A stretch of DNA of 63,193 nucleotides from Erysipelotrichaceae bacterium. Its GTDB lineage: Bacteria > Bacillota_I > Bacilli_A > Erysipelotrichales > Erysipelotrichaceae. The notes beneath the pieces were generated by a model. The model did not search any database. It saw only the letters and a list, made by a program, of their open reading frames with translations, and had not been told where the DNA came from. Each line of letters opens with the position of its first letter. Position 1 is the first letter of the stretch. Made by a program: the position numbers and the translations under genes. Shown one piece after another: positions 1-63,193 of the stretch. Location: assembly GCA_030525525.1 (NCBI GenBank), contig JAUNEN010000011.1, positions 1 to 63,193 on the forward strand. The letters run 5' to 3'.

Positions 1-74
1 GAGCAGTAAAAAAGAGCGTTGTTTACTGGCTCATAGAGTTTTCGAGAACGCTCGTCCTGAAAGGGGAGGTGCAT

Positions 75-902
75 ATGAAAGCGATCGAAGTGAAAAACCT
101 GACTTTCTCATATGATGACACAAAAGATGTCCTCAAAGATATCTCCTTCAGCATTGAGGAAGGCACATATACAACGATTGTCGGCCATAACGGTTCCGGC
201 AAATCGACGGTTGCCAAGCTGCTGGCCGGCCTGCTCGAAAAGAAAAACGGTGAGATTAAGCTCGGCGGTCTTGAACTCAATACCGAGAATCTGAACAAAA
301 TCCGCTCGATGATCGGAATTGTATTCCAGAATCCCGACAATCAGTTCATCGGTTCGACGGTCAGGGATGATATTGCCTTCGGACTGGAAAACCATTGCGT
401 TCCGCAGGCAGAGATGGATGAAATCATCAATGTCAATGCGGCCAAAGTCAAGATGACAAAGTATCTTGATCATGAGCCGACAAGATTATCCGGCGGTCAG
501 AAGCAGAGAGTTGCGATTGCCGGCGTTCTGGCAATGAAACCGAAAATCCTGATCTTTGACGAAGCGACATCCATGCTTGATCCGCAGGGCAAGGATGAAA
601 TCAAGAAGGTGATCCGTCAGCTTCATGAAGAGAGCAGTCTGACGATTCTCTCAATCACCCATGACATCGATGAGGTTGCTTCAAGCGATCATGTCATTGC
701 GATGAATAACGGCACGATTGCGCTTTCCGGAACACCGCATGAAGTATTCCGCGATGAAAGAAAGCTCAAGGAACTGCAGCTGGATGTTCCCTTTGCCCTG
801 AAGTTTAAAAACGCCCTGAAGAGAAAGGGAATTGAAACAGGGGAACACATTACGATGGAAGGACTGGTGAAAGATTTATGCCGATCAGATTCGAACATGT
901 AA
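75..902 (+). CDS. ecfA1: ECF transporter ATPase EcfA1
   Basis: ATPase subunit of the energy-coupling factor module that powers vitamin and metal uptake at the cytoplasmic membrane. Visible motifs are Walker A GHNGSGKST near residues 38-46, a Q-loop in FQNPDNQF, the signature LSGGQKQR, and Walker B ILIFDEA followed by the D-loop. A DEA in place of DEP is typical of the first ATPase. An in-frame GTG at 69 lies inside the Shine-Dalgarno AAGGGGAGG (61-69), so ATG at 75 is the better start. It overlaps ecfA2 by 25 bases. The order ecfA1-ecfA2-ecfT is standard. No substrate-binding S component is nearby, so this is a shared group II module. Confidence 0.95.
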   Translation: MKAIEVKNLTFSYDDTKDVLKDISFSIEEGTYTTIVGHNGSGKSTVAKLLAGLLEKKNGEIKLGGLELNTENLNKIRSMIGIVFQNPDNQFIGSTVRDDIAFGLENHCVPQAEMDEIINVNAAKVKMTKYLDHEPTRLSGGQKQRVAIAGVLAMKPKILIFDEATSMLDPQGKDEIKKVIRQLHEESSLTILSITHDIDEVASSDHVIAMNNGTIALSGTPHEVFRDERKLKELQLDVPFALKFKNALKRKGIETGEHITMEGLVKDLCRSDSNM

Positions 903-1738
903 GTCATGTCTACAGTACCGGTACACCCTATGAATACAAAGCTCTGAATGATGTCAATCTTGAAATCGAAGAGGGTAAAATCACAGCTGTCATCGGTATG
1001 ACAGGTTCGGGCAAAAGCACGCTCGTCCAGCATCTGAATGCACTGCTGCTGCCTTCCGAAGGCTCAGTCGAGATTCTTGACCGTACGATCAAAGCGGGTG
1101 AAAAACCGAAGAACCTCAAGTCATTGCGCGGGGATGTCGGGCTTGTTTTCCAGTTTCCCGAATATCAGCTGTTTGAAGAAACAGTCCTGAAGGATGTTGC
1201 TTTCGGCCCGAAGAATTTCGGCGTTTCCGAAGCCGATGCATCAGAGAAGGCAAAACGGGCACTCAACATGGTCGGGCTGCCGCAGGAACTTTATGAAAAG
1301 AGCCCGCTGGAGCTTTCCGGAGGACAGAAGAGAAGAGTTGCGATTGCCGGTATTCTTGCCATGGATCCGAAGGTTCTTGTGCTTGATGAACCGACTGCCG
1401 GACTTGATCCGCTCGGTACGGTTTCCATGATGTCGCTGTTTTCAAGACTGAACCGCGAAATGAAGAAGACAATCCTGATTGTCACCCATGACATGGAACA
1501 GGTCTTCAAGTACTGCGATCGGGTTGTTGTCGTTGAAAACGGCAGTATCCGCGCCCATATGAGCGTTTCTGAATTCTTCTCGGATTCCGCTTTGTGCAGA
1601 TCGATGAACATCCTGCCGCCTTCCATTATCCGGATGAAGGATCTACTGAAAGAAGCAGGATTTGATATTGATCCCTCGATTCATGATATCGATACGCTGG
1701 CCGCATGTGTGGCAAGGCAGGTGAAGAAACATGGGTAA
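878..1738 (+). CDS. ecfA2: ECF transporter ATPase EcfA2
   Basis: Second ATPase of the ECF module, which pairs with EcfA1 to form the asymmetric ATPase dimer. Motifs are Walker A GMTGSGKST near residues 41-49, Q-loop FQFPEYQLF, signature LSGGQKRR and Walker B VLVLDEPTAGLDP. At 286 residues it is normal for EcfA2. It starts inside the end of ecfA1 and overlaps ecfT by 8 bases, so the three genes are probably translationally coupled. Confidence 0.95.
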   Translation: MPIRFEHVSHVYSTGTPYEYKALNDVNLEIEEGKITAVIGMTGSGKSTLVQHLNALLLPSEGSVEILDRTIKAGEKPKNLKSLRGDVGLVFQFPEYQLFEETVLKDVAFGPKNFGVSEADASEKAKRALNMVGLPQELYEKSPLELSGGQKRRVAIAGILAMDPKVLVLDEPTAGLDPLGTVSMMSLFSRLNREMKKTILIVTHDMEQVFKYCDRVVVVENGSIRAHMSVSEFFSDSALCRSMNILPPSIIRMKDLLKEAGFDIDPSIHDIDTLAACVARQVKKHG

Positions 1739-2531
1739 TATCACACTCGGACGCTATATACCGCTGGATTCCGTCATCCATAAGCTGGATCCGCGCGCCA
1801 AGATTCTGGCGATGATCATGATGCTGGTGGCGATTTTCTTCCCGACCGGCTGGATCGGATATGCGATTCTGTTTGCGGCGGCGGCACTTGCCATCATTCT
1901 GGCAAAACTTTCATTCACATTTATCTGGAAAGCAATGAAGCCGATGCTGTTTATGCTCGTCTTCCTGCTTGTCATCAATACGTTCTTTCTAAAAACCGGT
2001 ACCCCGCTGTTTACAATCGGCAGCTTTACGATGTATTCGGATGCGGTTGTACAGACACTCTACATTGCGGTCAGATTGCTTCTGATGGTGATGATCACAA
2101 CGTGTCTGACGGCGACGACAAAGCCATTGGATATGACACTGGGAATTGAAGATCTGCTCACACCGCTGCGCAAGATCGGCGTTCCTGCCCATGAGATCGC
2201 AATGCTGATCAGTATTGCCTTACGCTTTATTCCGGATCTGATCGACGAAACACAGAGAATCATCAAGGCGCAGGAATCCCGCGGCGTGGATCTTTCCGAA
2301 GGCAAATTCACGGAGCGCATCATGGCCATCCTTTCCCTGATTGTTCCGCTGTTTGTATCCGCATTCCAAAGAGCCGAGGACCTTGCCAATGCGATGGAAG
2401 CGCGCGGCTATGCTCCGGGTGAAAAAAGAACCCGCTATAAAGTGCTGAAAATGGAGGGGAGAGATTACATTCTGCTGGTCTTCTGCGCAGCGCTGCTCGG
2501 CTGTATGATTTATCTCTCTATGCGTGCATGA
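1731..2531 (+). CDS. ecfT: ECF transporter transmembrane protein EcfT
   Basis: Membrane scaffold that couples EcfA1/A2 to interchangeable substrate-binding S components. Several hydrophobic helices lie in the first 130 residues and one at the C terminus. Two conserved Xaa-Arg-Gly coupling motifs are visible, ESRG in QESRGVDL and EARG in MEARGYAPG; in the family these contact the two ATPases. The stop codon overlaps the start of truA in ATGA, so truA is cotranscribed, an arrangement common in Firmicutes. Confidence 0.94.
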   Translation: MGNITLGRYIPLDSVIHKLDPRAKILAMIMMLVAIFFPTGWIGYAILFAAAALAIILAKLSFTFIWKAMKPMLFMLVFLLVINTFFLKTGTPLFTIGSFTMYSDAVVQTLYIAVRLLLMVMITTCLTATTKPLDMTLGIEDLLTPLRKIGVPAHEIAMLISIALRFIPDLIDETQRIIKAQESRGVDLSEGKFTERIMAILSLIVPLFVSAFQRAEDLANAMEARGYAPGEKRTRYKVLKMEGRDYILLVFCAALLGCMIYLSMRA

Positions 2532-3598
2532 AAAGACGCTTCCGGTGCACTGTCGCCTATTGCGGAGGTGCATATGACGGCTGGCAGTCGCAAAGAAACG
2601 GCAGAAGCGTTCAGGAACAGATTGAAGAAATCCTTCACGGGATTGCCCATACAAAGATCAATATCACCGCTTCCGGCAGAACGGATGCCGGTGTGAGTGC
2701 AAGAGCGCAGGTTTTCCATTTTGATACCGATATGGAGTTAACCGCCCGCAAATGGATGGGGGCAATGAATTCAAAACTGCCGAAGGACATTCACATCATG
2801 GATGTCGAAGAGACAGACCGTCTGTTTCATGCCCGCTTCAATGTGCGGAAGAAGCAGTATGCCTACCGGATCAATCTTGGACCCTATGATGTCTTTACAA
2901 AAGATATTGCTTATCAGTGTCCGGTCAGCCTTGATGTTGAAAAGATGAAGGAAGCTTCCCGCTATCTGATCGGAACGCATGATTTTACTTCATTCAATTC
3001 CAATCCGCTTTCGGAAACACCGGATCAGGTAAGAACTGTCAATGACATCGTCTTTTCGCAGGACGGAAACATCCTCACGATGACATTTACCGGCAAAGGG
3101 TTTCTGCGCTACATGGTGCGCATGATGAGTGCGGCATTAATTGAAGTCGGCAGGGGAAAGATGGAACCGGAAGGCATTATGAAGATGCTTGAAGCCAGAT
3201 CCAAAACAATTGCCCGCAAGAATGCGCCGGCTAACGGTCTGACCCTTGAGAAGGTTGAATACTTTGAAATCTGCGCAATGAATGAAGAAGTCATGATCCG
3301 TGAATTCCTGGATACAGACGTCATTCCTGAAGTATATACACAGGCACAGCTGCAGTCAGATGTAAAAGAACGGAAACTGCCCGTCAGCTTCATCATGACC
3401 GAACGCAAAAGCCAGAAGCAGCTCGGAATCTTCCGTATGAGTGAAGAGATCTGCACGCTGCAAGTGACAAGTGAAGAATATTATGAAGCTTCTCTTGATC
3501 TCAGAGATCAGATTGCTGAGTATATGCAGAAATACGGATTAAGCGAAGAAACGGAACTGAAAATCGAACTCATCAAAGAAGACAGAGGCGAAGAATGA
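2528..3598 (+). CDS. truA: tRNA pseudouridine(38-40) synthase TruA with C-terminal extension
   Basis: Isomerises uridines 38-40 of the tRNA anticodon arm. The catalytic aspartate is Asp53 in GRTDAGVSARAQ; most relatives read GVHA, so Ser replaces the usual His two residues after the catalytic loop glycine. The core ends near residue 248 (ANGLTLEKVEYF). About 106 further residues follow in frame (from about base 3275); they are hydrophilic and mixed alpha/beta, and I recognise no family. Usual TruA length is 245-270, here 356. The start overlaps the ecfT stop. A rho-independent terminator overlaps its stop codon. Confidence 0.92.
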   Translation: MKRRFRCTVAYCGGAYDGWQSQRNGRSVQEQIEEILHGIAHTKINITASGRTDAGVSARAQVFHFDTDMELTARKWMGAMNSKLPKDIHIMDVEETDRLFHARFNVRKKQYAYRINLGPYDVFTKDIAYQCPVSLDVEKMKEASRYLIGTHDFTSFNSNPLSETPDQVRTVNDIVFSQDGNILTMTFTGKGFLRYMVRMMSAALIEVGRGKMEPEGIMKMLEARSKTIARKNAPANGLTLEKVEYFEICAMNEEVMIREFLDTDVIPEVYTQAQLQSDVKERKLPVSFIMTERKSQKQLGIFRMSEEICTLQVTSEEYYEASLDLRDQIAEYMQKYGLSEETELKIELIKEDRGEE

Positions 3599-3627
3599 AG
3601 CAATTCAGACTTCGCCTTTTTGTTTTG
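3586..3627 (+). terminator. Rho-independent terminator of the ecf-truA operon
   Basis: AGGCGAAG (3586-3593) pairs with CTTCGCCT (3610-3617) and is followed by TTTTGTTTTG. The left arm lies in the last codons of truA. Confidence 0.8.
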
Positions 3628-3748
3628 AAAAGAGCACTGAAGAAACATATTCTCTGAAATTGATGAACAGTGATTTCAGAAACATTCAGGCTTTTTTCTC
3701 AGACAGCAGATTTTGTGCAATTTATTTGTGAGGCTGATGTGAAACTGT

Positions 3749-3777
3749 TTGACTTGCACACCTGATTCAACTAAAAT
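3749..3777 (+). promoter_or_regulatory. Promoter of rplM-rpsI
   Basis: TTGACT (3749-3754), a 17-base spacer, then TAAAAT (3772-3777), which is close to sigma-A consensus. It lies between the truA terminator and the ribosomal protein genes. Confidence 0.75.
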
Positions 3778-3779
3778 AT

Positions 3780-3827
3780 TTAGCGACCACCATTTCTGAA
3801 TGTAGCCCCGGAAACTACATTAGGAGG
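3780..3827 (+). promoter_or_regulatory. Probable L13 (rplM) autoregulatory leader
   Basis: A short 5' leader holds a hairpin, AATGTAG (3799-3805) with CTACATT (3815-3821), capped by a 9-base loop and abutting the ribosome binding site TAGGAGG. Firmicutes rplM-rpsI operons often carry a small L13 leader RNA that lets L13 repress its own operon. Position and size fit, but I assign it by location and the visible hairpin only. Confidence 0.6.
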
Positions 3828-3834
3828 ATGAAAA

Positions 3835-4269
3835 ATGCGTCAGACAACGATGTTAAAACCAAGTGAAGTCGAGCGTACATGGTATGTCGTCGATGCGACA
3901 GACTGCACACTCGGACGTCTTGCAACTCAGGTTGCAACAGTATTAAGAGGCAAGCATAAGCCTTCATTCACACCGAATGTTGACTGCGGTGACTATGTCA
4001 TCGTCGTTAACGCTGACAAGGTGAAGATCACAGGCGACCAGGATTTCAAGAAGTTCTATTACAGACACTCCGGATATCCCGGCGGACTCAAGGTCAGATC
4101 CACAAAGACAATGCGTGAAAACTACACGGTTGAATGGGTCGAAAAGGCTATCAAGGGCATGCTGCCGCACAACAAGCTGGGCAATGTTCAGCGCAAGCAT
4201 GTATTCGTCTACACAGGACCGGATCACCCGCATGCAGCTCAGAAACCTGTTGAGCTGAAGGTTAAATAA
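3835..4269 (+). CDS. rplM: 50S ribosomal protein L13
   Basis: Early-assembling large-subunit protein. The 144-residue length and family stretches such as WYVVDATDCTLGRLATQVA, GDYVIVVNA and GMLPHNKLG identify it. A strong ribosome binding site GGAGG lies 8 bases before ATG. It is followed after 14 bases by rpsI, the universal partner gene, under the promoter at 3749. Confidence 0.98.
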   Translation: MRQTTMLKPSEVERTWYVVDATDCTLGRLATQVATVLRGKHKPSFTPNVDCGDYVIVVNADKVKITGDQDFKKFYYRHSGYPGGLKVRSTKTMRENYTVEWVEKAIKGMLPHNKLGNVQRKHVFVYTGPDHPHAAQKPVELKVK

Positions 4270-4283
4270 GGAGGAGATGACAG

Positions 4284-4691
4284 ATGGCAATCAAGAAAAA
4301 GTCAACAGTAACTTATGTTGGTACAGGACGCCGTAAGAAGTCCGTTGCCCGTGTCTTCATGACTCCGGGTACAGGCGTGATCACAGTTAACGGACGTACA
4401 CTCGAGGACTACCTCCCTCAGGCTGTTCTGAGAATGGTAGTTAACTCACCGCTTGTTCTGACTGAGACAAAAGATCAGTTCGATATCAAGATCAACGTTG
4501 CAGGCGGCGGCTATACAGGCCAGGCCGGTGCAATGCGTCATGGTATCTCCCGTGCTCTGCTTGAAGCAAGTGCTGATTACAGACCTGTTCTCAAGAAGGC
4601 TGGATTCCTGACACGTGATTCCCGTGAAAAGGAAAGAAAGAAGTACGGTCTCAAAGGCGCAAGACGTGCACCTCAGTACTCCAAGCGTTAA
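4284..4691 (+). CDS. rpsI: 30S ribosomal protein S9
   Basis: Small-subunit protein whose basic C-terminal tail reaches the P-site tRNA. The tail ends in the family-typical YSKR, and [13 protein letters not shown] near the N terminus is diagnostic. The 135-residue length is normal. The ribosome binding site is AAGGAGGAG. It is the second gene of the rplM operon and is followed by a clear terminator. Confidence 0.98.
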
Positions 4692-4727
4692 TCGCTTCCT
4701 GTATTGGAAACATTTGTTGGAAAGAAC

Positions 4728-4759
4728 AATCCCGTCCTTATCAGGCGGGATTTTCTTTT
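4728..4759 (+). terminator. Terminator of rplM-rpsI
   Basis: AATCCCG (4728-4734) pairs with CGGGATT (4746-4752), followed by TTCTTTTGG. Confidence 0.85.
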
Positions 4760-4812
4760 GGTCTGATGCTGCTCGACATGAGAAGGATATAAATCTGCGT
4801 TTTTGTATTCAG

Positions 4813-4852
4813 ACAGCAAAACAGGTGCAGCTTCAAGAGGCCGCACCTGTTT
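4813..4852 (-). terminator. Terminator of the XRE-TPR regulator gene
   Basis: AAACAGGTGC (4819-4828) pairs with GCACCTGTTT (4843-4852). On the minus strand the stem is followed by a short T stretch. Confidence 0.7.
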
Positions 4853-4862
4853 CAGGATATGA

Positions 4863-5921
4863 TCATTTTTTGACGGACTGCGATGCTTTTGCAAGCAGGC
4901 GCGCCTTTTCCTTTTTGGTTTCCGCTACACCTGAATCTGTCTCTTCGGAAAGTCCCCATTCTTTCTCAAGCAATTCAAGCATTCTGTCGCATGTTTCTGC
5001 CGCTTTTTCATAATTGCCGGTGATCTCGGAAATCTGTGCAATTGCCATCAATGCATCCTGAAAGCGGGGCCGTTTCGGATCTTTTTCAAATGCTGATTCA
5101 TAGCATTCAATTGCTTTCTCATAACTGCATTTGGAGGCGTAGTACTGGGCAGCCTCAAAGAGAGCCACATCATTGTCAGGCTGCTCTTTCAGCAGCTTTT
5201 CAACGATCTGATCCGCTCCTGCTTCATCAAAGCGGGCAAGGGCAATATGTGCTTTGTAGATTTCCTTCAGGATGGGATTTGCTTTCTCAAGTCTGCTGTA
5301 GCGGGCAAGATACTGCCCGGCTTCATCTGCTCTGCGGTCGGCAAGCAGATTGTCAATCAGGTAGAGGTAGGGCAGAGTGATGTCCGGATTCTCTTCAACG
5401 ATCTGCTGATAGAAACTGACTGCTTTGGCATGATTGGCCATATTCCAGTCCCAGACCGCATGGTTTTCTGTTTTGCATAGAATCCACTGACAGTCTTTTT
5501 CACCGGGGCTTTTCTGAATCGATTCTTTTGCATAGCGGGCTGCTTTCTCTGCGAAGCTGTTTGAGCGGTGCCAGTAAAGATAGGCAAGCAATGAAACGGC
5601 ACGCTTTTTATACTGCTCTGAATCAAGCTGCTTTTTCAGAAATTCTTCGTATTCGCTGAATACATCTCTCGGGAGTTCTGTTTCTGCATCCATGCGGTTT
5701 TCGATGCGGTTGAGCCGCTGCTCAGTGGAGAGATCAAAAAGATCATCGATGCTGATGCCGAATATTTCAGCTAACAGCGGCAGTGAAGTGATGTCGGGCA
5801 TTGTTACGGCGGTTTCCCATTTTGATACGGACTGGGCAGCGATTCCCAGTTTCTCAGCCAGCTGCTCCTGTGTCATTCCTGCCTTGAAGCGATACTGTCT
5901 GATTTTCTTTCCAAGGTCCAT
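4863..5921 (-). CDS. XRE-family HTH regulator with TPR-like repeats
   Basis: Putative cytoplasmic transcription regulator. Residues 5-60 form a Cro/CI helix-turn-helix (MTQEQLAEKLGIAAQSVSKWE, then a LAEIFGISIDDLF helix). Residues 90-330 are helical repeats with TPR character, for example a DVALFEAAQYYASKCSYEKAIECYE segment. This architecture resembles peptide-sensing Rgg/PlcR-type or stress regulators, but no ligand can be inferred. The gene is monocistronic, with its own terminator. No target operator was recognised. Confidence 0.85.
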   Translation of the reverse strand: MDLGKKIRQYRFKAGMTQEQLAEKLGIAAQSVSKWETAVTMPDITSLPLLAEIFGISIDDLFDLSTEQRLNRIENRMDAETELPRDVFSEYEEFLKKQLDSEQYKKRAVSLLAYLYWHRSNSFAEKAARYAKESIQKSPGEKDCQWILCKTENHAVWDWNMANHAKAVSFYQQIVEENPDITLPYLYLIDNLLADRRADEAGQYLARYSRLEKANPILKEIYKAHIALARFDEAGADQIVEKLLKEQPDNDVALFEAAQYYASKCSYEKAIECYESAFEKDPKRPRFQDALMAIAQISEITGNYEKAAETCDRMLELLEKEWGLSEETDSGVAETKKEKARLLAKASQSVKK

Positions 5922-6023
5922 AGTTCTTCCTCCTGTTTTCTGTCTGCGCTTTTATTGTATGAATGATTGAGGAAAAAAACGATCGCGCAGATTGCGGGTG
6001 ATTCCGCCTGTCAGTGGAACTGA

Positions 6024-6065
6024 AAAAACAAAAGGGAGATTGCTCCATCAACGGCGAATCTCCCT
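6024..6065 (-). terminator. Terminator of thrH
   Basis: AGGGAGATT (6033-6041) pairs with AATCTCCCT (6057-6065). On the minus strand the stem is followed by TTTGTTTTTTC. Confidence 0.85.
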
Positions 6066-6078
6066 CAGAGTTTTTGCT

Positions 6079-6678
6079 TCAGAGTACTGCTTTGATTGCT
6101 TTCAGCAGATCATCAAATGATTCGTAAGCCGGCAGTTCCGGATGATCCGCCTTGATCTTCTCAGTGCTGCGGAAGAGGAAACCGGCTTTTGATGCCTGAA
6201 TCATATCGAGATCGTTGTAGCTGTCGCCGGCTGCGATTGTTTCAAATCCGATTGACTGCAGTGCTTTGACTGTGGAGAGTTTGGATTTTTCAATTCTCAT
6301 CTTAAAACCGGTGATTTCACCGCTGTCGGCAACCTCAAGTGTGTTGCAGAACAGAGTCGGCCAGCCGAGTTTCTTCATCAGAGGCATGGCAAACTGATCG
6401 AATGTATCGGAAAGAATCAGCACCTGTGTTTCTGAACGCAGCGCATCGAGGAACTCTTTAGCGCCTTCAAGGGGATCGATTGTCGCAATCGTATCCTGGA
6501 TTTCCTTTAAGCCGAGACCGTGTTCTTTCAGAATGGCCAGACGCCAGTTCATCAGTTTGTTATAGTCGGGTTCATCGCGGGTTGTGCGGCGAAGTTCGGG
6601 GATTCCGCTTGCTTCGGAAAAGGCAATCCAGATTTCCGGTACCAGAACGCCTTCCATATCGAGACATACAATATTCAT
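6079..6678 (-). CDS. thrH: ThrH-type phosphoserine phosphatase / homoserine phosphotransferase
   Basis: HAD-superfamily enzyme related to Pseudomonas ThrH, which dephosphorylates phosphoserine and can move the phosphate to homoserine. The opening LDMEGVLVPEIWIAFSE with Asp-x-Glu motif I is characteristic. Motif II is ILSDTFDQF, the lysine motif is in EKSKLSTVK, and motif IV is GDSYNDLDM. At 199 residues it is full length. An in-frame ATG at 6693 lies before the AGGAGGAG ribosome binding site, so ATG at 6678 is chosen. SerC is encoded close by, so a role in the last step of serine synthesis is likely. No classical serB is in the window. Confidence 0.88.
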   Translation of the reverse strand: MNIVCLDMEGVLVPEIWIAFSEASGIPELRRTTRDEPDYNKLMNWRLAILKEHGLGLKEIQDTIATIDPLEGAKEFLDALRSETQVLILSDTFDQFAMPLMKKLGWPTLFCNTLEVADSGEITGFKMRIEKSKLSTVKALQSIGFETIAAGDSYNDLDMIQASKAGFLFRSTEKIKADHPELPAYESFDDLLKAIKAVL

Positions 6679-6793
6679 AAGCTCCTCCTGCATCTTTGTT
6701 TCATTTTAACCTGCGTTGCATGGCTGTTCAATTCTTTTATATGCGGGGAAAACCGGGAAGTCTTCTGTATATATAATCAGGAGGACAGACAAA

Positions 6794-7366
6794 ATGAGTG
6801 AAAAATGGAAGCTGCCTGAAGCAGAACAGATTGAACTGGGCGTGAAAGCCGGGTTAAGCAGAAAACAGATCGGCCTTTATGCAAAGCATTGCTATAACTT
6901 TCTGCAGATGCAGGAAATCAGAACAGCCCTTGAGGAACATCTGGATGAATTTCAGATCAGGGCAATGTGCCATCCTGACTTATCGCATGAAGAAATGGAA
7001 GCGATCCGCAGACGGATTGAAAAGGGGGAAACGGTACGCATCAAGCGCAGTCCCTTCTGGTGGATCGGCAGTGCATTGCTTTCGGGATTCATGATCTTTA
7101 TGATGTTTGAAGGCTATCTGGCGGCAGGAAACAATCTTTATCTGAATCTGAAGGAAGAAACAGCCGTGCTTGAAAAAGGGGAGGTGTTTGAACCGATGAA
7201 ATATGTCTCCTCGTATTCAATGAATGCCGATACACTTCGTGTTCCTTCGGAAATTGATACATCCCATGCAGGCAGACAGGCGGCCGTCTATACGCTTCGC
7301 AAGGGACGTGAGGAACTGACACGCATCCTGATTGTCGAAATCAAAGAAGAACAGGACGACTCATAA
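6794..7366 (+). CDS. Single-pass membrane protein, unknown
   Basis: I do not recognise a family. It has 190 residues. The first 100 are charged, predicted cytoplasmic and helical (SRKQIGLYAKHCYNFLQM, LSHEEMEAIRRRIEKGE). One membrane helix follows (WWIGSALLSGFMIFMMF, about 103-120), then a 70-residue outer part. The topology resembles a membrane-anchored sensor or anti-sigma-like protein, but nothing proves that. The start at 6794 follows AGGAGG (6779-6784); the longer reading frame from 6716 has no ribosome binding site. Confidence 0.75.
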   Translation: MSEKWKLPEAEQIELGVKAGLSRKQIGLYAKHCYNFLQMQEIRTALEEHLDEFQIRAMCHPDLSHEEMEAIRRRIEKGETVRIKRSPFWWIGSALLSGFMIFMMFEGYLAAGNNLYLNLKEETAVLEKGEVFEPMKYVSSYSMNADTLRVPSEIDTSHAGRQAAVYTLRKGREELTRILIVEIKEEQDDS

Positions 7367-7369
7367 AGA

Positions 7370-7403
7370 AAACCGGGTCGGTTTTTCCGATCCGGTCTGC
7401 TGT
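7370..7403. terminator. Bidirectional terminator between 6794 gene and serC
   Basis: An ACCGGGTCGG arm pairs with CCGATCCGGT around a T loop (7372-7396). On the minus strand it is followed by TTTTCTTTAT, and on the plus strand by a weaker T stretch. Confidence 0.75.
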
Positions 7404-7405
7404 TT

Positions 7406-8488
7406 TCATGAATGCTTTTCTTCGAAATCCTTCATGAAGTCGACAAGTGCTCTGACACCTTCAACCGGCATTGCGTTGTAGATGCTTGCCCGCATTCCGC
7501 CGACTGAGCGGTGGCCTTTGAGGTTGAGCAGTCCTGCTTCTGTCGCTTCTTTGACAAATAATGCATTGAGTTCATCGCTGTCTGTAACAAACGGTACGTT
7601 CATGAGTGAACGGTCGCACTTTCTTGCGGTGCCATGGAACAGTCTGCTGGAATCAAGGAAGTCGTAAAGAAGTGCTGCTTTTTCTTCATTGCGCTTTTTC
7701 ATTTCTTCCAGGCCGCCCTGTTTCTTTAACCATTTGAAGACCTTACCGCACATATAGATGTTGTAGGTAGGCGGCGTGTTGTATAAGGAACCGCTGTTTG
7801 CATAGGTGCTGTATTTCAGCATGGTCGGGACTTTTTCGTCAATGTCTTCACGGATCAGATCTTCACGCACAATCGCAATTGCCAGTCCGGCCGGGCCGAC
7901 ATTCTTCTGTACCCCGCCCCAGAGGATGCCGAATTTTGAAACATCCAGAGGTTCGCTTAAGAAACAGGAAGAGATATCCGCAACCAGATCCTTGCCTTTT
8001 GTGTCAGGCAGTTCATGGAATACGGTTCCGTAGATCGTATTGTTCATGCAGATATAGACATAATCCGCATCCGGATCAACCGGCAGATCGCTGACATCGG
8101 GAATGTATGAGAATGTCTGATCCTGAGAGGATGCGATCGCATTTGCTTTTCCGTATTTCTGTGCTTCCTGCCAGGCTTTTTTTGCCCACTGGCCGGTGAT
8201 GATATAATCGGCTGTTCCGTTTTTCATAAGATTCATCGGTACCATGGCAAACTGCACATGACCGCCTCCCTGAATGAAGAGAACCTTGTAATTGTCAGGG
8301 ATGTTCATCAGATCGCGCAGATCTGCTTCGGCTTCATCGATAATCTTCTGATAGGCGGCTGAGCGGTGGCTCATTTCCATGACGGACATTCCGGTTCCCT
8401 GATAATCGAGCATTTCTGCGGCTGCTTCTTCGAGAACCTCTTCAGGCATGACAGCCGGTCCGGCTGAGAAGTTATACACTCTTGACAT
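7406..8488 (-). CDS. serC: Phosphoserine aminotransferase
   Basis: PLP enzyme converting 3-phosphohydroxypyruvate to 3-phosphoserine. The N-terminal YNFSAGPAVMPEEVL and the PLP-lysine segment GGVQKNVGPAGLA are diagnostic. From ATG at 8488 the protein is 360 residues, the normal length. The reading frame extends to 8527 but only ATG 8488 has a ribosome binding site (AGAGGT). It shares orientation with the P1 peptidase gene upstream. ThrH nearby can supply the following dephosphorylation. No serA is in the window. Confidence 0.96.
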   Translation of the reverse strand: MSRVYNFSAGPAVMPEEVLEEAAAEMLDYQGTGMSVMEMSHRSAAYQKIIDEAEADLRDLMNIPDNYKVLFIQGGGHVQFAMVPMNLMKNGTADYIITGQWAKKAWQEAQKYGKANAIASSQDQTFSYIPDVSDLPVDPDADYVYICMNNTIYGTVFHELPDTKGKDLVADISSCFLSEPLDVSKFGILWGGVQKNVGPAGLAIAIVREDLIREDIDEKVPTMLKYSTYANSGSLYNTPPTYNIYMCGKVFKWLKKQGGLEEMKKRNEEKAALLYDFLDSSRLFHGTARKCDRSLMNVPFVTDSDELNALFVKEATEAGLLNLKGHRSVGGMRASIYNAMPVEGVRALVDFMKDFEEKHS

Positions 8489-8527
8489 ACTTATTACCTC
8501 TGCTTGATGTGTTGTATTATAAGCCAA

Positions 8528-9493
8528 TCATTCGCTTTTGCAAGGAAGACCGTAACTCGGTCCGTGATTGACGGCAGCTCTGCGGATTGCTTCGGCCATG
8601 ACATCGGCCGCAAGCGTGCCGGCCGTATTCAGATCAATTTCGACGTGTCCGTTGCCGCAGGCATAGATTGAGTCGCCGTCAAACATTGTATGAACCGGAC
8701 GGATGGCACGGGCGTAGCCGTTATGAGCCATGGATGCGATTTTTGTCAGTCCTGTTTTGCTGAATTTTCCGTTGGTGATAATCGCGCCGATGGTTGTGTT
8801 TGTATTGAAAAGATCAGGCTGCACACTGAGTGAATAAAGACAGTCGACCGCATTCAGGAATCTGTCTTCCTTTGCATCATAGACGCCTGCCAGCGTTTCG
8901 CCGGTTCTTTCATCATAGATATCGCCTGCCGCATTGACAGCGACAACTGCACCGATTTTAAAACTGCCAAGCTGCACGGCATACATGCCGAGTCCTGACT
9001 TCATGCTGAAATCACGGCCGAGTATTTTGCCGACACTTGCCCCGCACCCGGCTCCGTATGAACCTTCTTTGAGAAGATCGCTGTTTTCTGCATTCAGACA
9101 TGCCTGCATGCCGAGTGAGGCATCCGGTCTGACTTTCGCACTGACTAAGCCAAGATCGAAAAGACAGGAGGAAACAACGATCGGCACCGGTCCGAATGCA
9201 GTGGGGAAGCCGATATTCTTTTCTTCAAGATATTTCATGACGCCGCTGCTCGCATCAAGGCCGAACGCACTGCCGCCGCTTAAGACCACAGCGTTGACGG
9301 AATCATTGGCAGCTAGCGGATTCAGAAGGGCATTCTCCCTGCTTGCCGGGGCCCCGCCTCTTACATCAACGCCGCAGACGGTTTTTTCATCTGCCAGAAT
9401 GACCGTGCATCCGGTTGCGTAATCTTCATATTCCGCATTGCCGATGCGGTATCCTTCAATGTCTCTGATATCAATTGTTCTGATCTGTTTCAT
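8528..9493 (-). CDS. P1 family peptidase (DmpA/L-aminopeptidase-D-esterase type)
   Basis: N-terminal-nucleophile hydrolase of the S58/P1 family, which self-cleaves into two chains and removes N-terminal residues. Family marks are the GCTVILADE region, VNAVVLSGGSAFGLDASSGV, and the cleavage region TNTTIGAIITNG, where a Thr after Asn is the likely nucleophile. At 321 residues it is full length. No signal peptide is seen, so it is cytoplasmic. The physiological substrate is unknown. The start has GGAG 9 bases upstream. It is likely cotranscribed with serC 39 bases downstream. Confidence 0.88.
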   Translation of the reverse strand: MKQIRTIDIRDIEGYRIGNAEYEDYATGCTVILADEKTVCGVDVRGGAPASRENALLNPLAANDSVNAVVLSGGSAFGLDASSGVMKYLEEKNIGFPTAFGPVPIVVSSCLFDLGLVSAKVRPDASLGMQACLNAENSDLLKEGSYGAGCGASVGKILGRDFSMKSGLGMYAVQLGSFKIGAVVAVNAAGDIYDERTGETLAGVYDAKEDRFLNAVDCLYSLSVQPDLFNTNTTIGAIITNGKFSKTGLTKIASMAHNGYARAIRPVHTMFDGDSIYACGNGHVEIDLNTAGTLAADVMAEAIRRAAVNHGPSYGLPCKSE

Positions 9494-9529
9494 ATATGTT
9501 CTCCATATTCTGAATGTTGGTTCTGTGTG

Positions 9530-10693
9530 CTAGGCACCGGGATTGAGTTCTCTATAGACAAGTGCGGAAAGCTGACTGAGCGGGTCGGTTCCGACTTCAT
9601 TTTCTTCAGTCATGATCACAAGAATATAATCTGTATTTCTGCCGTATACAATCGCTGCATCATTTTCAATTCCGATCAGCTCACCGGTTTTATTGGCTGA
9701 TTCGATTCCTTCCGGCAGGCCTGCCGGGATCTTTGAAATGATATGCTGATCTTTCAGAAGGGAAAGCAGTTTTTCCGATGCCTCTTCTGAAACAAAGGTG
9801 CCTCTGTAGATCTCCTCCATGAGTCTGCCGACATCGGAAGGTGAAGTCAGATTGTCGGCATTTTCGGAGAAGACTGTTTCATCCCCGATCAGCCGGCCGC
9901 TGTTTTTATAGCCGTGCTTTTCAGCAAATTCTGTCACTTTTTGAAGACCCTTAATATAATCACCGCTGCCGATGATTGTTTCAAGATCTTCCCAGGCATC
10001 ATTGTCACTCCATGTGATCATCATTTCAAGATCCTGTTCGCTGCGTGCATCGGGAGTGAGTCTTCCTTCTTCAGTTTCTTCAAGATAGCAGCCGGCCACA
10101 AACAGTTTGATCAGGGATGCGGAAGGCATCTGATGATCATCGATTGTGATTGTCTGATCTGTATCCAGAAGTTTGATATAAATACCCCATTTGCCGCTTT
10201 GTTCATCAAGGAATTCTGATATGGATTCAATGACGCGGTCGGTATTGATTGAAACCTCAAGATCTTCAAGAGGAGCAGCATCTTCGATGTTCAGATGCTC
10301 TTTCAAATCAGCAGTACGGGTGCTCAGTTTTGTATATAAGGCAGCCTGTCCTTTCATATTTGAAAAGGCAAATGCACATGCAAGTGCAGCAGTCAGAATC
10401 ATACCGGTTATAAGATTCCTGTTTAAGGCAGTCTCTTTTGTTTCTGCAGTCTCTGTACGCAATACTTCTGCAGCCGGGACATCCGGCATTGTGATACTGA
10501 TAGGCTCTGCCGTTTCTTCAATGAGAGGAACAGAGCCTGTTATGATCTGCATCGCATTGCGGTAGGCACCGGCCGGATAGATGTACTGACCGCCTTTGCG
10601 GCGTGCTTTGGGCATCAGGGGCTGGGGATTGGCGTTAGAGATTCGGTTGTTTTTCTTCTGCTGTTTCTTCAGCTTCTTTCTGCTTTTTGACAT
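9530..10693 (-). CDS. Membrane-anchored beta-lactamase-fold serine hydrolase
   Basis: 387 residues. A basic cytoplasmic N terminus (MSKSRKKLKKQQKK) is followed by a membrane helix (LITGMILTAALACAFAF, about 95-112) and an extracytoplasmic class A beta-lactamase/transpeptidase-like domain. All three catalytic boxes are present: SLIK (SxxK), SDN in WSDNDAW, and KTG in ANKTGEL. Such proteins act as beta-lactamases, carboxypeptidases or remodelling hydrolases; the sequence alone does not decide. ATG at 10693 has no Shine-Dalgarno, and a TACAAT box sits 9 bases upstream, so the mRNA may be almost leaderless. Confidence 0.85.
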   Translation of the reverse strand: MSKSRKKLKKQQKKNNRISNANPQPLMPKARRKGGQYIYPAGAYRNAMQIITGSVPLIEETAEPISITMPDVPAAEVLRTETAETKETALNRNLITGMILTAALACAFAFSNMKGQAALYTKLSTRTADLKEHLNIEDAAPLEDLEVSINTDRVIESISEFLDEQSGKWGIYIKLLDTDQTITIDDHQMPSASLIKLFVAGCYLEETEEGRLTPDARSEQDLEMMITWSDNDAWEDLETIIGSGDYIKGLQKVTEFAEKHGYKNSGRLIGDETVFSENADNLTSPSDVGRLMEEIYRGTFVSEEASEKLLSLLKDQHIISKIPAGLPEGIESANKTGELIGIENDAAIVYGRNTDYILVIMTEENEVGTDPLSQLSALVYRELNPGA

Positions 10694-10732
10694 AACACTA
10701 GTATTGTACGTTAAACTGTGTGAATTTTGGCT

Positions 10733-10771
10733 GAAAAAAAACCTGTCTGCATGTTGATTCATGCAGGCAGG
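10733..10771 (-). terminator. Terminator of hup
   Basis: CCTGTCTGCATG (10742-10753) pairs with CATGCAGGCAGG (10760-10771). On the minus strand eight T residues follow. Confidence 0.9.
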
Positions 10772-10787
10772 CGTATTTTCAGGAAGC

Positions 10788-11075
10788 TTACTTGACTTCG
10801 TCTTTGAAAGCTTTAGCCGGCTTGAACTTGACAGCCTTGGAAGCTGCGATTTCAATCTTTTCGCCGGTTGCAGGGTTGATACCCATGCGGGCAGGCTTTT
10901 CAACAACAACGAACTTACCGAAACCGGAGAGGGAAACTTCTCCGCCGTCCTTCAGTGTAGAAGCGATTTCTTCAAATACAGCATTGACTGCTGCTTCAGC
11001 ATCTTTCTTTGTCATTCCCAGCTGATCGGAAACAGCTGAGGCAATATCTTTCTTTGTACGGCTCATAATATTCAT
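10788..11075 (-). CDS. hup: DNA-binding protein HU
   Basis: Histone-like nucleoid protein that bends DNA as a dimer. The family is clear from KKDIASAVSDQLGMTKKDAEAAVNAVF, the LSGFGKF strand, and the DNA-binding arm ARMGINPATGEKIEIAASKAVKFKPAKAFKDEV. At 95 residues it is slightly longer than usual because of the N-terminal MNIM. GGAGG lies 8 bases before the first ATG. It has its own near-consensus promoter and strong terminator. Confidence 0.98.
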   Translation of the reverse strand: MNIMSRTKKDIASAVSDQLGMTKKDAEAAVNAVFEEIASTLKDGGEVSLSGFGKFVVVEKPARMGINPATGEKIEIAASKAVKFKPAKAFKDEVK

Positions 11076-11101
11076 GGTCTATACCTCCTTGAGCATGACT
11101 A

Positions 11102-11130
11102 ATTGTAAACTTGACATTGTCATAATGCAA
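11102..11130 (-). promoter_or_regulatory. hup promoter with palindrome in the spacer
   Basis: Read on the minus strand: TTGCAT (11130-11125), a 17-base spacer, TACAAT (11107-11102). The spacer contains the 11-base palindrome TGACATTGTCA (11112-11122, plus strand), placed where a repressor would block RNA polymerase. Confidence 0.7.
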
Positions 11131-11219
11131 ACATTCAGCGCTTCTTTTTGCTTTAAAAAGTGCTGAAACAGGGGTTTTTGAGCGGTCTTATTGTGTTATC
11201 CTTTTGGAAGGAAGTGATT

Positions 11220-11927
11220 ATGAGCGTTTATGTGATGAGCGACATACACGGTCTGTATGACCGTTATATCAAAATGCTTGATCTGATTCAGCTTTCTGAT
11301 GAGGATGAGCTGTATATCCTCGGCGATATGATTGACAGGGGAAAAGACGGGATCAGGATTCTTCTGGACATGATGAACAGAAAGAATGTCATTCCGTTTC
11401 TCGGCAATCATGAATGGATGATGCTGGCATACCTCGAAGGACTCAAAACACAATATGTGTGGCTGAGCGATTATTCGGGAGGAGCTGTAACCCTGGATGC
11501 TTTCAGCCGGCTGGATGAAGAAACACAATCGGCTGTCTATGAATATCTGCGCTACGGGACGATGCTTGTCAAAATGCTTGAGATCAACGGCAGGGAGTAT
11601 ATGCTTTCCCATGCCGGTCTGACATTTGAAAGGGAAGACTGGTATACCGGTGAGCTGGAAGATCTGAATATCTGCTGCGATCTGGTATTCGGAAATATGC
11701 CGTTCAACATCCGCAATATTCCGGCAATTGAGGGTGAAGATCCTCTGACCTATATCGTCGGCCATCTGGAAACCGGCCGGATTGCCGGAGGCACACCGGG
11801 AAAAATCTATACCCGTACATTTTCCAACGGCATGTCATTGATTGACATCGATACCGGATGTGAGTATGGGGAAAGCGGCGTGCTCAGCTGTCTCTGCCTT
11901 GATGAAAAGAAAATCTACAGACTTTAA
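11220..11927 (+). CDS. PPP-family metallophosphoesterase
   Basis: Calcineurin-like phosphatase of the bacterial PrpA/PrpE or ApaH-like group. Metal-ligand motifs are SDIHG (residues 7-11), GDMIDRG and GNHEWM, with a histidine in LSHAGL and later in VGHLETG. At 235 residues it fits protein-Ser/Thr phosphatases or symmetrical Ap4A hydrolases; specificity cannot be read. ATG at 11220 follows GGAAGGAAG; the upstream in-frame start at 11160 has no ribosome binding site. Confidence 0.88.
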   Translation: MSVYVMSDIHGLYDRYIKMLDLIQLSDEDELYILGDMIDRGKDGIRILLDMMNRKNVIPFLGNHEWMMLAYLEGLKTQYVWLSDYSGGAVTLDAFSRLDEETQSAVYEYLRYGTMLVKMLEINGREYMLSHAGLTFEREDWYTGELEDLNICCDLVFGNMPFNIRNIPAIEGEDPLTYIVGHLETGRIAGGTPGKIYTRTFSNGMSLIDIDTGCEYGESGVLSCLCLDEKKIYRL

Positions 11928-11960
11928 AAACAGGGCCGGAATGATTCCGGTCCTGATGTT
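11927..11960. terminator. Bidirectional terminator
   Basis: AGGGCCGGAAT and ATTCCGGTCCT (11932-11953) form a long stem. On the minus strand it is followed by GTTTTTAAA. It serves the converging phosphatase and aldolase genes. Confidence 0.8.
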
Positions 11961-11964
11961 ATTT

Positions 11965-13008
11965 TCAGAGATTGCCGAGAAAGCCGATCAGCTTTGCAGT
12001 ATCTTCGGGATCGGTTGCCCATGAGGTGGCAAGGCGGATCACGGTATGATTTTCATCATATTTTTCCCAGAAGCTGTATTCGCATTTCTGTCCGAACTTT
12101 TCGAGTGTTTCATTGTCAAGAATGATGAAGATCTGATTGGTCGGTGTCTCGAAGAAGAAGCGGTATCCTTTTTCCTTCAATGCAGTGCGGATTTGATCTG
12201 CTTCCTTCAGTGCATGTGCGCCGGCCTGCCAATAGAGATGATCGGTGAATAATGTATCAAACTGCAGACCGGTGATTCTTCCTTTGGCCACAAGTGCGCC
12301 TCTCTGCTTGATGATTGTAAAGAAATGAGGAATCAGGCCGGGATCGCTGATGACAACAGCTTCTCCGAATAATGCGCCGCATTTTGTGCCGCCGATGTAG
12401 AACACATCGCACAGTTTTGCGAGATCCTCAAGAGTGACATCGTTTTCTTCACAGGCAAGGCCATAGGCAAGTCTGGCTCCGTCCGCATACAGCATCAGTC
12501 CCCACTCACGGCAGGCATCATGGAGCTTTTGCAGTTCGTCAAGGGAATAAAGAGTGCCGTATTCTGTCGGCTGGGAAATATATACCATACCGGGCATGAC
12601 CATATGATCATGATTTGCATCATCATAGAAGGCACGGCAGTATTCACGGATCTGTGCGCCGCTGATTTTTCCGTGATCATGGGCGATGGTCAGAACCTTG
12701 TGCCCGCCGGCTTCGATTGCGCCTGCTTCATGGACACTGATATGTCCTGTCTCGGCTGCGATGACTCCCTGATAGGGTCTTAACAGGGAAGTGATGACAA
12801 TTTCGTTGACCTGGGTGCCGCCGACCAGAAAATGAATATCGGCAGCCGGCGCATTGCAGAGCTCACGGATTTTGCGGCGGGCGGATTCACTGTAGTGATC
12901 TGTACCGTATCCGGAAGTTTTTTCGAGGTTTGTTTCAATCAGTCTGTTCAGAATGGCAGGATGTGCGCCTTCCATATAATCAGACGCAAAATACAGCTTT
13001 TCGCTCAT
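11965..13008 (-). CDS. ltaE: Low-specificity L-threonine aldolase-like PLP enzyme
   Basis: Beta-eliminating lyase family, fold type I PLP enzyme. It probably cleaves L-threonine or allo-threonine to glycine and acetaldehyde. Marks are DYMEGAHPAIL at the N terminus, GGTQVN, the AETGHISVHEAGAIE segment, the cofactor aspartate region LMLYADGARL, and PLP-lysine in YIGGTKCGALFGE. From ATG 13008 it has 347 residues, normal for the family. It links to the nearby serine genes through one-carbon and glycine metabolism by inference only. Confidence 0.87.
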   Translation of the reverse strand: MSEKLYFASDYMEGAHPAILNRLIETNLEKTSGYGTDHYSESARRKIRELCNAPAADIHFLVGGTQVNEIVITSLLRPYQGVIAAETGHISVHEAGAIEAGGHKVLTIAHDHGKISGAQIREYCRAFYDDANHDHMVMPGMVYISQPTEYGTLYSLDELQKLHDACREWGLMLYADGARLAYGLACEENDVTLEDLAKLCDVFYIGGTKCGALFGEAVVISDPGLIPHFFTIIKQRGALVAKGRITGLQFDTLFTDHLYWQAGAHALKEADQIRTALKEKGYRFFFETPTNQIFIILDNETLEKFGQKCEYSFWEKYDENHTVIRLATSWATDPEDTAKLIGFLGNL

Positions 13009-13115
13009 AGATGTTTTCTCCTGATTTTTCACGAATCGATTTTACAACATTGCAGGCCGGATTGCATTCCATACGATATGATAGTAGAGTGAACCGACAG
13101 AGGGGTGAGAAGATC

Positions 13116-14447
13116 ATGAATCAGAACAAGAAGATTTTCTGTGCTGCTTTGGTTTTGCTGCTTTGCGCATGCAATGCACAGAAACAGGAAAGCATACATG
13201 AGTCAGAACCTGAAGAAACAATTGAGACAGCTGAGGAAAGCACTGTTCCTGAAGAAGTTCAGGAAAATCATGTCATCTGGGTCAAAGAGCCTTCGATGAA
13301 ACTGGAAGGAACGGATGATCTTGCATCGTTTCCGTTTATACTCGGTGCATCCGTCGAATACAGCGGCTACCCGATCGCATGGCACCTGGCCAATCCGGAT
13401 GAAAGGGAAGGAATTCCTGAATATCGGGAAGACGTACTGGCTGTGAAAAAAGACGGATACTACGGCATCATGGATTTTGACGGAAATGTGATCTATCCGT
13501 TTATTGCGGCCAATGTTTTTGAAGAAGACCGGGATCAGTCACCGGTAAGATATCAGCCCTATACCGGCTATATCATGTGGAAAGACTATGTCGGTGCAGA
13601 AGTGTTTGACAAGGATTTCAAAACAACTTCCTTTGCAATGGCAGGGGGACTCGGAGGCTATGCACCGCAGCCCTATGTCCTTGACGGAAAGCTTCTGATT
13701 GAAGATGTGCAGACCAATCAGACCGGGCCGTTCACCAATACATACGGGCTGAATATTGCCGTGAATGTCAATGATGCAGACAGGAATCCGACCGGCTGTG
13801 CAGTTGTTTCAAAAGATTCGGAAATTCTGTTTGAAACCGAAGGATACTGCAGCGGCATCGTCAACGGATTTCTGAAGGTGAGTGAGAACTCAGACTGGAT
13901 GAATCCCGGCAAAACAGGGTTTGTCCGTGTGAAGGACGGCGAAAAGATTACAGAGGGCACCGTCTATGAAGAAACAGGCGTTTTCTCAGACGGGTTTGCA
14001 CCGGTGAAAAAGAATGGTCTGTGGACATTCATAGATGAAGACGGAAATCTTCTGGGCGATCCGTTATTTACGCATGTGAGCGGCGTGAATCACGGTCGTG
14101 CTTATGTGGAATATGAAGGTCTTTACGGCATCCTGGATGTCAAAACAACTGCTGAAAAAGGCATAAAGATGACAAGACAGACATTGGCAGGGGATTATCA
14201 GGAAGAAGAACTCGTGATTCCTGACATCGCTCCTGAAAAGCCGATCGGGAAAGTCACGGTCAATGTCGGCAATCTGAATACCCGTTCCATCCCTTCGACA
14301 AGCGGCGAAAAGAAGGAAAAAGTCGCGTTGGGTGAAACCTATGATGTCTATGAGATTTTCGAAAATGAAGGCTATACATGGTATCGGATCGATCAGGACA
14401 GATGGGCGGCCGATAGCGGCGGCTGGTTAAGCTGGCAGGGAAATTAG
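13116..14447 (+). CDS. WG-repeat lipoprotein with C-terminal SH3 domain
   Basis: Predicted surface lipoprotein of 443 residues. The signal peptide ends in lipobox LLCAC, so Cys19 is the likely lipidated residue. An acidic linker (about 22-50) follows. WG-type repeats with the pattern hydrophobic-K-x-G-x-x-G-x-hydrophobic-D are visible in VKKDGYYGIMDFDGN, VKKNGLWTFIDEDGN and EYEGLYGILD. The last 65 residues are a bacterial SH3-like domain (NVGNLNTRSIPSTSG, TWYRI) that may bind cell wall. It has a paralogue at 28880. Function is unknown. GAGGGG precedes ATG 13116. Confidence 0.82.
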   Translation: MNQNKKIFCAALVLLLCACNAQKQESIHESEPEETIETAEESTVPEEVQENHVIWVKEPSMKLEGTDDLASFPFILGASVEYSGYPIAWHLANPDEREGIPEYREDVLAVKKDGYYGIMDFDGNVIYPFIAANVFEEDRDQSPVRYQPYTGYIMWKDYVGAEVFDKDFKTTSFAMAGGLGGYAPQPYVLDGKLLIEDVQTNQTGPFTNTYGLNIAVNVNDADRNPTGCAVVSKDSEILFETEGYCSGIVNGFLKVSENSDWMNPGKTGFVRVKDGEKITEGTVYEETGVFSDGFAPVKKNGLWTFIDEDGNLLGDPLFTHVSGVNHGRAYVEYEGLYGILDVKTTAEKGIKMTRQTLAGDYQEEELVIPDIAPEKPIGKVTVNVGNLNTRSIPSTSGEKKEKVALGETYDVYEIFENEGYTWYRIDQDRWAADSGGWLSWQGN

Positions 14448-14462
14448 CAATTATTTCAAATG

Positions 14463-14512
14463 AAAAAGAAGTCTTTCCGCAATGATTGAGCGGACCGGCT
14501 TCTTTTTTTGGA
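14463..14512. terminator. Bidirectional terminator between WG lipoprotein and rpoE
   Basis: An AGAAGTC...CCGC arm pairs with GCGG...GGCTTCT (14466-14504). It is followed by TTTTTTT on the plus strand and TTCTTTTTC on the minus strand. Confidence 0.8.
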
Positions 14513-14893
14513 TCAATATTCTTCTGAAGATTCAGGAACCGGATATACAACGGGAGAGGAGTGTTCAGCATCGTCATCAGCATCATTTTCTTCCTCGTCT
14601 TCGTTTTCACCGATCATCTCTTCTTCTTCGTCATCATCAGTATCAATTTCTTCAACGGCAATACGTGATTCTTCAAAACTGTGATTTTCTTTCAGATCCC
14701 ATGTGTTGTGCTCACACTGCATGAATCTCGAATCAAGAGAAAGCTGTGAATAGAAAGAATTCTTTTTCCTTTTTTTCAGATCTTCAGCAAGGGCTGCCTT
14801 ATCGGCGGCGGCATTGTAAAGATCCGCAAAGGCAATTGCACTGTTCACTGTTCTGAGGTATTCATATGCTGCGTCAACCAAACTGATTTTCAT
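14513..14893 (-). CDS. rpoE: RNA polymerase delta subunit RpoE
   Basis: Gram-positive RNA polymerase accessory subunit that speeds recycling and lowers nonspecific binding. Residues 1-70 match the HARE-HTH fold (DAAYEYLRTVNSAIAFADLYN, YSQLSLDSRFMQCEHNTWDLKE). The remaining 55 residues are almost entirely Asp and Glu, the disordered tail that mimics nucleic acid. The tail is shorter than in Bacillus. GGAG precedes the start. This gene supports assignment to Bacillota. Confidence 0.92.
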   Translation of the reverse strand: MKISLVDAAYEYLRTVNSAIAFADLYNAAADKAALAEDLKKRKKNSFYSQLSLDSRFMQCEHNTWDLKENHSFEESRIAVEEIDTDDDEEEEMIGENEDEEENDADDDAEHSSPVVYPVPESSEEY

Positions 14894-15002
14894 TGTTCAT
14901 ACTCCTTTAATAATCAGCGGAGTGATCATATACTAACCGTCTGAAATCGTCAACAGCTAAAAAGGTTTTTCCGGATAAATTCACAGAACCCTCACCTTTT
15001 GG

Positions 15003-15031
15003 AGAAAAAAACAGGAATTTGGGCTCCTGTT
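15003..15031 (-). terminator. Terminator of the 49-residue zinc-ribbon gene
   Basis: ACAGGA (15011-15016) pairs with TCCTGT (15025-15030). On the minus strand a run of seven T residues follows. Confidence 0.75.
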
Positions 15032-15181
15032 TCATCTCTTTGTAATCTTTTTGATTGCGTTGGTCAATGGACTGATGATCTTTTCGCCTTCCCGCTGCCA
15101 TCCTTTCTTTGTGCGCTTGCCGCAATAGGGGCACTGGAACGCTCTGTCAGGGATGGACTTGCCGCATTTGGGACACTTCAT
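15032..15181 (-). CDS. 49-residue double-CxxC zinc-ribbon protein
   Basis: A short gene. The product begins MKCPKCGKSIPDRAFQCPYCG, with a CPKCG knuckle at 3-7 and a CPYCG knuckle at 17-21, so four cysteines for one zinc. A basic helical tail (KRTKKGWQREGEKIISPLT, NAIKKITKR) follows. An excellent ribosome binding site (AGGAGGT) sits 6 bases before ATG, and a terminator begins right after the stop. It is probably a nucleic-acid or protein-binding module; the exact role is unknown. Confidence 0.8.
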   Translation of the reverse strand: MKCPKCGKSIPDRAFQCPYCGKRTKKGWQREGEKIISPLTNAIKKITKR

Positions 15182-15294
15182 GGCAGCACCTCCTGTATGA
15201 CATGATCATATCACGGAATTTTCACAAATCGACCATATGATTAACACATCTTTTGTTTAAGATTACATTGTCGAAAGACAAAGATTTAAATTCC

Positions 15295-15333
15295 CTCCTA
15301 AAAATGAAAATGAACCTGAGCCAGCAGGTTCTT
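15295..15333 (-). terminator. Terminator of the rpsU operon
   Basis: GAACCTG (15312-15318) pairs with CAGGTTC (15325-15331). On the minus strand it is followed by ATTTTCATTTTTA. The plus strand also has a T run, so it could act both ways. Confidence 0.75.
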
Positions 15334-15354
15334 TTTCAATATTCTGAAGACATG

Positions 15355-15621
15355 TCAGTTCAATGAGTCGTGGTATTGAGATTTGACATGATCAAGAACG
15401 CTCTCCATGATTTTCTCAAAGAATTCTTCCTGATCAATCTTACCTTCCTGATATTCTCTGAACAGCTCATTCATTCCGGACGCATCCATCATCATGATAC
15501 CGGCATCCGCAAGGATCCGTTCACGGGAATTCTTCAGACCGGGGAGTTTCTGCTCCATCGTTACCTCATCATTCTCAATCCTGAATACTTCAGTTTCGAA
15601 ATCAAAGATGATTCTGTCCAT
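15355..15621 (-). CDS. 88-residue acidic protein, unknown
   Basis: No family recognised. The product is acidic and mostly helical after a short N-terminal strand region (MDRIIFDFETEVFRIEND). The C-terminal half (MNELFREYQEGKIDQEEFFEKIMESVLDH) looks like two amphipathic helices. It starts one base after the stop of the zinc-ribbon gene, with AAAGGA as ribosome binding site inside that gene. It is therefore the third gene of the rpsU operon and probably translationally coupled. Confidence 0.75.
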   Translation of the reverse strand: MDRIIFDFETEVFRIENDEVTMEQKLPGLKNSRERILADAGIMMMDASGMNELFREYQEGKIDQEEFFEKIMESVLDHVKSQYHDSLN

Positions 15622-15622
15622 A

Positions 15623-15859
15623 TCAGATTCCTTTGAGCTTATGCATCACAACTTTGCAATGCGGGCAGAAAGGCTTCTCAAAGCTGACTCTGTAGCCGCA
15701 TTCCGAGCAGGTGCAGGTTCTGAGATAAATCAAACCTGTTACAGAGGAGGGGTCTTCTCTGGTGTCATGAATCCAGTGAGGGATATACTCACGCATCGCA
15801 TCCAGAGCTGATTTCCCTTTTTCAACTCTGATCCCCTTATTCCTGACAGGTTTACCCAT
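15623..15859 (-). CDS. 78-residue zinc-ribbon protein in the rpsU operon
   Basis: No named family recognised. The C-terminal half carries a zinc ribbon CSECGYRVSFEKPFCPHC (two CxxC knuckles about 11 residues apart), preceded by another cysteine (TCTC). The N-terminal half is basic. Its ATG overlaps the rpsU stop in TAATG, which implies translational coupling with S21. A ribosome-associated or RNA-binding role is a reasonable guess from context and fold, not shown by sequence. Confidence 0.78.
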   Translation of the reverse strand: MGKPVRNKGIRVEKGKSALDAMREYIPHWIHDTREDPSSVTGLIYLRTCTCSECGYRVSFEKPFCPHCKVVMHKLKGI

Positions 15860-16035
15860 TACTTTCTTCTCTTCTTGCGGGCAGCTTCGCTCTTAAGTCT
15901 TCTTGCAACACCCGGCTTGACATAGAATTCCTTGGCACGGACCTTGGCAAGAACACCGCTGTTGTTGACCTGACGCTTGAATCTGCGCAGTGCGGAATCG
16001 AGATCTTCATTTTCCTTAACGACTACTCTGGGCAT
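15859..16035 (-). CDS. rpsU: 30S ribosomal protein S21
   Basis: Small, very basic S21 (58 residues) with the typical [18 protein letters not shown] start and ARKKRRK tail. ATG at 16035 follows AAAGGAG; the longer frame to 16059 lacks a ribosome binding site. It leads a three-gene operon with two small proteins. Many Firmicutes have rpsU followed by yqeY instead, so this neighbourhood differs. Confidence 0.96.
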
Positions 16036-16242
16036 AATAACTCCTTTCTGTGCTCGCATACCGTTTCGGCATACATGTGATATCTCCGGATTTATACCCG
16101 GGATGTATCAGACGAACATGATAATAATACCATTGATCACGGAATATTTCATCAGCTGATCAAAAAATTTCTGCGGTCCGCGGATCTTTGCGTCTTCAGA
16201 AGCGATTGCACCGATCTGAAATGGAAAGAAAATGCAAAAGCC

Positions 16243-16251
16243 TGTTATAAT
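16243..16251 (+). promoter_or_regulatory. Extended -10 promoter of the 16279 gene
   Basis: TGTTATAAT, a perfect extended -10, lies 27 bases before the start codon. No good -35 box is visible, which is usual for this promoter type. Confidence 0.65.
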
Positions 16252-16278
16252 GATTTCAGTTATCCGGAGGAGATTCTC

Positions 16279-16710
16279 ATGAAAGTACTGCGTAAAATCA
16301 TCAGCTTCCTGTCACTGGCGCTGCTGCTGGCAGGAGTGATTCTGATTCTTTATACTTATCTGACAAATGCCGTATTTGTTCAGAAGCTGACAAGCTTAAT
16401 GACAAATGCCGACTGCAAGAGGGGAATGCTGATGATTCTGATCGGTTTCATCTGTCTTGTCTTCTCCTTTGTCATGTTCTCGCTGTCGGTGAGAATCGGT
16501 TCAAATATCCGCCGCAAAGAGCGTGAACTCGCCGCTCAGGAAAAAGCAAGGCTTGAAGAGGAAGCTGAGAAAAACAGACGTCTTGAAGCAGAAGCCGCTG
16601 CCGCCAGAGCTGAAGCTGAACGCTACAAATCAGAAGCGACCCAGGCGAATGCACTGCTCAAGGAAGCTGTTTCGGAAAGCGTCAGCGAAATACCGAAAGA
16701 AGTACAGTGA
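16279..16710 (+). CDS. Two-helix membrane protein with coiled-coil tail, unknown
   Basis: 143 residues. Two hydrophobic helices (about 8-28 and 50-72) are followed by a charged Glu/Lys/Ala heptad stretch (RKERELAAQEKARLEEEAEK and onward, about 82-130) that should form a cytoplasmic coiled coil. No family is recognised. A similar layout (helices, then Ala/Glu/Lys coiled coil) is seen in the 28347 gene. The start follows CCGGAGGAG. It is monocistronic, with its own promoter and a hairpin terminator. Confidence 0.75.
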   Translation: MKVLRKIISFLSLALLLAGVILILYTYLTNAVFVQKLTSLMTNADCKRGMLMILIGFICLVFSFVMFSLSVRIGSNIRRKERELAAQEKARLEEEAEKNRRLEAEAAAARAEAERYKSEATQANALLKEAVSESVSEIPKEVQ

Positions 16711-16719
16711 AATCATATG

Positions 16720-16745
16720 ACCGGTCGCATGACCGGTTTTCATTT
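16720..16745 (+). terminator. Terminator after the 16279 gene
   Basis: ACCGGT (16720-16725) and ACCGGT (16732-16737) pair with each other and are followed by TTTTCATTT. The short stem makes it modest. Confidence 0.55.
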
Positions 16746-16749
16746 GCTT

Positions 16750-16758
16750 TGCTATAAT
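16750..16758 (+). promoter_or_regulatory. Extended -10 promoter giving a leaderless mRNA
   Basis: TGCTATAAT ends seven bases before ATG 16766. Transcription should therefore begin at or next to the start codon. No Shine-Dalgarno is present. Confidence 0.65.
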
Positions 16759-16765
16759 AGTGCGT

Positions 16766-17725
16766 ATGACCGGAACAGAGTATGAAGACTGGTGCGCCGT
16801 ATATCTGAAAAAACTCGGCTTTCACAAGATCCGCAAAACAAAGACAACCGGTGATCAGGGGATTGATCTGATCGCTGAAAAGAAAGGCCTGACATATGGC
16901 TTTCAATGCAAATATTATTCATCAAAAATCGGCAACACAGCCATCCAGCAGGCATATGCGGGGATGACGTATTACGGCCTGAACAGGGCTGCCGTCATCA
17001 CCAATCAGACATTTACGCCTTCCGCATATGCACTGGCTGAAGAGACAGGCGTTCTGCTGTTTCCTGAAGTGAAGGCAGAAAAGGCTGACAGTGCATCTGT
17101 TCTGATCAGAATCGCAGCCCTTGGGCTGGCTGTATTTGTTCTGTTCAGAATGAAAGAGACAGTCAGCTCTGATCTTCAGAACATGCAGGCATACATGACG
17201 GGATATGCATTTATTCTGATTGCCTGCTTATCTGCATTCTTTGCTTCACACTACGGGGCTTTGTTCTGTACTGCTTTATGCACATTTGTGTCGGGTGCGG
17301 TATTGATCTTTGTGTATGAATGGACTGCAGCCCTGATCGCTGTCATATTCGGTCTGATCTGCCTTATACGGGCTTTTCTGCTTTTAAAAAGTGCAGTTCT
17401 TGCAAAAAACAGAGAAGAAAAAGCACAGCTGCGTCAGCTGATTGAAGAAACAGAAGATTCCCTGGCGGCAGAAACCGGACGGCTGTTAAGCGAAACACTG
17501 AACACACCGGTGAAAGCTGTGATGAAAAGAAGAAAGAATGACGGAAGCGTTGTGATTGAATGCAGCGTACGCAAAGAGGTTGATGATGTGCTGGCGCTGG
17601 CTGAATATACATTGAATCAATATGCTGATTATGAACGTGAGAATGTACGCTATAAACTTCAGAAAACCGATGACAGGAAGTTTACTGTATATCTGAAAAG
17701 GAAAGAAGAGGAACAAGAATTATGA
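16766..17725 (+). CDS. Membrane-anchored Mrr-type nuclease-domain protein
   Basis: 319 residues. Residues 1-105 match the Mrr-type restriction-endonuclease fold: GTEYEDWCAVYLKKLGF, the catalytic Asp in TTGDQGIDLIAEK, and QCKYYSSKIGNTAIQQA with the Q-x-K catalytic pair. Two to four membrane helices (about 115-215) follow, then a 100-residue charged C-terminal part. Such proteins can be modification-dependent restriction factors or DNA-repair accessories; no methylase is nearby. ATG 16766 is preferred over GTG 16760 because the -10 box ends at 16758. It overlaps the GH13 gene by four bases (ATGA). Confidence 0.82.
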   Translation: MTGTEYEDWCAVYLKKLGFHKIRKTKTTGDQGIDLIAEKKGLTYGFQCKYYSSKIGNTAIQQAYAGMTYYGLNRAAVITNQTFTPSAYALAEETGVLLFPEVKAEKADSASVLIRIAALGLAVFVLFRMKETVSSDLQNMQAYMTGYAFILIACLSAFFASHYGALFCTALCTFVSGAVLIFVYEWTAALIAVIFGLICLIRAFLLLKSAVLAKNREEKAQLRQLIEETEDSLAAETGRLLSETLNTPVKAVMKRRKNDGSVVIECSVRKEVDDVLALAEYTLNQYADYERENVRYKLQKTDDRKFTVYLKRKEEEQEL

Positions 17726-19290
17726 GCTGGTATGAAGAAGCAGTTTTTTATCATATTTACCCGCTTGGCCTATGCAATGCGCCGCAGAAAAACAATTACG
17801 GCGAACCGGTGCACAGGCTGAATAAAATCAGGGGATGGATTGAGCACATCAGAAAGATCGGATGCACGGCTCTTTATATCGGACCGTTATTTGAGTCTTC
17901 GGGACACGGATATGAGACAACCGATTATTACAGACTGGACAGCAGACTCGGAACAAATGAAGATCTGAAGGAGTTTGTGAAGGAATGCCATGACAAAGGA
18001 ATCAGGGTGATCTTTGACGGTGTCTTCAATCATACGGGAAGAGATTTCTTCGCCTTCAGGGATCTGAAGGAACACCGTGAGAATTCACGCTATAAAGACT
18101 GGTACTGCAATGTGAATTTCTACGGAAACAATGAATTCAATGACGGCTTCAGCTATGAGTCATGGGGCGGATACAACATTATGGCCAAGCTCAACCAGCG
18201 CAATCCTGAAGTATGCAGATACATCACGGATGTGATCCGCTTCTGGGTCAGTGAATTTGATGTGGACGGAATCCGTCTGGATGCGGCCGATGTGCTTGAT
18301 TTCAATTTCATGAAGCAACTGCGGCAGTGTGCCAACAGTGTGAAGGAAGACTTCTGGCTGATGGGGGAAGTGATCCATGGCGACTACAGCAGATGGGCAA
18401 ATGATGAAACCCTGCATTCAGTGACGAATTATGCCCTTCATAAGGGTCTTTATTCTGGACACAACGATCATAACTACTTTGAAATTGCCCACACGGTCAA
18501 GCGTCAGCTCGACATGTGTCCGATTGATCTGAAGCTTTACAACTTCACCGACAACCATGATGTCGAGCGCATCATGAGCAAGCTGACAAACAAGGCGCAC
18601 TATACGCCGGTTCATATTCTTCTTTACACACTTCCCGGTATTCCGAGCATCTACTACGGATCGGAGTTCGGGATTGAAGGAAAGAAGACATACGGCACGG
18701 ATGCGCCGCTGCGTCCGGCTCTGAAGCTTTCGGATTATGCCGATGCATATGAAACAAACCCCTGCACACAGCTGATCTCTGCCCTCGGGAAGATTCATCA
18801 CGATGTGAAGGAGCTTTCCTATGGCGGATATAAGGAATTGATGCTGAGTACGGGCCAGTATGCATTTGCCCGTGATGAGGTGATTGTTTCAGTCAATAAT
18901 GCCGATCAGGAAGCAGAATTCAATGTGCCGGCTGCTGAAGGAACCTATCGGGGAGCCCTTTCAGGAAAAACCGTAAAAGCAAGTGAAGGCAGACTGAAAT
19001 TCAAACTGTCCGGGTGCAGCGGGGAAATCTGGCTGAAGGATGGCAGAACATTCAAACCTGTGAAAAAGAAGATTGAAATCAAAAACGAAAAACCGGAAAT
19101 GAAAATGCCTTCCGTTTCAAAAACACAGAGGGCAGGCAAGTCCTTTGAAGAGATGAGTGTTGAAGAACTGCAGTGCGAGATTCTTGAGAGGATGGCCAAA
19201 AACGGTCCTGTCAATGATCAGATGAAGAGGGATGTCATGAATAACATCTGGCATGATTCACTGGTCAACTGGGTCAAGAGCTTCCGGTGA
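17722..19290 (+). CDS. Intracellular GH13 alpha-amylase-family glycosidase
   Basis: Alpha-glucan hydrolase or transferase with a complete catalytic set: Asp187 nucleophile in DGIRLDAAD, Glu216 acid in LMGEVIHG, Asp280 in FTDNHD, plus region I DGVFNHTG. There is no signal peptide, so it acts inside the cell on maltodextrin or glycogen. It resembles cyclomaltodextrinase/neopullulanase-like members but lacks a clear N-terminal domain. The last 75 residues form an extra Lys/Glu-rich segment ending in a helical EEMSVEELQCEILERMA region not typical of GH13. It is coupled by ATGA to the Mrr-domain gene. Confidence 0.88.
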   Translation: MSWYEEAVFYHIYPLGLCNAPQKNNYGEPVHRLNKIRGWIEHIRKIGCTALYIGPLFESSGHGYETTDYYRLDSRLGTNEDLKEFVKECHDKGIRVIFDGVFNHTGRDFFAFRDLKEHRENSRYKDWYCNVNFYGNNEFNDGFSYESWGGYNIMAKLNQRNPEVCRYITDVIRFWVSEFDVDGIRLDAADVLDFNFMKQLRQCANSVKEDFWLMGEVIHGDYSRWANDETLHSVTNYALHKGLYSGHNDHNYFEIAHTVKRQLDMCPIDLKLYNFTDNHDVERIMSKLTNKAHYTPVHILLYTLPGIPSIYYGSEFGIEGKKTYGTDAPLRPALKLSDYADAYETNPCTQLISALGKIHHDVKELSYGGYKELMLSTGQYAFARDEVIVSVNNADQEAEFNVPAAEGTYRGALSGKTVKASEGRLKFKLSGCSGEIWLKDGRTFKPVKKKIEIKNEKPEMKMPSVSKTQRAGKSFEEMSVEELQCEILERMAKNGPVNDQMKRDVMNNIWHDSLVNWVKSFR

Positions 19291-19407
19291 AAACACAGTG
19301 CAGGGTGAATGAAAGAAATTTTTATATTTTTAATCAGATTTACTGAAAATTACATGTTAAATTTGTGCAAATTAATAATTTTCACCAAAATGATAAGCTT
19401 AAATGGA

Positions 19408-19435
19408 TTGACAGTTTGTTGGATTGTAGTATTTT
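19408..19435 (+). promoter_or_regulatory. Orphan promoter in the gap before the MATE gene
   Basis: TTGACA (19408-19413), a 16-base spacer, TATTTT (19430-19435). Transcription from here would meet a terminator at 19485-19512 after about 70 bases, before any gene. In between lies the 10-base palindrome ATCTGCAGAT. This 292-base gap (19291-19582) contains no other gene-like element. Confidence 0.5.
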
Positions 19436-19484
19436 GTTGTAGACAGGATCTGCAGATTCCCCCAATATTCTGTGATCATGTTAG

Positions 19485-19512
19485 ACGCCGGCCTTCCCCG
19501 GCGTTTTTATTT
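19485..19512 (+). terminator. Terminator upstream of the MATE gene
   Basis: ACGCCGG (19485-19491) pairs with CCGGCGT (19498-19504), followed by TTTTATTTT. It may end the GH13 transcript or act as an attenuator or the end of a small RNA. Confidence 0.8.
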
Positions 19513-19582
19513 TCCTTCGTGGCATATTGGTTGCAATTTGACAGATTTCCTGTATCGTATGACAGTCAGAAAGGATCGTCGG

Positions 19583-20938
19583 ATGAAACAGCTGTTTGGA
19601 AACAAGGAATTTCTGAAAAGACTGGTGCTGATTGCGCTGCCGATCGGCATGCAGTCGGTGATCAATCTTCTCGTCAATCTCATTGATACAATCATGGTCG
19701 GCAGACTCGGAGATATTGCCCTGAGTGCCGTGAATATCTCTTCGCAGTTTCCCTATCTCTACATGACGATCATTATGGGAATTGCCAATGCAGGTCTGAT
19801 TATCGCTTCCCAGGCATTCGGAAACAAAAGGCCGGACAAAGTGAAGGCAATTCTGTCATTCTGCTTCAAACTCGGGTTTGTGATCAATCTGATCTTCTTC
19901 ACAGTCACATATCTGTTTCCGGAAGGGATCATTTCCATCTATACGGACAATCCGGCGATTATTGAAACAGGCGGAAAGTATATCAGGATTTTCTCGTGGA
20001 CGATGCTGTTTCAGTCAATTTCTCTGACCGCAGTTATTATTCTGAGAAGTGCAGGCGTCAACCGGCTCGGCTTTACTTCTTCATTGTTTGCCTGCTCGGC
20101 CAATGTCTTTTTCAACTGGATGTTCATCTTCGGCAATCTCGGTGCTCCAAGGATGGGAGTCAGCGGGGCGGCACTCGGTACGGTGATGGCGCGCGTGGCG
20201 GAACTGATTGTCGTGATCGTCGGCATGGCGAAAGATCAGAAACTCGGCTGGCGCTTAAGGGATCTTTCGATGATGCCTGATCGGGCGGCTCTCAAAGATT
20301 TTGTGAAAATCGGCACGCCGAGCATCATTTCCGAAGTCACGGGCAACCTCAACGTTTCGGCGGCGGCCATGATCACCGGACGTGTCTCGGAATACTATAT
20401 TGCCGCCAACAGCATCGTGCATAACATCTGGACCATCTCTTCGCTGTTCATGTTCGGTGTTGCGATGGGTGCCAATGTCATCATCGGTCACGTCATCGGT
20501 GCAAATGAAATGGAAAAAGCGGATGAATATGCCGGATATTTCATCAATATTGCGGCTGCGATCGGTCTGGCTGCAGCGGCGCTGACACAATTGATTGCCC
20601 CGTTCATCACTTCTTTCTTCAACGTTTCCCCGCAGGCTCTTGAAACCGCAAAAGAGCTGACGCTTTCCGCCGGCATTGCCGTCTTCTTCTTAGCAATGCA
20701 GACGATTCTGACCAAAGGCGTGCTGCGTGGGGGAGGGCAGGCGGCGGCTGTCACAAGAGTGGATCTGCTGTCCTGCTGGCTGGTCAATATCCCGGTCGGC
20801 TTCTTTATCGCTCTTGTGCTCAGGCTTGATCCGTTCTGGATTTATCTGAGCTTAAGAATCGACTATCTGATCAAGACAGTCTGGGCACTTTACAAAATTA
20901 AAAAGACGGACTGGATCATCCGTCTGAATGTCGACTAA
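19583..20938 (+). CDS. MATE family multidrug/metabolite efflux transporter
   Basis: 451-residue polytopic membrane protein with about 12 helices in two MatE halves. Family marks are ALPIGMQSVINLLVNLIDTIMVGRLG at the N terminus (in the NorM/DinF-like style) and a related start in the second half (IGTPSIISEVTGNLNVSAAAMITGRV). It exports cationic compounds by Na+ or H+ antiport; the substrate is unknown. ATG 19583 follows AGAAAGGA; the longer frame from 19472 crosses the terminator. A second MATE gene lies at 22101 on the other strand. Confidence 0.9.
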   Translation: MKQLFGNKEFLKRLVLIALPIGMQSVINLLVNLIDTIMVGRLGDIALSAVNISSQFPYLYMTIIMGIANAGLIIASQAFGNKRPDKVKAILSFCFKLGFVINLIFFTVTYLFPEGIISIYTDNPAIIETGGKYIRIFSWTMLFQSISLTAVIILRSAGVNRLGFTSSLFACSANVFFNWMFIFGNLGAPRMGVSGAALGTVMARVAELIVVIVGMAKDQKLGWRLRDLSMMPDRAALKDFVKIGTPSIISEVTGNLNVSAAAMITGRVSEYYIAANSIVHNIWTISSLFMFGVAMGANVIIGHVIGANEMEKADEYAGYFINIAAAIGLAAAALTQLIAPFITSFFNVSPQALETAKELTLSAGIAVFFLAMQTILTKGVLRGGGQAAAVTRVDLLSCWLVNIPVGFFIALVLRLDPFWIYLSLRIDYLIKTVWALYKIKKTDWIIRLNVD

Positions 20939-22014
20939 AGCCTGATGGTGAGAGCGTCGCACGGACAGTGACCGGAATCGTATTGCGATCTGATCCATCT
21001 GCCGAAGATATCGTCTTTAAGCAGCTCCATTGCTTTCGTAAAATCAGGATCATTGAAGAATTCATCCCGGCGCCTGAAGAGGGCGCCCTTGTTATATGCG
21101 ATCTGCCATCTGATCAATGCGTCTGCGCATTTCTCTGCGGTGTTTTCATCGCATTTTTCTGATAATGTCTTCAGCCAGGCTTCTCTTCTTTTTTCAAGAA
21201 CTGCCCGATCCTTTTTGGCTGCCTTTGCGGCAGTCAGAGGATCATCAAACACAAGCTGACGCAGGCGGTAAACGGCAGTGTTGTCTTCAAGTCTCAGAGT
21301 CCCGTACATATGCGCCCCGCCCGCCAGAATGGGCAGTGTGATTTCATACAGGCCTGAATGAATGATGCGGGGATCATGAAGATGTCCGTTGAACACCAGT
21401 TTCACACCATGCGCGGCAAGCATCTCTCTGATTCCTTCTGGCTGCAGAAGATAAAATTCAGGCCGGCCCATCCACGATTCCGGATGCAGAGGGTGGTGGC
21501 AAAGAAAGATAACCTTTTCAATTCTTTCAGCCGCAGAAACAAGCTGCTGTTCAAGCCAGTCAATTGTTTCTTTTTTCAGCAGGCCGCCTGGTCTGTATTT
21601 TCCTTCATGATCATCCATAGAGATAAATCTGTATTGTCTGAAGGTGCGGCTGAAGCTGAGAGAAGCCTCATCGCATTCATCCGGTTTCAGGAGATCAAAA
21701 AACATACTGCGGTAAGCCTGTTCTGATCCCTGATCAAAATCATGATTGCCGGCTGCCATGATGACGGCAATGCCCTGATCGTCAAGTCTTTTCAGAAAGC
21801 TTCTCAGCATGCGCATATCTTCTGCGCTGCCGCTTTGCGTATTGTCGCCGAGCGCAATGAAAAGATCCGGTTTACTCTGAATGATCTCTTCGGCAAACCG
21901 GTCATAAAGCTCTCTGTTCATGCGCATCAGGGAAACGATTGAATCGGAAAGATCATCTTTTGCGCTCATGTGCAGATCGGCGGCGATCACTGCTCTGAAT
22001 GGTTCTGTCTTCAC
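20935..22014 (-). CDS. Metallophosphoesterase with C-terminal extension
   Basis: Calcineurin-like phosphoesterase of 359 residues. Metal motifs are AADLHMS (D-x-H), ALGDNTQSG, AGNHDFD, CHHPLHP and FNGHLHD, which make a complete binuclear site in roughly the first 230 residues. A 110-residue helical tail follows. The layout fits the DNA-repair exonuclease/3',5'-cyclic-nucleotide phosphodiesterase-like group; the substrate is unknown. The start codon is GTG. It lies 6 bases after TATAGT, so the message may be leaderless. Its 3' end overlaps the converging MATE gene by 4 bases. Confidence 0.82.
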   Translation of the reverse strand: MKTEPFRAVIAADLHMSAKDDLSDSIVSLMRMNRELYDRFAEEIIQSKPDLFIALGDNTQSGSAEDMRMLRSFLKRLDDQGIAVIMAAGNHDFDQGSEQAYRSMFFDLLKPDECDEASLSFSRTFRQYRFISMDDHEGKYRPGGLLKKETIDWLEQQLVSAAERIEKVIFLCHHPLHPESWMGRPEFYLLQPEGIREMLAAHGVKLVFNGHLHDPRIIHSGLYEITLPILAGGAHMYGTLRLEDNTAVYRLRQLVFDDPLTAAKAAKKDRAVLEKRREAWLKTLSEKCDENTAEKCADALIRWQIAYNKGALFRRRDEFFNDPDFTKAMELLKDDIFGRWIRSQYDSGHCPCDALTIRL

Positions 22015-22057
22015 ACATTAACTATAATGCCTGTACGCACTTTGGTTCCACAATTCA

Positions 22058-22088
22058 CAAAAAAACATACCGCATGAATGCGATATGT
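22058..22088 (-). terminator. Terminator of the second MATE gene
   Basis: The stem ACATACCGCAT...ATGCGATATGT (22065-22088) is followed on the minus strand by TTTTTTTG. Confidence 0.85.
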
Positions 22089-22100
22089 CAGAAGTCTGTT

Positions 22101-23507
22101 TCAGGATCTGGCAACCAGATTGTGGACCCAGACCTTTTTTTCAACAAGTACAAGTCCGAAGACTCCCTTGATGAGATCGGCTGCCGCGACCAGCAGTACC
22201 ATGAGTACAACCGGAATGGACGTGAAACTGGCAAGCACAAATGCAAGCGGCCATGAGACCAGACACGTAAACACACTGTCGGAAATGAATGTGATGATCG
22301 TCTTGCCGCCGCATCTCATCGTGAAGTAGCAGGCATTGCATAAAGCACCGACAGGCATTGCCAGTCCGGCAACCCTGAGAAGAGCAGCTGCTGTTGTGCG
22401 CACGGTTTCGGTTGTGTTGTAAAGCAGCGGGAAGAAAGGTGCGCTGAAGATCATTGCAGTTCCCGTGAGACTGCTGAGTATTAAAGCGAACACAATCAGC
22501 CAGCGGTCATACTGCACCGCTTCCTCAAGCTTGCCGGCTCCGAGCTGCTGGCCGACGATGATGCCGATTGAGCTGCCCATGCCGATGCAGACAATGAAGA
22601 ACAGATTGTTGACGGTTGAATAGATGTTGCAGGCCGCAACCGCATCAAGGCCGCGGGTTGAATAACATTGATTGATCCCGGCAATGCCGAGCGACCACAG
22701 GAGCTCATTGATGACAAGCGGCGTTCCTTTGCTCAATACCTTCAGAATCAGCTCGCGGGGAATTGCAAAGTGTGCAAACACATCTTTGAAATATGTTTTC
22801 TCTTCGCTGATCATTCTGCAAAGAACAAAAAGATAAGCCAGCTCCGCAAAGCGCGAAAGCACGGTGGCAACGGCAGCTCCCTGAATGCCTAAGCGCGGGA
22901 AGCCGAATTTGCCAAATATTAACAGATAGTTGAATACAAAGTTGATGCCGACCGCAAGGAAGGAAGCCTTCATCGGGGCAACGGTTTCGCCATCCTCACG
23001 CATCGTGGATGAGATGCATTGGCTGAAGGCAAACGCAGGCAGTCCCGCCAGCATGATCAGCAGATATGAGCGGCTGCCTTCAAGGGTGCGGGCAATATCG
23101 GCTGCACTGTTGAGATCATCATTGAGATAAAGACCGATTAAAGCATCATGCTGAAGAAGAAAGATCGTCATGGCTGCTGCAATCGCAATCGCTGCGACGG
23201 CAATCTTGACACGCAGACAGTTGCGGACGCCCTCATAATCATTTTTGCCGCAGTATTGGGCAGAGAAGATGCCGGCCGCATTGACGCAGCCGAATATCGT
23301 GATATTGAAGATGAACAGCAGCTGGTTGGCAATCGATACACCCGACATTTCCAGAGTGCCGACTCTGCCGATCATGATGTTGTCCAGGAGGTTGACAAAG
23401 TTTGTGACGGCATTCTGCAGCATGATCGGAACTGCAATCAGCAGAACTTTCCGGTAAAAGGGAAGGTCTGCAAACCATCGTTTTCTGAGTGTATGGATAA
23501 AGGACAT
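22101..23507 (-). CDS. MATE family efflux transporter (second copy)
   Basis: 468-residue polytopic protein with the MATE opening IAVPIMLQNAVTNFVNLLDNIMIGRVGTLEMSGVSIANQ and a second repeat near LSKGTPLVINELLWSLGIAGINQCYS. It is only distantly similar to the 19583 protein, so this is not a recent duplication. GGGAGGT lies upstream of ATG. It belongs to the family of cation-driven exporters; the substrate is not known. Confidence 0.9.
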   Translation of the reverse strand: MSFIHTLRKRWFADLPFYRKVLLIAVPIMLQNAVTNFVNLLDNIMIGRVGTLEMSGVSIANQLLFIFNITIFGCVNAAGIFSAQYCGKNDYEGVRNCLRVKIAVAAIAIAAAMTIFLLQHDALIGLYLNDDLNSAADIARTLEGSRSYLLIMLAGLPAFAFSQCISSTMREDGETVAPMKASFLAVGINFVFNYLLIFGKFGFPRLGIQGAAVATVLSRFAELAYLFVLCRMISEEKTYFKDVFAHFAIPRELILKVLSKGTPLVINELLWSLGIAGINQCYSTRGLDAVAACNIYSTVNNLFFIVCIGMGSSIGIIVGQQLGAGKLEEAVQYDRWLIVFALILSSLTGTAMIFSAPFFPLLYNTTETVRTTAAALLRVAGLAMPVGALCNACYFTMRCGGKTIITFISDSVFTCLVSWPLAFVLASFTSIPVVLMVLLVAAADLIKGVFGLVLVEKKVWVHNLVARS

Positions 23508-23590
23508 ATGAATGAAACCTCCCTTCTTCTTGAAACGCCTGCAAAGTATATCATTTTTTGATATAGTTTTCCTTGCATCGGAGGAAAGAA

Positions 23591-24364
23591 ATGATCAAAG
23601 CAGTATTTTTTGATATTGACGGTACACTGGTCAGTTTTGAAACCCATGAGATTCCTTCTTCTGCCTTAAGTGCGCTGAAAAAGCTGAAAGAAAGAGGAAT
23701 CCGCACATATATCGCAACCGGCAGGGCAAAGGACGGTCTTTGCGTTGTGGAGGGGCTGGATTTTGACGGCTATATTACCCTCAACGGGCAGTATTGCTTT
23801 ACGGCTGATAAAGAAGTGATTTATGAAAATACAATCCTGAAGGAAGATCTTGAAATCCTTGTCGAAGAGCTTGGAAAGGATCCCTTCCCGGCAGGCTTTG
23901 TCATGCGTGATACAAAGGTATTCAACTACCGTGATGAGCGGGTGGATGAAATTCATGCGATCACCCACAATGACAACCATCCGGCCGGTGATGTTTCAAA
24001 GGTTCTCGATGAAAAGATCTATCAGGTCATGTGTTTTATCGATGAAGAACGGGAGAAAAATCTGCTGGCAAAAATGAAGCACTGCACAGCAGCCAGATGG
24101 CATCCGCTGTTCTGCGATATCTCTCCTTTGGGAGGCACCAAAGTCAAAGGGATCGATCAGTTTCTGGCACATGACGGGATTGATCTTTCGGAAACACTTG
24201 CAGTCGGGGATGGCGGCAATGATCTTGAAATGCTTGAACATACGGCATATTCGGCAGCGATGGGAAATGCGCCTGACTTTGTCAGAGAGGCTGCCGACTA
24301 TGTTTCAAATGATGTCGATCACGACGGTCTTTGCGAGGCTCTCAGTCATTTTCATCTTCTCTGA
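23591..24364 (+). CDS. Cof-type HAD-IIB sugar-phosphatase-like hydrolase
   Basis: 257-residue haloacid-dehalogenase phosphatase. Motif I is FFDIDGTLVSF (nucleophile Asp10), motif II is in YIATGR, the lysine motif in GGTKVKGIDQFL, and motif IV is VGDGGNDLEML. The inserted cap is the IIB type of the Cof family, which usually acts on sugar phosphates, FMN/PLP or similar. ATG 23591 follows GGAGG. A clear relative sits at 27507, with the same MIKAVFFDIDGTL start. Confidence 0.9.
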   Translation: MIKAVFFDIDGTLVSFETHEIPSSALSALKKLKERGIRTYIATGRAKDGLCVVEGLDFDGYITLNGQYCFTADKEVIYENTILKEDLEILVEELGKDPFPAGFVMRDTKVFNYRDERVDEIHAITHNDNHPAGDVSKVLDEKIYQVMCFIDEEREKNLLAKMKHCTAARWHPLFCDISPLGGTKVKGIDQFLAHDGIDLSETLAVGDGGNDLEMLEHTAYSAAMGNAPDFVREAADYVSNDVDHDGLCEALSHFHLL

Positions 24365-24409
24365 CGGAAATTTGAGTTATGATTAGCTCTGTTATCTACC
24401 GAGGTTTCT

Positions 24410-25318
24410 ATGCGAAGAAAAATTCTTGTACTGTACAATCCGAATGCGGGTGCTTCGAATGTTTCGAAGAACGTGACGGATGTCATTGAATATCTGAGTG
24501 AGAACGGCTGTGAGGTCACTGTCTATCCGATCATTCCCAAGCGCGGGCTGATTTCGGAAAGTCTGATTACTGAGCGGGCAGGTGATTTTGAATCACTGTT
24601 TGTCTGCGGCGGGGACGGGACAATGAATCATGTGATCAATACGCTTGCAGCCAAAGAGATCGATCTGCCGATCGGATATCTGCCGCTGGGAAGTACAAAT
24701 GATTTTGCCCGTACGCTGTACAGAAAAGACAGAGTCAGTGTCAAAGACGCATGCCGGTGTGTGCTCTCTGCAAAAACAAAAAGGTATGATATCGGCAAGC
24801 TCAATAACCGTTATTTCAATTATGTGGCATGTTTCGGAGCGTTTACCAAAGTCAGCTACACAACCCCGCGCGATCTGAAAAGCACGTTCGGGTACGGTGC
24901 CTATGTGCTCAACGCAATCGCTGCCTTTCCGGAAGATATCAATTATGTGCGCCATGTCCGTTTGATTCATGACGGCATCGAGGAACAGGGAGACTTCTGG
25001 GCAGGGTATGTTTCCAACTCAATCTCGGTTGCCGGCATGCGCAATCAGCTGATTGAATCCAGTGAAATCGATGACGGTTTCTTTGAACTGACAATGATCC
25101 GCCATGTCGACAACCCGCTTGATGCGGCTGAAATGGGCAGCGAACTGATCGGCAGTTCCAATGATGACAGATTTGTCAGGCACTGGCGTGTCAGACATCT
25201 GGAAATGCAGTTTGACGAAGATACGCCGTGGACAATGGACGGGGAACCGGGAAAAAACTACCGCTCGGTGACAATTGATGTTATTCCGAAGAAAATCAGG
25301 ATCTACACAGATGAGTGA
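24410..25318 (+). CDS. Diacylglycerol kinase-family lipid kinase
   Basis: Cytoplasmic or membrane-associated lipid kinase of the DgkB/YegS type (302 residues) that returns diacylglycerol to phosphatidic acid during lipid or lipoteichoic acid turnover. Motifs: LYNPNAGAS near the N terminus, the nucleotide-binding VCGGDGTMNHVINTL, PLGSTNDFART, and the C-terminal EDTPWTMDGE. The spacing of these blocks is normal. It is monocistronic with a strong terminator. Confidence 0.9.
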   Translation: MRRKILVLYNPNAGASNVSKNVTDVIEYLSENGCEVTVYPIIPKRGLISESLITERAGDFESLFVCGGDGTMNHVINTLAAKEIDLPIGYLPLGSTNDFARTLYRKDRVSVKDACRCVLSAKTKRYDIGKLNNRYFNYVACFGAFTKVSYTTPRDLKSTFGYGAYVLNAIAAFPEDINYVRHVRLIHDGIEEQGDFWAGYVSNSISVAGMRNQLIESSEIDDGFFELTMIRHVDNPLDAAEMGSELIGSSNDDRFVRHWRVRHLEMQFDEDTPWTMDGEPGKNYRSVTIDVIPKKIRIYTDE

Positions 25319-25347
25319 AAGCCGCAGTGGTTTTCACTTTTTTTTAT
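25314..25347 (+). terminator. Terminator of the lipid kinase gene
   Basis: AGTGAAAGCC (25314-25323) pairs with GGTTTTCACT (25329-25338), then a T run. Confidence 0.85.
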
Positions 25348-25414
25348 GCATGTACTCAACTTTTATGAATTTGTGCTACATTAGTATTAAGGGAAATCCA
25401 AAAGGAAATAATTT

Positions 25415-26128
25415 ATGAACAAGAAAGATAAAAAGTTCAAAAAAATGGAAGAGGAAGCCGCAAAGCCGGCAGTCCTGTTCGATTTTGACGGCACGCTGAT
25501 GGATACGGATATTGCCGTCATCGCAGCCTACAGAGAAATTTTCGACCGTTACAACAAGGGGATGGAATTCACAAGAGACGTGGAAAGCGAAGTTCTGACA
25601 AACGTTCCGGAAGTCATGATGAAAAAGTACTTCCCGCGCCGTTCGGCAGCCAAATGTGTCCAGGAACTTCTCGATTATCAGGAACAGCACCTCAACGATC
25701 TGATTCAGCCGATGCACGGCGTCAGAAGACTGCTGAGCTGGCTGAATGAAAACGGCTATAAGACCGGTGTTCTTTCCGACCGTTCGCAGTCAATGCTTGA
25801 GCTTTATCTCAAGAGCTCCGACATGTACAATTACTTCAATCATGTGCGCGGCAATGACACCGACCGCACGGTTGAACTTGAAAAGACAGACATTACCGAA
25901 ACCGCAAAAGCTCTCGGATGCGATCATTGCGTCTATATCAGCGACAATCCGGAAAATCTTGAAGCCGCAAGAAACGCAGGCGCCTACACAATCGGCTTCT
26001 TAAGCGAACATTCCGATACGCTGCGCTTTGTAGAAGCAGGACCTGATTTCATGACCGCATCGATGGATCAGATCAGAATGCTTCTCAGCGGTGAGCCGTA
26101 CTGGCTTGCCTATGAGCTTGCTGAATAA
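25415..26128 (+). CDS. HAD-IA hydrolase (phosphoglycolate phosphatase-like)
   Basis: 237 residues. A basic tail (MNKKDKKFKKMEEE) precedes the HAD core LFDFDGTLMDTD, then VLSDRSQ as motif II, with Asp in VYISDNPENLEAARNAG as the acidic motif. The four-helix cap matches the phosphoglycolate/pyrophosphate phosphatase subgroup. Substrate is unknown. The ribosome binding site AAAAGGAAA is moderate. A symmetric terminator follows. Confidence 0.85.
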   Translation: MNKKDKKFKKMEEEAAKPAVLFDFDGTLMDTDIAVIAAYREIFDRYNKGMEFTRDVESEVLTNVPEVMMKKYFPRRSAAKCVQELLDYQEQHLNDLIQPMHGVRRLLSWLNENGYKTGVLSDRSQSMLELYLKSSDMYNYFNHVRGNDTDRTVELEKTDITETAKALGCDHCVYISDNPENLEAARNAGAYTIGFLSEHSDTLRFVEAGPDFMTASMDQIRMLLSGEPYWLAYELAE

Positions 26129-26136
26129 GATTAAGG

Positions 26137-26167
26137 TGGATATGTCAGTGACATATCCATTTTTTTG
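26137..26167 (+). terminator. Terminator of the HAD gene
   Basis: TGGATATGTC (26137-26146) pairs with GACATATCCA (26150-26159) and is followed by seven T residues. Confidence 0.9.
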
Positions 26168-26222
26168 AATGAAAGAAGTTGTTGTATAATGAATGCATAT
26201 CTGAATGAAAGGAAGTAAATAT

Positions 26223-26570
26223 ATGGCTTGGAAAGATTTTCTGAACGGCACCGAAGAAGATGACGAAGAATACGAAGAAAGACAGCCCGTAAGAACAGCT
26301 CCGGCTGCACCGGCAGGCACATCGATTGCACTTTACGAACCGTCCGCTTTTGACGAAGCAACTGCGATCGCCGATACAATCAAAAAAGGAAATGTCGCAA
26401 CGGTCAATCTGCACAGACTTTCCAAAGATTATGCACAGAGAACAATCGATTTTCTGACCGGCGTTGTATATGCCCTCAACGGCAGGATTGAAAAGGTCGG
26501 CCACAATCTGATTCTCTGCTCGCCGAGCGAAGTCAAAGTCAGCGGCAGAATCACCATGAACAGCGATTAG
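26223..26570 (+). CDS. sepF: Cell division protein SepF
   Basis: 115-residue FtsZ partner that bundles Z-ring filaments and tethers them to the membrane. The N-terminal amphipathic anchor is shortened (MAWKDFLNG), then an acidic linker, then the SepF core (PSAFDEATAIADTIKKGNVATVNLHRL, FLTGVVYALNGRIEKVG, LCSPSEVKVSG). ATG 26223 follows AAGGAAG, with a TATAAT box at 26185-26190. The usual ylmE/ylmG/divIVA neighbours are absent. Confidence 0.93.
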   Translation: MAWKDFLNGTEEDDEEYEERQPVRTAPAAPAGTSIALYEPSAFDEATAIADTIKKGNVATVNLHRLSKDYAQRTIDFLTGVVYALNGRIEKVGHNLILCSPSEVKVSGRITMNSD

Positions 26571-26593
26571 CTTTCACAGAAGGAATGCAATTC

Positions 26594-27091
26594 ATGAGAA
26601 GCTATACCATTTACAGAAGTTCAAGAACCGGTGTGCTGGAGTGCTGTGCATTTCAGGACGGCAGAATGATCCTGCATACATCCATGGTGACGGATGGATC
26701 GGCACCGGTTCTGATCGATACTGCCAACATCCGCCTGAAAAGCGATTATGACTCGGATCAGACACTGATTCCGGGCGTCACAAAGCGGACAGTCTTTTAC
26801 TCTGGAAAAAGCACCTGTTTCGCAGAAATCAAATGGAACCGGGATGAAACCTATACGATTGACTTTACTGACGAAGAGGTGAAAGCGATCCGTCCTGACG
26901 GAAACAGCTTTGTTTTCGAACAGTCAGACAGAACAATCGGAACAATCGACAAGAATCCGCGCGGAGAAATGCCTGTCATTTATGAGGATGTCCGCTATGA
27001 GCCTTCCTATACGGTTGAGTATGAAGAAGGAATCTCACAGCAGGCACTCATCATGATGATGGTTTTCCCGATTCTTTATTTCGGATTCTAG
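26594..27091 (+). CDS. Unknown protein downstream of sepF
   Basis: 165 residues, no family recognised. It is mostly beta-strand in character (YTIYRSSRTGVLECCAFQDG, VFYSGKSTCFAEIKW) and ends in a hydrophobic stretch (QQALIMMMVFPILYFGF) that could be a C-terminal membrane anchor. The start at 26594 has AAGGA 9 bases upstream; the in-frame ATG at 26585 is too close to that site. It follows sepF by 23 bases and is probably cotranscribed. Confidence 0.7.
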   Translation: MRSYTIYRSSRTGVLECCAFQDGRMILHTSMVTDGSAPVLIDTANIRLKSDYDSDQTLIPGVTKRTVFYSGKSTCFAEIKWNRDETYTIDFTDEEVKAIRPDGNSFVFEQSDRTIGTIDKNPRGEMPVIYEDVRYEPSYTVEYEEGISQQALIMMMVFPILYFGF

Positions 27092-27163
27092 TTTTGCATA
27101 TGCGGCAGTCAGGATCATTCGGGACTGGCTGCTTTTGTTTGAATGCCCGGAAAGGTAACAGTT

Positions 27164-27514
27164 ATGGAAGAAGAAATCACAAGAAATTCAGCAGGAAATA
27201 CAGCTGATGAAATCACCAGGGCTTCATCAGCCTCAAAAAGAAAAACATCTTCATCATCAGCGAAGAAAAAGACATCTTCCTCAACCGCAAAGAAAAAGCA
27301 AACATCAACGACAGCGAAGAAAAAACCGGCTTCATCGACTGCCAAAAAGAAGACGGCATCGAACACGGTCCGCTTAAGCGCCGCCGAAAAGAAACTGGTC
27401 ACGGACTTCCGCAAATGCGGCACCATTCAGAAAAAGATTATTTCACTGGTGGTTGAAAAGGTCGCCGGCGGCACGACAAAGCTGGATGGAATTGAGAGAC
27501 TGCTCAATGATTAA
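27164..27514 (+). CDS. Histone H1-like lysine-rich repeat protein
   Basis: 116 residues. The centre (about 25-72) is low-complexity Ser/Thr/Ala/Lys with repeated AKKK units (SSAKKKTSSSTAKKKQTSTT and onward), like eukaryotic H1 tails and bacterial Hc1/AlgP-type proteins. The last 45 residues are a small helical domain (LSAAEKKLVTDFRKCGTIQKKIISLVVEKVAGG). It probably binds DNA through charge. It overlaps the next HAD gene by 8 bases. Similar lysine/alanine tails occur on GlgB (55515) and on the ORF at the window end. Confidence 0.75.
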   Translation: MEEEITRNSAGNTADEITRASSASKRKTSSSSAKKKTSSSTAKKKQTSTTAKKKPASSTAKKKTASNTVRLSAAEKKLVTDFRKCGTIQKKIISLVVEKVAGGTTKLDGIERLLND

Positions 27515-28301
27515 GGCTGTATTTTTCGACATCGACGGAACATTGATTTCAATGAAGACGCGTGTCATGTGTCAGAGTACTCTGGATGCTTTGTATGAAC
27601 TGAAGAAAAAGGGAATCAGGCTGTGGATTGCTTCGGGCAGACCGCCCGTGCATCTGACGCTGCTGGCCAAAGAATTCAACGCATTCCCGTGGGATGGCTT
27701 TGTGATGATGAACGGTCAGTATTGCTATGAAGCGAACGGGACAGTTTTCCGCAAAGAGCCCATTTCCGATGCAACGCTGCGCAGTCTTGTGCCGTGGATC
27801 AAGGAGAACTGCGATTATCCGGTGACTTTCTTTGAGCTGGATCATTCATATGACATCCACTTCAACCAGTCGATGTATGACTATCTTTCCAGTATCAACC
27901 GGCTTGATCAGATGCCTGAATGCGAAGATCCGGAAAGATCGTATACTCACGACACCTATCAGATCTGTCCCTACATCAGCGCTGAAAAGGATGCTGAGTT
28001 TCTTTCCCATGCGCCCGGCCTCATGAGTGCGAGATGGTCGCCTCATTTTGCCGATATGATCGCAGAAGGCGGCGGCAAGCCGCAGGGCATCAAAGCCGCC
28101 CTTGAAAGATACGGCATCAAAAGGGAAGAGTGCATGACGTTCGGGGATGGCGGCAATGATATCACTATGCTTGAATATGCCGGAACCGGAGTTGCCATGG
28201 GAAATGCTTCGGATGAAGTCAAAAAGCATGCCGATTATATTACTGCCGACTGCGAAGATGACGGTATTTTCAAGGCTTTCAAGCATTTTGGCTTGATTTA
28301 G
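27507..28301 (+). CDS. Cof-type HAD-IIB hydrolase (second copy)
   Basis: 264 residues. Motif I VFFDIDGTLISM, motif II WIASGRP, cap domain with GFVMMNGQYCYEANG, lysine in GGGKPQGIKAAL and motif IV TFGDGGNDITMLEYAG. It is a relative of the 23591 protein, sharing the start sequence and the NGQYCY/GDGGND blocks. ATG 27507 lies within the end of the H1-like gene, so translation is probably coupled. Substrate is unknown. Confidence 0.9.
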   Translation: MIKAVFFDIDGTLISMKTRVMCQSTLDALYELKKKGIRLWIASGRPPVHLTLLAKEFNAFPWDGFVMMNGQYCYEANGTVFRKEPISDATLRSLVPWIKENCDYPVTFFELDHSYDIHFNQSMYDYLSSINRLDQMPECEDPERSYTHDTYQICPYISAEKDAEFLSHAPGLMSARWSPHFADMIAEGGGKPQGIKAALERYGIKREECMTFGDGGNDITMLEYAGTGVAMGNASDEVKKHADYITADCEDDGIFKAFKHFGLI

Positions 28302-28310
28302 AAAAAGCCG

Positions 28311-28319
28311 TGCTATAAT
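28311..28319 (+). promoter_or_regulatory. Extended -10 promoter of the 28347 gene
   Basis: TGCTATAAT lies 27 bases before the start codon. Confidence 0.65.
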
Positions 28320-28346
28320 CACTAGTGTCACTCGGAGGATTGCTTC

Positions 28347-28757
28347 ATGCAGATTTTTATCAACATATTCTTTATGGCTGCGAGCTGGGCTGCCGGCGTA
28401 TTTGTCTTTACAATTGCTTCTGAAAAGATTAAAAACTACCGCAAAAACCGCAATACAGCAGATCTGCTCTACGCAATCGGCCTTTTCGCAGCCGTGATTG
28501 TGACAGTTGTTCTGGCTGCCGTGCTCAATAACACCCAGGGTGCAGCCTGCATGGCGGGCGGCTATGTCGTATCATTTATCAATATCATCGATCCGATCAA
28601 GCTGACCCAGGCCAAAGCGGATGAAATCGGCCGCAAAGCCGCTGCCGAAGCAGCCGCCAAGGAAAAAAGAGAAGAAGAAAAGCGCGAAGCAGAACGCATC
28701 AAAGCGGAAAATGCCCGCATTTACAACGAGGAAAAGAAGAAAGCCGCCTCAAAATAA
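28347..28757 (+). CDS. Membrane protein with Ala/Lys/Glu coiled-coil tail, unknown
   Basis: 136 residues. Two or three hydrophobic segments lie in the first 85 (FINIFFMAASWAAGVFVF; LLYAIGLFAAVIVTVVLAAV; MAGGYVVSFINII). A cytoplasmic, highly charged tail follows (KADEIGRKAAAEAAAKEKRE and onward), a likely single long helix. No family is recognised. It resembles the 16279 protein in layout, not clearly in sequence. CGGAGG ribosome binding site. Monocistronic. Confidence 0.75.
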   Translation: MQIFINIFFMAASWAAGVFVFTIASEKIKNYRKNRNTADLLYAIGLFAAVIVTVVLAAVLNNTQGAACMAGGYVVSFINIIDPIKLTQAKADEIGRKAAAEAAAKEKREEEKREAERIKAENARIYNEEKKKAASK

Positions 28758-28772
28758 ATCGTCTTATAAAAG

Positions 28773-28798
28773 CTGCAGATCATCTGCAGTTTTTTTAT
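28773..28798 (+). terminator. Terminator of the 28347 gene
   Basis: CTGCAGA (28773-28779) pairs with TCTGCAG (28783-28789), then TTTTTTTATTG. Confidence 0.85.
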
Positions 28799-28879
28799 TG
28801 TTTCTGCCATTTCATTAAGAATTCGGAATTTTTTATGGTGGAAGGGGGATGATTTGATACAATTTAGGTGAGGTGCGAT

Positions 28880-30286
28880 ATGAAAAGAAAATGGATCATT
28901 TCCGCGCTCTGTGTATGCCTGATCAGCGGGTGCGGCAAAAAGGACGAAGTACCGGAAGAAACAGCTGAACCGGAACCCGTCAAGGAAGAAACAGGCGTCT
29001 GGGTCAAAGAAATCGGTGAAATGGACATTACAGTTGCCCGTGCGCTTGACGCTTTTGAGCAGGTTGAAATCCCGTATGAGGGAACCATGGTGCTTGTGGA
29101 TGAAGAAAGAATCGGTCCGCCGGCAGAGTGGTTCAGCAGCGGCTATACGGAAAATGCAATGGTTGTGGAATCCGGCGGAAAGCACGGTGTTTATGACTAT
29201 GACGGAAATGTTCTTTATGAGCCGTCAATCAATGTGCACTCCACACCGTTCGGCAAAGGAATCACAATGGCGAAGGTCAAGGATGAAGACGGCACATGGA
29301 AATATGTCTACGGCACATGCAATTCGACAATCTCCAGTGCGATGGTTTTCGAGCCTGACTTCACGGCTGTCAAGGATGTTCCGTTTGCGGATTATCAGTT
29401 TGCGCCGTATCAGGATACAAGCACATATCCTTTCTTTGCGATCGTCGACGGTACCTTCGGTGTTGTGACACCTGGCTTAAAGGAAGACGGAACTGCCGAC
29501 GGAACCCACAGTTTTGCGCCATACAGCGGAACCGGACTGACCCGCAATGCGATCGTTCCGGTGATGGATGCGACATATAAAACTTCTTCAAGAGTGCTGG
29601 TATTCCAGAACGGTTCAATCGGACCTGATGTTCCGGAATATCTCGGCAAATATCAGGAAGGCTCCTATGCCAACGGTTTCTACCGCCTGAAGTATGACGA
29701 TTCCGTCATCTTTATGCATGCCGATACTGCAACCCAGATCGGTTGGGCATATCATGATGCGAAAAACTTCGTCAACGGCTATGCACCGGTCAAGAGATAC
29801 GGGTATTGGGCACTGCTGAATGAAAACGGCGATGAGGTCACCGATTATGTCTTCAGCGATATCTCATATGTCTGCGATGGCAAGGCGTATGTCAGAATCG
29901 GCAAGTCATGGGGCATCATCAATGTTGAGCAGGCAGTCAAAAGAGGACAGAATGTCACATGGACTGCATTGTTCGGAACCGAGAAAAAGGATTCATTAGG
30001 TACGCTGACAGTCAAGGTTACCGATCTGAACTTCAGAACCGGACCGGATATCACCTATGAAGCAATCGGCAATTCTGTGCCGAATTCAAAGTATCCTGTC
30101 TATGAGACAGCCGAAGCGAGCGGATTCACATGGTACCGCATTGATGAAGGTGTCTGGGTACCGAGTGAAGGAACATGGGCTGTCTATGAAAAAGGTGTCT
30201 TCGACGCCGATGAAGGACCTGCCAAAGACAAGCACAGAGCTGAGGCAACACCAACCCCCGAAGCAACCGAAGAACCAAAAGGCTGA
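28880..30286 (+). CDS. WG-repeat lipoprotein with SH3 domain (paralogue of the 13116 gene)
   Basis: 468-residue predicted lipoprotein; the lipobox is LISGC, so Cys18 is lipidated. An acidic linker is followed by HGVYDYDGNVLYEPS- and RYGYWALLNENGDEV-type WG repeats, then an SH3-like domain (VKVTDLNFRTGPDITYE, FTWYRIDEGVW), and a Pro/Thr/Glu tail (ATPTPEATEE). Domain order and several phrases (GVWVKE against VIWVKE, FVNGYAPVKRYGYWAL against FSDGFAPVKKNGLWTF) match the 13116 protein, so the two are paralogues. An extended -10 TGATACAAT (28855-28863) ends 16 bases before ATG 28880. Function unknown; it is probably at the cell surface. Confidence 0.82.
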   Translation: MKRKWIISALCVCLISGCGKKDEVPEETAEPEPVKEETGVWVKEIGEMDITVARALDAFEQVEIPYEGTMVLVDEERIGPPAEWFSSGYTENAMVVESGGKHGVYDYDGNVLYEPSINVHSTPFGKGITMAKVKDEDGTWKYVYGTCNSTISSAMVFEPDFTAVKDVPFADYQFAPYQDTSTYPFFAIVDGTFGVVTPGLKEDGTADGTHSFAPYSGTGLTRNAIVPVMDATYKTSSRVLVFQNGSIGPDVPEYLGKYQEGSYANGFYRLKYDDSVIFMHADTATQIGWAYHDAKNFVNGYAPVKRYGYWALLNENGDEVTDYVFSDISYVCDGKAYVRIGKSWGIINVEQAVKRGQNVTWTALFGTEKKDSLGTLTVKVTDLNFRTGPDITYEAIGNSVPNSKYPVYETAEASGFTWYRIDEGVWVPSEGTWAVYEKGVFDADEGPAKDKHRAEATPTPEATEEPKG

Positions 30287-30298
30287 TCAATCAATTCA

Positions 30299-30330
30299 GT
30301 CCCCGGCCAAAATCCCGGGGGCTTTTCTTT
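30299..30330 (+). terminator. Terminator of the second WG lipoprotein gene
   Basis: A CCCCGG arm pairs with CCGGGG (30301-30320), then CTTTTCTTT. Confidence 0.8.
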
Positions 30331-30370
30331 AAGAATCCTTAAGAGTGGTTCTGTTCTGTCCTATACACGA

Positions 30371-30376
30371 TATAAT
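30371..30376 (+). promoter_or_regulatory. -10 box of the exporter operon
   Basis: TATAAT about 80 bases before the first adaptor gene. The -35 region is poor. The leader holds a possible hairpin AGTGCA...TGCACT. Confidence 0.45.
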
Positions 30377-30455
30377 GGATATTGTTAATGGTTATTGCAC
30401 AGAGTGCATGTTTGAAGACTGCACTTCTGATCAAGAATCTCAGGAGGCATCGATT

Positions 30456-31541
30456 ATGAAGAAGAAAAAGTGGCTGATTCCGTCTGTCATTGCCGCACTT
30501 GCAGTGATTGGTCTTGCAATCTGGTTTTTTTTCGGCAGAACAGCAGGCGGCGGCAGTGAAGTCGCATATGTGCAGAGTGTCGCATCCATGAACGGAAATG
30601 TTCTGGCTGACCGCTATGCAGGTGTTGTCGAATCACAGCAGACAGCAGATTTCAAAGCTGATTCAGGCCGCAAGATCGATGAGATTTATGTGAGTGCCGG
30701 TCAGAGTGTGGCTGCAGGGACTCCGCTGTTCCGCTACAGCATCACCGAAGCGGAAAACAAAGTCGCTTCCGCCAATCTTGAAATTGAGAATTATAACAAC
30801 CAGATTTCCATTCTTGCGGCAGGCGGAAACACAACCGATATTCAGCTGCAGATCCGTCAGCTTCAGTATCAGATTCAGGTGCAGCAGCAGGAGATTGCCG
30901 GCTGTCAGCAGGAAATCAACAATGCCGAAGTGAAGTCAACCATCGACGGCGTCGTCAAATCAGTCAATGAAACCGGCATCGGTGCGGATGGCTCAGAGGC
31001 TCCGATTGTTGTCGTGGCACAGACCGGTGATTTCCGTGTCAAAGGAAAGATTTCCGAAATGAGCGTTTCCTCCCTTTATCCGGGAATGGGCATTTTCGTA
31101 CGCTCAAGAATCAATGAAAACCAGGTATGGCGCGGCCAGATTGATACGGTCGGCAGCGAGCCTGAACAGAATAACAATGATATGTATTACGGCGGCGGGG
31201 AGTCAAGTTCCAAATATCCGTTCTATGTCAGTCTTGAAAGCACGGACGGTCTGATGCTCGGCCAGCATGTCTATATTGAACCGGACTTTGGCCAGGGCGA
31301 AGTGAAGGAAGGACTCTGGATCGATATGGGCTTTATCGGCTATAACGATGACGGCACAGCCTTTGTCTGGTGCGGCACCGGCGGAAAGCTGAAGAAGCAG
31401 ACTGTTGTCCTTGGTGAAATGGATGATGCGCTTTACAGAGTGCAGATCGTGGAAGGTCTTTCCGAAGACGATCTGATTGCTTATCCGGAAGAATCCATGA
31501 AAGAAGGAATGAAGGCAGTCAATCCGGCGGAGGGTCAGTGA
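30456..31541 (+). CDS. Efflux adaptor (HlyD/MacA family), first of two
   Basis: 361 residues: one N-terminal membrane helix (LIPSVIAALAVIGLAIWFFF), a barrel-sandwich part (ADFKADSGRKIDEIYVSAGQSVAAGTPLF), a short coiled-coil hairpin rich in Gln (about 105-155), the returning half (AEVKSTIDGVVKSVNETG) and a beta-barrel/MP domain. It links an ABC exporter to the exterior in Gram-positive MacAB-like systems. ATG 30456 has CAGGAGG upstream. It is followed 1 base later by the ATPase gene. Confidence 0.85.
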   Translation: MKKKKWLIPSVIAALAVIGLAIWFFFGRTAGGGSEVAYVQSVASMNGNVLADRYAGVVESQQTADFKADSGRKIDEIYVSAGQSVAAGTPLFRYSITEAENKVASANLEIENYNNQISILAAGGNTTDIQLQIRQLQYQIQVQQQEIAGCQQEINNAEVKSTIDGVVKSVNETGIGADGSEAPIVVVAQTGDFRVKGKISEMSVSSLYPGMGIFVRSRINENQVWRGQIDTVGSEPEQNNNDMYYGGGESSSKYPFYVSLESTDGLMLGQHVYIEPDFGQGEVKEGLWIDMGFIGYNDDGTAFVWCGTGGKLKKQTVVLGEMDDALYRVQIVEGLSEDDLIAYPEESMKEGMKAVNPAEGQ

Positions 31542-31542
31542 G

Positions 31543-32235
31543 ATGCTGCTGGAACTGAACGGAATCTGCCGGAATTACGGAAGTGCCCAGGCGATGGTTG
31601 CGGCTCTCAAGAAAGTCAGCCTCAATGTTGAGGAAGGCGAATATATCGCAATCATGGGACCTTCCGGTTCAGGCAAGACCACACTCATGAATATTCTAGG
31701 ATGTCTGGACAGAGCGGATGAAGGCACATATATGCTTGATGGCATTGATATTTCATCCGTTGATGAAAACCATCTGTCTGATATCAGACTGAACAAGATC
31801 GGTTTTGTTTTTCAGACCTTTCAGCTGCTTGCTTCGGATACGGCGCTTGACAATGTGGCGCTGCCTCTGATCTATGCCGGCGTAAAGAAAGGCGAACGTG
31901 AAAAAAGAGCGCTTGAAGCTCTGACAAAGGTGGGACTTGAAGACCGTGCGTCTTTCTATCCCAATCAGCTTTCAGGCGGTCAGAAACAGCGTGTCGCAAT
32001 CGCCAGGGCAATGATCAACAATCCCCGCATTCTGCTTGCCGATGAGCCGACCGGTGCTCTTGATCAGGCAAGCGGAAAGGCGGTTATGGAGCTGTTTGAA
32101 AAGCTGAACAGCGAAGGCACAACCGTGATTATGATCACCCATGATGCCAATGTTGCAAATCATGCAAAGCGCATCATGTATATCATCGACGGCGAGCTGA
32201 GTGAAGGAAAAGCAGGTGATGCTCATGAAGACTAA
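31543..32235 (+). CDS. MacB/LolD-type ABC transporter ATPase
   Basis: 230-residue ATPase: Walker A GPSGSGKTT near 39-47, Q-loop FVFQTFQLL, signature LSGGQKQR, Walker B ILLADEPTGALDQ and H-loop ITHDANVA. The TFQLL after the Q-loop and PTGALD are typical of the MacB/LolD group that exports antimicrobial peptides, lipids or signalling peptides. Cotranscribed with two adaptors and a permease; the second adaptor starts inside its end (11-base overlap). Confidence 0.93.
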   Translation: MLLELNGICRNYGSAQAMVAALKKVSLNVEEGEYIAIMGPSGSGKTTLMNILGCLDRADEGTYMLDGIDISSVDENHLSDIRLNKIGFVFQTFQLLASDTALDNVALPLIYAGVKKGEREKRALEALTKVGLEDRASFYPNQLSGGQKQRVAIARAMINNPRILLADEPTGALDQASGKAVMELFEKLNSEGTTVIMITHDANVANHAKRIMYIIDGELSEGKAGDAHED

Positions 32236-33913
32236 GAAAATTGCAGGAATTGTGATAGCGGTGCTTGCTGTACTGACCGGCGGTTTCTTCGGAATCAGGC
32301 ATGTGCGCAATTCAAACCGCAAGGCACCGGTTGTGCCGGTGTCAATGCTGAGCCAGCAATACTATGAAGAAGGCTCGACAGCGTATGGAAATGTCTATGA
32401 CGCTGACAGCCAGAATATCTATCTTGAACCGACTGCGATCGTTGAACAGATTTATGTCAGCGAAGGCCAGCAGGTTCATAAGGGAGATCCTCTGATCGCA
32501 TTTGATCAGACTTCCCAGCAGCTGACTTATGAAATCAAGGCTCTTGAAGTCGAATCGCTGCGCAACCAGCTGGCAGAGGCACAGAATGATCTGATCCGTC
32601 TGCAGAATGCAAGACCGGCACCTGTGCCGGTGATTGAACCGGAACCGGTTCCTGAACCTGAGCCCTCAGACGAACCTGAGCCCAGCAGCAAGCCTGAACC
32701 GACACCGACTCCCGAGCCGACCCCGGCCCCGACCCCTGCGCCGATTGAAGAAGAGCTCAAAGGCGAAGCATGGACTGCACTCAAGCGGCTGGATCAGAAT
32801 TATGAAACAGACGATGGCGTTCTGCATTATCTTCTGACTGAAGACGGACTTCTTTACGGTTCCTTCTTCAATGAATTAAAAACACAGCCTGCCGGCACAC
32901 TGGCAGTTCTTGAAGTCAGACAAGGCAATACAAAAGACGGCGCTCTGATGAGTGCCTGGACAATCAACTCAGGTTTCATCATGGCTGATTATGACGATGC
33001 GGAATGCTGGTTCATCATGAGCCATGACAAAGTGAATACATCGCTTTCCGTCATAGAAAAAGACAGCAAGCTCTCTGCCATGGAAGGCTCCGGCTGGTCT
33101 GCACCTACAGCTCCTCAGGCTTCAATCCCTGCCGAACAGGGCAGTACTCCCTCAGCGAGCACACCGGAAAATTATGACGGTATGTATACAAGAGAAGAAC
33201 TGGCTGAAATGATCAGACAGAAAAAGATCGATATCCGTGATCTTGACCTGCAGGTCAGAAGAGCAGCTCTTGCACTCAAGATGATGAAAGATGACATGTC
33301 GGACGGCATTCTCTATGCTTCAAAAGACGGTGTTGTCAAAATGCTCGGCGATCCTGACAACCGTCCCCAGGACGGCAGTCCGTTCATGGTTGTCGCAAGC
33401 GGCAGCGGTCTGACGATCCGGGCATCGGTCAGTGAACTGCTGCTTGATAAAGTAAGACCCGGCACCCCGGTCAATGTGACAAGCTATGAAACCGGTGAAG
33501 TATTCCCGGCAACCGTGCAGTCGGTCGATGTCTATCCGACCCAGAGCAATATGTACGGCGGCGGCAATCCGAATGTCTCCTACTACGATTTCTATGTCTA
33601 TTCCGAAGAAGCTCCTTCCATTCCTCCTTATGCATATCTTGAAGTTGCTTTCGGAGCCGGTGAAGCTTCATCAAGAATTACCCTTGAAAATGCATTTATC
33701 CGCTCCGATGCCAACGGCAGCTATGTCATGAAGGATGAAGACGGAAAGCTGAAGAAGCAGTATGTCAAAACCGGAAAAACATTCTACGGATATGCGACCG
33801 AGATCGTTGAAGGCCTGAGTGAAGAAGACATGATCACTTTCCCGTATGGAGACGGTGGGGTGGAAGGTGCAGCCAGTGAAGTGAGCGATGATGTGGGGGT
33901 ATTCTACAGATGA
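32225..33913 (+). CDS. Efflux adaptor with inserted domain, second of two
   Basis: 562 residues. N-terminal membrane helix, a barrel-sandwich half (AIVEQIYVSEGQQVHKGDPLIAFD), then the first coiled-coil helix. About 200 residues are inserted before the second helix (TREELAEMIRQKKIDIRDLDLQVRRA) and the second barrel half (DGILYASKDGVVKMLGD). The insertion holds a Pro/Glu/Thr linker (PEPEPSDEPEPSSKPEPTPT and onward, about residues 135-175) and a compact domain (about 180-290) of unknown fold. The last part resembles the first adaptor (KLKKQ, EIVEGLSEEDMI against QIVEGLSEDDLI). ATG 32225 follows AGGTGA. Adaptors usually have 350-420 residues. Confidence 0.82.
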   Translation: MKTKKIAGIVIAVLAVLTGGFFGIRHVRNSNRKAPVVPVSMLSQQYYEEGSTAYGNVYDADSQNIYLEPTAIVEQIYVSEGQQVHKGDPLIAFDQTSQQLTYEIKALEVESLRNQLAEAQNDLIRLQNARPAPVPVIEPEPVPEPEPSDEPEPSSKPEPTPTPEPTPAPTPAPIEEELKGEAWTALKRLDQNYETDDGVLHYLLTEDGLLYGSFFNELKTQPAGTLAVLEVRQGNTKDGALMSAWTINSGFIMADYDDAECWFIMSHDKVNTSLSVIEKDSKLSAMEGSGWSAPTAPQASIPAEQGSTPSASTPENYDGMYTREELAEMIRQKKIDIRDLDLQVRRAALALKMMKDDMSDGILYASKDGVVKMLGDPDNRPQDGSPFMVVASGSGLTIRASVSELLLDKVRPGTPVNVTSYETGEVFPATVQSVDVYPTQSNMYGGGNPNVSYYDFYVYSEEAPSIPPYAYLEVAFGAGEASSRITLENAFIRSDANGSYVMKDEDGKLKKQYVKTGKTFYGYATEIVEGLSEEDMITFPYGDGGVEGAASEVSDDVGVFYR

Positions 33914-35154
33914 TTGAAAATATCAGACTTTCATTCAGAGGAATTCTTTCCCATAAGATGCGTTCATTCCTGACAATGCTCGGCATTATCATCGGTATCG
34001 CATCCATCATCGCAATTGTCTCAACAATCCAGGGTACCAATGAACAGATTCAGAAGAATCTGATCGGTGCCGGTGTGAACAATATCACGGTATCGCTCAA
34101 TCAGGGCGACTGGCCTTATGACTACAGCATGGGCATTCCCGAAGGAATCCCCACAGTCAGTGATGAACAGACAGAAAAGCTCGGCAAGATTGCCCACGCT
34201 GAAAATGTATCGCTGTTTCATTCACGGCAGGATTATGAAGGTGTCTATCATATGGCATCCTCACTGTCAGGAGGAACGGTGTACGGCATCGATGCATCAT
34301 ATTTTGATACAGCCGGCCTGACCGTACAGAAAGGCAGAGGAATTTCCGCAGATGATCTGCTTCATTTCCGCAAGGTCTGCCTGCTTGACAAAGACAGTGC
34401 AAACTCTCTGTTTCAGTCGGAGGAACCGGTCGGCAGCACAATTGAAATCCATGGCGAACCGTTTACGGTTGCCGGCATTGTGACAGAGAAGGAGATCTTT
34501 GAGCCTTCGATCAAAACGATGAGCGACTACTACACATATTCCGGAAACAAGGCAGGACGCGTCTTTCTGCCTTTCACGGTATGGCCTCTGATCTATCAGT
34601 ATGATGAGCCTGAATCCGTGATTATCCGTGCCGACAGAACCGAAAACATGACTTCGATCGGCAGGGAAGCGGAAAAAATCCTGAATGAAACATTCACCAG
34701 TGAGAATTACACCTACAAAGCGCAGGATCTCATGGAACAGGCACGTCAGATTCAGCAGCTCTCCGAAAGCACCAATACGATGCTTATATGGATTGCGGCG
34801 ATTTCACTTCTGGTCGGCGGAATCGGTGTCATGAACATCATGCTTGTGTCGGTCAGTGAACGGACGAGTGAGATCGGTCTTAAAAAAGCGATCGGTGCAC
34901 CCAAGCGGGCAATCATGATGCAGTTTCTGACCGAAGCGGTTGTGCTGACTTCAACCGGCGGTTTACTCGGTGTCATTACCGGTATCATCCTTGCCGGACT
35001 GATCTCCCAGCTCAACGGGACACCGGTGGCGATCAGTGTTCCGGCATCTGCCTTCGCGGTTGTCTTCTCAATGGCAATCGGTATCATATTCGGTATTCTG
35101 CCTTCAAGAAAAGCTGCCAATCTTGATCCGATTGAAGCACTTCGCCACGAATAA
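33910..35154 (+). CDS. MacB-type ABC transporter permease
   Basis: 414 residues: an N-terminal helix in the classical context RGILSHKMRSFLTMLGIIIGIASIIA, a large extracytoplasmic MacB-core domain (about 55-285), and three C-terminal helices including ISLLVGGIGVMNIMLVSVSERTSEIGLKKAIGA, the FtsX-domain mark that contacts the ATPase. Starts inside the stop of the second adaptor (ATGA). With the ATPase and adaptors it forms a complete exporter. Substrate is unknown. Confidence 0.93.
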   Translation: MIENIRLSFRGILSHKMRSFLTMLGIIIGIASIIAIVSTIQGTNEQIQKNLIGAGVNNITVSLNQGDWPYDYSMGIPEGIPTVSDEQTEKLGKIAHAENVSLFHSRQDYEGVYHMASSLSGGTVYGIDASYFDTAGLTVQKGRGISADDLLHFRKVCLLDKDSANSLFQSEEPVGSTIEIHGEPFTVAGIVTEKEIFEPSIKTMSDYYTYSGNKAGRVFLPFTVWPLIYQYDEPESVIIRADRTENMTSIGREAEKILNETFTSENYTYKAQDLMEQARQIQQLSESTNTMLIWIAAISLLVGGIGVMNIMLVSVSERTSEIGLKKAIGAPKRAIMMQFLTEAVVLTSTGGLLGVITGIILAGLISQLNGTPVAISVPASAFAVVFSMAIGIIFGILPSRKAANLDPIEALRHE

Positions 35155-35155
35155 A

Positions 35156-35183
35156 GAAAAACGGTCCGCGGACCGTTTTCTCA
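35156..35183. terminator. Bidirectional terminator of the exporter operon and the 35181 gene
   Basis: The 16-base perfect palindrome ACGGTCCGCGGACCGT (35161-35176) is flanked by A and T runs on both sides. Confidence 0.9.
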
Positions 35184-35735
35184 TTTCAGATCAATATGCA
35201 TATAGACGGTGTGATCGCTTCTGTATACGGTAAATCCGTTTTCATCAATAAGACCGTAGGAAGCAGGATGATTCTCTTTGGGCAGTGAGATACTGCCGGG
35301 ATTGAGAAGATAAACACCGTCTTTCTTTTCAGCTGTCGGGATATGCGTATGGCCGGAAAGGAAGATATCATTTTCATTTAACCGGGGCAGGTGCGCAGGT
35401 GAATAGACATGGCCGTGCGTCATGAAGATCCTTCTGCCTTCAAAGGGAATGATGTTGTAATCGGCAGTGACCGGGAAGTTCAGAACCATCTGATCCACTT
35501 CCGCTTCGCAATTGCCGCGGACAGCGATGATTTTCGGTGAGAGTGAGTTCATGATCTCAATGACTTTCTTCGGTGCATAGGAAGCGGGCAGATCATTGCG
35601 CGGTCCATGGTACAGCACATCGCCTAGACACAGAATCATATCGGGATTGTGCGTGTCAATCGCATCAAGAAGAGCCTTTGCGCCGTCGAGTGCGCCATGA
35701 ATATCGGATATCACAAGCAGTTTTTCAGTTTTCAT
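35181..35735 (-). CDS. yfcE: YfcE/MJ0936-family phosphodiesterase
   Basis: 184-residue calcineurin-like phosphodiesterase. Metal motifs: ISDIHGA, CLGDVLYHGPR, VRGNCEAEVD, MTHGHVY and SGHTHIPTAEKK, with the family end LNPGSISLPKE. It resembles E. coli YfcE, which acts on phosphodiesters in vitro; the biological substrate is unknown. Start ATG 35735 is supported by CGGAG; the frame's TTG at 35741 is not. Divergent from coaBC. Confidence 0.92.
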   Translation of the reverse strand: MKTEKLLVISDIHGALDGAKALLDAIDTHNPDMILCLGDVLYHGPRNDLPASYAPKKVIEIMNSLSPKIIAVRGNCEAEVDQMVLNFPVTADYNIIPFEGRRIFMTHGHVYSPAHLPRLNENDIFLSGHTHIPTAEKKDGVYLLNPGSISLPKENHPASYGLIDENGFTVYRSDHTVYMHIDLK

Positions 35736-35753
35736 AATCAAGTCTCCGTTAAG

Positions 35754-35781
35754 ATCATAGCATATGATTGCGTGCTATAAT
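35754..35781. promoter_or_regulatory. Face-to-back extended -10 promoters for yfcE and coaBC
   Basis: On the minus strand TGCTATGAT (35762-35754) serves yfcE; on the plus strand TGCTATAAT (35773-35781) serves coaBC. The two boxes are only 10 bases apart, so the polymerases may compete. Confidence 0.6.
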
Positions 35782-35808
35782 GAACCCGAAAAAAACGGAG
35801 TGAATTTT

Positions 35809-36999
35809 ATGAAAGATAAATGCATTGTAGTGGGGATCACCGGCGGAATCGCCGCCTTCAAGATCTGCTCGCTTGTCTCATCTTTGAAAAAGAAGGGAAA
35901 TGACGTTCATGTTTTAATGACAAAAGAGGCCGAACAGTTTGTGACGCCTCTGACGCTTCAGACACTTTCCGCCAACCGTGTGATCACCGATATGTTCACA
36001 ACCGATTTCACACCTGATGTTCATCATATTTCACTCGCCAAAAAAGCTGATGTCTTTGTGATTGCACCGGCAACCGCAAACATCATCGCCAAAATTGCGC
36101 ATGGAATTGCGGATGATATGTTAACAAGTACATTCCTGGCGGCAGGATGCGAAAAGCTGATTGTGCCGGCCATGAATACCGGCATGCTTGAAAATCCGAT
36201 TACACAGGACAATATTGCCACATTAAAGAAATACGGCATGCATGTACTCGACAGTGCCAGCGGATATCTTGCCTGCGGGGATACGGGAAAGGGCAGAATG
36301 CCTGAACCTTCCGTCATTCTTGATGCAATCGAAGCGATTGCGCCGGGTGAAAGATACCTCGAAGGCAAGCGCGTGCTTGTCAGTGCCGGCCCGACCAGAG
36401 AAGCACTTGATCCGGTCAGATATATCACAAATCATTCTTCCGGAAAGATGGGATATGAACTTGCCAAGGCAGCCCGCAACGCGGGAGCGAAGGTGACCCT
36501 GGCAGCCGGACATACGGAACTTGCCGATCCGGTGGGAATTGATCTTGTTCATATTGAATCAGCGGCTGATCTTGCCGATGCAGTTTTAAGCAGACAGGAA
36601 GAAAATGATGTGATCATCATGGCTGCCGCCGTGGCGGATTATACGCCCGTGCATGTGGATGATCAGAAGATCAAGAAGTCCGAAGGTGAATTCAATCTGC
36701 CGTTAAAGAGGACAACGGATATTCTTAAGGCACTCGGTGAAAACAAGAAGGAAGGCCAGGTTCTGATCGGCTTTGCGATGGAAACACAGAATCTCATTGA
36801 GAATGCATCGAAGAAGCTTTCCGCAAAGAATGCAGATTATATCATCGCCAATTCAATTGCCGATGCCGGAGCAGGGTTCGGGGTTGATACAAACATCGTG
36901 ACAATCATTTCGAAAGACGGTCTGAATCCGCTCGGATTGTTATCCAAGGAAGAAACGGCAGAGAAGATTCTTGAATTCTGCCTGAAGAAAGGAAAATAG
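35809..36999 (+). CDS. coaBC: Bifunctional CoaBC (phosphopantothenate-cysteine ligase / decarboxylase)
   Basis: Two steps of coenzyme A synthesis. Residues 1-180 form the FMN-dependent decarboxylase (GITGGIAAFK; FVIAPATANIIAKIAHGIADDM; VPAMNTGM; ASGYLACGDTGKGRM, with the catalytic Cys in that loop). Residues 185-396 form the ligase (VLVSAGPTREALDPVRYITNHSSGKMGYELA; AAAVADYTP; KIKK; GFAMET). ATG 35809 follows CGGAGTG. Cotranscribed with coaX five bases downstream, which groups two CoA steps. Confidence 0.96.
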   Translation: MKDKCIVVGITGGIAAFKICSLVSSLKKKGNDVHVLMTKEAEQFVTPLTLQTLSANRVITDMFTTDFTPDVHHISLAKKADVFVIAPATANIIAKIAHGIADDMLTSTFLAAGCEKLIVPAMNTGMLENPITQDNIATLKKYGMHVLDSASGYLACGDTGKGRMPEPSVILDAIEAIAPGERYLEGKRVLVSAGPTREALDPVRYITNHSSGKMGYELAKAARNAGAKVTLAAGHTELADPVGIDLVHIESAADLADAVLSRQEENDVIIMAAAVADYTPVHVDDQKIKKSEGEFNLPLKRTTDILKALGENKKEGQVLIGFAMETQNLIENASKKLSAKNADYIIANSIADAGAGFGVDTNIVTIISKDGLNPLGLLSKEETAEKILEFCLKKGK

Positions 37000-37004
37000 A
37001 GCAG

Positions 37005-37781
37005 ATGCTGTTATGCATTGATGTCGGCAATACGAATATTGCCCTCGGAATTATGGACGGCGATGAGATCATCGGCCGCTACCGCCTGATTACCAAGACA
37101 ATCCGCACTTCCGATGAATACGGATTCTTCATGATGGAATTTCTGAAGCAGTCTGAACTGAATGTTTCGGATATTGAAGATGTCATCATTTCATCGGTCG
37201 TTCCGAAACTGATGTACGCTCTGACTTCAGCGATCATCAAATATCTTCACAAGCAGCCGATCATCGTTTCCACCGAACTGAAAAGCGGCATCACGGTTGT
37301 GTCGGAAAATAAAAACAGTGTCGGTGCCGACCGCATTGTCAATACGGCATGGGCACACCACACTCTGCACCGCTCGGCGATTATCGTTGATTTCGGCACT
37401 GCGACAACATTTGACTATGTATCAAAAGAAGGCGAATTCAAATATGTCGTCATTGCGCCGGGTCTCGGCATTTCGGCAGAAGCCCTGACTTCATTGACAG
37501 CAAGACTTCCCGAAATTGCAATCATCAAACCGGAAAGCGTTCTTGGCAGAAATACGGTCGAAGGCATGCAGGCAGGCGTTGTTTACGGCTATATCGGTGC
37601 CGTCGAATATATCATCAGACAGATGAAAAAAGAACTGAACGATCCTGAATGCGTCGTCATTGCGACAGGCGGACTCGGTAAGGTTGTTTCCAATGAAACG
37701 GATGAGATTGATGAATATGATCCCGATATCGCATATAAGGGAATGAAGATCATCTATGAGCTCAACCGGAAGGAACAGTGA
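37005..37781 (+). CDS. coaX: Type III pantothenate kinase
   Basis: First step of coenzyme A synthesis: ATP-dependent phosphorylation of pantothenate by the ASKHA-fold CoaX type, which is insensitive to CoA feedback. Marks: LCIDVGNTNIALGI (phosphate-binding Asp), SVVPKLMYALTSAI, GADRIVNTAWA, and VDFGTATTFDYV. 258 residues, normal length. It follows coaBC and is followed, with overlapping stop and candidate start, by a dipeptidase. Confidence 0.96.
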   Translation: MLLCIDVGNTNIALGIMDGDEIIGRYRLITKTIRTSDEYGFFMMEFLKQSELNVSDIEDVIISSVVPKLMYALTSAIIKYLHKQPIIVSTELKSGITVVSENKNSVGADRIVNTAWAHHTLHRSAIIVDFGTATTFDYVSKEGEFKYVVIAPGLGISAEALTSLTARLPEIAIIKPESVLGRNTVEGMQAGVVYGYIGAVEYIIRQMKKELNDPECVVIATGGLGKVVSNETDEIDEYDPDIAYKGMKIIYELNRKEQ

Positions 37782-37783
37782 GT

Positions 37784-38707
37784 ATGATTCCTGTATTTGA
37801 TCTTCATGCGGATATTTCCGAAGTGATGAAACGGGAATACAACGGCTCATTTTCCGCTCTGGAAAAAAACTGGATGCCGCTGATGAAGCAGGGTGGGATT
37901 GCATACAGTTCAGCCGCCAGCTTCTTTGCCGGAAGTGAATCATGGGAAGAGATGATGAAGACGGTTGAAACCGTACGTCATGACATAGAGATGGCAAAGG
38001 CGCATCTGATCCTGAGTGCAGACGATCTGGAAAAAGAAACAGATCAGCCGGCTTTCATGATGACAGTCGAAGGCATGTGCGGCATTGATGAAGACGTCGA
38101 AGACAGGATTGAGTGGCTTTATGAAAAGGGAAACCGGATCGGTTCTCTTGCCTGGAATGACGAAAACGCATTGGCCACCGGAAACTATGGAAATGTGCTG
38201 AGAGGCCTTTCGGAAAAAGGTGTGAAGGCAGTGAAGGAAATGAACCGTCTTCATATGATCATCGATGTTTCCCATGCCAATGAAAAAACATTCTGGGATA
38301 TCATGGACGCCAGCGAATTTCCCGTTATTGCCACGCATTCAAATGCGAAATCAATCTGCACGGTTGAGCGCAACCTGACCAATCAGCAGATCAAAGCAAT
38401 CGCCGCAAAAGGAGGCCTGATCGGGATGAATGCATGCGATGCGTTCATCAGCGATATTCCGGAAAACAGGAATGCCGGAAATCTTGCAAGGCATGCAAGA
38501 TATATTGCCGATATGGTCGGAGTTGAACATGTGGCATGCGGGTTTGACTATGGTGCCTATTACAATGCGGATGAACACCATGATCTGAAATCACCTGAGG
38601 AAACGCAGAACTTCATTGAAGGTCTGAGAAAATACGGATTCAGTGAAGACGAAATAAAAGACATTGCTTACCGCAATGTCCTGAGATTCCTGAAGAAATA
38701 TCTCTGA
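37784..38707 (+). CDS. M19 family membrane-dipeptidase-like metallopeptidase
   Basis: Zinc dipeptidase of the renal-dipeptidase family (about 307 residues). Metal ligands: D-x-H in FDLHADIS, Glu in MTVEGMCGI, His in DVSHANEKTFWD and His in ATHSNAKS; Asp in CGFDYGA completes the site. There is no signal peptide, so it acts in the cytoplasm. AAGGA lies 9 bases before ATG 37784; the GTG at 37778 is too close to it. Last gene of the coaBC operon. Its end meets a convergent gene with one base between. Confidence 0.88.
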   Translation: MIPVFDLHADISEVMKREYNGSFSALEKNWMPLMKQGGIAYSSAASFFAGSESWEEMMKTVETVRHDIEMAKAHLILSADDLEKETDQPAFMMTVEGMCGIDEDVEDRIEWLYEKGNRIGSLAWNDENALATGNYGNVLRGLSEKGVKAVKEMNRLHMIIDVSHANEKTFWDIMDASEFPVIATHSNAKSICTVERNLTNQQIKAIAAKGGLIGMNACDAFISDIPENRNAGNLARHARYIADMVGVEHVACGFDYGAYYNADEHHDLKSPEETQNFIEGLRKYGFSEDEIKDIAYRNVLRFLKKYL

Positions 38708-38708
38708 A

Positions 38709-39620
38709 TCATTCCCATAAGACGTCGGGGTAGATCCCGTCGTCTTTCATTTTCTGAATCCGTTCTTCAACTTCCGGCTTGTCTTCCTTGTAGGTGACAC
38801 CGAACCATTTGTCTTTGCTTGAGAGAACTTTGATATTGCAGGCCTTTGCCTTGACAAGCTCGCCGATCGCTGTCGGGATGACATATTCGCATGTCATCGG
38901 ATTGTCGTTATAGTTCTTCTTCAGATAGTCCGCAAACAGAGGTTCAACCTGTTTGAAAATCTTCGGTGTGAATCCCCAGAAGTTCATGGAGACAAGGGAG
39001 TCTTCTTCCAGCGGTTTCCATTCGCCGTCTTCCAGGAAATAGGGTCTGCCATCCTTGCGCATGATATTCTTGATTTCACGGATTGCGCTGAGATTGTGGT
39101 TTTCATCCTGCTGGCAGATGCCTCTTGTGACGGTTCCGTTGTCTGTGAGCGTATTGCCGCAGAGATACCCTACCATTGCGTAGTTGTCATCGCTGACTTC
39201 TTCGGAAAGATATTTGTAGATGACACGGTATGCATCCTTGCCGTAGAAATCATCCGCATTGATGATCGCAAAGGGTGTTTTGACAATTCCTTTGAGTGCG
39301 AGCAGGGCGTGGGTTGTTCCCCAGGGCTTGACACGTCCTTCAGGCATTTTGTATCCGTTCGGAAGCACATCCATATCCTGATATGCGAATTCCACTTTCA
39401 TATGTTTTGACACTCTGTCGGTCAGAGCTTTGCGGAAGGCTGCTTCATGTTCCTTGCGGATAATCAGCACAACCTTTTCAAAGCCTGCTTCCTTTGCGTC
39501 GTAGATTGAAAATTCAATGATCGGTTCTCCGTGGTTGCCGACACCGTCTATCTGTTTCATTCCGCCGTAGCGGCTGCCCATTCCGGCGGCCAGAATGACT
39601 AATACTGGTTTTTTATTCAT
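38709..39620 (-). CDS. Sugar-phosphate nucleotidyltransferase-like protein
   Basis: 303 residues with the nucleotidyltransferase fold. The opening VILAAGMGSRYGGMKQID is the nucleotide-binding signature; INADDFYGKDAY carries the metal-binding aspartates. The C-terminal half is unlike GalU/RmlA, so the sugar substrate cannot be named. GGGAG lies upstream of ATG, and an extended -10 TGCTATAAT (39665-39657) precedes it. It could activate sugar phosphates for envelope or polysaccharide synthesis. Confidence 0.85.
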   Translation of the reverse strand: MNKKPVLVILAAGMGSRYGGMKQIDGVGNHGEPIIEFSIYDAKEAGFEKVVLIIRKEHEAAFRKALTDRVSKHMKVEFAYQDMDVLPNGYKMPEGRVKPWGTTHALLALKGIVKTPFAIINADDFYGKDAYRVIYKYLSEEVSDDNYAMVGYLCGNTLTDNGTVTRGICQQDENHNLSAIREIKNIMRKDGRPYFLEDGEWKPLEEDSLVSMNFWGFTPKIFKQVEPLFADYLKKNYNDNPMTCEYVIPTAIGELVKAKACNIKVLSSKDKWFGVTYKEDKPEVEERIQKMKDDGIYPDVLWE

Positions 39621-39656
39621 GTTAATGATTCTCTCCCTTTGGTAAAATCCATTTAA

Positions 39657-39665
39657 ATTATAGCA
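39657..39665 (-). promoter_or_regulatory. Extended -10 promoter of the nucleotidyltransferase gene
   Basis: Minus-strand TGCTATAAT, 37 bases before the ATG. Confidence 0.65.
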
Positions 39666-39685
39666 CCTTAATAAGATTCATCGTG

Positions 39686-39691
39686 TAGAAT
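39686..39691 (+). promoter_or_regulatory. -10 box of maf, predicted leaderless
   Basis: TAGAAT ends 7 bases before ATG 39699 and no Shine-Dalgarno is present. Confidence 0.5.
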
Positions 39692-39698
39692 ATCATTT

Positions 39699-40262
39699 AT
39701 GAAAAAAATCATACTGGCCTCAAAAAGCCCGCGGCGCAAAGAGCTGCTTGAAAAATGCGGCATTCCGTTTGAATGCATGCCTATGAATATTGATGAATCA
39801 CTGGCTGAAGGTGATACGCTTGAAGAAAAGATCAGACTGCTTTCGGAAAGAAAAGCAGATGCATGCCTGCAGGTACATCCCGATGCCGTGGTGATCGGAT
39901 CGGATACGATTGTGACCGTCGATCAGAAGATCCTCGGCAAACCGCACAGTCATGAGGAAGCTTATGAAATGCTGAAGGAGCTTTCCGGACGTACCCATCG
40001 CGTGATTACAGGTTTATGCATGAAAAGTGCAGAAAGGGAGTATTCGGATGTCAGTGTGTCGGAAGTGACATTTGCTTCCCTCAGTGATGAAGAAATCCAT
40101 GATTATATCGCCAGCGGGGAATGTGACGACAAGGCAGGCAGCTATGCAATCCAGGGACTCGGGGGAAGATTTATCACCCATATCAGCGGCGATTATTACG
40201 CGATTATGGGCCTTCCGCTGAATCTTGTCTATGAAGAGCTGAAAAATATTGAATTATACTGA
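39699..40262 (+). CDS. maf: Maf-family nucleoside triphosphate pyrophosphatase
   Basis: 187-residue house-cleaning enzyme that hydrolyses non-canonical or canonical NTPs such as dTTP and UTP. Marks: LASKSPRRKELL at the N terminus, VIGSDTIVTVD with the catalytic aspartate, KP at the substrate loop, SGRTHRVITG, and DKAGSYAIQGLGG. It has no Shine-Dalgarno, consistent with a leaderless transcript. Divergent from the nucleotidyltransferase gene. Confidence 0.94.
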   Translation: MKKIILASKSPRRKELLEKCGIPFECMPMNIDESLAEGDTLEEKIRLLSERKADACLQVHPDAVVIGSDTIVTVDQKILGKPHSHEEAYEMLKELSGRTHRVITGLCMKSAEREYSDVSVSEVTFASLSDEEIHDYIASGECDDKAGSYAIQGLGGRFITHISGDYYAIMGLPLNLVYEELKNIELY

Positions 40263-40439
40263 AAAAAGACAGAGGCATGGAATGTGCTTCTGTTTTCAGA
40301 TTCTCTGCGCACAATCGGTGAGCGGAAAGAAAGGGGCTGATCAGAAACAGTATCTCATCAACTGTCCGCTTCTGAATACGTGTCAAAGTCTGCGCATTAT
40401 AGTAGTATTAAGGTAACAGAAACAAAAAGGAGACAATGT

Positions 40440-41933
40440 ATGAGTTTTTCAAAAGATTTTTTATGGGGCGGTGCAACCGCAGCCAATCAGTATGAAGGCG
40501 GAGTTCATGAAGGCGGTGCAGGTTTAAGCACGGCCGATGTCATGACCAACGGCTCTCATACAGTCAGAAGACAGGTGACATGGAGAAAACCGGACGGAAC
40601 AACCGGATCCACACCGTTATGCTTCGGCAGCCCTGAACGTCATCTTCCGGAAGGTGCCATTCCGGTTGAACTGGATGATCCGAAATACTACTATCCTTCC
40701 CACATCGCATCTGATTTCTATCATCACTACAAGGAAGATATCAGACTGTGTGCTGAAGAAGGATTCAAATGCCTGCGTTTCTCAATTAAATGGAGCAGAC
40801 TGTTCCCCAACGGTGACGATGAAACAGTCAATGAAGAAGGTGTTAAATTCTATTCCGATGTGTTTGATGAATGTCTGAAATACGGCATTGAACCGTTAGT
40901 GACACTGTCGCATTATGAAACACCGCTTGCCTTTGCCCAGAAGTATAACGGCTGGGACAGCAGATATCTTGTCAATCAGTTTGTCAGATATGCGGAAACA
41001 TGCTTTGAACGTTTTGCCGGCAAGGTCAGGTATTATCTGACATTCAATGAGATCAACTGCATTGAGCATGCGCCTTATGTTACGGCAGGTCTGATTCATG
41101 CGGATCCGCAGAATATTGCCAATGCGACATTCCATCAGTTCCTTGCAAGTGCCCTGACTGTGAAGGCTGCTCATGAAAAGCATCCTGACATCAGAATCGG
41201 TATGATGCTTGCCTATGGACCGACGTATGCATATACAACCGATCCCGAAGATCAGCTTCTTGCCCAGCAGAGATCCAACAATACATTGTTCTATTCCGAT
41301 GTACAGATGCTCGGCAGATATCCTGCCTACAAGCTCGCTCAGTATCAGAGGGAAGGAATTGTGATTCCGGCGGAAGAAGGAGATATGGATCTGCTTGCAA
41401 AGTATACATGCGACTTCCTCTCATTCAGCTGCTATGGTTCCCATGTTGTGACATATCATGATGAAAATGCGGAAGCAGGAGAAGGCAACGGCGGCACACA
41501 GGCTCATATGGTCCGCAATCCTTATCTCAAGACAAATGCATGGGGCTGGGCAACCGATCCGCAGTGTCTGCGCATTACGCTCAACACATTCTATGACAGA
41601 TATCATTGCGATCTCTGGTGTGTGGAAAACGGCATCGGATGGAATGATCAGTTTGAAGACGGAACCGTTCATGATGACTACAGAATCGACTACATGCGGG
41701 CAAATATCAAATCCATGCGCGATGCGGTTGAATATGACGGAATTCCTCTGATGGGATATCTCTATTGGGGATGTGTCGATATGGTATCCAACGGCGAAGG
41801 TGAGATGGCCAAGAGATACGGTCAGATCTATGTTGACGCTGACAACCTCGGAAAGGGCACATTCAAGCGCGCCTGCAAGGATTCCTACTACTGGTATCAG
41901 AAGTGCATCGCTTCCAACGGCGAAGAACTCTGA
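40440..41933 (+). CDS. GH1 6-phospho-beta-glucosidase
   Basis: 497-residue family 1 glycosidase that probably cleaves phosphorylated beta-glucosides delivered by a PTS. Opening FLWGGATAANQYEGG, acid/base Glu in YLTFNEIN, nucleophile Glu in CVENGIGW. The phospho-sugar loop is visible as NGEGEMAKRYGQIYVDADNLGKGT followed by a Lys/Tyr pair, as in BglA/AscB enzymes. ATG 40440 follows AAAGGAG. A likely promoter is TGTCAA (40381-40386), 16 bases, TAGTAT. No PTS permease is in the window. Confidence 0.9.
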   Translation: MSFSKDFLWGGATAANQYEGGVHEGGAGLSTADVMTNGSHTVRRQVTWRKPDGTTGSTPLCFGSPERHLPEGAIPVELDDPKYYYPSHIASDFYHHYKEDIRLCAEEGFKCLRFSIKWSRLFPNGDDETVNEEGVKFYSDVFDECLKYGIEPLVTLSHYETPLAFAQKYNGWDSRYLVNQFVRYAETCFERFAGKVRYYLTFNEINCIEHAPYVTAGLIHADPQNIANATFHQFLASALTVKAAHEKHPDIRIGMMLAYGPTYAYTTDPEDQLLAQQRSNNTLFYSDVQMLGRYPAYKLAQYQREGIVIPAEEGDMDLLAKYTCDFLSFSCYGSHVVTYHDENAEAGEGNGGTQAHMVRNPYLKTNAWGWATDPQCLRITLNTFYDRYHCDLWCVENGIGWNDQFEDGTVHDDYRIDYMRANIKSMRDAVEYDGIPLMGYLYWGCVDMVSNGEGEMAKRYGQIYVDADNLGKGTFKRACKDSYYWYQKCIASNGEEL

Positions 41934-41952
41934 TTCAGGAATTTCAATTCAG

Positions 41953-41986
41953 CAGAAGCTGCAGAAATGCGGCTTCTGTTTTTGTG
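41953..41986 (+). terminator. Terminator of the GH1 gene
   Basis: CAGAAGC (41953-41959) pairs with GCTTCTG (41972-41978), then TTTTTG. Confidence 0.8.
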
Positions 41987-42079
41987 AAAATCGTGTAAAA
42001 TTTGTGCAGTTGAGATTGAAGAGCGCCGGATTTTTAGACACAATAGGAATGAAAGAAACACAATCACAGGAGGTTCAGC

Positions 42080-43462
42080 ATGACTTATCAGAAAGAGAAT
42101 TTTGAAGATCTGATTGAGAGGATGAATACCTGGCTTGATGACAAGAAATATGTCGAAGCCAGAGAACATATCATTGATCTTGAACCGATTGATATTGCAT
42201 ACATCATGGAGAGTCTTCCGGAAGATACCATTCCGGTTGTTTTCAGACTGCTTCCGAAAGAACTGGCAGCCGAAGTATTTGTCGAACTTGATACAGATTC
42301 ACAGGAAGCACTGATCAAAGGCTTCTCAAGAGCAGAGCTGAAAGAAGTCATTGACGAGCTCTACCTCGATGACGCCGTTGACATCATCGAAGAAATGCCC
42401 GCCAATGTTGTCAAGAGAATTCTGGCGACAGCCGATCCTGAGACACGAAGGGATATCAACAACATCCTGCAGTATCCGGAAGATTCCACCGGATCGATCA
42501 TGACGACCGAGTATATCGATCTCAAGAGTCACCTCACTGCCGAGGATGCCCTCAAGAAAATCCGCAGAGTCGGCCAGGACATGGAAACCATCAACGTCAT
42601 GTACGTTGTTGACAAGGACAGACATCTGCTCGGTTATGTTTCCATCCGTACACTGCTGCTGGCGGAAGAAGATCAGACCATGGCTGAGATCATGGATGAT
42701 ACGGTCATCAGTGCATCCACGCTGGATGACCAGGAAGAAACAGCCCGTAAGTTTGAAAAGTACGACTTCCTGACCATGCCGGTTGTCGACAAGGAAAACA
42801 GACTTGTCGGTATCGTTACCATCGACGACGCTCTCGACGTCCTCATGGAAGAGACCACCGAAGATATCGAAAAGATGGCTGCTATTACGCCGACCTATAA
42901 AACCTATCTGAATACGGGAATCTTCGAAACGGTGAAATCACGTATCCCATGGCTGCTGCTGTTAATGGTATCGGCGACATTTACCGGCCAGATCATCTCC
43001 TCATTTGAGGATGCGCTGGCAGCGGTCACGGTACTCAATGCCTATATTCCGATGCTGATGGATACCGGCGGTAACTGCGGTTCGCAGGCTTCCGTTACCG
43101 TGATCCGCGGTATTTCACTGAACGAGATTACGATCAAGGACCTGTTCAAGGTCATCTGGAAAGAGATGCGCGTTGCCGTGATTGTCGGAATGATTCTGGC
43201 AGCCTGCAACTTTGCAAAGCTGATGCTGGTGGACAAACTTCTGTTCCACAATCCGATCACAATGACCGTGGCACTTGTCATCTGCATCACTCTTGTCTTT
43301 ACCGTATTTGCCGCAAAGCTCGTCGGCTGCACGCTTCCGATTCTTGCCAAGACACTCGGATTTGACCCGGCGGTCATGGCGTCTCCGTTTATCACAACCA
43401 TCGTCGATGCGATTTCACTTCTGATTTACTTCCAGTTCGCAAAGATGCTGCTGCATCTGTAA
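42080..43462 (+). CDS. mgtE: Magnesium transporter MgtE
   Basis: 460-residue dimeric Mg2+ channel. Residues 1-130 are the superhelical Mg2+-sensing N domain (repeated LPEDTIPVVFRLLPKELAAEVF-type helices), about 135-255 are two CBS domains (YIDLKSHLTAEDALK; FLTMPVVDKENRLVGIVTIDDALDVL), and the rest is a five-helix pore with the selectivity region DTGGNCGSQAS. Strong ribosome binding site CAGGAGG. The 146-base upstream region is too short for an M-box riboswitch. Confidence 0.95.
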   Translation: MTYQKENFEDLIERMNTWLDDKKYVEAREHIIDLEPIDIAYIMESLPEDTIPVVFRLLPKELAAEVFVELDTDSQEALIKGFSRAELKEVIDELYLDDAVDIIEEMPANVVKRILATADPETRRDINNILQYPEDSTGSIMTTEYIDLKSHLTAEDALKKIRRVGQDMETINVMYVVDKDRHLLGYVSIRTLLLAEEDQTMAEIMDDTVISASTLDDQEETARKFEKYDFLTMPVVDKENRLVGIVTIDDALDVLMEETTEDIEKMAAITPTYKTYLNTGIFETVKSRIPWLLLLMVSATFTGQIISSFEDALAAVTVLNAYIPMLMDTGGNCGSQASVTVIRGISLNEITIKDLFKVIWKEMRVAVIVGMILAACNFAKLMLVDKLLFHNPITMTVALVICITLVFTVFAAKLVGCTLPILAKTLGFDPAVMASPFITTIVDAISLLIYFQFAKMLLHL

Positions 43463-43476
43463 ATGAAAGGTCAAAT

Positions 43477-43513
43477 GAAAAAGCGGTCGGAATAAACTGA
43501 CCGCTTTTGGTTT
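43477..43513. terminator. Bidirectional terminator after mgtE
   Basis: AAAGCGGTC (43480-43488) pairs with GACCGCTTT (43499-43507), with A and T runs on both sides. Confidence 0.88.
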
Positions 43514-43526
43514 GCCTGTATATGAA

Positions 43527-44195
43527 TTATTTTGCATCAGCAAGCATCTTTTTTGAGTTTTTCAGGAACTTCAGATACATGAAGTAACCGGCTGCCGAAA
43601 TAAAAACACTGATCAATGATGCGACTGAAGTGACAAAATCGTTTGTGACATTGTGATGGAGGAAGTTCGGTGCCACTCTGATCAGACTTGAGAGCAGATA
43701 GGAGCCTCCGACAAACGTCATGACGGAGACACTCTTTTCCTTGATATCATTTCTGCTGCACTGAACGGCCAGCGAGCTGATTGCAAAACACACAAAGATC
43801 ACCGTCAGGATTTTCGTGATCGAACTGCCGACGTCGACGGTGTTTCTGAGAATTGAACTGCTCTTTTTCCCGGCACTCAGGAGTGCGGAAAGGATGCTCA
43901 TAGCAAATGAAGCGCATGCAGAATACAGAGCTGTTCGGAATCCTTTTTCATCTTTTAAAGCTTTTATAAGGCCGAGAATTGTCAGAATCACCGAGATCAC
44001 CGGGATAATCAGCGAGACGACCAGCAGGAACAGGGGAATGAGTGTCAGTGCTTCAGCTGATTCATCGTCCATGGAGGATACTGCTATAACTGCGGTGATC
44101 AATCCGGCAAGAACAGCAATAACAACTGTAAGAAGATTCAGAAGCTCTGCTTTGCGGATTCTACTGATACCTTCATAAGCATTAGGAAAACGCAT
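43527..44195 (-). CDS. Polytopic membrane protein, unknown
   Basis: 222 residues with about five or six membrane helices (for example LLTVVIAVLAGLITAVIAV, LIPLFLLVVSLIIPVISVIL, ITKILTVIFVCFAISSLAV). No family motif recognised. Charged loops are short. ATG 44195 follows GGAGGT; the longer frame from 44213 is unlikely. Monocistronic. It could be a small transporter or stress membrane protein; evidence does not allow more. Confidence 0.75.
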   Translation of the reverse strand: MRFPNAYEGISRIRKAELLNLLTVVIAVLAGLITAVIAVSSMDDESAEALTLIPLFLLVVSLIIPVISVILTILGLIKALKDEKGFRTALYSACASFAMSILSALLSAGKKSSSILRNTVDVGSSITKILTVIFVCFAISSLAVQCSRNDIKEKSVSVMTFVGGSYLLSSLIRVAPNFLHHNVTNDFVTSVASLISVFISAAGYFMYLKFLKNSKKMLADAK

Positions 44196-44317
44196 ATAAA
44201 ACCTCCATTTCAATTCAATATTAAAATGGCATGCAGAAATGTCAACTCCCGAAACGCATGCCTGTGTGAAGCCTTGAGGTGATTTTTCCCGGATTGAAGT
44301 ATCCGGTTTTCAGCCAA

Positions 44318-44346
44318 AGAAAAACCGCCCGGATCCGGACGGTTTT
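44318..44346 (-). terminator. Terminator of the tRNA-Thr gene
   Basis: AACCGCCCGG (44323-44332) pairs with CCGGACGGTT (44335-44344). On the minus strand it is followed by TTTTTCTTT. Confidence 0.8.
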
Positions 44347-44352
44347 ATGAGA

Positions 44353-44426
44353 TGGTGCCGCTTGGCAGAATTGAACTGCCCGCTCAGCATTACCATTGCT
44401 GTGTATTACCACTATACTAAAGCGGC
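44353..44426 (-). tRNA. tRNA-Thr (GGT anticodon)
   Basis: A 74-base cloverleaf folds on the minus strand. Acceptor GCCGCTT with AAGCGGC, then A and encoded CCA. D stem GTAT/ATAC, anticodon stem CAGCA/TGCTG with loop ATGGTAA (anticodon GGT), a four-base variable loop, T stem GGCAG/CTGCC with TTCAATT. GGT reads threonine ACC and ACT. Single gene with its own promoter and terminator. Confidence 0.92.
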
Positions 44427-44437
44427 GGCGCTCATAT

Positions 44438-44465
44438 ATCATACCAAATTCATCAGATAATTCAA
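44438..44465 (-). promoter_or_regulatory. tRNA-Thr promoter
   Basis: Minus strand TTGAAT (44465-44460), 16-base spacer, TATGAT (44443-44438). Transcription should begin about 5 bases before the mature tRNA. Confidence 0.7.
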
Positions 44466-44533
44466 TAAGAGAGAAATAAAAGATTGCACAACGGGCCGGC
44501 GGATATCATGATATTAGCAAAGAGGTAATCCAT

Positions 44534-45949
44534 ATGTGGAATGATGCGGCAATTCATGAAGCTGTAGAAAAACAGCGTTCATTTTTCAGAAGCGGCAGAA
44601 CGCTTGATATTGCATGGCGCAAAGAGCAGCTGCGAAGACTCAAGATCGCAGTTCAGGCACATGAAAAGGAATTGATGAAAGCTCTGCATGATGATTTGGG
44701 CAGAAGTGAAACCGAAGCATATCTCACCGATATCGGTGCTTTGATTTCAGAGATCAATGAAACAATCGACGGTCTCTCAAAATGGGCAAAACCGGAAAAC
44801 CATTTCAGCGGTGCAGCCTGTTTTCCGAGCATTCTGACGAAAGTATATAAGATGCCCTATGGGGTTGCGCTGATCATTTCTCCGTTCAATTTTCCGGTTC
44901 TGCTGTCGCTCGGCGTACTGGTTGCGGCGATTGCCGGCGGCAATACGGCTGTGATCAAGGTGAGTTCGAAAAGTGTTCACTGTACAAAGGCAATGATCAA
45001 TCTGATCAATTCAGCTTTCCCGAAAGAGTATGTATGTGTCGTGGACGGCGGACATGATGTTGCAGATCTCTGTCTGTCTGAGCGGTTTGACAAGATCTTC
45101 TATACCGGTTCGCCGAATGTAGGAAAGCATGTCATGGAAATGGCTGCGAAGAATTTGACACCGGTGGCACTGGAACTCGGCGGGGAGAACGGCAACTGGT
45201 GCATTGTCAGAAGGGATGCTGATCTTTTTGATGCGGCACGGAAGATCGCTTTCTTCAAGCTTCTCAATTCCGGACAGATCTGCATCAATATCAACCAGAT
45301 TGCAGTTGCTGAAGAAATTGCCGAGCAGTTCATCATGTGCCTTGAAGAAGAATTCATCAGACAGATCGGGGAAGATCCTTTAAACAATGAAGAATACCCT
45401 CACTTGATCGATCGGGCTGCCTATGAAAAATGTGAAAAGGAAGCTGCCCTCTATCAGGACAGAATCATGTTTGGCGGCAACGGGGATCCTGAGACACTTC
45501 GTTTTGAACCGACGATCATCGCTCCGGTGGAACTTGATGAGCCGATTGTAAATCATGAGCTTTTCAATCCGCTGCTGCCGGTTGTGACATTCAGGGATCA
45601 GGATGTTGATGAATTGCTTGATGTCATTTCTGAAAGAGAGCATGGCCTTGCTTTATATCTCTTTACAAAAGATATGAAGTGGGCACTAAAGACAATGTCA
45701 AGCCAGCAGTATGGCGGCGGATGTATCAATGAAGTCTGCGTGCATCTGATGGTGAAGGGCGTCCCTTTCAACGGTACCGGTCATTCCGGTATGGGGGCAT
45801 ATCACGGCAAATGGGGATTTGATGAATTCACACATCCTTCCACCGTCCTGATCGGATCAAACCGCTTCAATCTTTCTCTCAGAGAACATCCTTACAGCGG
45901 TAAAGAAGGGGCACTCAAGCTGAAGCTGCTGAAATTATTCGAACGGTGA
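44534..45949 (+). CDS. Aldehyde dehydrogenase, class 3-like
   Basis: 471-residue NAD(P)-dependent aldehyde dehydrogenase. The catalytic Cys is in LNSGQICININQIAV, the general-base Glu in ALELGGENGN, and the cofactor loop in FYTGSPNVGKHVM. The layout (short N terminus, C-terminal PYSGKEG) matches class 3/coniferyl-type enzymes that lack a signal peptide. The usual ELGGKSP reads ELGGENG here. AGAGGT precedes ATG. TTGCAC (44484-44489), 17 bases, CATGAT is a plausible promoter. The esterase follows 4 bases downstream. Confidence 0.88.
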   Translation: MWNDAAIHEAVEKQRSFFRSGRTLDIAWRKEQLRRLKIAVQAHEKELMKALHDDLGRSETEAYLTDIGALISEINETIDGLSKWAKPENHFSGAACFPSILTKVYKMPYGVALIISPFNFPVLLSLGVLVAAIAGGNTAVIKVSSKSVHCTKAMINLINSAFPKEYVCVVDGGHDVADLCLSERFDKIFYTGSPNVGKHVMEMAAKNLTPVALELGGENGNWCIVRRDADLFDAARKIAFFKLLNSGQICININQIAVAEEIAEQFIMCLEEEFIRQIGEDPLNNEEYPHLIDRAAYEKCEKEAALYQDRIMFGGNGDPETLRFEPTIIAPVELDEPIVNHELFNPLLPVVTFRDQDVDELLDVISEREHGLALYLFTKDMKWALKTMSSQQYGGGCINEVCVHLMVKGVPFNGTGHSGMGAYHGKWGFDEFTHPSTVLIGSNRFNLSLREHPYSGKEGALKLKLLKLFER

Positions 45950-45953
45950 ACAT

Positions 45954-46724
45954 ATGATTGAAAAAAGACAGATCTACTACTGGCCTTCCGGTTCTGAAAG
46001 AACACTGCACATTTATCTGCCGCCCGGCTATTATGATTCCAATGAGCGCTATCCCGTCATGTATTTCTTTGACGGTCACAATCTTTTCCATGATTACGAA
46101 GCAACCTACGGAAAGAGCTGGGGAATGGAATATTTCCTGGATCACTGGAACAAGAAAATGATTATCGTCGGCATGGAGTGTGCCCATGAAGGCAACCTGA
46201 GACTTGCCGAATACAGTCCGTATGACAAAAGGTGGCGGGGAGAGTTTGTGCCGAACAAAGGCAAAGCCACTTTTCAGTGGATCATTCACGACATCAAACC
46301 GATGATTGACCATGACTACCGCACATATTTCCATCGGGAAGCGACCGGCATCGGCGGCTCATCAATGGGCGGTTTAATGAGTATTTACGGCGTGAGCGTA
46401 CATAATGATGTCTTCTCCAAAGCGGCCTGTGTGTCACCCGGCATGTTCTGGAATATCGGAAGACTAAGAAACGATCTGAACAGAAGTACAGTCAGTCCCG
46501 ATACGAGAGTCTATATGTCCTGGGGCGAGATTGAATCAGGCAAAGCGGCATATCACGGCAATCCTGAATATGACACAAGGGAAGCCCGTTCGGTGCGCAA
46601 ATATGAAAGGGAACTCATGAACAGGGGTGCCTCCACATATCTCTATTTCCAATGGGGCGGAAGGCATTGCGAAGAGGACTGGGAGAAACAGGTTCCTGTC
46701 TTCATGAATTATCTGTGGTTCTGA
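45954..46724 (+). CDS. Alpha/beta-hydrolase-fold esterase (EsteraseD-like)
   Basis: 256 residues, cytoplasmic. The core opens with a strand region (RTLHIYLPPGYYDSNERYPVMYFFDGHNLF) typical of putative esterases of the IroE/Fes family. Nucleophile Ser is in GIGGSSMGGL; a candidate His is in GGRHCEEDW. It starts 4 bases after the aldehyde dehydrogenase, so the pair is probably one transcript, perhaps for ester and aldehyde detoxification (inference). No strong ribosome binding site; coupled translation is likely. Confidence 0.85.
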   Translation: MIEKRQIYYWPSGSERTLHIYLPPGYYDSNERYPVMYFFDGHNLFHDYEATYGKSWGMEYFLDHWNKKMIIVGMECAHEGNLRLAEYSPYDKRWRGEFVPNKGKATFQWIIHDIKPMIDHDYRTYFHREATGIGGSSMGGLMSIYGVSVHNDVFSKAACVSPGMFWNIGRLRNDLNRSTVSPDTRVYMSWGEIESGKAAYHGNPEYDTREARSVRKYERELMNRGASTYLYFQWGGRHCEEDWEKQVPVFMNYLWF

Positions 46725-46725
46725 A

Positions 46726-46760
46726 AAAAAGCGGAAGGCTTCAATGGTCTTCCGCTTTCA
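46726..46760. terminator. Bidirectional terminator between esterase and apbE genes
   Basis: AAAGCGGAAG (46729-46738) pairs with CTTCCGCTTT (46750-46759). A and T runs flank both sides. Confidence 0.88.
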
Positions 46761-47888
46761 TCTTGCAAATGTGATCAGATCCCTGATTCCGTCTGTGTAA
46801 ACACAATGGTAATCACCTGAATCATGACCTTCTTCATTCTGTGTTCTGTCACTGTCCATGATCCAGACTGCTTCGGCGCTGTTTCCGGTTTTTTCCGTAT
46901 ATTCTTCAAGGACTTTCTTTCCGTCTTCAATGCTTAGAGTAAACAATGTTGTGGAAAGACAGTCAGCTGCCGAAGAGTCGGGAGTGATGATGGAAACACT
47001 GTGGTAGTAATCGGCCGGCTTCAATGTTTTCGGGTCGATGATGTGGTGATATTTCTTTCCGTCTTCACCGGTATAGTAGCGTTCGTAGTCGCCGCTGGTG
47101 ACAAATGAGCCGCTTCCTTTCATTGTGACCGTGCAGTAGATGCTTGAACCGTCGGCAGGATCGGCGATTCCGATCACCCAGTCGCTGCCATCCGGTTTTG
47201 TACCGACAGTGCGGATGTTGCGGCCGGCATTGACGGTTGTGCAGATGACATCGGCATCTTCCATATACCTGCCGATCATCTCTGCTGCATATCCCTTTGC
47301 GATTCCGCCGACATCGAGTGAAACATGCGGATCGGTGATATAGACGGTGCTGTCTTCTTCATTGATGACGACCTTGTCCCATCCGCTGTAAACGGCAGCT
47401 TCTTTGAGCTCTTCATCGGTCGGTACGGGAGCGTTTTTGCCTTCGGCATTGAGTTCGATTCCCGCGTCCCGGTATTCATGCCATACTTTCAGCAAAGAGC
47501 CGATCGTGATGTCAAAGGCACCGCCCGAAATTTCATGGAAGCTTTTTGCTTCCCTGAGCATGTCGATGATGTCGGAGCTGACTTTCACCGGGGCTATCCC
47601 GGCATTGTCGTTGATCGTTTTGAGGTTATAGAGACCTTCATAATCGTTGTAAATGTCAAACTGATCGTTGCAGTTTCTGAACATATCCGTGCATGTTCTG
47701 AAATATGAATCCATCTGATCGTGGTCATAGCCGAATTCGATCAGCTGAAAGACAGTGTCAAATCCGGCATCCACGGAGATGTTGGTGTACTTTTCAGGTT
47801 CTTCTGTTTTTTCGGCGGGAACATTGTCTGCACATCCGCAAAAAAGCGAAAGGGCAAACACTCCCGCGAGTATTCTGTTTTTTCTCAT
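46758..47888 (-). CDS. apbE: FAD:protein FMN transferase ApbE (lipoprotein)
   Basis: 376-residue extracytoplasmic flavin transferase that attaches FMN covalently to Thr/Ser in proteins such as RnfD and RnfG. The signal peptide ends in lipobox LFCGC. ApbE marks: SGGAFDITIGSLLKVW, a DVGGIAKGYAAEMIGRYM helix, NAGRNIRTVG, and SFVTSGDYERYY followed by YHHIIDPKTLKP. ATG 47888 is chosen over the longer frame. It lies 7 bases after an extended -10, so it is probably leaderless. It is divergent from the rnf operon, whose subunits are its likely targets. Confidence 0.93.
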   Translation of the reverse strand: MRKNRILAGVFALSLFCGCADNVPAEKTEEPEKYTNISVDAGFDTVFQLIEFGYDHDQMDSYFRTCTDMFRNCNDQFDIYNDYEGLYNLKTINDNAGIAPVKVSSDIIDMLREAKSFHEISGGAFDITIGSLLKVWHEYRDAGIELNAEGKNAPVPTDEELKEAAVYSGWDKVVINEEDSTVYITDPHVSLDVGGIAKGYAAEMIGRYMEDADVICTTVNAGRNIRTVGTKPDGSDWVIGIADPADGSSIYCTVTMKGSGSFVTSGDYERYYTGEDGKKYHHIIDPKTLKPADYYHSVSIITPDSSAADCLSTTLFTLSIEDGKKVLEEYTEKTGNSAEAVWIMDSDRTQNEEGHDSGDYHCVYTDGIRDLITFAR

Positions 47889-47895
47889 AGACAGG

Positions 47896-47970
47896 AGTAT
47901 ATCATAAAAATGAAATACACTGCTTCCGTGTTTGTATTTAGCGCACATTCATAATAAACGATGATATAAT
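47896..47970. promoter_or_regulatory. Divergent apbE/rnf promoter region
   Basis: Minus strand TGATATACT (47904-47896) ends 7 bases before the apbE ATG. Plus strand TGATATAAT (47962-47970) precedes rnfC by 38 bases. Both are extended -10 boxes. The 120-base gap (47889-48008) is therefore a shared control region. Confidence 0.65.
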
Positions 47971-48008
47971 AAACTGCGTTATCAATAACAGAAAGGGTTT
48001 ACTCAATT

Positions 48009-49325
48009 ATGTCAATTCTTACAGGACCGATGAATCATCACCTGGACGGACATAAGGAATTAACCAAGCACAAGGATGTATTGAAAACAATTGATCCTGA
48101 TCAGGTTTTTATTCCTCTTGTAAACGGCAACGCGCCCTGCAACGCGCTTGTTTCCGTCGGTGACGAAGTAAAAGTCGGTACAAAAATTGCGGAAAGAAAT
48201 GATCATTTCTATGTTCCGCTGTTTTCACCTGTCTCCGGTACAGTGACAGGTGTTGAAAAGTTTATGACAGCCTCGATGGGCCAGGCTCAGCATCTGGTCA
48301 TCCAGAATGATCATAAACATGAAGCAGTACGTGCATTTGCGCCGTTTGATTATGAAACGGCAAGCTGGGAAGAACTTCTCGATTTCGTCAGGAATTCCGG
48401 TATGGTCGGACTTGGCGGAGCAGGCTTCCCGACCTATGTCAAATATCTCAAACCGGAAAATGTCGAACTGTTTGTCGTCAATGCAGTTGAATGCGAACCG
48501 TATCTGACAGCCGATTATAAGAATATCGAAGAAAATATCGGACTCCTCAAAACCGGTACGCTCGCTCTCTTCAAGCTTTCCAAGGCAGCCAAAGGATGCG
48601 TTGCCATCAAGGAAGATAAAGTTGAACAGATCGAAGAGCTGAAGAAGGCATTCGCAGGAACACCGATCGAAATCAGAACCGTTCCCGATCTCTATCCGAT
48701 GGGCTGGGAAAGAACACTGGTCTATCAGCTGACAAAGAAGAGATATGACAAACTTCCGATTGAGGCCGGATGCATTCTCAACAATGCATCAACAGCGATT
48801 GCACTCGGTAATGCGATTGATAACGGCATGCCGATCACTCACAAGTATGTGACGGTTTCCGGTGATGCACTGAACAATCCGCAGAACGTATATGTTCCGG
48901 TCGGAACACGTGCAAGCGTGATCATCGATGCGGTCGGCGGCTATAAAGAGGGAACAGAAAATGTTCTTCTGATTGCCGGCGGACCGATGATGGGCAAAGC
49001 AATCCCGAACGATAAGTTTGTCATCATGCCGCAAAGCAACGGCTTAACTGTTCTCAACAACAAGCCGAAGGAAGAGGTCAAGTGCCTGCGCTGCGGGCGC
49101 TGCACAGAGACATGCCCGAGCGGACTTCAGCCTGTCCGTATCGCGATGAGCGCGGCAATCTTCGATGAAGAAGAAATCATGAAGCTTTCAGTCATGGACT
49201 GCATCGAGTGCGGTATGTGCACATGGATCTGTCCTTCCAAGATTGATGTCACCGAAAATGTCAGAAGAGCGAAGAATTTCGTCAGAACCAGAATGGCGAT
49301 CAGGGCAAAGGAGGCAAAGAAATAA
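48009..49325 (+). CDS. rnfC: Rnf electron transport complex subunit C
   Basis: 438-residue cytoplasmic NADH-oxidising subunit with FMN and two [4Fe-4S] clusters. Sites: nucleotide/FMN region GMVGLGGAGFPTYVKY and NAVECEPYLTADYK; clusters CLRCGRCTETCPSGL (about 357-370) and CIECGMCTWICPSK (about 396-409). Residues 1-80 form the barrel-sandwich domain. First gene of the rnf operon; the stop overlaps the rnfD start by one base. Length is normal. Confidence 0.96.
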   Translation: MSILTGPMNHHLDGHKELTKHKDVLKTIDPDQVFIPLVNGNAPCNALVSVGDEVKVGTKIAERNDHFYVPLFSPVSGTVTGVEKFMTASMGQAQHLVIQNDHKHEAVRAFAPFDYETASWEELLDFVRNSGMVGLGGAGFPTYVKYLKPENVELFVVNAVECEPYLTADYKNIEENIGLLKTGTLALFKLSKAAKGCVAIKEDKVEQIEELKKAFAGTPIEIRTVPDLYPMGWERTLVYQLTKKRYDKLPIEAGCILNNASTAIALGNAIDNGMPITHKYVTVSGDALNNPQNVYVPVGTRASVIIDAVGGYKEGTENVLLIAGGPMMGKAIPNDKFVIMPQSNGLTVLNNKPKEEVKCLRCGRCTETCPSGLQPVRIAMSAAIFDEEEIMKLSVMDCIECGMCTWICPSKIDVTENVRRAKNFVRTRMAIRAKEAKK

Positions 49326-50797
49326 TGAAATTTACATATAAGCCTTCACCCAACTACCGCAACACGCAGTCAACCGGCGGGATCATGTTCGATCTCACCA
49401 TGTGCTTATGTGCAGTGGTTCTGTTCTCGGCAGTTTATTACAGCATTGCCTATGGCTTTGCATACGGTCTCAGAGTCATTCTGATGACACTTGTTTCATT
49501 GATTGCGGCAATCGGTACCGAAGCAGTTTACTTCAGGATGCGCGGCCGTGAAGTGAAGAAGGAAATTCTTCATTCCTACGGCTGGGTTACCGCTCTCATT
49601 CTCACACTCATCACACGTCTTGATGTCAGCTATTATGCACTGTTTGTCGGCACGGTCGTTGCGATCATCATCGGCAAGCTCGTCTTCGGCGGTTTCGGTC
49701 AGAATATCTTCAACCCGGCCGCATTCGGCGAAGCGCTGATCATGAACAGCTTTTCGGCAAGCAAGAGCGCACAGGTAACAGCAGATGTCTTCTCCGGTGC
49801 CACTCCGATGGCTGCGATGAATTCCAATAACTGGATTCTCTCATCCAGTGCAATGGGCAACTTCATCAAGGGCTTCGGCGGCTGGGGCGGACTGCTTGTC
49901 GGCTCATATCCGAGCGTCATCGGCGGCAGCTGCGCACTGCTGATTCTCTTGTGCGGAGTATATCTCTTATGGAGAAAAGATATTGACTGGCATCTGTCAG
50001 TAACATATCTCATCACCGTCTTCTGCGTTTCACTTGTTGTCGGTCTCATCAAAGGCGCCGGCATCAACTATGCAATCTTCAATGTCATCAGCGGCGGCGT
50101 TCTCTTCGGAACAGTCTTCATGATGACCGACCCGGTCACCACACCGATCACGATTCCCGGCCGTATGGTCTTCGCAGTCGGTTGTGCTGCACTGACACTG
50201 ATTCTCAGATGGAAATCCAATCTTCCGGATGGCGTTCTGTTCTCAATCCTGTTAATGAATATGCTGACACCGGCAATCGACAAGCTGGTCGACGGCAACC
50301 AGATCAAGAACCAGGTACAGATCCGCCGCAAGGTTGTCTATACTTCAATCGTTGTCATCCTGGCAGCGCTTGGCGTCGGTATGACTCTTGACAAGGTCGC
50401 TGCCGAAACACCGGCATCTTCCGATGCGGCTGCTGAAACAAGCGAGCCGGCAGGAATGGCACTGGAAGACTTCAGTGCAAATGAAGCGGGCTGCCGAGTC
50501 TACAGCAATGTCGATGACACAGCTTATGTCTATCACTGCTCGGCAAAGGGCTTTGAAGGCACAAACAAGGCAACAATCACAGTTGATGCAACAAAGGGAA
50601 CAATCACTTCCGTCGAAGTGACTGACTTCGGCGACACAACAGGCGTCGGCGATGCAGCAACAACAGCCGATGAGCTGAAGCGTTATGAAAATGCGACAAT
50701 CAACTCATCGATTGATGCAACGGCAGGTGCAACTTACACAAGCGCATCCATCAGAGCCATGGCAGCCAAAGCGCTGAATATGGCCGCCGGAAAGTGA
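49325..50797 (+). CDS. rnfD: Rnf subunit D with C-terminal extra domain
   Basis: 490 residues; ordinary RnfD is about 310-350. Residues 1-350 are the polytopic NqrB/RnfD part. It has the FMN attachment motif SGAT at Thr160 (DVFSGATPMAAMN). After a Ser/Ala/Glu linker (about 362-377), residues 378-490 form an extra outward-facing domain with an ANEAGCRVY start and a DATAGATYTSASIRAM end. Thr470 lies where FMN-bind domains carry flavin. The domain matches domain 3 of RnfG at about 74 of 110 positions by hand alignment. There is no frameshift and the reading frame is intact. Confidence 0.9.
   Translation: MKFTYKPSPNYRNTQSTGGIMFDLTMCLCAVVLFSAVYYSIAYGFAYGLRVILMTLVSLIAAIGTEAVYFRMRGREVKKEILHSYGWVTALILTLITRLDVSYYALFVGTVVAIIIGKLVFGGFGQNIFNPAAFGEALIMNSFSASKSAQVTADVFSGATPMAAMNSNNWILSSSAMGNFIKGFGGWGGLLVGSYPSVIGGSCALLILLCGVYLLWRKDIDWHLSVTYLITVFCVSLVVGLIKGAGINYAIFNVISGGVLFGTVFMMTDPVTTPITIPGRMVFAVGCAALTLILRWKSNLPDGVLFSILLMNMLTPAIDKLVDGNQIKNQVQIRRKVVYTSIVVILAALGVGMTLDKVAAETPASSDAAAETSEPAGMALEDFSANEAGCRVYSNVDDTAYVYHCSAKGFEGTNKATITVDATKGTITSVEVTDFGDTTGVGDAATTADELKRYENATINSSIDATAGATYTSASIRAMAAKALNMAAGK
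50456..50797 (+). repeat. Extra FMN-bind-like domain unit 1 (in rnfD)
   Basis: Encodes RnfD residues 378-490. It is the first of three homologous coding units, the others being in rnfG at about 51414-51707 and 51780-52112. Shared landmarks are a Cys in NEAGC, a second Cys in YHCSAKGFEGTNKA, GVGDAATTADEL, and a DATAGATYTSASIRAMAA end. Confidence 0.85.
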
Positions 50798-50810
50798 GGA
50801 GGGTATGAAG

Positions 50811-52112
50811 ATGGGAAAATTAGATCATAACTCTGCTCTCTATAAAGCAATTCTGCTCGGCGTTCTCTGCGCAGTATGCGGACTTCTGCTGTCGGTCGCA
50901 AATGCGATCACGGCTCCGATCATTGCCGAGAATGCATTGGCAACTATCAAAGCAAGCCTGGAAGAAATCTATCCGGGTGCGACATTCAACGATGTCACGG
51001 ACAAGCTGATCGAAAAGGATGAGACAGGTCTGGTTGACGGTATCTATGAAGCAGAAGGTAAGGGATATGTCTTCACACTCCATGGCGTCGGCTACAACTC
51101 CAACGGATTCACCTTCATGGTCGGCTTCGACAATGACGGAAAGATTTCCGGATATACCGCACTCGAACAGCAGGAAACAAGCGGTATCGGTTCCCGTGCA
51201 TTCGATGATGAATATGTCAGCACAATCACTTCACTCACATCCGCCGATCCGATTCCTCTGCTCTCCGGTGCAACTCTGACATCAACAGCTGTTCAGAATG
51301 GCATCGATGCAGCCAAGGCAATCTTCAACGATGTGCAGGGAATCTCCTATGATCCCAACGCTCAGGCGGAAGTGCCTGAACAGCAGCCGTTCGGCAATGA
51401 AGATTACTCCAAGACAGATGTGACCTGCACGGAAGTCAGCAATGACGGCACAACAGCTGTTTACCACTGCACAGCCAAGGGCTTTGAAGGAACAAATGAA
51501 GCGGATGTTGAAATTGACCTTTCCACAGGCACAATCAAGTCCATCAAAGTTACAGCCTTCAATGACACTCCGGGCGTTGGCGACACAGCAACAGCGGATG
51601 CTGAACTGGCACGCTATGCAGGCAAGGGCTTAAGCGATGTGGTTGACTCAACAACCGGCGCAAGCTTCACAAGCCTTTCCTTAAGAGCGATGGCAGCCAA
51701 TGCACTTTCCGCCGCAACCGGTACTGAACTGGCCGGCGGCAGTGCTCCTGAAGCCGGCAGCGGAAGCGGACTTGGCAGTGAGGACTTCACAGCCAATGAA
51801 GCAGGATGCATCGTCTATACAAACCTTGATGATACTGCAGTTGAATACAAGTGCAGCGCCAAGGGCTATCAGGGAATAAACAAAGCGATTGTCACCGTTG
51901 ATACTACAAAGGGAACAGTCACCAATATCGAAATCACAGAATTCAATGACACTCCGGGTGTCGGCGATGCGGCAACAGCGGATACAGAGCTTGAACGCTA
52001 CAAGGGTGCAAGCCTTGAATCATCAGTTGATGCGACAACATCAGCGACATTCACCAGTGCTTCAATCCGTGCGATGATTGCGGCTGCCCTGAATATGGCA
52101 GCAGGCAGGTAA
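50811..52112 (+). CDS. rnfG: Rnf subunit G with three FMN-bind-like domains
   Basis: 433 residues from ATG 50811 (GGAGG 8 bases upstream; ATG 50805 is too close). Ordinary RnfG has about 190-220. One N-terminal membrane helix, then the usual FMN-bind domain ending in LLSGATLTS with Thr155 as likely FMN site. Two more domains follow: residues about 202-298, ending in DSTTGASFTS (Ser285), and about 324-433, ending in DATTSATFTS (Thr413), separated by a Gly/Ser linker. All face outside, reachable by ApbE. The first site is canonical; the two extra motifs are degenerate, so flavinylation there is a prediction. Confidence 0.9.
   Translation: MGKLDHNSALYKAILLGVLCAVCGLLLSVANAITAPIIAENALATIKASLEEIYPGATFNDVTDKLIEKDETGLVDGIYEAEGKGYVFTLHGVGYNSNGFTFMVGFDNDGKISGYTALEQQETSGIGSRAFDDEYVSTITSLTSADPIPLLSGATLTSTAVQNGIDAAKAIFNDVQGISYDPNAQAEVPEQQPFGNEDYSKTDVTCTEVSNDGTTAVYHCTAKGFEGTNEADVEIDLSTGTIKSIKVTAFNDTPGVGDTATADAELARYAGKGLSDVVDSTTGASFTSLSLRAMAANALSAATGTELAGGSAPEAGSGSGLGSEDFTANEAGCIVYTNLDDTAVEYKCSAKGYQGINKAIVTVDTTKGTVTNIEITEFNDTPGVGDAATADTELERYKGASLESSVDATTSATFTSASIRAMIAAALNMAAGR
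51414..51707 (+). repeat. Extra FMN-bind-like domain unit 2 (in rnfG)
   Basis: Homologous unit with DVTCTEVSNDGTTAVYHCTAKG, a second block GVGDTATADAEL, and the end DSTTGASFTSLSLRAMAA. It is the most diverged of the three copies. Confidence 0.8.
51780..52112 (+). repeat. Extra FMN-bind-like domain unit 3 (in rnfG)
   Basis: It aligns without gaps over 110 residues to the RnfD copy (about 67 percent identity by hand count), including EDFTANEAGC, VDTTKGTVTN and the shared end TSASIRAM...ALNMAAG. The two are near-duplicates. Confidence 0.85.
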
Positions 52113-52124
52113 GAGGAGGACCTT

Positions 52125-52784
52125 ATGAGCGAAAAGAAAGAAAAGAAACAGAGTCTGTTTACCAGGCTGTTAGTTGAAAACCCTGTCTTCGGTCTGTATC
52201 TGGGTATCTGCTCGGCACTGGCAATCACAACCAACATCAACAATGCGATCGGTATGGGAATTGCCGTTACGATCGTATTGACACTGTCCAATATTCTCGT
52301 TTCATCGATCAGAAACCTGACACCGAATGACATTCACATTCCGGTATATATCGTCATCATCGCAACGCTTGTTACAATCGTCGGCATGGTGATTCAGGCA
52401 TATACACCTTCGCTGTATTCGGCACTCGGCGCGTTCATCGACCTGATCGTTGTCAACTGCATTATCCTGGGAAGAGCGGAAGCATTCGCTTCCATGAATC
52501 CGATCGGTCCTTCCATCCTTGACGGTCTGACCATGGGATTCTCCTATACACTCAGTATCCTGACAATGTCTTTCTTCAGACAGATCCTCGGTACAGGTGT
52601 TCTCTCACTTTCCAATCCGTTTACAAATGCGGAGATCTTCTCACTGAGACTGATCCCGGAAGGATTTGAACTTCCTTTCTTCAAAGAACAGTTCGGCGCA
52701 TTCATCACATTCGCATGTCTGGCAGCTGCTGTTTCCGCATACAAGACACATGTTGAAAATAAGGAGAAGAGTGCTGAATTATGA
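52125..52784 (+). CDS. rnfE: Rnf subunit E
   Basis: 219-residue membrane subunit, six helices. With RnfA it forms the inner membrane electron channel that holds a [2Fe-2S] centre between half-sites. The two cysteines are visible in LGICSALAITTN and IVVNCIILGRAEAFAS. GGAGG precedes ATG. The stop overlaps the rnfA start (ATGA). Confidence 0.95.
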   Translation: MSEKKEKKQSLFTRLLVENPVFGLYLGICSALAITTNINNAIGMGIAVTIVLTLSNILVSSIRNLTPNDIHIPVYIVIIATLVTIVGMVIQAYTPSLYSALGAFIDLIVVNCIILGRAEAFASMNPIGPSILDGLTMGFSYTLSILTMSFFRQILGTGVLSLSNPFTNAEIFSLRLIPEGFELPFFKEQFGAFITFACLAAAVSAYKTHVENKEKSAEL

Positions 52785-53353
52785 ACCTGTTTACATTGTT
52801 CATCAGCGCAATGCTGATCAATAACATTATTCTTTCCAAATTCATCGGCATGTGCCCGTTCATGGGTGTTTCCACAAAGATGGAATCTGCCGTCGGTATG
52901 GGTCTTGCGGTTATCTTCGTTGTCTTCTGTGCTTCGGTTCTGTCGTACGGTCTCTACTATGCGGTTCTTGAACCGTTGCATCTGGAATACATGAAGCTGA
53001 TCTGCTTCATCCTCGTCATTGCGGCATTCGTTCAGTTTGTCGAACTGTTCATCAAAAAGAACAGTCCGTCCCTGTATAAGCAGCTGGGTATCTATCTGCC
53101 TCTGATCACAACAAACTGTGCAGTTCTCTACGTCGCTCTCGACAACATCACACAGGAATACTCCCTGATTGAAACAATCGTCAACTCAATCGGTGTTCCG
53201 GCCGGATTCATGCTGATGCTGTGCATCTTCTCAACCATCCGTGAACGCTTAAGAGGAAACGATGTTCCCGAAGCATTCCAGGGAAATCCGATCGCATTCA
53301 TTATCGCTGCAATTATGGCTCTTGCTTTCTCGTCACTTGCGGGATTGGTATAA
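52781..53353 (+). CDS. rnfA: Rnf subunit A
   Basis: 190-residue membrane subunit, related to RnfE but with inverted orientation. Cluster cysteines are in KFIGMCPFMGVST and LITTNCAVLYVAL. Start LFISAMLINNIILSKF is typical. Normal length. Followed 3 bases later by a small Cys-rich membrane gene. Confidence 0.95.
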   Translation: MNLFTLFISAMLINNIILSKFIGMCPFMGVSTKMESAVGMGLAVIFVVFCASVLSYGLYYAVLEPLHLEYMKLICFILVIAAFVQFVELFIKKNSPSLYKQLGIYLPLITTNCAVLYVALDNITQEYSLIETIVNSIGVPAGFMLMLCIFSTIRERLRGNDVPEAFQGNPIAFIIAAIMALAFSSLAGLV

Positions 53354-53356
53354 GCC

Positions 53357-53554
53357 ATGCAGACGATCGTTGCAATTCTGATTGTACTGGTCCTGGTCGG
53401 ACTGAACGGTTTTCTCTACATCCGGAACAGACAGACGCCTGTTCCGGAAGGATGTGAAAATCTGAAGCCGGATTGTGCCGCATGCGGTATCGGGGACTGT
53501 GCACTCAGAGCAAAGTTTATGGAAATGAAAGAGGAAGAACATGGAGATCATTAA
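53357..53554 (+). CDS. Small Cys-rich membrane protein between rnfA and rnfB
   Basis: 65 residues. One N-terminal membrane helix (IVAILIVLVLVGLNGFLYI), then Cys33, Cys40, Cys43, Cys48 in EGCENLKPDCAACGIGDCALR and an acidic tail. The C-x2-C-x4-C spacing is the same as in the RnfB cluster domain (48-51-56). It could ligate an iron-sulfur cluster on the cytoplasmic side. No family is recognised with certainty. No good Shine-Dalgarno, so translation is likely coupled to rnfA. It overlaps rnfB by 14 bases. Confidence 0.75.
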   Translation: MQTIVAILIVLVLVGLNGFLYIRNRQTPVPEGCENLKPDCAACGIGDCALRAKFMEMKEEEHGDH

Positions 53555-53822
53555 AGCAGTATTATTGATGCTTGTTCTCGGTGCAGTGATCGGTATTCTT
53601 CTCGGAATTGCGAGTGTCAAGCTCTATGTCGAAGAAGATCACAGAGTCGAGGATGTTCTGGCAATGCTGCCGGGATACAACTGCGGCGGATGCGGAAACC
53701 CCGGATGTGCCGGTATGGCTGCCAAGCTTGTTGAAGGCGAAAGCACAATCGACAAGTGCAAGCCCTGCAAGGCTGATGCAAAGGCAGCTATCGTTGCTTA
53801 TCTGAAAGAGCACGCTGCATAA
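53541..53822 (+). CDS. rnfB: Short RnfB (membrane helix plus cluster domain only)
   Basis: 93 residues. A membrane helix (about 5-27) is followed by the RnfB-type four-cysteine domain CGGCGNPGCAGMAAKL (Cys48, 51, 56) with Cys73 in DKCKPC. Usual RnfB proteins have 170-450 residues because of two or more ferredoxin-like [4Fe-4S] pairs after this domain; they are missing. The region after the stop carries a terminator, and no other frame continues the gene, so it is not a simple frameshift. It would need a partner for ferredoxin docking. Confidence 0.85.
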   Translation: MEIIKAVLLMLVLGAVIGILLGIASVKLYVEEDHRVEDVLAMLPGYNCGGCGNPGCAGMAAKLVEGESTIDKCKPCKADAKAAIVAYLKEHAA

Positions 53823-53834
53823 AGAATCTGATGA

Positions 53835-53879
53835 AAAGATGGCGAGGAGGCTGAATCCGAAACCATCTTTTTTTCTTTC
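53835..53879 (+). terminator. Terminator of the rnf operon
   Basis: AAGATGG (53837-53843) pairs with CCATCTT (53864-53870), then TTTTTCTTTC. Confidence 0.8.
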
Positions 53880-53997
53880 TGAAATTGTTTCACGGAAATA
53901 TACAAAGTGTGGGATAATGGAAAACGTCCGCTGTCGGAAAATGAAACTCATAGATCATTTTTTCTTCCCTGAAGCAGCGGTCTCAAGGAGATTTTTT

Positions 53998-55335
53998 ATG
54001 AAGAAGAGAGAACGGCTCGGCAGCAGGCTGGGTTTTATTATGCTGTCTGCAGGATGTGCAATCGGATGCGGCAATGTCTGGAAATTCCCGTGGATGTGCG
54101 GGGAATACGGCGGCGGCAGCTTCATGGTGATGTACTTCCTGTTTCTTCTGATCCTCGGCTTGCCGGTACTGACGATGGAGTTTTCGGTAGGCAGAGCTGC
54201 TCAGAGCAGTCCGGTTCACATGTATCAGAAGCTGCAGAAACCGGGAGGAAAATGGGGACTGTTCGGCTATGTCTGCCTGCTTGGCAACATTGCCCTGATG
54301 GCATTCTATTGTGTCGTATCCGGCTGGATTCTTTACTACTTTTATAAATTCGCAGTCGGAGATACTGCTTCGCTTGGATTTGTATCCATGATTCAGAATC
54401 CGAAAATCAATGTGATTTCACTCTTCATCACCGTTGCGGCAGCATTCATCATTCTCAGCTTCAATCTGCAAAGCGGGCTGGAGAGGATTACGAAAGTCAT
54501 GATGATCACGCTGATGATTCTGATGTGCGTTCTTGCCGTGCACAGCCTCAGCCTGCCCGGTGCGAAGGAAGGACTGAAGTTCTATCTGGTTCCCGATTTC
54601 TCCAAAATCAGTCTGAAAACAGCAGTCGGCGCCATGAACCAGGCATTCTTCACGCTTTCCGTCGGCATGGGTTCCATGGCAATATTCGGCAGCTATATTG
54701 ACAAGAAATGCAGGCTCACAACCGAAGCGCTCAATGTCATTCTGCTTGATACGATGGTTGCGGTGATTGCCGGACTGATCATGTTTCCGGCATGCTTCAC
54801 ATATGGCGTGGAAGTGAATTCCGGACCGAGCCTTCTGTTTGATACCATGGCAACCGTTTTTGGCAATATGGCGATGGGCAGATGGTGGGGCATGCTGTTC
54901 TTCCTCTTCATGGTGTTTGCGGCAATGTCAACTGTACTGGGTGTCTGTGAGAACATCCTTGCGATGGTCAGAGAGATGACCGGCTGGGACAGACCGAAGG
55001 GCTGTATCGTCTGCGCAGTGATGATATTTACGCTCGGCTTAACGACGGCACTTGGCTTCAGCGTGATTCATTTCGAACCGTTTGCGCCGGGCAGCTCATG
55101 GCTTGATTTCTGGGATTTCATTGTTTCAACCAATATTCTTCCGCTCGGCTCATTATTGCTTGCACTGTTCTGCTGCAATGATGCCGGATGGGGCTGGGAT
55201 CATTTTGTAACCGAAGCAAATGAAGGAAAGGGAATGAAGGTGAAGGAATGGATGAAACCGCTGTTTCGCTGTGTTGTTCCGATTGTCATCGCATTTGTTT
55301 ATATATATGGTCTCTTCACCTTCAAGTGGCATTGA
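53998..55335 (+). CDS. Sodium-dependent NSS-family (SNF) transporter
   Basis: 445-residue Na+-coupled amino acid or amine importer. Marks: RLGFIMLSAGCAIGCGNVWKFPW (the unwound helix 1 and sodium site), YGGGSFMVMYF, GLPVLTMEFSVG, and a later MNQAFFTLSVGMGSMAIFGSY. The 11-helix layout, shorter than 12-helix neurotransmitter carriers, is usual in bacteria. ATG 53998 follows TCAAGGAGA; the longer frame from 53839 overlaps the rnf terminator. The substrate cannot be assigned. Confidence 0.93.
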   Translation: MKKRERLGSRLGFIMLSAGCAIGCGNVWKFPWMCGEYGGGSFMVMYFLFLLILGLPVLTMEFSVGRAAQSSPVHMYQKLQKPGGKWGLFGYVCLLGNIALMAFYCVVSGWILYYFYKFAVGDTASLGFVSMIQNPKINVISLFITVAAAFIILSFNLQSGLERITKVMMITLMILMCVLAVHSLSLPGAKEGLKFYLVPDFSKISLKTAVGAMNQAFFTLSVGMGSMAIFGSYIDKKCRLTTEALNVILLDTMVAVIAGLIMFPACFTYGVEVNSGPSLLFDTMATVFGNMAMGRWWGMLFFLFMVFAAMSTVLGVCENILAMVREMTGWDRPKGCIVCAVMIFTLGLTTALGFSVIHFEPFAPGSSWLDFWDFIVSTNILPLGSLLLALFCCNDAGWGWDHFVTEANEGKGMKVKEWMKPLFRCVVPIVIAFVYIYGLFTFKWH

Positions 55336-55344
55336 TCTTTCAGC

Positions 55345-55376
55345 CAAAGACAGTCTTCACGGGCTGTCTTTTTGTA
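55345..55376 (+). terminator. Terminator of the NSS transporter gene
   Basis: AAGACAG (55347-55353) pairs with CTGTCTT (55364-55370), then TTTGTATG. Confidence 0.82.
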
Positions 55377-55514
55377 TGCAAAATCGTTAAAAATGCAGTC
55401 TGTGACTGCAAATTCATATATCCGATTGTCTGTGAATGTTTTAAAATAAATACAGGAATGAAATACAGTTTCATAACATAATACTGATCGGCTTACGATT
55501 TAACAGGAGGTTAT

Positions 55515-57542
55515 ATGGCTGATAAAGAAAAGGCTGTCAAAAAGACTGCAGCGAAGAAACCGGCTGAGAAGAAAACAGCTGTGAAGAAGACTGCTGCGAA
55601 AAAAGGCGCAGTGAAAAAGACAGCGAAGAAAACCGAACAGCCCCTTGATCCGGTATTCCTGACAGGATTTGACCGCTATCTGATCAACGCGGGAAGAGAC
55701 TATAAGGTTTATAAGAAAATGGGTGCGCATCATGCGGTTCATGAAGGCAGAAACGGTATGCATTTTGCTGTATGGGCACCGCATGCAAAGGCAGTTTCGA
55801 TCGTCTGCGACAGAAACGGATGGAATCCGAGTGCGAACTATATGCTGCCGCTGGAACAAAGCGGAGTCTATGAAGGATTCATTCCTGAAATGGGATACGG
55901 TGAACTCTACAAATTCGCAATCGAAACAAAGAACGGGGACATTCTTTACAAAGCTGACCCGTATGCATTCTCGGCGGAATTCCGTCCCGGCACAGCTTCC
56001 AAGACAGCTGATATCGACGGATATAACTGGTCTGATGAAAAGTGGATGAGCGAGCGTGCGAAAAAGAGCACATTTGCCGAGCCGATGGCGATCTATGAAT
56101 GCCATCTCGGATCATGGTTCAAGAATGACAATACCGATTACAAAGACGGTTTCCTGAACTATACACAGTATGCAAAGGAACTTGTTGATTATTGCGGATA
56201 CATGGGCTATACACATGTTGAGCTCATGGGCATTGCCGAATATCCGTTTGACGGCTCCTGGGGCTATCAGGTAACCGGATATTATGCACCGACAAGCAGA
56301 TACGGCGAACCGAAGGAATTCATGTATCTGGTCGACTATCTGCATCAGCATAACATCGGTGTCATCCTCGACTGGGTACCTGCCCACTTCCCGAGAGACG
56401 CCCATGGACTGGCTGACTTTGATGGCGAAGCTTTATATGAATATGCAGATCCGAGAATGGGCGAACATCCTGACTGGGGTACCAAGTGCTTTGACTACTC
56501 CAAGCCGGAAGTTCTCAACTTCATGATCGGCAATGCGCTGTACTGGTATGATGAATATCATATCGACGGACTGCGTGTGGATGCAGTTGCGTCAATGCTG
56601 TATCTTGACTACGGCCGCAAGGAAGGTCAGTGGGTTCCGAACAAATACGGCGGAAACGGAAATCTTGATGCAATGGAATTCTTCAAGCATCTGAACTCTG
56701 TCATCCGCGGCCGCAAGGACGGAACAATCATCATCGCTGAAGAATCAACCGCATGGCCGAAGGTTACGGCAGCACCTGAAGATGACGGTCTCGGATTCAC
56801 ATACAAGTGGAACATGGGCTGGATGCATGACTTCCTGGATTACATGAAGCTTGATCCGTTCTTCCGCAAGGACAACCACAACAAGATGACATTCGGCATG
56901 AGCTATGCGACAAGTGAAAAATACATCCTTGTTCTTTCCCATGACGAAGTCGTTCACCTGAAGTGTTCGATGATCAACAAGATGCCGGGATTTGAAGTTG
57001 ACAAGTTTGCCAACCTCAAGTGCGGATATCTGTTCATGTTCGGTCATGCCGGCAAGAAGCTCTTGTTCATGGGACAGGATTTTGCACAGTATCATGAATG
57101 GGATGAAAAGGTGCAGCTTGACTGGTGGTTATGCGATGAGCCTCTGAACAAGAGCGTTCAGAACTTCATGAGAGACCTTCTGCACATGTATACGAAGTAT
57201 CCGGCAATGTACAGGCTGGATGATTCCTGGGATGGCTTCAGATGGGTGAATGCGGATGACTCCGCAAGAAGCATTTTCTCCTTCATCAGAAGAGACGGAA
57301 CAAATAAGAACAGTCTGCTGTTTGTTGTCAACTTCACACCGATGGAGCGTGCCGACTACATGGTCGGTGCTCCGAAGAAGGGCAGATATACATTGATCTT
57401 CGACCAGGATGGCGAAGTGACAAAGGAATCCGGCAAGAAGACAATCTACTCTGCGAAACAGGGCGAATGCGACGGTCAGCCGTACAGAATTGAATACAAG
57501 CTGCCGCCGTACGGATGCGCTGTCTTCAAGTTCAACGAATAA
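55515..57542 (+). CDS. glgB: 1,4-alpha-glucan branching enzyme with lysine-rich N-terminal tail
   Basis: GH13 branching enzyme, 675 residues, cytoplasmic. After an N-terminal CBM48 region (HFAVWAPHAKAVSIVCDRNGW), the catalytic barrel has region I GVILDWVPAHFPRDAHGL, nucleophile Asp in DGLRVDAVASMLYLDYGR, acid Glu in IIAEESTAWP and SHDEVVH. The site that usually reads HGKGS reads HLKCS here. Residues 1-42 are a Lys/Ala/Thr-rich tail (KKTAAKKPAEKKTAVKKTA and onward) that is not part of the fold. No glgC/glgA/glgP are near. Strong ribosome binding site AGGAGG. Confidence 0.93.
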   Translation: MADKEKAVKKTAAKKPAEKKTAVKKTAAKKGAVKKTAKKTEQPLDPVFLTGFDRYLINAGRDYKVYKKMGAHHAVHEGRNGMHFAVWAPHAKAVSIVCDRNGWNPSANYMLPLEQSGVYEGFIPEMGYGELYKFAIETKNGDILYKADPYAFSAEFRPGTASKTADIDGYNWSDEKWMSERAKKSTFAEPMAIYECHLGSWFKNDNTDYKDGFLNYTQYAKELVDYCGYMGYTHVELMGIAEYPFDGSWGYQVTGYYAPTSRYGEPKEFMYLVDYLHQHNIGVILDWVPAHFPRDAHGLADFDGEALYEYADPRMGEHPDWGTKCFDYSKPEVLNFMIGNALYWYDEYHIDGLRVDAVASMLYLDYGRKEGQWVPNKYGGNGNLDAMEFFKHLNSVIRGRKDGTIIIAEESTAWPKVTAAPEDDGLGFTYKWNMGWMHDFLDYMKLDPFFRKDNHNKMTFGMSYATSEKYILVLSHDEVVHLKCSMINKMPGFEVDKFANLKCGYLFMFGHAGKKLLFMGQDFAQYHEWDEKVQLDWWLCDEPLNKSVQNFMRDLLHMYTKYPAMYRLDDSWDGFRWVNADDSARSIFSFIRRDGTNKNSLLFVVNFTPMERADYMVGAPKKGRYTLIFDQDGEVTKESGKKTIYSAKQGECDGQPYRIEYKLPPYGCAVFKFNE

Positions 57543-57559
57543 TTCATTTCACATCATAG

Positions 57560-57589
57560 AGGCTGAGTTGAGTGCTCAGCCTTTTTTCA
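57560..57589 (+). terminator. Terminator of glgB
   Basis: GGCTGAG (57561-57567) pairs with CTCAGCC (57575-57581), then TTTTTTCATG. Confidence 0.85.
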
Positions 57590-57723
57590 TGCATGCCAGA
57601 TTTCTGAAACAGACAGAAAAAACTGGTAATAAGTACAGGTTTGAACAAAAAAACGTTCCGGAAAATGATACGAATAGCGGCTGGATCAATCTCGGTGTAA
57701 AATGAATTCAGAGGAGAGAGCTT

Positions 57724-59178
57724 ATGAATGATGAGAAAAAGCTGAAGATGCTTCAGGAATATAAAGAATGGGCACTTTCTCAGAAAGGGGAAGGCTACAC
57801 ACTCAGCTTTTACCGGGATAAATATGATCATATCAGCGTCTCGACTGATTATGCCGAAGGTACGGTTGCTTTTTATCCGCTTGATAATTTCAATGTCGTT
57901 GAGATGAGCGTCGTCAATAAAATCACGACCGAAGCCGTATTCTATCTGCATTTTGAGCTGAAGGATATGGATCATGCCAAAGGTCTGTTTGAAGAGATGA
58001 TCTCGGCTGTCAGAAAGCAGGAAACATCCCGTTCAATCAAAGTATTGCTCTGCTGCTCAAGCGGTATTACAACCCATTACTTTCTGGAAAAACTCAGAAA
58101 TGCAAATGAGCTGCTGAATCTGGATATGGAGTTTGATGCGGTCTCATACAATAACCTGTACGTCAAAGGCTATGACAAGGATGTTGTACTGCTGGCTCCT
58201 CAGATTGCATTTGAACTCGACAAGGTTTCTGAGATTCTTTCCGAAAAAATCGTCAAGGCAGTTCCGACGTCGATTTTCGGTGCCTATGATGTCAGCGGTT
58301 TGATCCGTTTTGTCAGAAACGTGATCAATGAAACCGAACGGCAGAAAAAGGAAAAGATGCTGCCGGCGGAGAGGATGGAGTTCAAAAACACACCGCGCAT
58401 GCTGATCATATCGATCATAGTCGAATATGCATCGATCCGTTTTGTCTACCGCATTTATGATGCCGGCACGGTTACCCATCAGGATGAAGTCATCAAGCAG
58501 AGATTTGAGATTCTCGACCTTGAAGATATGCTTGACTGGGAATTTGCAAGATTTCCGGGAATCGAAGTCATCTGCATCAATTCACCGGGCGTGTTTGTGA
58601 ACGGACATATGACCTTCCGCTCAGCCGGAATCTATGATGTGGATGTCGCTTCCATGTTCAAAGACAAATACGGAAAGAACTTCCTCTTCGTCAATGACGC
58701 AAATGCGATGGCACTCGGCTGTTACGGCCTGCAGAAAAAGACAAGAAATCTCAGTTTCTATTTCCATCCGCATGCGGCCAGAACGGCAGGCGTCGGCAAT
58801 GTGGTCAACGGGCAGCTTTATACCGGACAGTGCAACCTTGCCGGAGAAATGCAGTATCTCCACAAGATCATCAACTACAGCAAAGAGCCCGATGAACTGC
58901 TCAAAACGCCGGAAGGCACGCTGGAGATTGTTGCCAAATATCTGATTTCAATTATCGCGACATTCGATCCCGAACAGATCGTGATTTCCTGTGACATGGT
59001 CTATGACCTCAACATGCTGAGGCAGGAGATTGCAAAGGTTGTTCAGGAAGCATATATTCCCGAACTGATCAAAGTCGATGATGTGATCGAATATATGTTT
59101 GTCGGCGGTATGATGATCTGCGTACAGGAACTCTCAAAGCAGAGGATGAACCATGTACCTGATCTTATGGATGTATAA
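57724..59178 (+). CDS. PTS EIIB-like / ROK-like fusion protein
   Basis: 484 residues in three parts. Residues 1-100: unassigned N-terminal domain. Residues 104-200: fold and motif of the lactose/cellobiose EIIB class, with VLLCCSSGITTHYF giving Cys111 in the C-x-x-G phosphorylation loop. Residues 225-470: ROK-like kinase/repressor fold, with FVNDANAMALGCYG (Asp325) and GVGNVVNGQLYTGQCNLAGEMQYL, but without the N-terminal DxGGT phosphate loop and without the ROK zinc cysteines. It has no helix-turn-helix. Kinase activity is therefore doubtful; a sugar-phosphorylation sensor is a better guess. Start ATG 57724 follows AGAGGAG. Confidence 0.75.
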   Translation: MNDEKKLKMLQEYKEWALSQKGEGYTLSFYRDKYDHISVSTDYAEGTVAFYPLDNFNVVEMSVVNKITTEAVFYLHFELKDMDHAKGLFEEMISAVRKQETSRSIKVLLCCSSGITTHYFLEKLRNANELLNLDMEFDAVSYNNLYVKGYDKDVVLLAPQIAFELDKVSEILSEKIVKAVPTSIFGAYDVSGLIRFVRNVINETERQKKEKMLPAERMEFKNTPRMLIISIIVEYASIRFVYRIYDAGTVTHQDEVIKQRFEILDLEDMLDWEFARFPGIEVICINSPGVFVNGHMTFRSAGIYDVDVASMFKDKYGKNFLFVNDANAMALGCYGLQKKTRNLSFYFHPHAARTAGVGNVVNGQLYTGQCNLAGEMQYLHKIINYSKEPDELLKTPEGTLEIVAKYLISIIATFDPEQIVISCDMVYDLNMLRQEIAKVVQEAYIPELIKVDDVIEYMFVGGMMICVQELSKQRMNHVPDLMDV

Positions 59179-59195
59179 GAAATAAGCAAGAAATG

Positions 59196-59233
59196 AAGAC
59201 CGGATTCATGATGATTTTATCCGGTCTTTTTGA
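59196..59233 (+). terminator. Terminator after the EIIB-ROK gene
   Basis: AAGACCGGAT (59196-59205) pairs with ATCCGGTCTT (59219-59228), then TTTGATAAC. Confidence 0.85.
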
Positions 59234-59251
59234 TAACAGGGGGAACAAATC

Positions 59252-60286
59252 ATGCAGAAAGAAATGACTGAAAAGGGCAGGCTTCTGAATGAAAAAGGTG
59301 AACTGAACGAAGCCGGCTACGCAACATCACTGATCAAGGATTACTGCCGCCGCGATATCAAAGCAAATTCACTCAGAATCAAGGAATGGGATTATTATCT
59401 CATCTATGATGATAATTACGGTCTGGCTCTGACTGTCTCGGATAACTCATATATGGGCTTGATGAGCGTGTCATGGATTGACTTCAATGCGCCATGTGAA
59501 ACGACAAAAAGCGAAATCATCCTGATGCCCAAAGGCAGAACAAACCTTCCGGCAACAAGTGTCAGCGGCAATGTCGAATTCCATAATAAAAATCTGCACA
59601 TGCAGTTTAAAAACAACGGCCAGCAGAGACACCTGACTGTCAATTACCGCAATTTCATTGACGATAAAACACTGAGCGCAGACCTGATTCTTGATGATGT
59701 ACCGAAGGATTCCATGGTCATTGCAACACCATATAAAGAAGATCGCAAAGCCTTCTACTACAACCAGAAGATCAACTGCCTGAGAGCACAGGGCTATGTT
59801 TCTGTGGGAAATGAAGGATACCGGTTTGAAAGAACAAAAGCATTCGGCGTGCTTGACTGGGGCAGGGGTGTCTGGACCTACAGCAATACATGGTACTGGT
59901 CAAGCTTAAGCACAGAAGTGGGAGGAAAGAGATTCGGCTTCAACCTGGGCTATGGCTTTGGCGATACATCAAATGCAAGTGAGAATATGCTGTTTGTTGA
60001 CGGGATTGCCCATAAGCTTTCAGAGGTGACATTCAACATTCCGCTTAAGGAAGACGGCAGTGAGGATTACATGAAGCCATGGACGTTCACGTCTGATGAT
60101 AACCGTGTCAATCTGACCTTTGAGCCGATCATTGACAGAAGTGCACTCATCGATCTCAAACTTGTCTGTTCCGATCAGCATCAGGTGTTCGGGAGATTCT
60201 CGGGAACGGTGATTCTTGATGACGGCAGTCCGTTTGAACTGGAAAACCTCCTTGGCTTTGCCGAGAAGGTACATAACAAGTGGTGA
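59252..60286 (+). CDS. DUF2804 family protein
   Basis: 344-residue protein of the uncharacterised DUF2804 family. Recognisable blocks: KGRLLNEKGELNEAGY at the start, IKEWDYYLIYDDNYGLALTVSD, AFGVLDWGRGVWTYSNTWYWSS, and WTFTSDDNRVNLTFEP. The sequence is beta-rich, with Trp/Tyr clusters like lipocalin-type sheets. No signal peptide. A weak ribosome binding site, GGGGGAAC, precedes ATG. It follows the EIIB-ROK gene and may share its control. Function unknown. Confidence 0.82.
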   Translation: MQKEMTEKGRLLNEKGELNEAGYATSLIKDYCRRDIKANSLRIKEWDYYLIYDDNYGLALTVSDNSYMGLMSVSWIDFNAPCETTKSEIILMPKGRTNLPATSVSGNVEFHNKNLHMQFKNNGQQRHLTVNYRNFIDDKTLSADLILDDVPKDSMVIATPYKEDRKAFYYNQKINCLRAQGYVSVGNEGYRFERTKAFGVLDWGRGVWTYSNTWYWSSLSTEVGGKRFGFNLGYGFGDTSNASENMLFVDGIAHKLSEVTFNIPLKEDGSEDYMKPWTFTSDDNRVNLTFEPIIDRSALIDLKLVCSDQHQVFGRFSGTVILDDGSPFELENLLGFAEKVHNKW

Positions 60287-60289
60287 AGA

Positions 60290-60313
60290 AAAGCGGATCA
60301 TCCGCTTTTTCAT
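60290..60313 (+). terminator. Terminator of the DUF2804 gene
   Basis: AAGCGGAT (60291-60298) pairs with ATCCGCTT (60300-60307), then TTTC. Confidence 0.75.
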
Positions 60314-60435
60314 GTGAAGAGTGTGCTTCCGGACCGTGTCTGTGAACAGCATCTGCAAGTATGCTTTGTTCATTCATAATCAATCATGATTTGCTGAGAC
60401 ATCAGCGTATTTATTGTGCATCTGAAAAAAACAGC

Positions 60436-60478
60436 TCTAAAAAACAGAAATGAGCAGACACTGACGCATCTGCTCATT
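60436..60478 (-). terminator. Terminator of the CPBP gene
   Basis: AATGAGCAGA (60449-60458) pairs with TCTGCTCATT (60469-60478). On the minus strand it is followed by a T-rich stretch TCTGTTTTTTAG. Confidence 0.82.
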
Positions 60479-60492
60479 GTTTATAGTATTAC

Positions 60493-61428
60493 TTAGATAA
60501 TCAGGAACGAGGCAGCGCATCCCGCCAGAAAGAGGATGATGCAGAGAATGATTGTAAAGCTTGTGAGCAGTGTCTTCCATAATTTCGGATTCAGAGCACC
60601 GCTTCTTGAAATATGGAAACTGATTTTCTGACCGATCAGGCTGTATGCGGCAATCAGATAAATGATGACCGTCATGATCGTCGGGATAATGATGAACCGA
60701 TCCGGAATGACTGCGATGAGCCATGCGAAGAAGGCGGTTGCGATGTGAATTTCTCTTGCCGGCAGGATCGAGTGATAGCGGTATGTAACAAGCGCCAGGA
60801 ACCATCCTGTGAAAAATGCAGGAAGAGCTTCCGTCAGCGACGGGGAAGCAAGCGCATAGAGGAAGGCTGAGGCCACAACGCCGAAGTAGCGGTTGTAATG
60901 GCCGAGCTGCCTCTGTATCACGCCGCGGAATACATATTCGTCGCAGATCGGTTTGATCAGCACAAACAGCAGGAAGTAAACTGCATTTTTGATAATGTTC
61001 ATCGGCGTTGTAAAATAGCCGACAAATTCAAAGGCTGCACTCGAAGGCTGCAGAAGGAAGCGGAAGAATGTTGCAATCGTTGAAAAGAGATAGGTGATTG
61101 CAATTCCGATTGAAATCAATACGATTCTGCGCTTCAGGGTGATCTCCGGTTTGCGTAAATAATCCTTGATGTTGAGATCAAGTGCAGCCGAAGATATCCT
61201 GAAAAATACAAAAGCCGCGACAAAAAGAGTCACGATAAAAAAGATCATGATGACAAGGTCCGGATCAAAACCAAGAAGGGCTTCCGGATAATAATTTCTC
61301 AGGAAACCGATCCCATACCACAGCATCTGATTGATAAATATATATATCACAAGTGAAATTCCGAATTTATTCACCTGTTTCTTTGCATCTTTGGTGGTAA
61401 TCACCTGCGGTCTGTACTGTTTTGCCAT
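60493..61428 (-). CDS. CPBP-family intramembrane glutamic endopeptidase, possibly inactive
   Basis: 311-residue polytopic protein of the CAAX/CPBP group. Motif 1, normally EExxxR, reads DEYVFRGVIQRQLG, with Asp in place of the first Glu. Motif 2 normally ends in His (FxxxH); here ASAFLYALASPS shows no His. Several helices surround these. Related proteins act in bacteriocin immunity or protein processing, but missing ligands suggest a scaffold role. Monocistronic. Confidence 0.75.
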   Translation of the reverse strand: MAKQYRPQVITTKDAKKQVNKFGISLVIYIFINQMLWYGIGFLRNYYPEALLGFDPDLVIMIFFIVTLFVAAFVFFRISSAALDLNIKDYLRKPEITLKRRIVLISIGIAITYLFSTIATFFRFLLQPSSAAFEFVGYFTTPMNIIKNAVYFLLFVLIKPICDEYVFRGVIQRQLGHYNRYFGVVASAFLYALASPSLTEALPAFFTGWFLALVTYRYHSILPAREIHIATAFFAWLIAVIPDRFIIIPTIMTVIIYLIAAYSLIGQKISFHISRSGALNPKLWKTLLTSFTIILCIILFLAGCAASFLII

Positions 61429-61461
61429 GTATATGCGCCTCAGGGTACTACAGAGATTTTA

Positions 61462-61496
61462 AAACAAAAACATATGTCAGTGAACATGACATATGT
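61462..61496 (-). terminator. Terminator of the NAD(P)HX repair gene
   Basis: ACATATGTCA (61470-61479) pairs with TGACATATGT (61487-61496). On the minus strand it is followed by TTTTGTTTT. Confidence 0.88.
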
Positions 61497-61524
61497 GTAA
61501 ATTATCTGAAAACTGCATTTGTGA

Positions 61525-62991
61525 TTAATGGCCGTGAGCTAATAACAGACGGTTCATGATCTTCGGAAAACTTTCAAGATCAAATGTTTCCGCCGCATAA
61601 TCGCTTCTGCCTTTGTCCGCCAGATGTCCGTGCAGCCACACTGCCATGCATACTGCCTTAAAGACATCGGGAACCAGTGTGCACATGGAAACAATCATCC
61701 CGGCCAACAGATCGCCGCTGCCGGCAGTCGCAAGCGCTTCGTTGCCGCTCTGGTTGATATATGTTTCGCCGGTTGGTGAAACAACGATTGTGTTGGGACC
61801 TTTGAGTACCAGGATCACATTGTATTCTTTTGCGAAAGATGATGCATATTCCATTCTGTGCTTCAGAATGTCTTCCGGGGGCTGATTGATGAGCGCCGCA
61901 AATTCACCGATGTGAGGTGTCATGATCACCGGACACTTAACAAACCGCAAAAGATAGGTGTTATGGACAAACATGCGCAGTGCTTCCGCATCAAGAACGA
62001 CCGGGCCTTTGCTGTTCTGCAGAATCAGATCCATGCATTCTTTTTTCCGTTCCATATAAACGGCACCTGATCCGAATAAGACTGCTTTTGCATGCGGCAG
62101 TACATTCATCACGGTTTCCTGTGCCGTGTGATAGCCGAAGGGGTGATAGACAGCAGCTGTATGCTTCATGGCTGCGATCGGATAGATGCTTTCCGGCAGC
62201 ACCGCTTCAATGTAGGGAGAACCGACCGTTTTTGCACCGGTGATATTGAGCATGAGCGCTCCCGCCATCCCATAGCATCCGCCGCATATCATTGTTTTGC
62301 CGTATGTTCCTTTATATGCATTTTCATTTCGCTTCGGATAGTTTTCAAAGAAGATTTCTTCATTCATTTCGCGGAAACGGGAAGCGATCTGATGAGGAAG
62401 GCTGAGACTTAAAAGCTTTGCTTCTTCGAAAAGATGATGATCCTTTCTCAGCATATGAAAAGGCTTATAGCAATCAAGTGCGAAGGTGATCTTTGAAATG
62501 ATTGCGTCTTTGTCGTAATATCCGGTATCTGCTTCGGCGCCGCTGTTGAGATCTGCTGAATAAACTCTTGCCTTTGATTCATTGACAAGACGGAAGATTT
62601 TACGCATATCGCTGCTCAGATTTCCGTGATAGCCGAATCCGTAAACTGCATCGATGATGACATCGGCTTCTTCAATCGCTTCGGAAATTCTGCGGAATGA
62701 GATTTTGCAGGAGCGGGGCACTTTTTTCCATGCTTCCTTGGCGGCATCTGTTTTCGGCATACCGCATACCGGTACAATTCTGATGTGATAATCCTTTTTC
62801 AGCAGTCTGGCAATCACCGAGCCGTCTCCGCCGTTATTGCCGTTTCCTGCCAGAATCAGAATTTTCTCATCAGTGCTGACTTCATTGCGGATTGCTTCGC
62901 TGAGCACTGTTCCGGCCTTCTCCATTAACTCAGAAACCGGAATCAGTGAGTCGGATTCAATCTGTTTCATTCCTTTTGTATCAATGATCAT
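61525..62991 (-). CDS. nnr: Bifunctional NAD(P)H-hydrate repair enzyme
   Basis: 488 residues. The N-terminal epimerase half (YjeF_N) shows ILAGNGNNGGDGSVIARLL and VIIDAVYGFGYHG. The C-terminal ADP-dependent NAD(P)HX dehydratase half shows KTMICGGCYGMAGAL, MTPHIGEFA, LKGPNTIV and NEALATAGSGDLLAGMI. It repairs hydrated NAD(P)H. The fusion is common in Bacillota. The start has AGGCGA upstream, a weak site. Neighbouring genes give no operon. Confidence 0.93.
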   Translation of the reverse strand: MIIDTKGMKQIESDSLIPVSELMEKAGTVLSEAIRNEVSTDEKILILAGNGNNGGDGSVIARLLKKDYHIRIVPVCGMPKTDAAKEAWKKVPRSCKISFRRISEAIEEADVIIDAVYGFGYHGNLSSDMRKIFRLVNESKARVYSADLNSGAEADTGYYDKDAIISKITFALDCYKPFHMLRKDHHLFEEAKLLSLSLPHQIASRFREMNEEIFFENYPKRNENAYKGTYGKTMICGGCYGMAGALMLNITGAKTVGSPYIEAVLPESIYPIAAMKHTAAVYHPFGYHTAQETVMNVLPHAKAVLFGSGAVYMERKKECMDLILQNSKGPVVLDAEALRMFVHNTYLLRFVKCPVIMTPHIGEFAALINQPPEDILKHRMEYASSFAKEYNVILVLKGPNTIVVSPTGETYINQSGNEALATAGSGDLLAGMIVSMCTLVPDVFKAVCMAVWLHGHLADKGRSDYAAETFDLESFPKIMNRLLLAHGH

Positions 62992-63087
62992 GAGTCGCCT
63001 GCTTTCTGAATTATTATTACTTTACCATGGCTGAATACCCATTAAAAGCGCAAAAAAATGTGATTATGAAAATTTTGTGAATTATTG

Positions 63088-63096
63088 TGCTATAAT
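63088..63096 (+). promoter_or_regulatory. Extended -10 promoter of the window-end ORF
   Basis: TGCTATAAT lies 42 bases before ATG 63139. Confidence 0.65.
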
Positions 63097-63138
63097 ATCA
63101 ATCGGCTTTATTGATGATATTTATGGGAGGTATTTGTC

Positions 63139-63193
63139 ATGCCAGCAAAGAAGACTGTTAAAGCTACAGAGGCAGCAGAGACAGAAGTAAAGA
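63139..63193 (+). CDS. Lysine/alanine/glutamate-rich N terminus of an ORF cut by the window end
   Basis: Only 18 codons are inside the window: MPAKKTVKATEAAETEVK. GGGAGG lies 9 bases before ATG. The start resembles the lysine-rich tail of GlgB at 55515 and the H1-like protein at 27164, but the product cannot be identified. Confidence 0.6.
   Translation, partial: MPAKKTVKATEAAETEVK

Follow-up and report, generated by a model that had tools for sequence, protein, structure and literature searches.

Extra FMN_bind domains on RnfD and RnfG in an Erysipelotrichaceae Rnf complex, and cassette exchange between rnfD and rnfG among relatives

The rnf operon of an Erysipelotrichaceae bacterium encodes an Rnf complex in which RnfD carries an additional transmembrane helix followed by an FMN_bind domain, and RnfG carries two further FMN_bind domains behind its native one. 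Among relatives, the acceptor residues of these extra domains are conserved, the domains are under purifying selection, and the terminal domains of RnfD and RnfG (hereafter cassettes) are homogenised within genomes at the DNA level. In the usual description, Rnf forms a closed U that leads electrons from ferredoxin to NAD+. The extra flavin tails and the copying between rnfD and rnfG suggest a built-in wire that could reach enzymes outside the cell.

Operon layout and a short RnfB

The window, which is the whole 63,193-nt stretch of DNA that was analysed, contains a complete rnf operon in the order rnfC-D-G-E-A-B (48009-53822) with a divergent apbE gene (Table 1). TIGR/NCBIfam and Pfam matches indicated that all six Rnf subunits (RnfA, B, C, D, E and G) are encoded together, with TIGR rnf scores slightly below cut-off for RnfD (194.7 bits against 207.05), RnfG (88.3 against 102), RnfE (193.7 against 213.4) and RnfB (61.7 against 68.7). 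Genome-wide family searches, which covered FMN_bind, FAD_binding_2, FeS and ApbE, identified a single ApbE gene, the one adjoining rnf, and its divergent position recurs in most relatives. The visible signal peptide of the product ends in a lipobox-like LFCGC. The genus, from rumen and gut, is a Bulleidia/Solobacterium-like group within the Erysipelotrichaceae. Among named records, Erysipelotrichaceae bacterium NK3D112 lies nearest, with an RnfD that is 87% identical. Directly 3′ of rnfB lies a gene of the sodium:neurotransmitter symporter family (53839-55335), an arrangement shared with the closest relatives only (L074, L111 and L112).

Table 1. Features of the rnf region, in window coordinates.
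Feature	Position	Strand	Evidence
apbE (FAD:protein FMN transferase)	46758..47948	-	Pfam ApbE, E 7.1e-69
rnfC	48009..49325	+	TIGR01945, 364 bits, above cut-off
rnfD with C-terminal FMN_bind extension, 490 aa	49325..50797	+	Pfam, AlphaFold model
Canonical RnfD acceptor Thr160 (DVFSGAT)	49802..49804	+	A159, T160 and P161 invariant in 20 relatives
Extra (11th) RnfD transmembrane helix, residues 337-355	50333..50389	+	Hydropathy; AlphaFold model helix 330-353
Flexible linker of RnfD, residues 359-375	50399..50449	+	pLDDT <50
RnfD extension FMN_bind domain, residues 381-490	50465..50794	+	PF04205; 74/110 identical to RnfG domain 3
Putative acceptor Thr470 (DATAGAT), N end of RnfD last helix	50732..50734	+	Model; Ser/Thr in 80/80 tail domains
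rnfG with three FMN_bind domains, 435 aa	50805..52112	+	Pfam, AlphaFold model
RnfG domain 1 (native), acceptor Thr157 at 51273-51275	51108..51314	+	PF04205, genome scan
RnfG domain 2 (extra), acceptor Ser287 at 51663-51665 (DSTTGAS)	51480..51710	+	PF04205, genome scan
RnfG domain 3 (extra), acceptor Thr415 at 52047-52049 (DATTSAT)	51864..52094	+	PF04205, genome scan
rnfE	52125..52784	+	PRK12405, 217.8 bits, above cut-off
rnfA	52781..53353	+	TIGR01943, 242.9 bits, above cut-off
rnfB, 93 aa: membrane helix and one FeS domain (PF04060), without ferredoxin-type domains	53541..53822	+	Pfam/NCBIfam

At 93 aa, RnfB is far shorter than the solved RnfBs, which measure 174-333 aa, and its one PF04060 domain stands in place of the ferredoxin-type multi-cluster entry domain. 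Because its RnfB carries this single FeS domain, the complex is an Rnf of variant type and not a typical Rnf. RnfB proteins of about 90-105 aa, with one FeS domain and no ferredoxin domain, occur across this Bacilli branch (L039-L098 and L111-L220), and the short form is general there except in the fusion type described below. A second RnfB with ferredoxin domains was considered, and the one other FeS-domain protein examined in the genome proved to be hydrogenase-like. Electrons from soluble ferredoxin would presumably reach the RnfA/E cluster through the single [4Fe-4S] cluster, and a one-cluster RnfB prompts one to ask how small an electron-entry module can be.

Extra FMN_bind domains and their acceptor sites

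Pfam analysis placed NQR2_RnfD_RnfE at residues 6-326 of RnfD (E 1.1e-71) and FMN_bind (PF04205) at 409-485 (E 1.7e-10, 41.8 bits with a cut-off of 22), and found three FMN_bind stretches in RnfG (E 4.8e-32). In the whole-genome scan, the domain in rnfD (50549-50779) and the three in rnfG each scored above the curated cut-off, confirming the initial annotation, which had proposed one added C-terminal domain on RnfD and two on RnfG and had called for such a profile search. The RnfG profile also matches the solved RnfG 7zc6_G (E 1.4e-18, positions 8-173). The RnfD tail and RnfG domain 3 align without gaps with 67% identity, exactly the 74 of 110 residues that had been counted by hand, and RnfG domain 2 is 51-52% identical to each of them. 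Since RnfG domain 1 shares only 16-19% identity with any extra domain, the extra domains form one family distinct from the native RnfG domain. Native domain 1 and the secreted reductases discussed below were both considered as the source of this family; identity to both is approximately 15-30%, which leaves the choice undecided.

AlphaFold predicted separate FMN_bind folds on both proteins, with each acceptor opening the last helix of its domain. In the RnfD tail, the strands lie between residues 389 and 434 and the last helix spans 470-487, beginning with T470. In the RnfG model, an N-terminal helix, whose membrane segment is of low confidence, is accompanied by three FMN_bind folds that stand apart from one another, and T157, S287 and T415 occupy the equivalent position in them. 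The fold of the extra domains is confidently predicted and agrees with solved relatives, the closest being RnfG subunits and single domains of SaFMN3 and CbFMN4. A second structural comparison used the RnfD core alone and aligned 285 residues with Acetobacterium woodii 9eri_D (Z 32.1, rmsd 2.6).

Residues 14-332 of RnfD align with solved RnfD and NqrB chains, and the 11th helix lies beyond them. As both termini of known RnfD are cytosolic, and an extra helix preceded by the positive stretch IRRK is present here, the FMN_bind tail should be extracytosolic. This helix is kept even in genus members whose RnfD has no FMN_bind domain. The initial annotation, although borne out in part overall, had missed the helix, the single-cluster RnfB and the exchange of DNA between rnfD and rnfG.

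The published acceptor consensus, D-x-x-[S/T]-G-A-[S/T] (PMC12052999), is matched in full at RnfD T160 and RnfG S287, with a one-position departure at RnfD T470 (DATAGAT), RnfG T157 (PLLSGAT) and RnfG T415 (DATTSAT). Because of these deviations, FMN occupancy may be partial, above all at T415. Both canonical Rnf acceptor threonines are present, within SGAT motifs at T160 of RnfD and T157 of RnfG. The residue numbers first assigned were right for RnfD and two too low for RnfG (155, 285 and 413 in place of T157, S287 and T415), and the proposal that as many as five flavins could be covalently bound, where known Rnf has two, is fair as a number of sites rather than of measured flavins.

Conservation and cassette exchange among relatives

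At least one FMN_bind domain was present on RnfD in 40 of the 56 genomes tabulated, three of which have an RnfD-RnfG fusion. Within the Erysipelotrichaceae, the totals per protein range from 0 to 3 on RnfD and from 1 to 5 on RnfG, and copy number differs even between close relatives, with about 11 changes each on the tree. Holdemania filiformis DSM 12042 has the same architecture as the window (one FMN_bind domain on RnfD and three on RnfG), which is also found in H. massiliensis and Anaerorhabdus furcosa and, for RnfD, in Lactimicrobium massiliense. FMN_bind-tailed RnfD proteins occur in several further families of a sample drawn from the same phylum (f2, f7, f8, f11 and f13). Every complete RnfD tail domain (80 of 80, leaving out four cut by contig ends) has Ser or Thr at the acceptor position, as do 45/45 extra RnfG domains. 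Cassette dN/dS (Nei-Gojobori) was below 0.5 in every computable pair, with several dS values saturated. Conserved acceptors together with these ratios mean that the extra domains are maintained as flavin domains under purifying selection. The Pfam matches, the AlphaFold folds, the 125/125 acceptors and the sole ApbE gene beside rnf lend good support to the initial annotation where it identifies these as FMN_bind domains that carry ApbE acceptors.

Three genomes (G004, G031 and G041; loci L041, L067 and L077) encode an RnfD with a single RnfG-like tail, consisting of a helix and an FMN_bind domain that is the only one in the genome, and no separate rnfG was found in them. Their Rnf is a distant type within the same genus, with a long multi-cluster RnfB in two cases, and this fusion provides an independent hint of the extracytosolic topology. 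In three small genomes of family f11 (L207, L208 and L218), rnfG is absent from the rnf operon. Replacement of RnfG by the RnfD tail was rejected in this family, as a second FMN_bind frame of 131-166 aa sits elsewhere in the genome and rnfG may therefore simply be unlinked. In another Bacilli family, a 1444-aa protein with several FMN_bind domains occupies the RnfG position directly behind rnfD (L220:2649-6980, minus strand). RnfD proteins of 637-743 aa at L201, L202, L210 and L211 have tails that the FMN_bind profile misses and that keep GAT/GLT-like motifs; these are perhaps diverged FMN_bind domains with a lost or changed acceptor.

In several genomes the last RnfD domain is closer to the last RnfG domain of the same genome than to domains elsewhere. 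This similarity extends to the DNA, where rnfD and rnfG share tracts that are 99.7% identical over 376 nt (L053), 98.8% over 335 nt (L094), 96.4% over 419 nt (L040), 94.9% over 393 nt (L178) and 90.9% over 364 nt (L081). The tracts start in or near the linker and end 4-15 nt past both stop codons. Between the sister genomes of L053 and L081 the cassettes are saturated (dS 2.9 and 4.1), as against within-genome dS values of 0 and 0.25, which is the signature of terminal cassettes evolving in concert, by gene conversion or repeated unequal exchange. Assembly error is an unlikely source of the identical cassettes, since the single-contig genome G059 (L094) shows the same pattern. A recent exchange in the window itself was rejected; its pair is saturated (dS 3.6) and hence old. 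Recombination of cassettes also offers a mechanism for the variable domain copy number.

Possible functions and relation to known systems

Based on these sequence data, we give roughly even chances to a second, outward electron exit beside NAD+ reduction, through tethered flavins to secreted flavinylated reductases. ApbE would load covalent FMN onto each of the three added extracytosolic cassettes, one behind the 11th helix of RnfD and two behind the native RnfG domain. The native path would stay intact, running from the RnfB cluster through the RnfA/E [2Fe-2S] cluster, the RnfG FMN and the RnfD FMN and riboflavin to RnfC. The added flavins would be reduced by the flavin of RnfG or RnfD, and flexible tethers could then pass the electrons to extracytosolic acceptors, of which the secreted flavinylated reductases are the foremost candidates. 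Recombination exchanges the terminal cassettes of rnfD and rnfG, which hints that the two tails have one partner in common. A more elaborate version, which we put forward only tentatively, is an evolvable outward port whose interchangeable cassettes are kept alike by gene conversion and both dock on the same reductases, so that ferredoxin electrons are split between NAD+ and external acceptors. As SaFMN3 (PMC10339131) illustrates, FMN_bind domains in tandem may all have the same redox potential, so a downhill flavin wire is not a given.

Candidate partners are encoded in the genome, which has five FMN_bind domains on four proteins outside rnf. Three of these are reductase-like, with FAD_binding_2 and a lipoprotein-like signal (839, 598 and 641 aa), and the fourth is small, also with a lipoprotein-like signal; the reductase genes do not adjoin rnf. 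Within the genus, 0-1 non-Rnf FMN_bind domains occur in eight of the nine members without extra domains, compared with 0-17 in the 38 members with them (Mann-Whitney p 5e-4, kinship ignored). The link is not significant once relatedness is counted: as the tree yields just four independent changes (two in the expected direction, two with no difference and none opposite), it is suggestive only. Exceptions include G045, G055, G003 and G043, which have extra domains and 0-1 other FMN_bind domains, and G047, which has six others and no extra. The earlier proposal that this Rnf feeds electrons outward is plausible and backed by three secreted-looking reductases, with a co-occurrence trend that draws on only about four independent changes. 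If the tails export electrons, gut and rumen Firmicutes would possess an ion-coupled complex wired to secreted reductases, and the electron supply of such reductases would be explained.

The main rival to an outward exit is that the extra domains act as additional tethered shuttles from RnfA/E to RnfD, increasing turnover or robustness without any exit. An RnfD tail presumably can shuttle, because the lone RnfG-like tail is the sole FMN_bind domain in G004, G031 and G041. However, those genomes carry the distant Rnf type, and the window retains the native RnfG domain beside extra domains that are 16-19% identical to it yet strongly alike among themselves, so we regard this reading as unlikely. 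It is also rather improbable that the tails directly reduce inorganic or quinone-like acceptors or metals in a flavin-based extracellular electron transfer. The variable domain number would suit such a role, and multi-flavin proteins are proposed as long-range conduits in the article text of PMC8238504; against this, no cell-wall or metal-transport gene was recognised adjoining the rnf operon and the secreted flavinylated reductases are nearer candidates.

An electron store or capacitor that smooths the fermentation supply would also fit with as many as five sites for covalent flavin in each complex and with the equal redox potentials of the tandem SaFMN3 domains (PMC10339131). By our reasoning, the three additional flavins could take up no more than six electrons in each complex, a small amount beside the pools of soluble ferredoxin and NADH, which makes storage very unlikely. 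A neutral repeat expansion without function could draw on recombination that spreads domains and on copy numbers that vary among close relatives, but acceptors conserved throughout, dN/dS below 0.5 and presence in several families disfavour it to the point where we find it hardly credible.

Like the Rnf complexes of Acetobacterium woodii (9eri) and Clostridium tetanomorphum (7zc6), the complex described here has six subunits, the order rnfCDGEAB, canonical RnfD and RnfG acceptors and an RnfG that matches 7zc6_G and 9eri_G. Unlike them, it has an extra helix and an FMN_bind domain on RnfD, two more such domains on RnfG, and an RnfB with one FeS domain. An RnfG with several flavins and a proposed way out for electrons is not new: the text of Meheust et al. 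2021 (eLife; PMC8238504) reports multi-flavinylated RnfG in RNF clusters and proposes a second outward or bifurcated path, and thus has in common with our analysis both the several FMN_bind domains on RnfG and the outward idea. That text, supplementary tables aside, makes no mention of FMN_bind on RnfD, cassette exchange or a short RnfB. In the literature searched, outside which most subscription papers lie, we found no report of RnfD FMN_bind tails, the 11th helix, gene conversion of FMN_bind domains or cassette exchange between rnfD and rnfG, nor a paper on the short RnfB; priority for these features is not certain.

The extra domains resemble the secreted SaFMN3 and CbFMN4 (PMC10339131; 8p2a and 8p2b), ApbE-loaded multi-flavin proteins that have been produced and crystallised. 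These are strings of small FMN_bind domains carrying covalent FMN, and, among solved stand-alone relatives, their single domains come closest to the extra domains; unlike the RnfD and RnfG extensions, they are soluble secreted proteins outside any ion-pumping complex. An RnfD-like protein with an added domain and a proposed outward flow also features in Nqr/Rnf-like two-subunit systems, as described in the article texts of PMC11334425 and PMC8238504. The added domain of those systems is cytosolic and NAD-binding, whereas the present complex has its full set of subunits and an added domain that is predicted to be extracytosolic. Cassette exchange has also provided a natural series with 0 to 5 extra flavin sites, which includes the cultured human gut bacterium Holdemania filiformis.

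Follow-up and report, generated by a model that had tools for sequence, protein, structure and literature searches.

Structures of the Rnf complex were found for A. woodii (9eri), Clostridium tetanomorphum (7zc6) and Azotobacter vinelandii (8ahx). These canonical complexes are built from RnfA, B, C, D, E and G, and all of them contain a multi-cluster RnfB, on whose arm the models dock ferredoxin. In A. woodii, residues 30-100 of RnfB form the mobile B8 shuttle domain, which inserts between RnfA and RnfE, and ferredoxin docking is placed near B1-B2 (PMC11889175). The Na+-NQR resembles Rnf in its core membrane machinery and in its tethered Fe-S shuttle domain, which feeds the D/E cluster. It is accompanied by the gene for a small membrane-bound helper, NqrM; according to a review (PMC12174285), NQR seems to need this protein for its equivalent intramembrane [2Fe-2S] cluster.

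The locus described here lies in a window of 63,193 nucleotides, the whole stretch of DNA that was analysed, from the draft genome of an Erysipelotrichaceae bacterium (GCA_030525525.1, contig JAUNEN010000011.1). It holds a complete, tightly packed rnf operon on the + strand, in which all six Rnf subunit genes (RnfABCDGE) are present in the order rnfCDGEA, small gene, rnfB:

46758..47948, - strand: ApbE flavin transferase, upstream of the rnf operon and divergent from it (PF02424, E 7.1e-69)
48009..49325, + strand: rnfC, 438 aa, NADH/FMN subunit (TIGR01945, 364 bits over cut-off)
49325..50797, + strand: rnfD, 490 aa (PF03116, E 1.1e-71), with an extra C-terminal FMN_bind domain (PF04205, E 1.7e-10)
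50805..52112, + strand: rnfG, 435 aa, with three FMN_bind domains (PF04205, three stretches, E 4.8e-32)
52125..52784, + strand: rnfE, 219 aa, membrane subunit with AE1 [2Fe-2S] ligands C29 and C112 (PF02508)
52781..53353, + strand: rnfA, 190 aa, membrane subunit with AE1 ligands C25 and C113 (TIGR01943, 242.9 bits)
53357..53554, + strand: small Cys-rich single-helix membrane protein, 65 aa (conserved slot between rnfA and rnfB; dN/dS about 0.1; model)
53541..53822, + strand: short rnfB, 93 aa, transmembrane helix plus one [4Fe-4S]-type FeS domain (PF04060)
about 53833..53873, + strand: probable intrinsic terminator closing the operon, a long-loop hairpin followed by a T tract (RNA fold)

The small gene starts with an ATG 3 nt downstream of the rnfA stop codon and overlaps rnfB by 14 nt. 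The terminator that had been placed after rnfB is present as a T-tailed hairpin with a minimum free energy of -17.2 kcal/mol and a modest z-score of -1.86; since the simple terminator scan allows loops of at most 8, this hairpin is absent from its list. Directly 3' of rnfB (53839-55335) lies a sodium:neurotransmitter-symporter family gene (PF00209), whose product might draw on a sodium gradient made by Rnf.

Much of the canonical complex is recognisable in this operon: the AE1 cysteines, the RnfC clusters (two Fer4 motifs, CxxCxxCxxxCP, at residues 359 and 398), the flavinylation motifs, and the RnfB helix with its first FeS domain. RnfD carries an SGAT motif at residue 157, and everything predicted from sequence to be needed for flavinylation of RnfD and RnfG is present (SGAT motifs, PF04205 domains and ApbE), with the ApbE product expected to perform this modification. 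In contrast to the canonical complexes, RnfB has neither the docking arm nor any of the 2-7 additional [4Fe-4S] clusters, a small membrane protein is encoded as well, and RnfD and RnfG carry extra FMN_bind domains. Such a putatively multi-flavinylated Rnf (49325-52112) might also feed extracytosolic acceptors. The locus also differs from Na+-NQR: an NqrF reductase gene in place of RnfB was looked for in the operon and none was found, RnfC keeps its Fer4 motifs along with the FMN domain, and homology to NqrM is not detectable here.

The first-pass annotation had described RnfB as a transmembrane helix followed by one four-Cys domain (48-51-56-73), with no ferredoxin domains. This description holds. 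The open reading frame matches PF04060 only (E 1.4e-13, 50.7 bits against a gathering score of 23), a search of the 93-aa protein for Fer4 domains returned none, and it has no C-terminal polyferredoxin, i.e., at least two further 4Fe-4S clusters. All four cysteines are invariant in 20 aligned sequences. Comparison with the nearest relative (L002) gives a dN of 0.082 and a dS of 0.96 for rnfB (dN/dS 0.085), while the small gene gives a dN of 0.087 and a dS of 0.92 against the same relative, indicating that both genes are under strong purifying selection at the protein level and that the 65-aa gene is real. With 61.7 bits, RnfB stays below the cut-off of the RnfB model TIGR01944 (68.7) and can hence escape automatic naming; since no family model matches the small gene above threshold, automatic annotation may call such operons incomplete.

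AlphaFold predicts a complete compact fold for the short RnfB, with a pLDDT of 93.6 and a closing C-terminal helix. In Foldseek, A. woodii RnfB (9eri_B) ranks first, with a probability of 1.00, 44% identity and an E of 2.3e-3. The next match is the [4Fe-4S] domain found in corrinoid Fe-S proteins, with an rmsd of 1.1 A across 51 columns. Aligned with the solved RnfBs (7zc6, 9eri, 8ahx), the short protein covers their N-terminal 80-90 residues. The part that is kept thus matches the flexible B8 shuttle domain, while the polyferredoxin input arm, including the B1-B2 region of A. woodii, is gone, in agreement with the earlier proposal that the complex would lack the usual ferredoxin-docking arm. 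The AE1 ligands on the receiving side are retained: RnfA C25 and C113 are both present in 100/100 short-RnfB and 67/67 long-RnfB operons, and in the short-RnfB operons RnfE C112 is found in 100/100 and C29 in 93/100, the other seven being alignment gaps. With the B8-like domain and the AE1 ligands kept and the docking part missing, the last step of electron input appears intact and the first one gone.

A shortened gene in a draft genome with 4.3% estimated contamination could in principle stem from an assembly error, a frameshift or a contaminating contig. We reject this explanation, as the same gene pair is found in more than 100 independent genomes and also in the isolate Holdemanella biformis DSM 3989. 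The annotation had itself argued against a frameshift, and named as refuting findings full-length RnfB in relatives or a small ORF that is not conserved. The relatives carry the same pair instead: it is present in the genomes of the same genus that were read and have a close RnfB, and in 11 genomes of another family in the order. Other genomes of the order, including two of the same genus, have an RnfB of 260-298 aa and no small gene in the operon.

What the annotation understated is the scale. Of 392 sampled genomes of the Bacillota, taken in the narrow GTDB sense, 121 have the short form (median 98 aa), which is a widespread property of a whole Rnf clade, nearly always together with the small Cys-rich membrane protein. 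Its conservation extends over dozens of species, far more than chance would allow. By profile, the small gene is found in 115 of the 121 short-RnfB genomes versus 3 of the 271 others (hand cross-tabulation), and the earlier view of it as a new partner holds. The three matches without a short RnfB are G267 plus two weak hits whose frames contain stops. Of the remaining six short-RnfB genomes, five encode at this position a helix-plus-Cys ORF that is shortened or divergent, and in G172 none is recognisable.

Linkage within the operon follows the same pattern. When a collection of named genomes was scanned with the RnfB alignment, the small gene lay between rnfA and rnfB in 11/11 short-RnfB operons and in no long-RnfB operon. 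Among 167 pooled operons, 80 combine a short RnfB with the small gene, 18 have a short RnfB and no small gene in the operon, 67 have a long RnfB without it, none has a long RnfB with it, and 2 are unclear. Of these 18, 10 come from families that carry the gene elsewhere, four are secondary operons in genus g58, three have degenerate versions, and the last is that of G172. Where it is unlinked, the gene lies between aspS or tcdA and comEB (families f20, f21 and f24) or between phosphoglucomutase and uracil-DNA glycosylase (f25), with neighbours named by eye. That it was kept alongside the short RnfB after relocation speaks for a function common to both. As the short clade represents a single lineage, co-occurrence within it does not amount to many independent tests; the association is strong nonetheless, and the link rests partly on this relocation with retention and on the absence of the gene from Rnf-less genomes. 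G031, of the same genus as the window genome, has an orphan small gene (L232:10940-11290), and the only RnfB found there is long. Its operon groups with those of Lachnospiraceae, which points to horizontal replacement.

Several short-RnfB operons show further peculiarities. In family f11 (L084-L086; genomes of 0.8-0.9 Mb), no rnfG was recognised in the rnf operons, RnfD is about 480 aa long, and a very short helix-plus-Cys ORF occupies the slot before rnfB. In L087, L093 and L097 (families f20, f21 and f25), ~1-1.7 kb separate rnfD from the rnf gene recognised after it, which suggests an extra gene.

The phylogeny of the membrane subunits separates the two forms. On a tree of RnfE+RnfA from 163 operons, a single branch divides the 97 short-RnfB operons from the 66 long-RnfB operons. 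The split needs one change (SH-aLRT 96), and 0/500 shuffles matched this low number. Those Erysipelotrichales operons that have a long RnfB are placed among the ones of Lachnospiraceae. When RnfE served as the outgroup for RnfA, the RnfA clade of the short form received a support of 98, the deep nodes were without resolution, and on the RnfE side the short/long label needed three changes; the rooting therefore gives no direction as to whether the short form is ancestral or derived. Given that long RnfB is spread over many phyla, it would be simpler to assume that the polyferredoxin arm was lost. Two proteins might be intermediates between short and long forms: a 187-aa RnfB in G417 (L100:3625-4188) and a 183-aa RnfB frame in G274, each with two tandem PF04060-like FeS stretches.

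The missing arm raises the question of the electron donor. The idea of a split RnfB finds no counterpart in the data: Fer4 proteins other than RnfC were sought in these operons and none was found, with one exception (L113). The genome does encode a stand-alone 56-aa 2[4Fe-4S] ferredoxin, the kind of protein for which the annotation had proposed a search, together with a 1192-aa PFOR-like frame, two further POR-type proteins and HydAB-type hydrogenase genes. With no replacement Fer4 protein in the operon and a ferredoxin in the genome, direct reduction of RnfB by ferredoxin would be the simplest route. In the proposed mechanism, the short RnfB would consist of nothing but the membrane-tethered swinging [4Fe-4S] shuttle domain, the element that in canonical Rnf feeds the RnfA/E [2Fe-2S] cluster. 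PFOR and similar enzymes would reduce a soluble 2[4Fe-4S] ferredoxin, which would dock directly on this domain, and electrons would then pass, in either direction, along the usual route RnfB - RnfA/E - RnfG - RnfD - RnfC - NAD+. This Rnf type would have the 65-aa membrane protein as its dedicated partner. The [4Fe-4S] domain of the corrinoid Fe-S protein (CFeSP, CODH/ACS gamma) offers a parallel, having the same fold as the soluble domain of the short RnfB and a single cluster. Corrinoid Fe-S proteins are reduced by external low-potential donors. Unlike the short RnfB, CFeSP has no membrane helix and is part of a soluble methyltransferase partner. We consider it probable, with room for doubt, that these operons represent a distinct Bacillota Rnf clade in which ferredoxin directly reduces a single-cluster RnfB, with the small protein as a dedicated partner of Rnf.

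The FMN_bind domains allow for another interpretation, in which the complex no longer oxidises ferredoxin, electrons come mainly from NADH via RnfC and reach extracytosolic acceptors through the extra flavinylated domains, and RnfB is a remnant. The extra FMN_bind domain of RnfD and the three of RnfG fit such a role, as does the proposal that multi-flavinylated RnfG feeds alternative extracytosolic acceptors (PMC8238504). A remnant would hardly be expected to keep all four RnfB cysteines and the AE1 ligands, or to evolve at the dN/dS given above; many short-RnfB operons have an RnfG of ordinary size (e.g., L138, 169 aa), and ferredoxin, PFOR and hydrogenase are all present in the genome. We therefore regard this interpretation as improbable and retain direct reduction of RnfB by ferredoxin.

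The small protein consists of a helix (residues 2-26), a conserved NxxTPxPEGC segment and the core C40-x2-C43-x4-C48. AlphaFold gives a confident helix only, with low confidence for the Cys tail; the helix is followed by positive residues, which presumably place the C-terminal side in the cytoplasm. The four cysteines reported earlier (Cys33, 40, 43 and 48) are invariant in 26 aligned sequences, but the set of four does not extend to the whole family: outside Erysipelotrichales the first one is often missing, leaving the three-Cys C-x2-C-x4-C as conserved core. The observation that this spacing equals that of RnfB generalises well, being exact in 139 of 148 distinct homologues; 126 of the 148 have the upstream fourth Cys and 22 do not.

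In profile comparisons, the small protein matches the RnfB N-terminus with 86-91% probability over the transmembrane helix and C-x2-C-x4-C, versus 9% when the soluble part is reversed. A comparison with the FeoB_associated proteins gives 91%, but over 15 columns only. These are single pairwise comparisons of short Cys-rich proteins and only suggestive, and the same applies to the earlier idea of a duplicated cluster carrier, which the RnfB match favours to that extent. We rejected membership of the FeoB-associated family. Both kinds of protein have a single N-terminal helix, a short Cys-rich tail and weak profile similarity, but the Cys spacing differs, the NxxTPxPEGC motif occurs only in the small protein, and the window protein scores 10.3 bits against PF12669 (gathering 27), the best of 26 members reaching an E of 2.6e-4. 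The gene lies in rnf operons or by aspS/comEB or pgm/udg rather than next to feoB, and a separate true PF12669 member is encoded in the same genome. A search by sequence for a distant solved structure found none.

Two roles for the small protein have to be weighed. It may be an assembly factor, NqrM-like in function, supplying RnfA/E or RnfB with iron or a cluster and staying outside the mature pump, a reading we hold to be plausible at somewhat under even chances. It shares the architecture of small membrane-bound Fe-S maturation proteins, and the role of NqrM in NQR provides a parallel. Variation of its cysteines is tolerated, the weak relation to PF12669 points in the same direction, and in G155 and G083 free copies coexist with three rnf operons. 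On the other hand, none of 26 members has a Pfam match to NqrM (PF04400), and a need limited to the short-RnfB clade is left without explanation, as long-RnfB operons have no such gene. Genome scans for NqrM were also empty, but their positive controls gave no signal, so that absence from those genomes is not implied.

Alternatively, the protein might be a seventh redox subunit, whose Fe-S cluster, held by C-x2-C-x4-C and an upstream or partner ligand, would relay electrons from ferredoxin to the single RnfB cluster in place of the polyferredoxin arm; a duplication of the RnfB N-terminus may have been its origin. We see this as a possibility of roughly one in three. The shared core spacing and the profile match with its reversed control speak for it, together with the location mostly between rnfA and rnfB and the absence from long-RnfB operons. 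The loss of the upstream Cys in 22/148 homologues and the even more degenerate versions in some short-RnfB genomes fit it poorly, unlinked genes in several families are unusual for an obligate structural subunit, and the motif match could be convergent. Sequence alone cannot decide, and we lean slightly towards assembly. A separate Rnf class across Bacillota, with a minimal RnfB shuttle and a membrane-anchored cluster protein as seventh redox subunit, is rated as rather unlikely; if it were true, the small protein of that class would replace the polyferredoxin arm in electron input.

For the short-RnfB branch, the textbook picture of electron entry into Rnf fails: a whole Bacillota clade, including tiny reduced genomes, has an Rnf without the polyferredoxin arm. 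No published description of a short or truncated RnfB, or of Rnf in these taxa, was found in the open-licence papers searched, and the short-RnfB Rnf with its small partner constitutes a new form of a known pump. The minimal requirement for ferredoxin input becomes directly testable, a stripped-down Rnf is available for structure work, and the small conserved protein may shed light on the assembly of the iron-sulphur centres of Rnf.

The genomes G083 and G155 (genus g58) have three rnf-like operons each, one of which holds the small gene, and one or two free copies of it; the secondary operons combine a short RnfB with no small gene of their own. One of these in G155 (L112:10990-16460) is an rnf-like DGEAB set with a short RnfB and no rnfC, directly downstream of cydAB-like (cytochrome bd) genes as judged by eye, and is possibly a quinone-linked Rnf variant. 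A further rnf operon in the two genomes (L110:839-6750 and L113:4820-10618) encodes an oversized RnfG of 633-669 aa and a short RnfB, without its own small gene, and in L113 an additional Fer4-containing gene adjoins this secondary operon.
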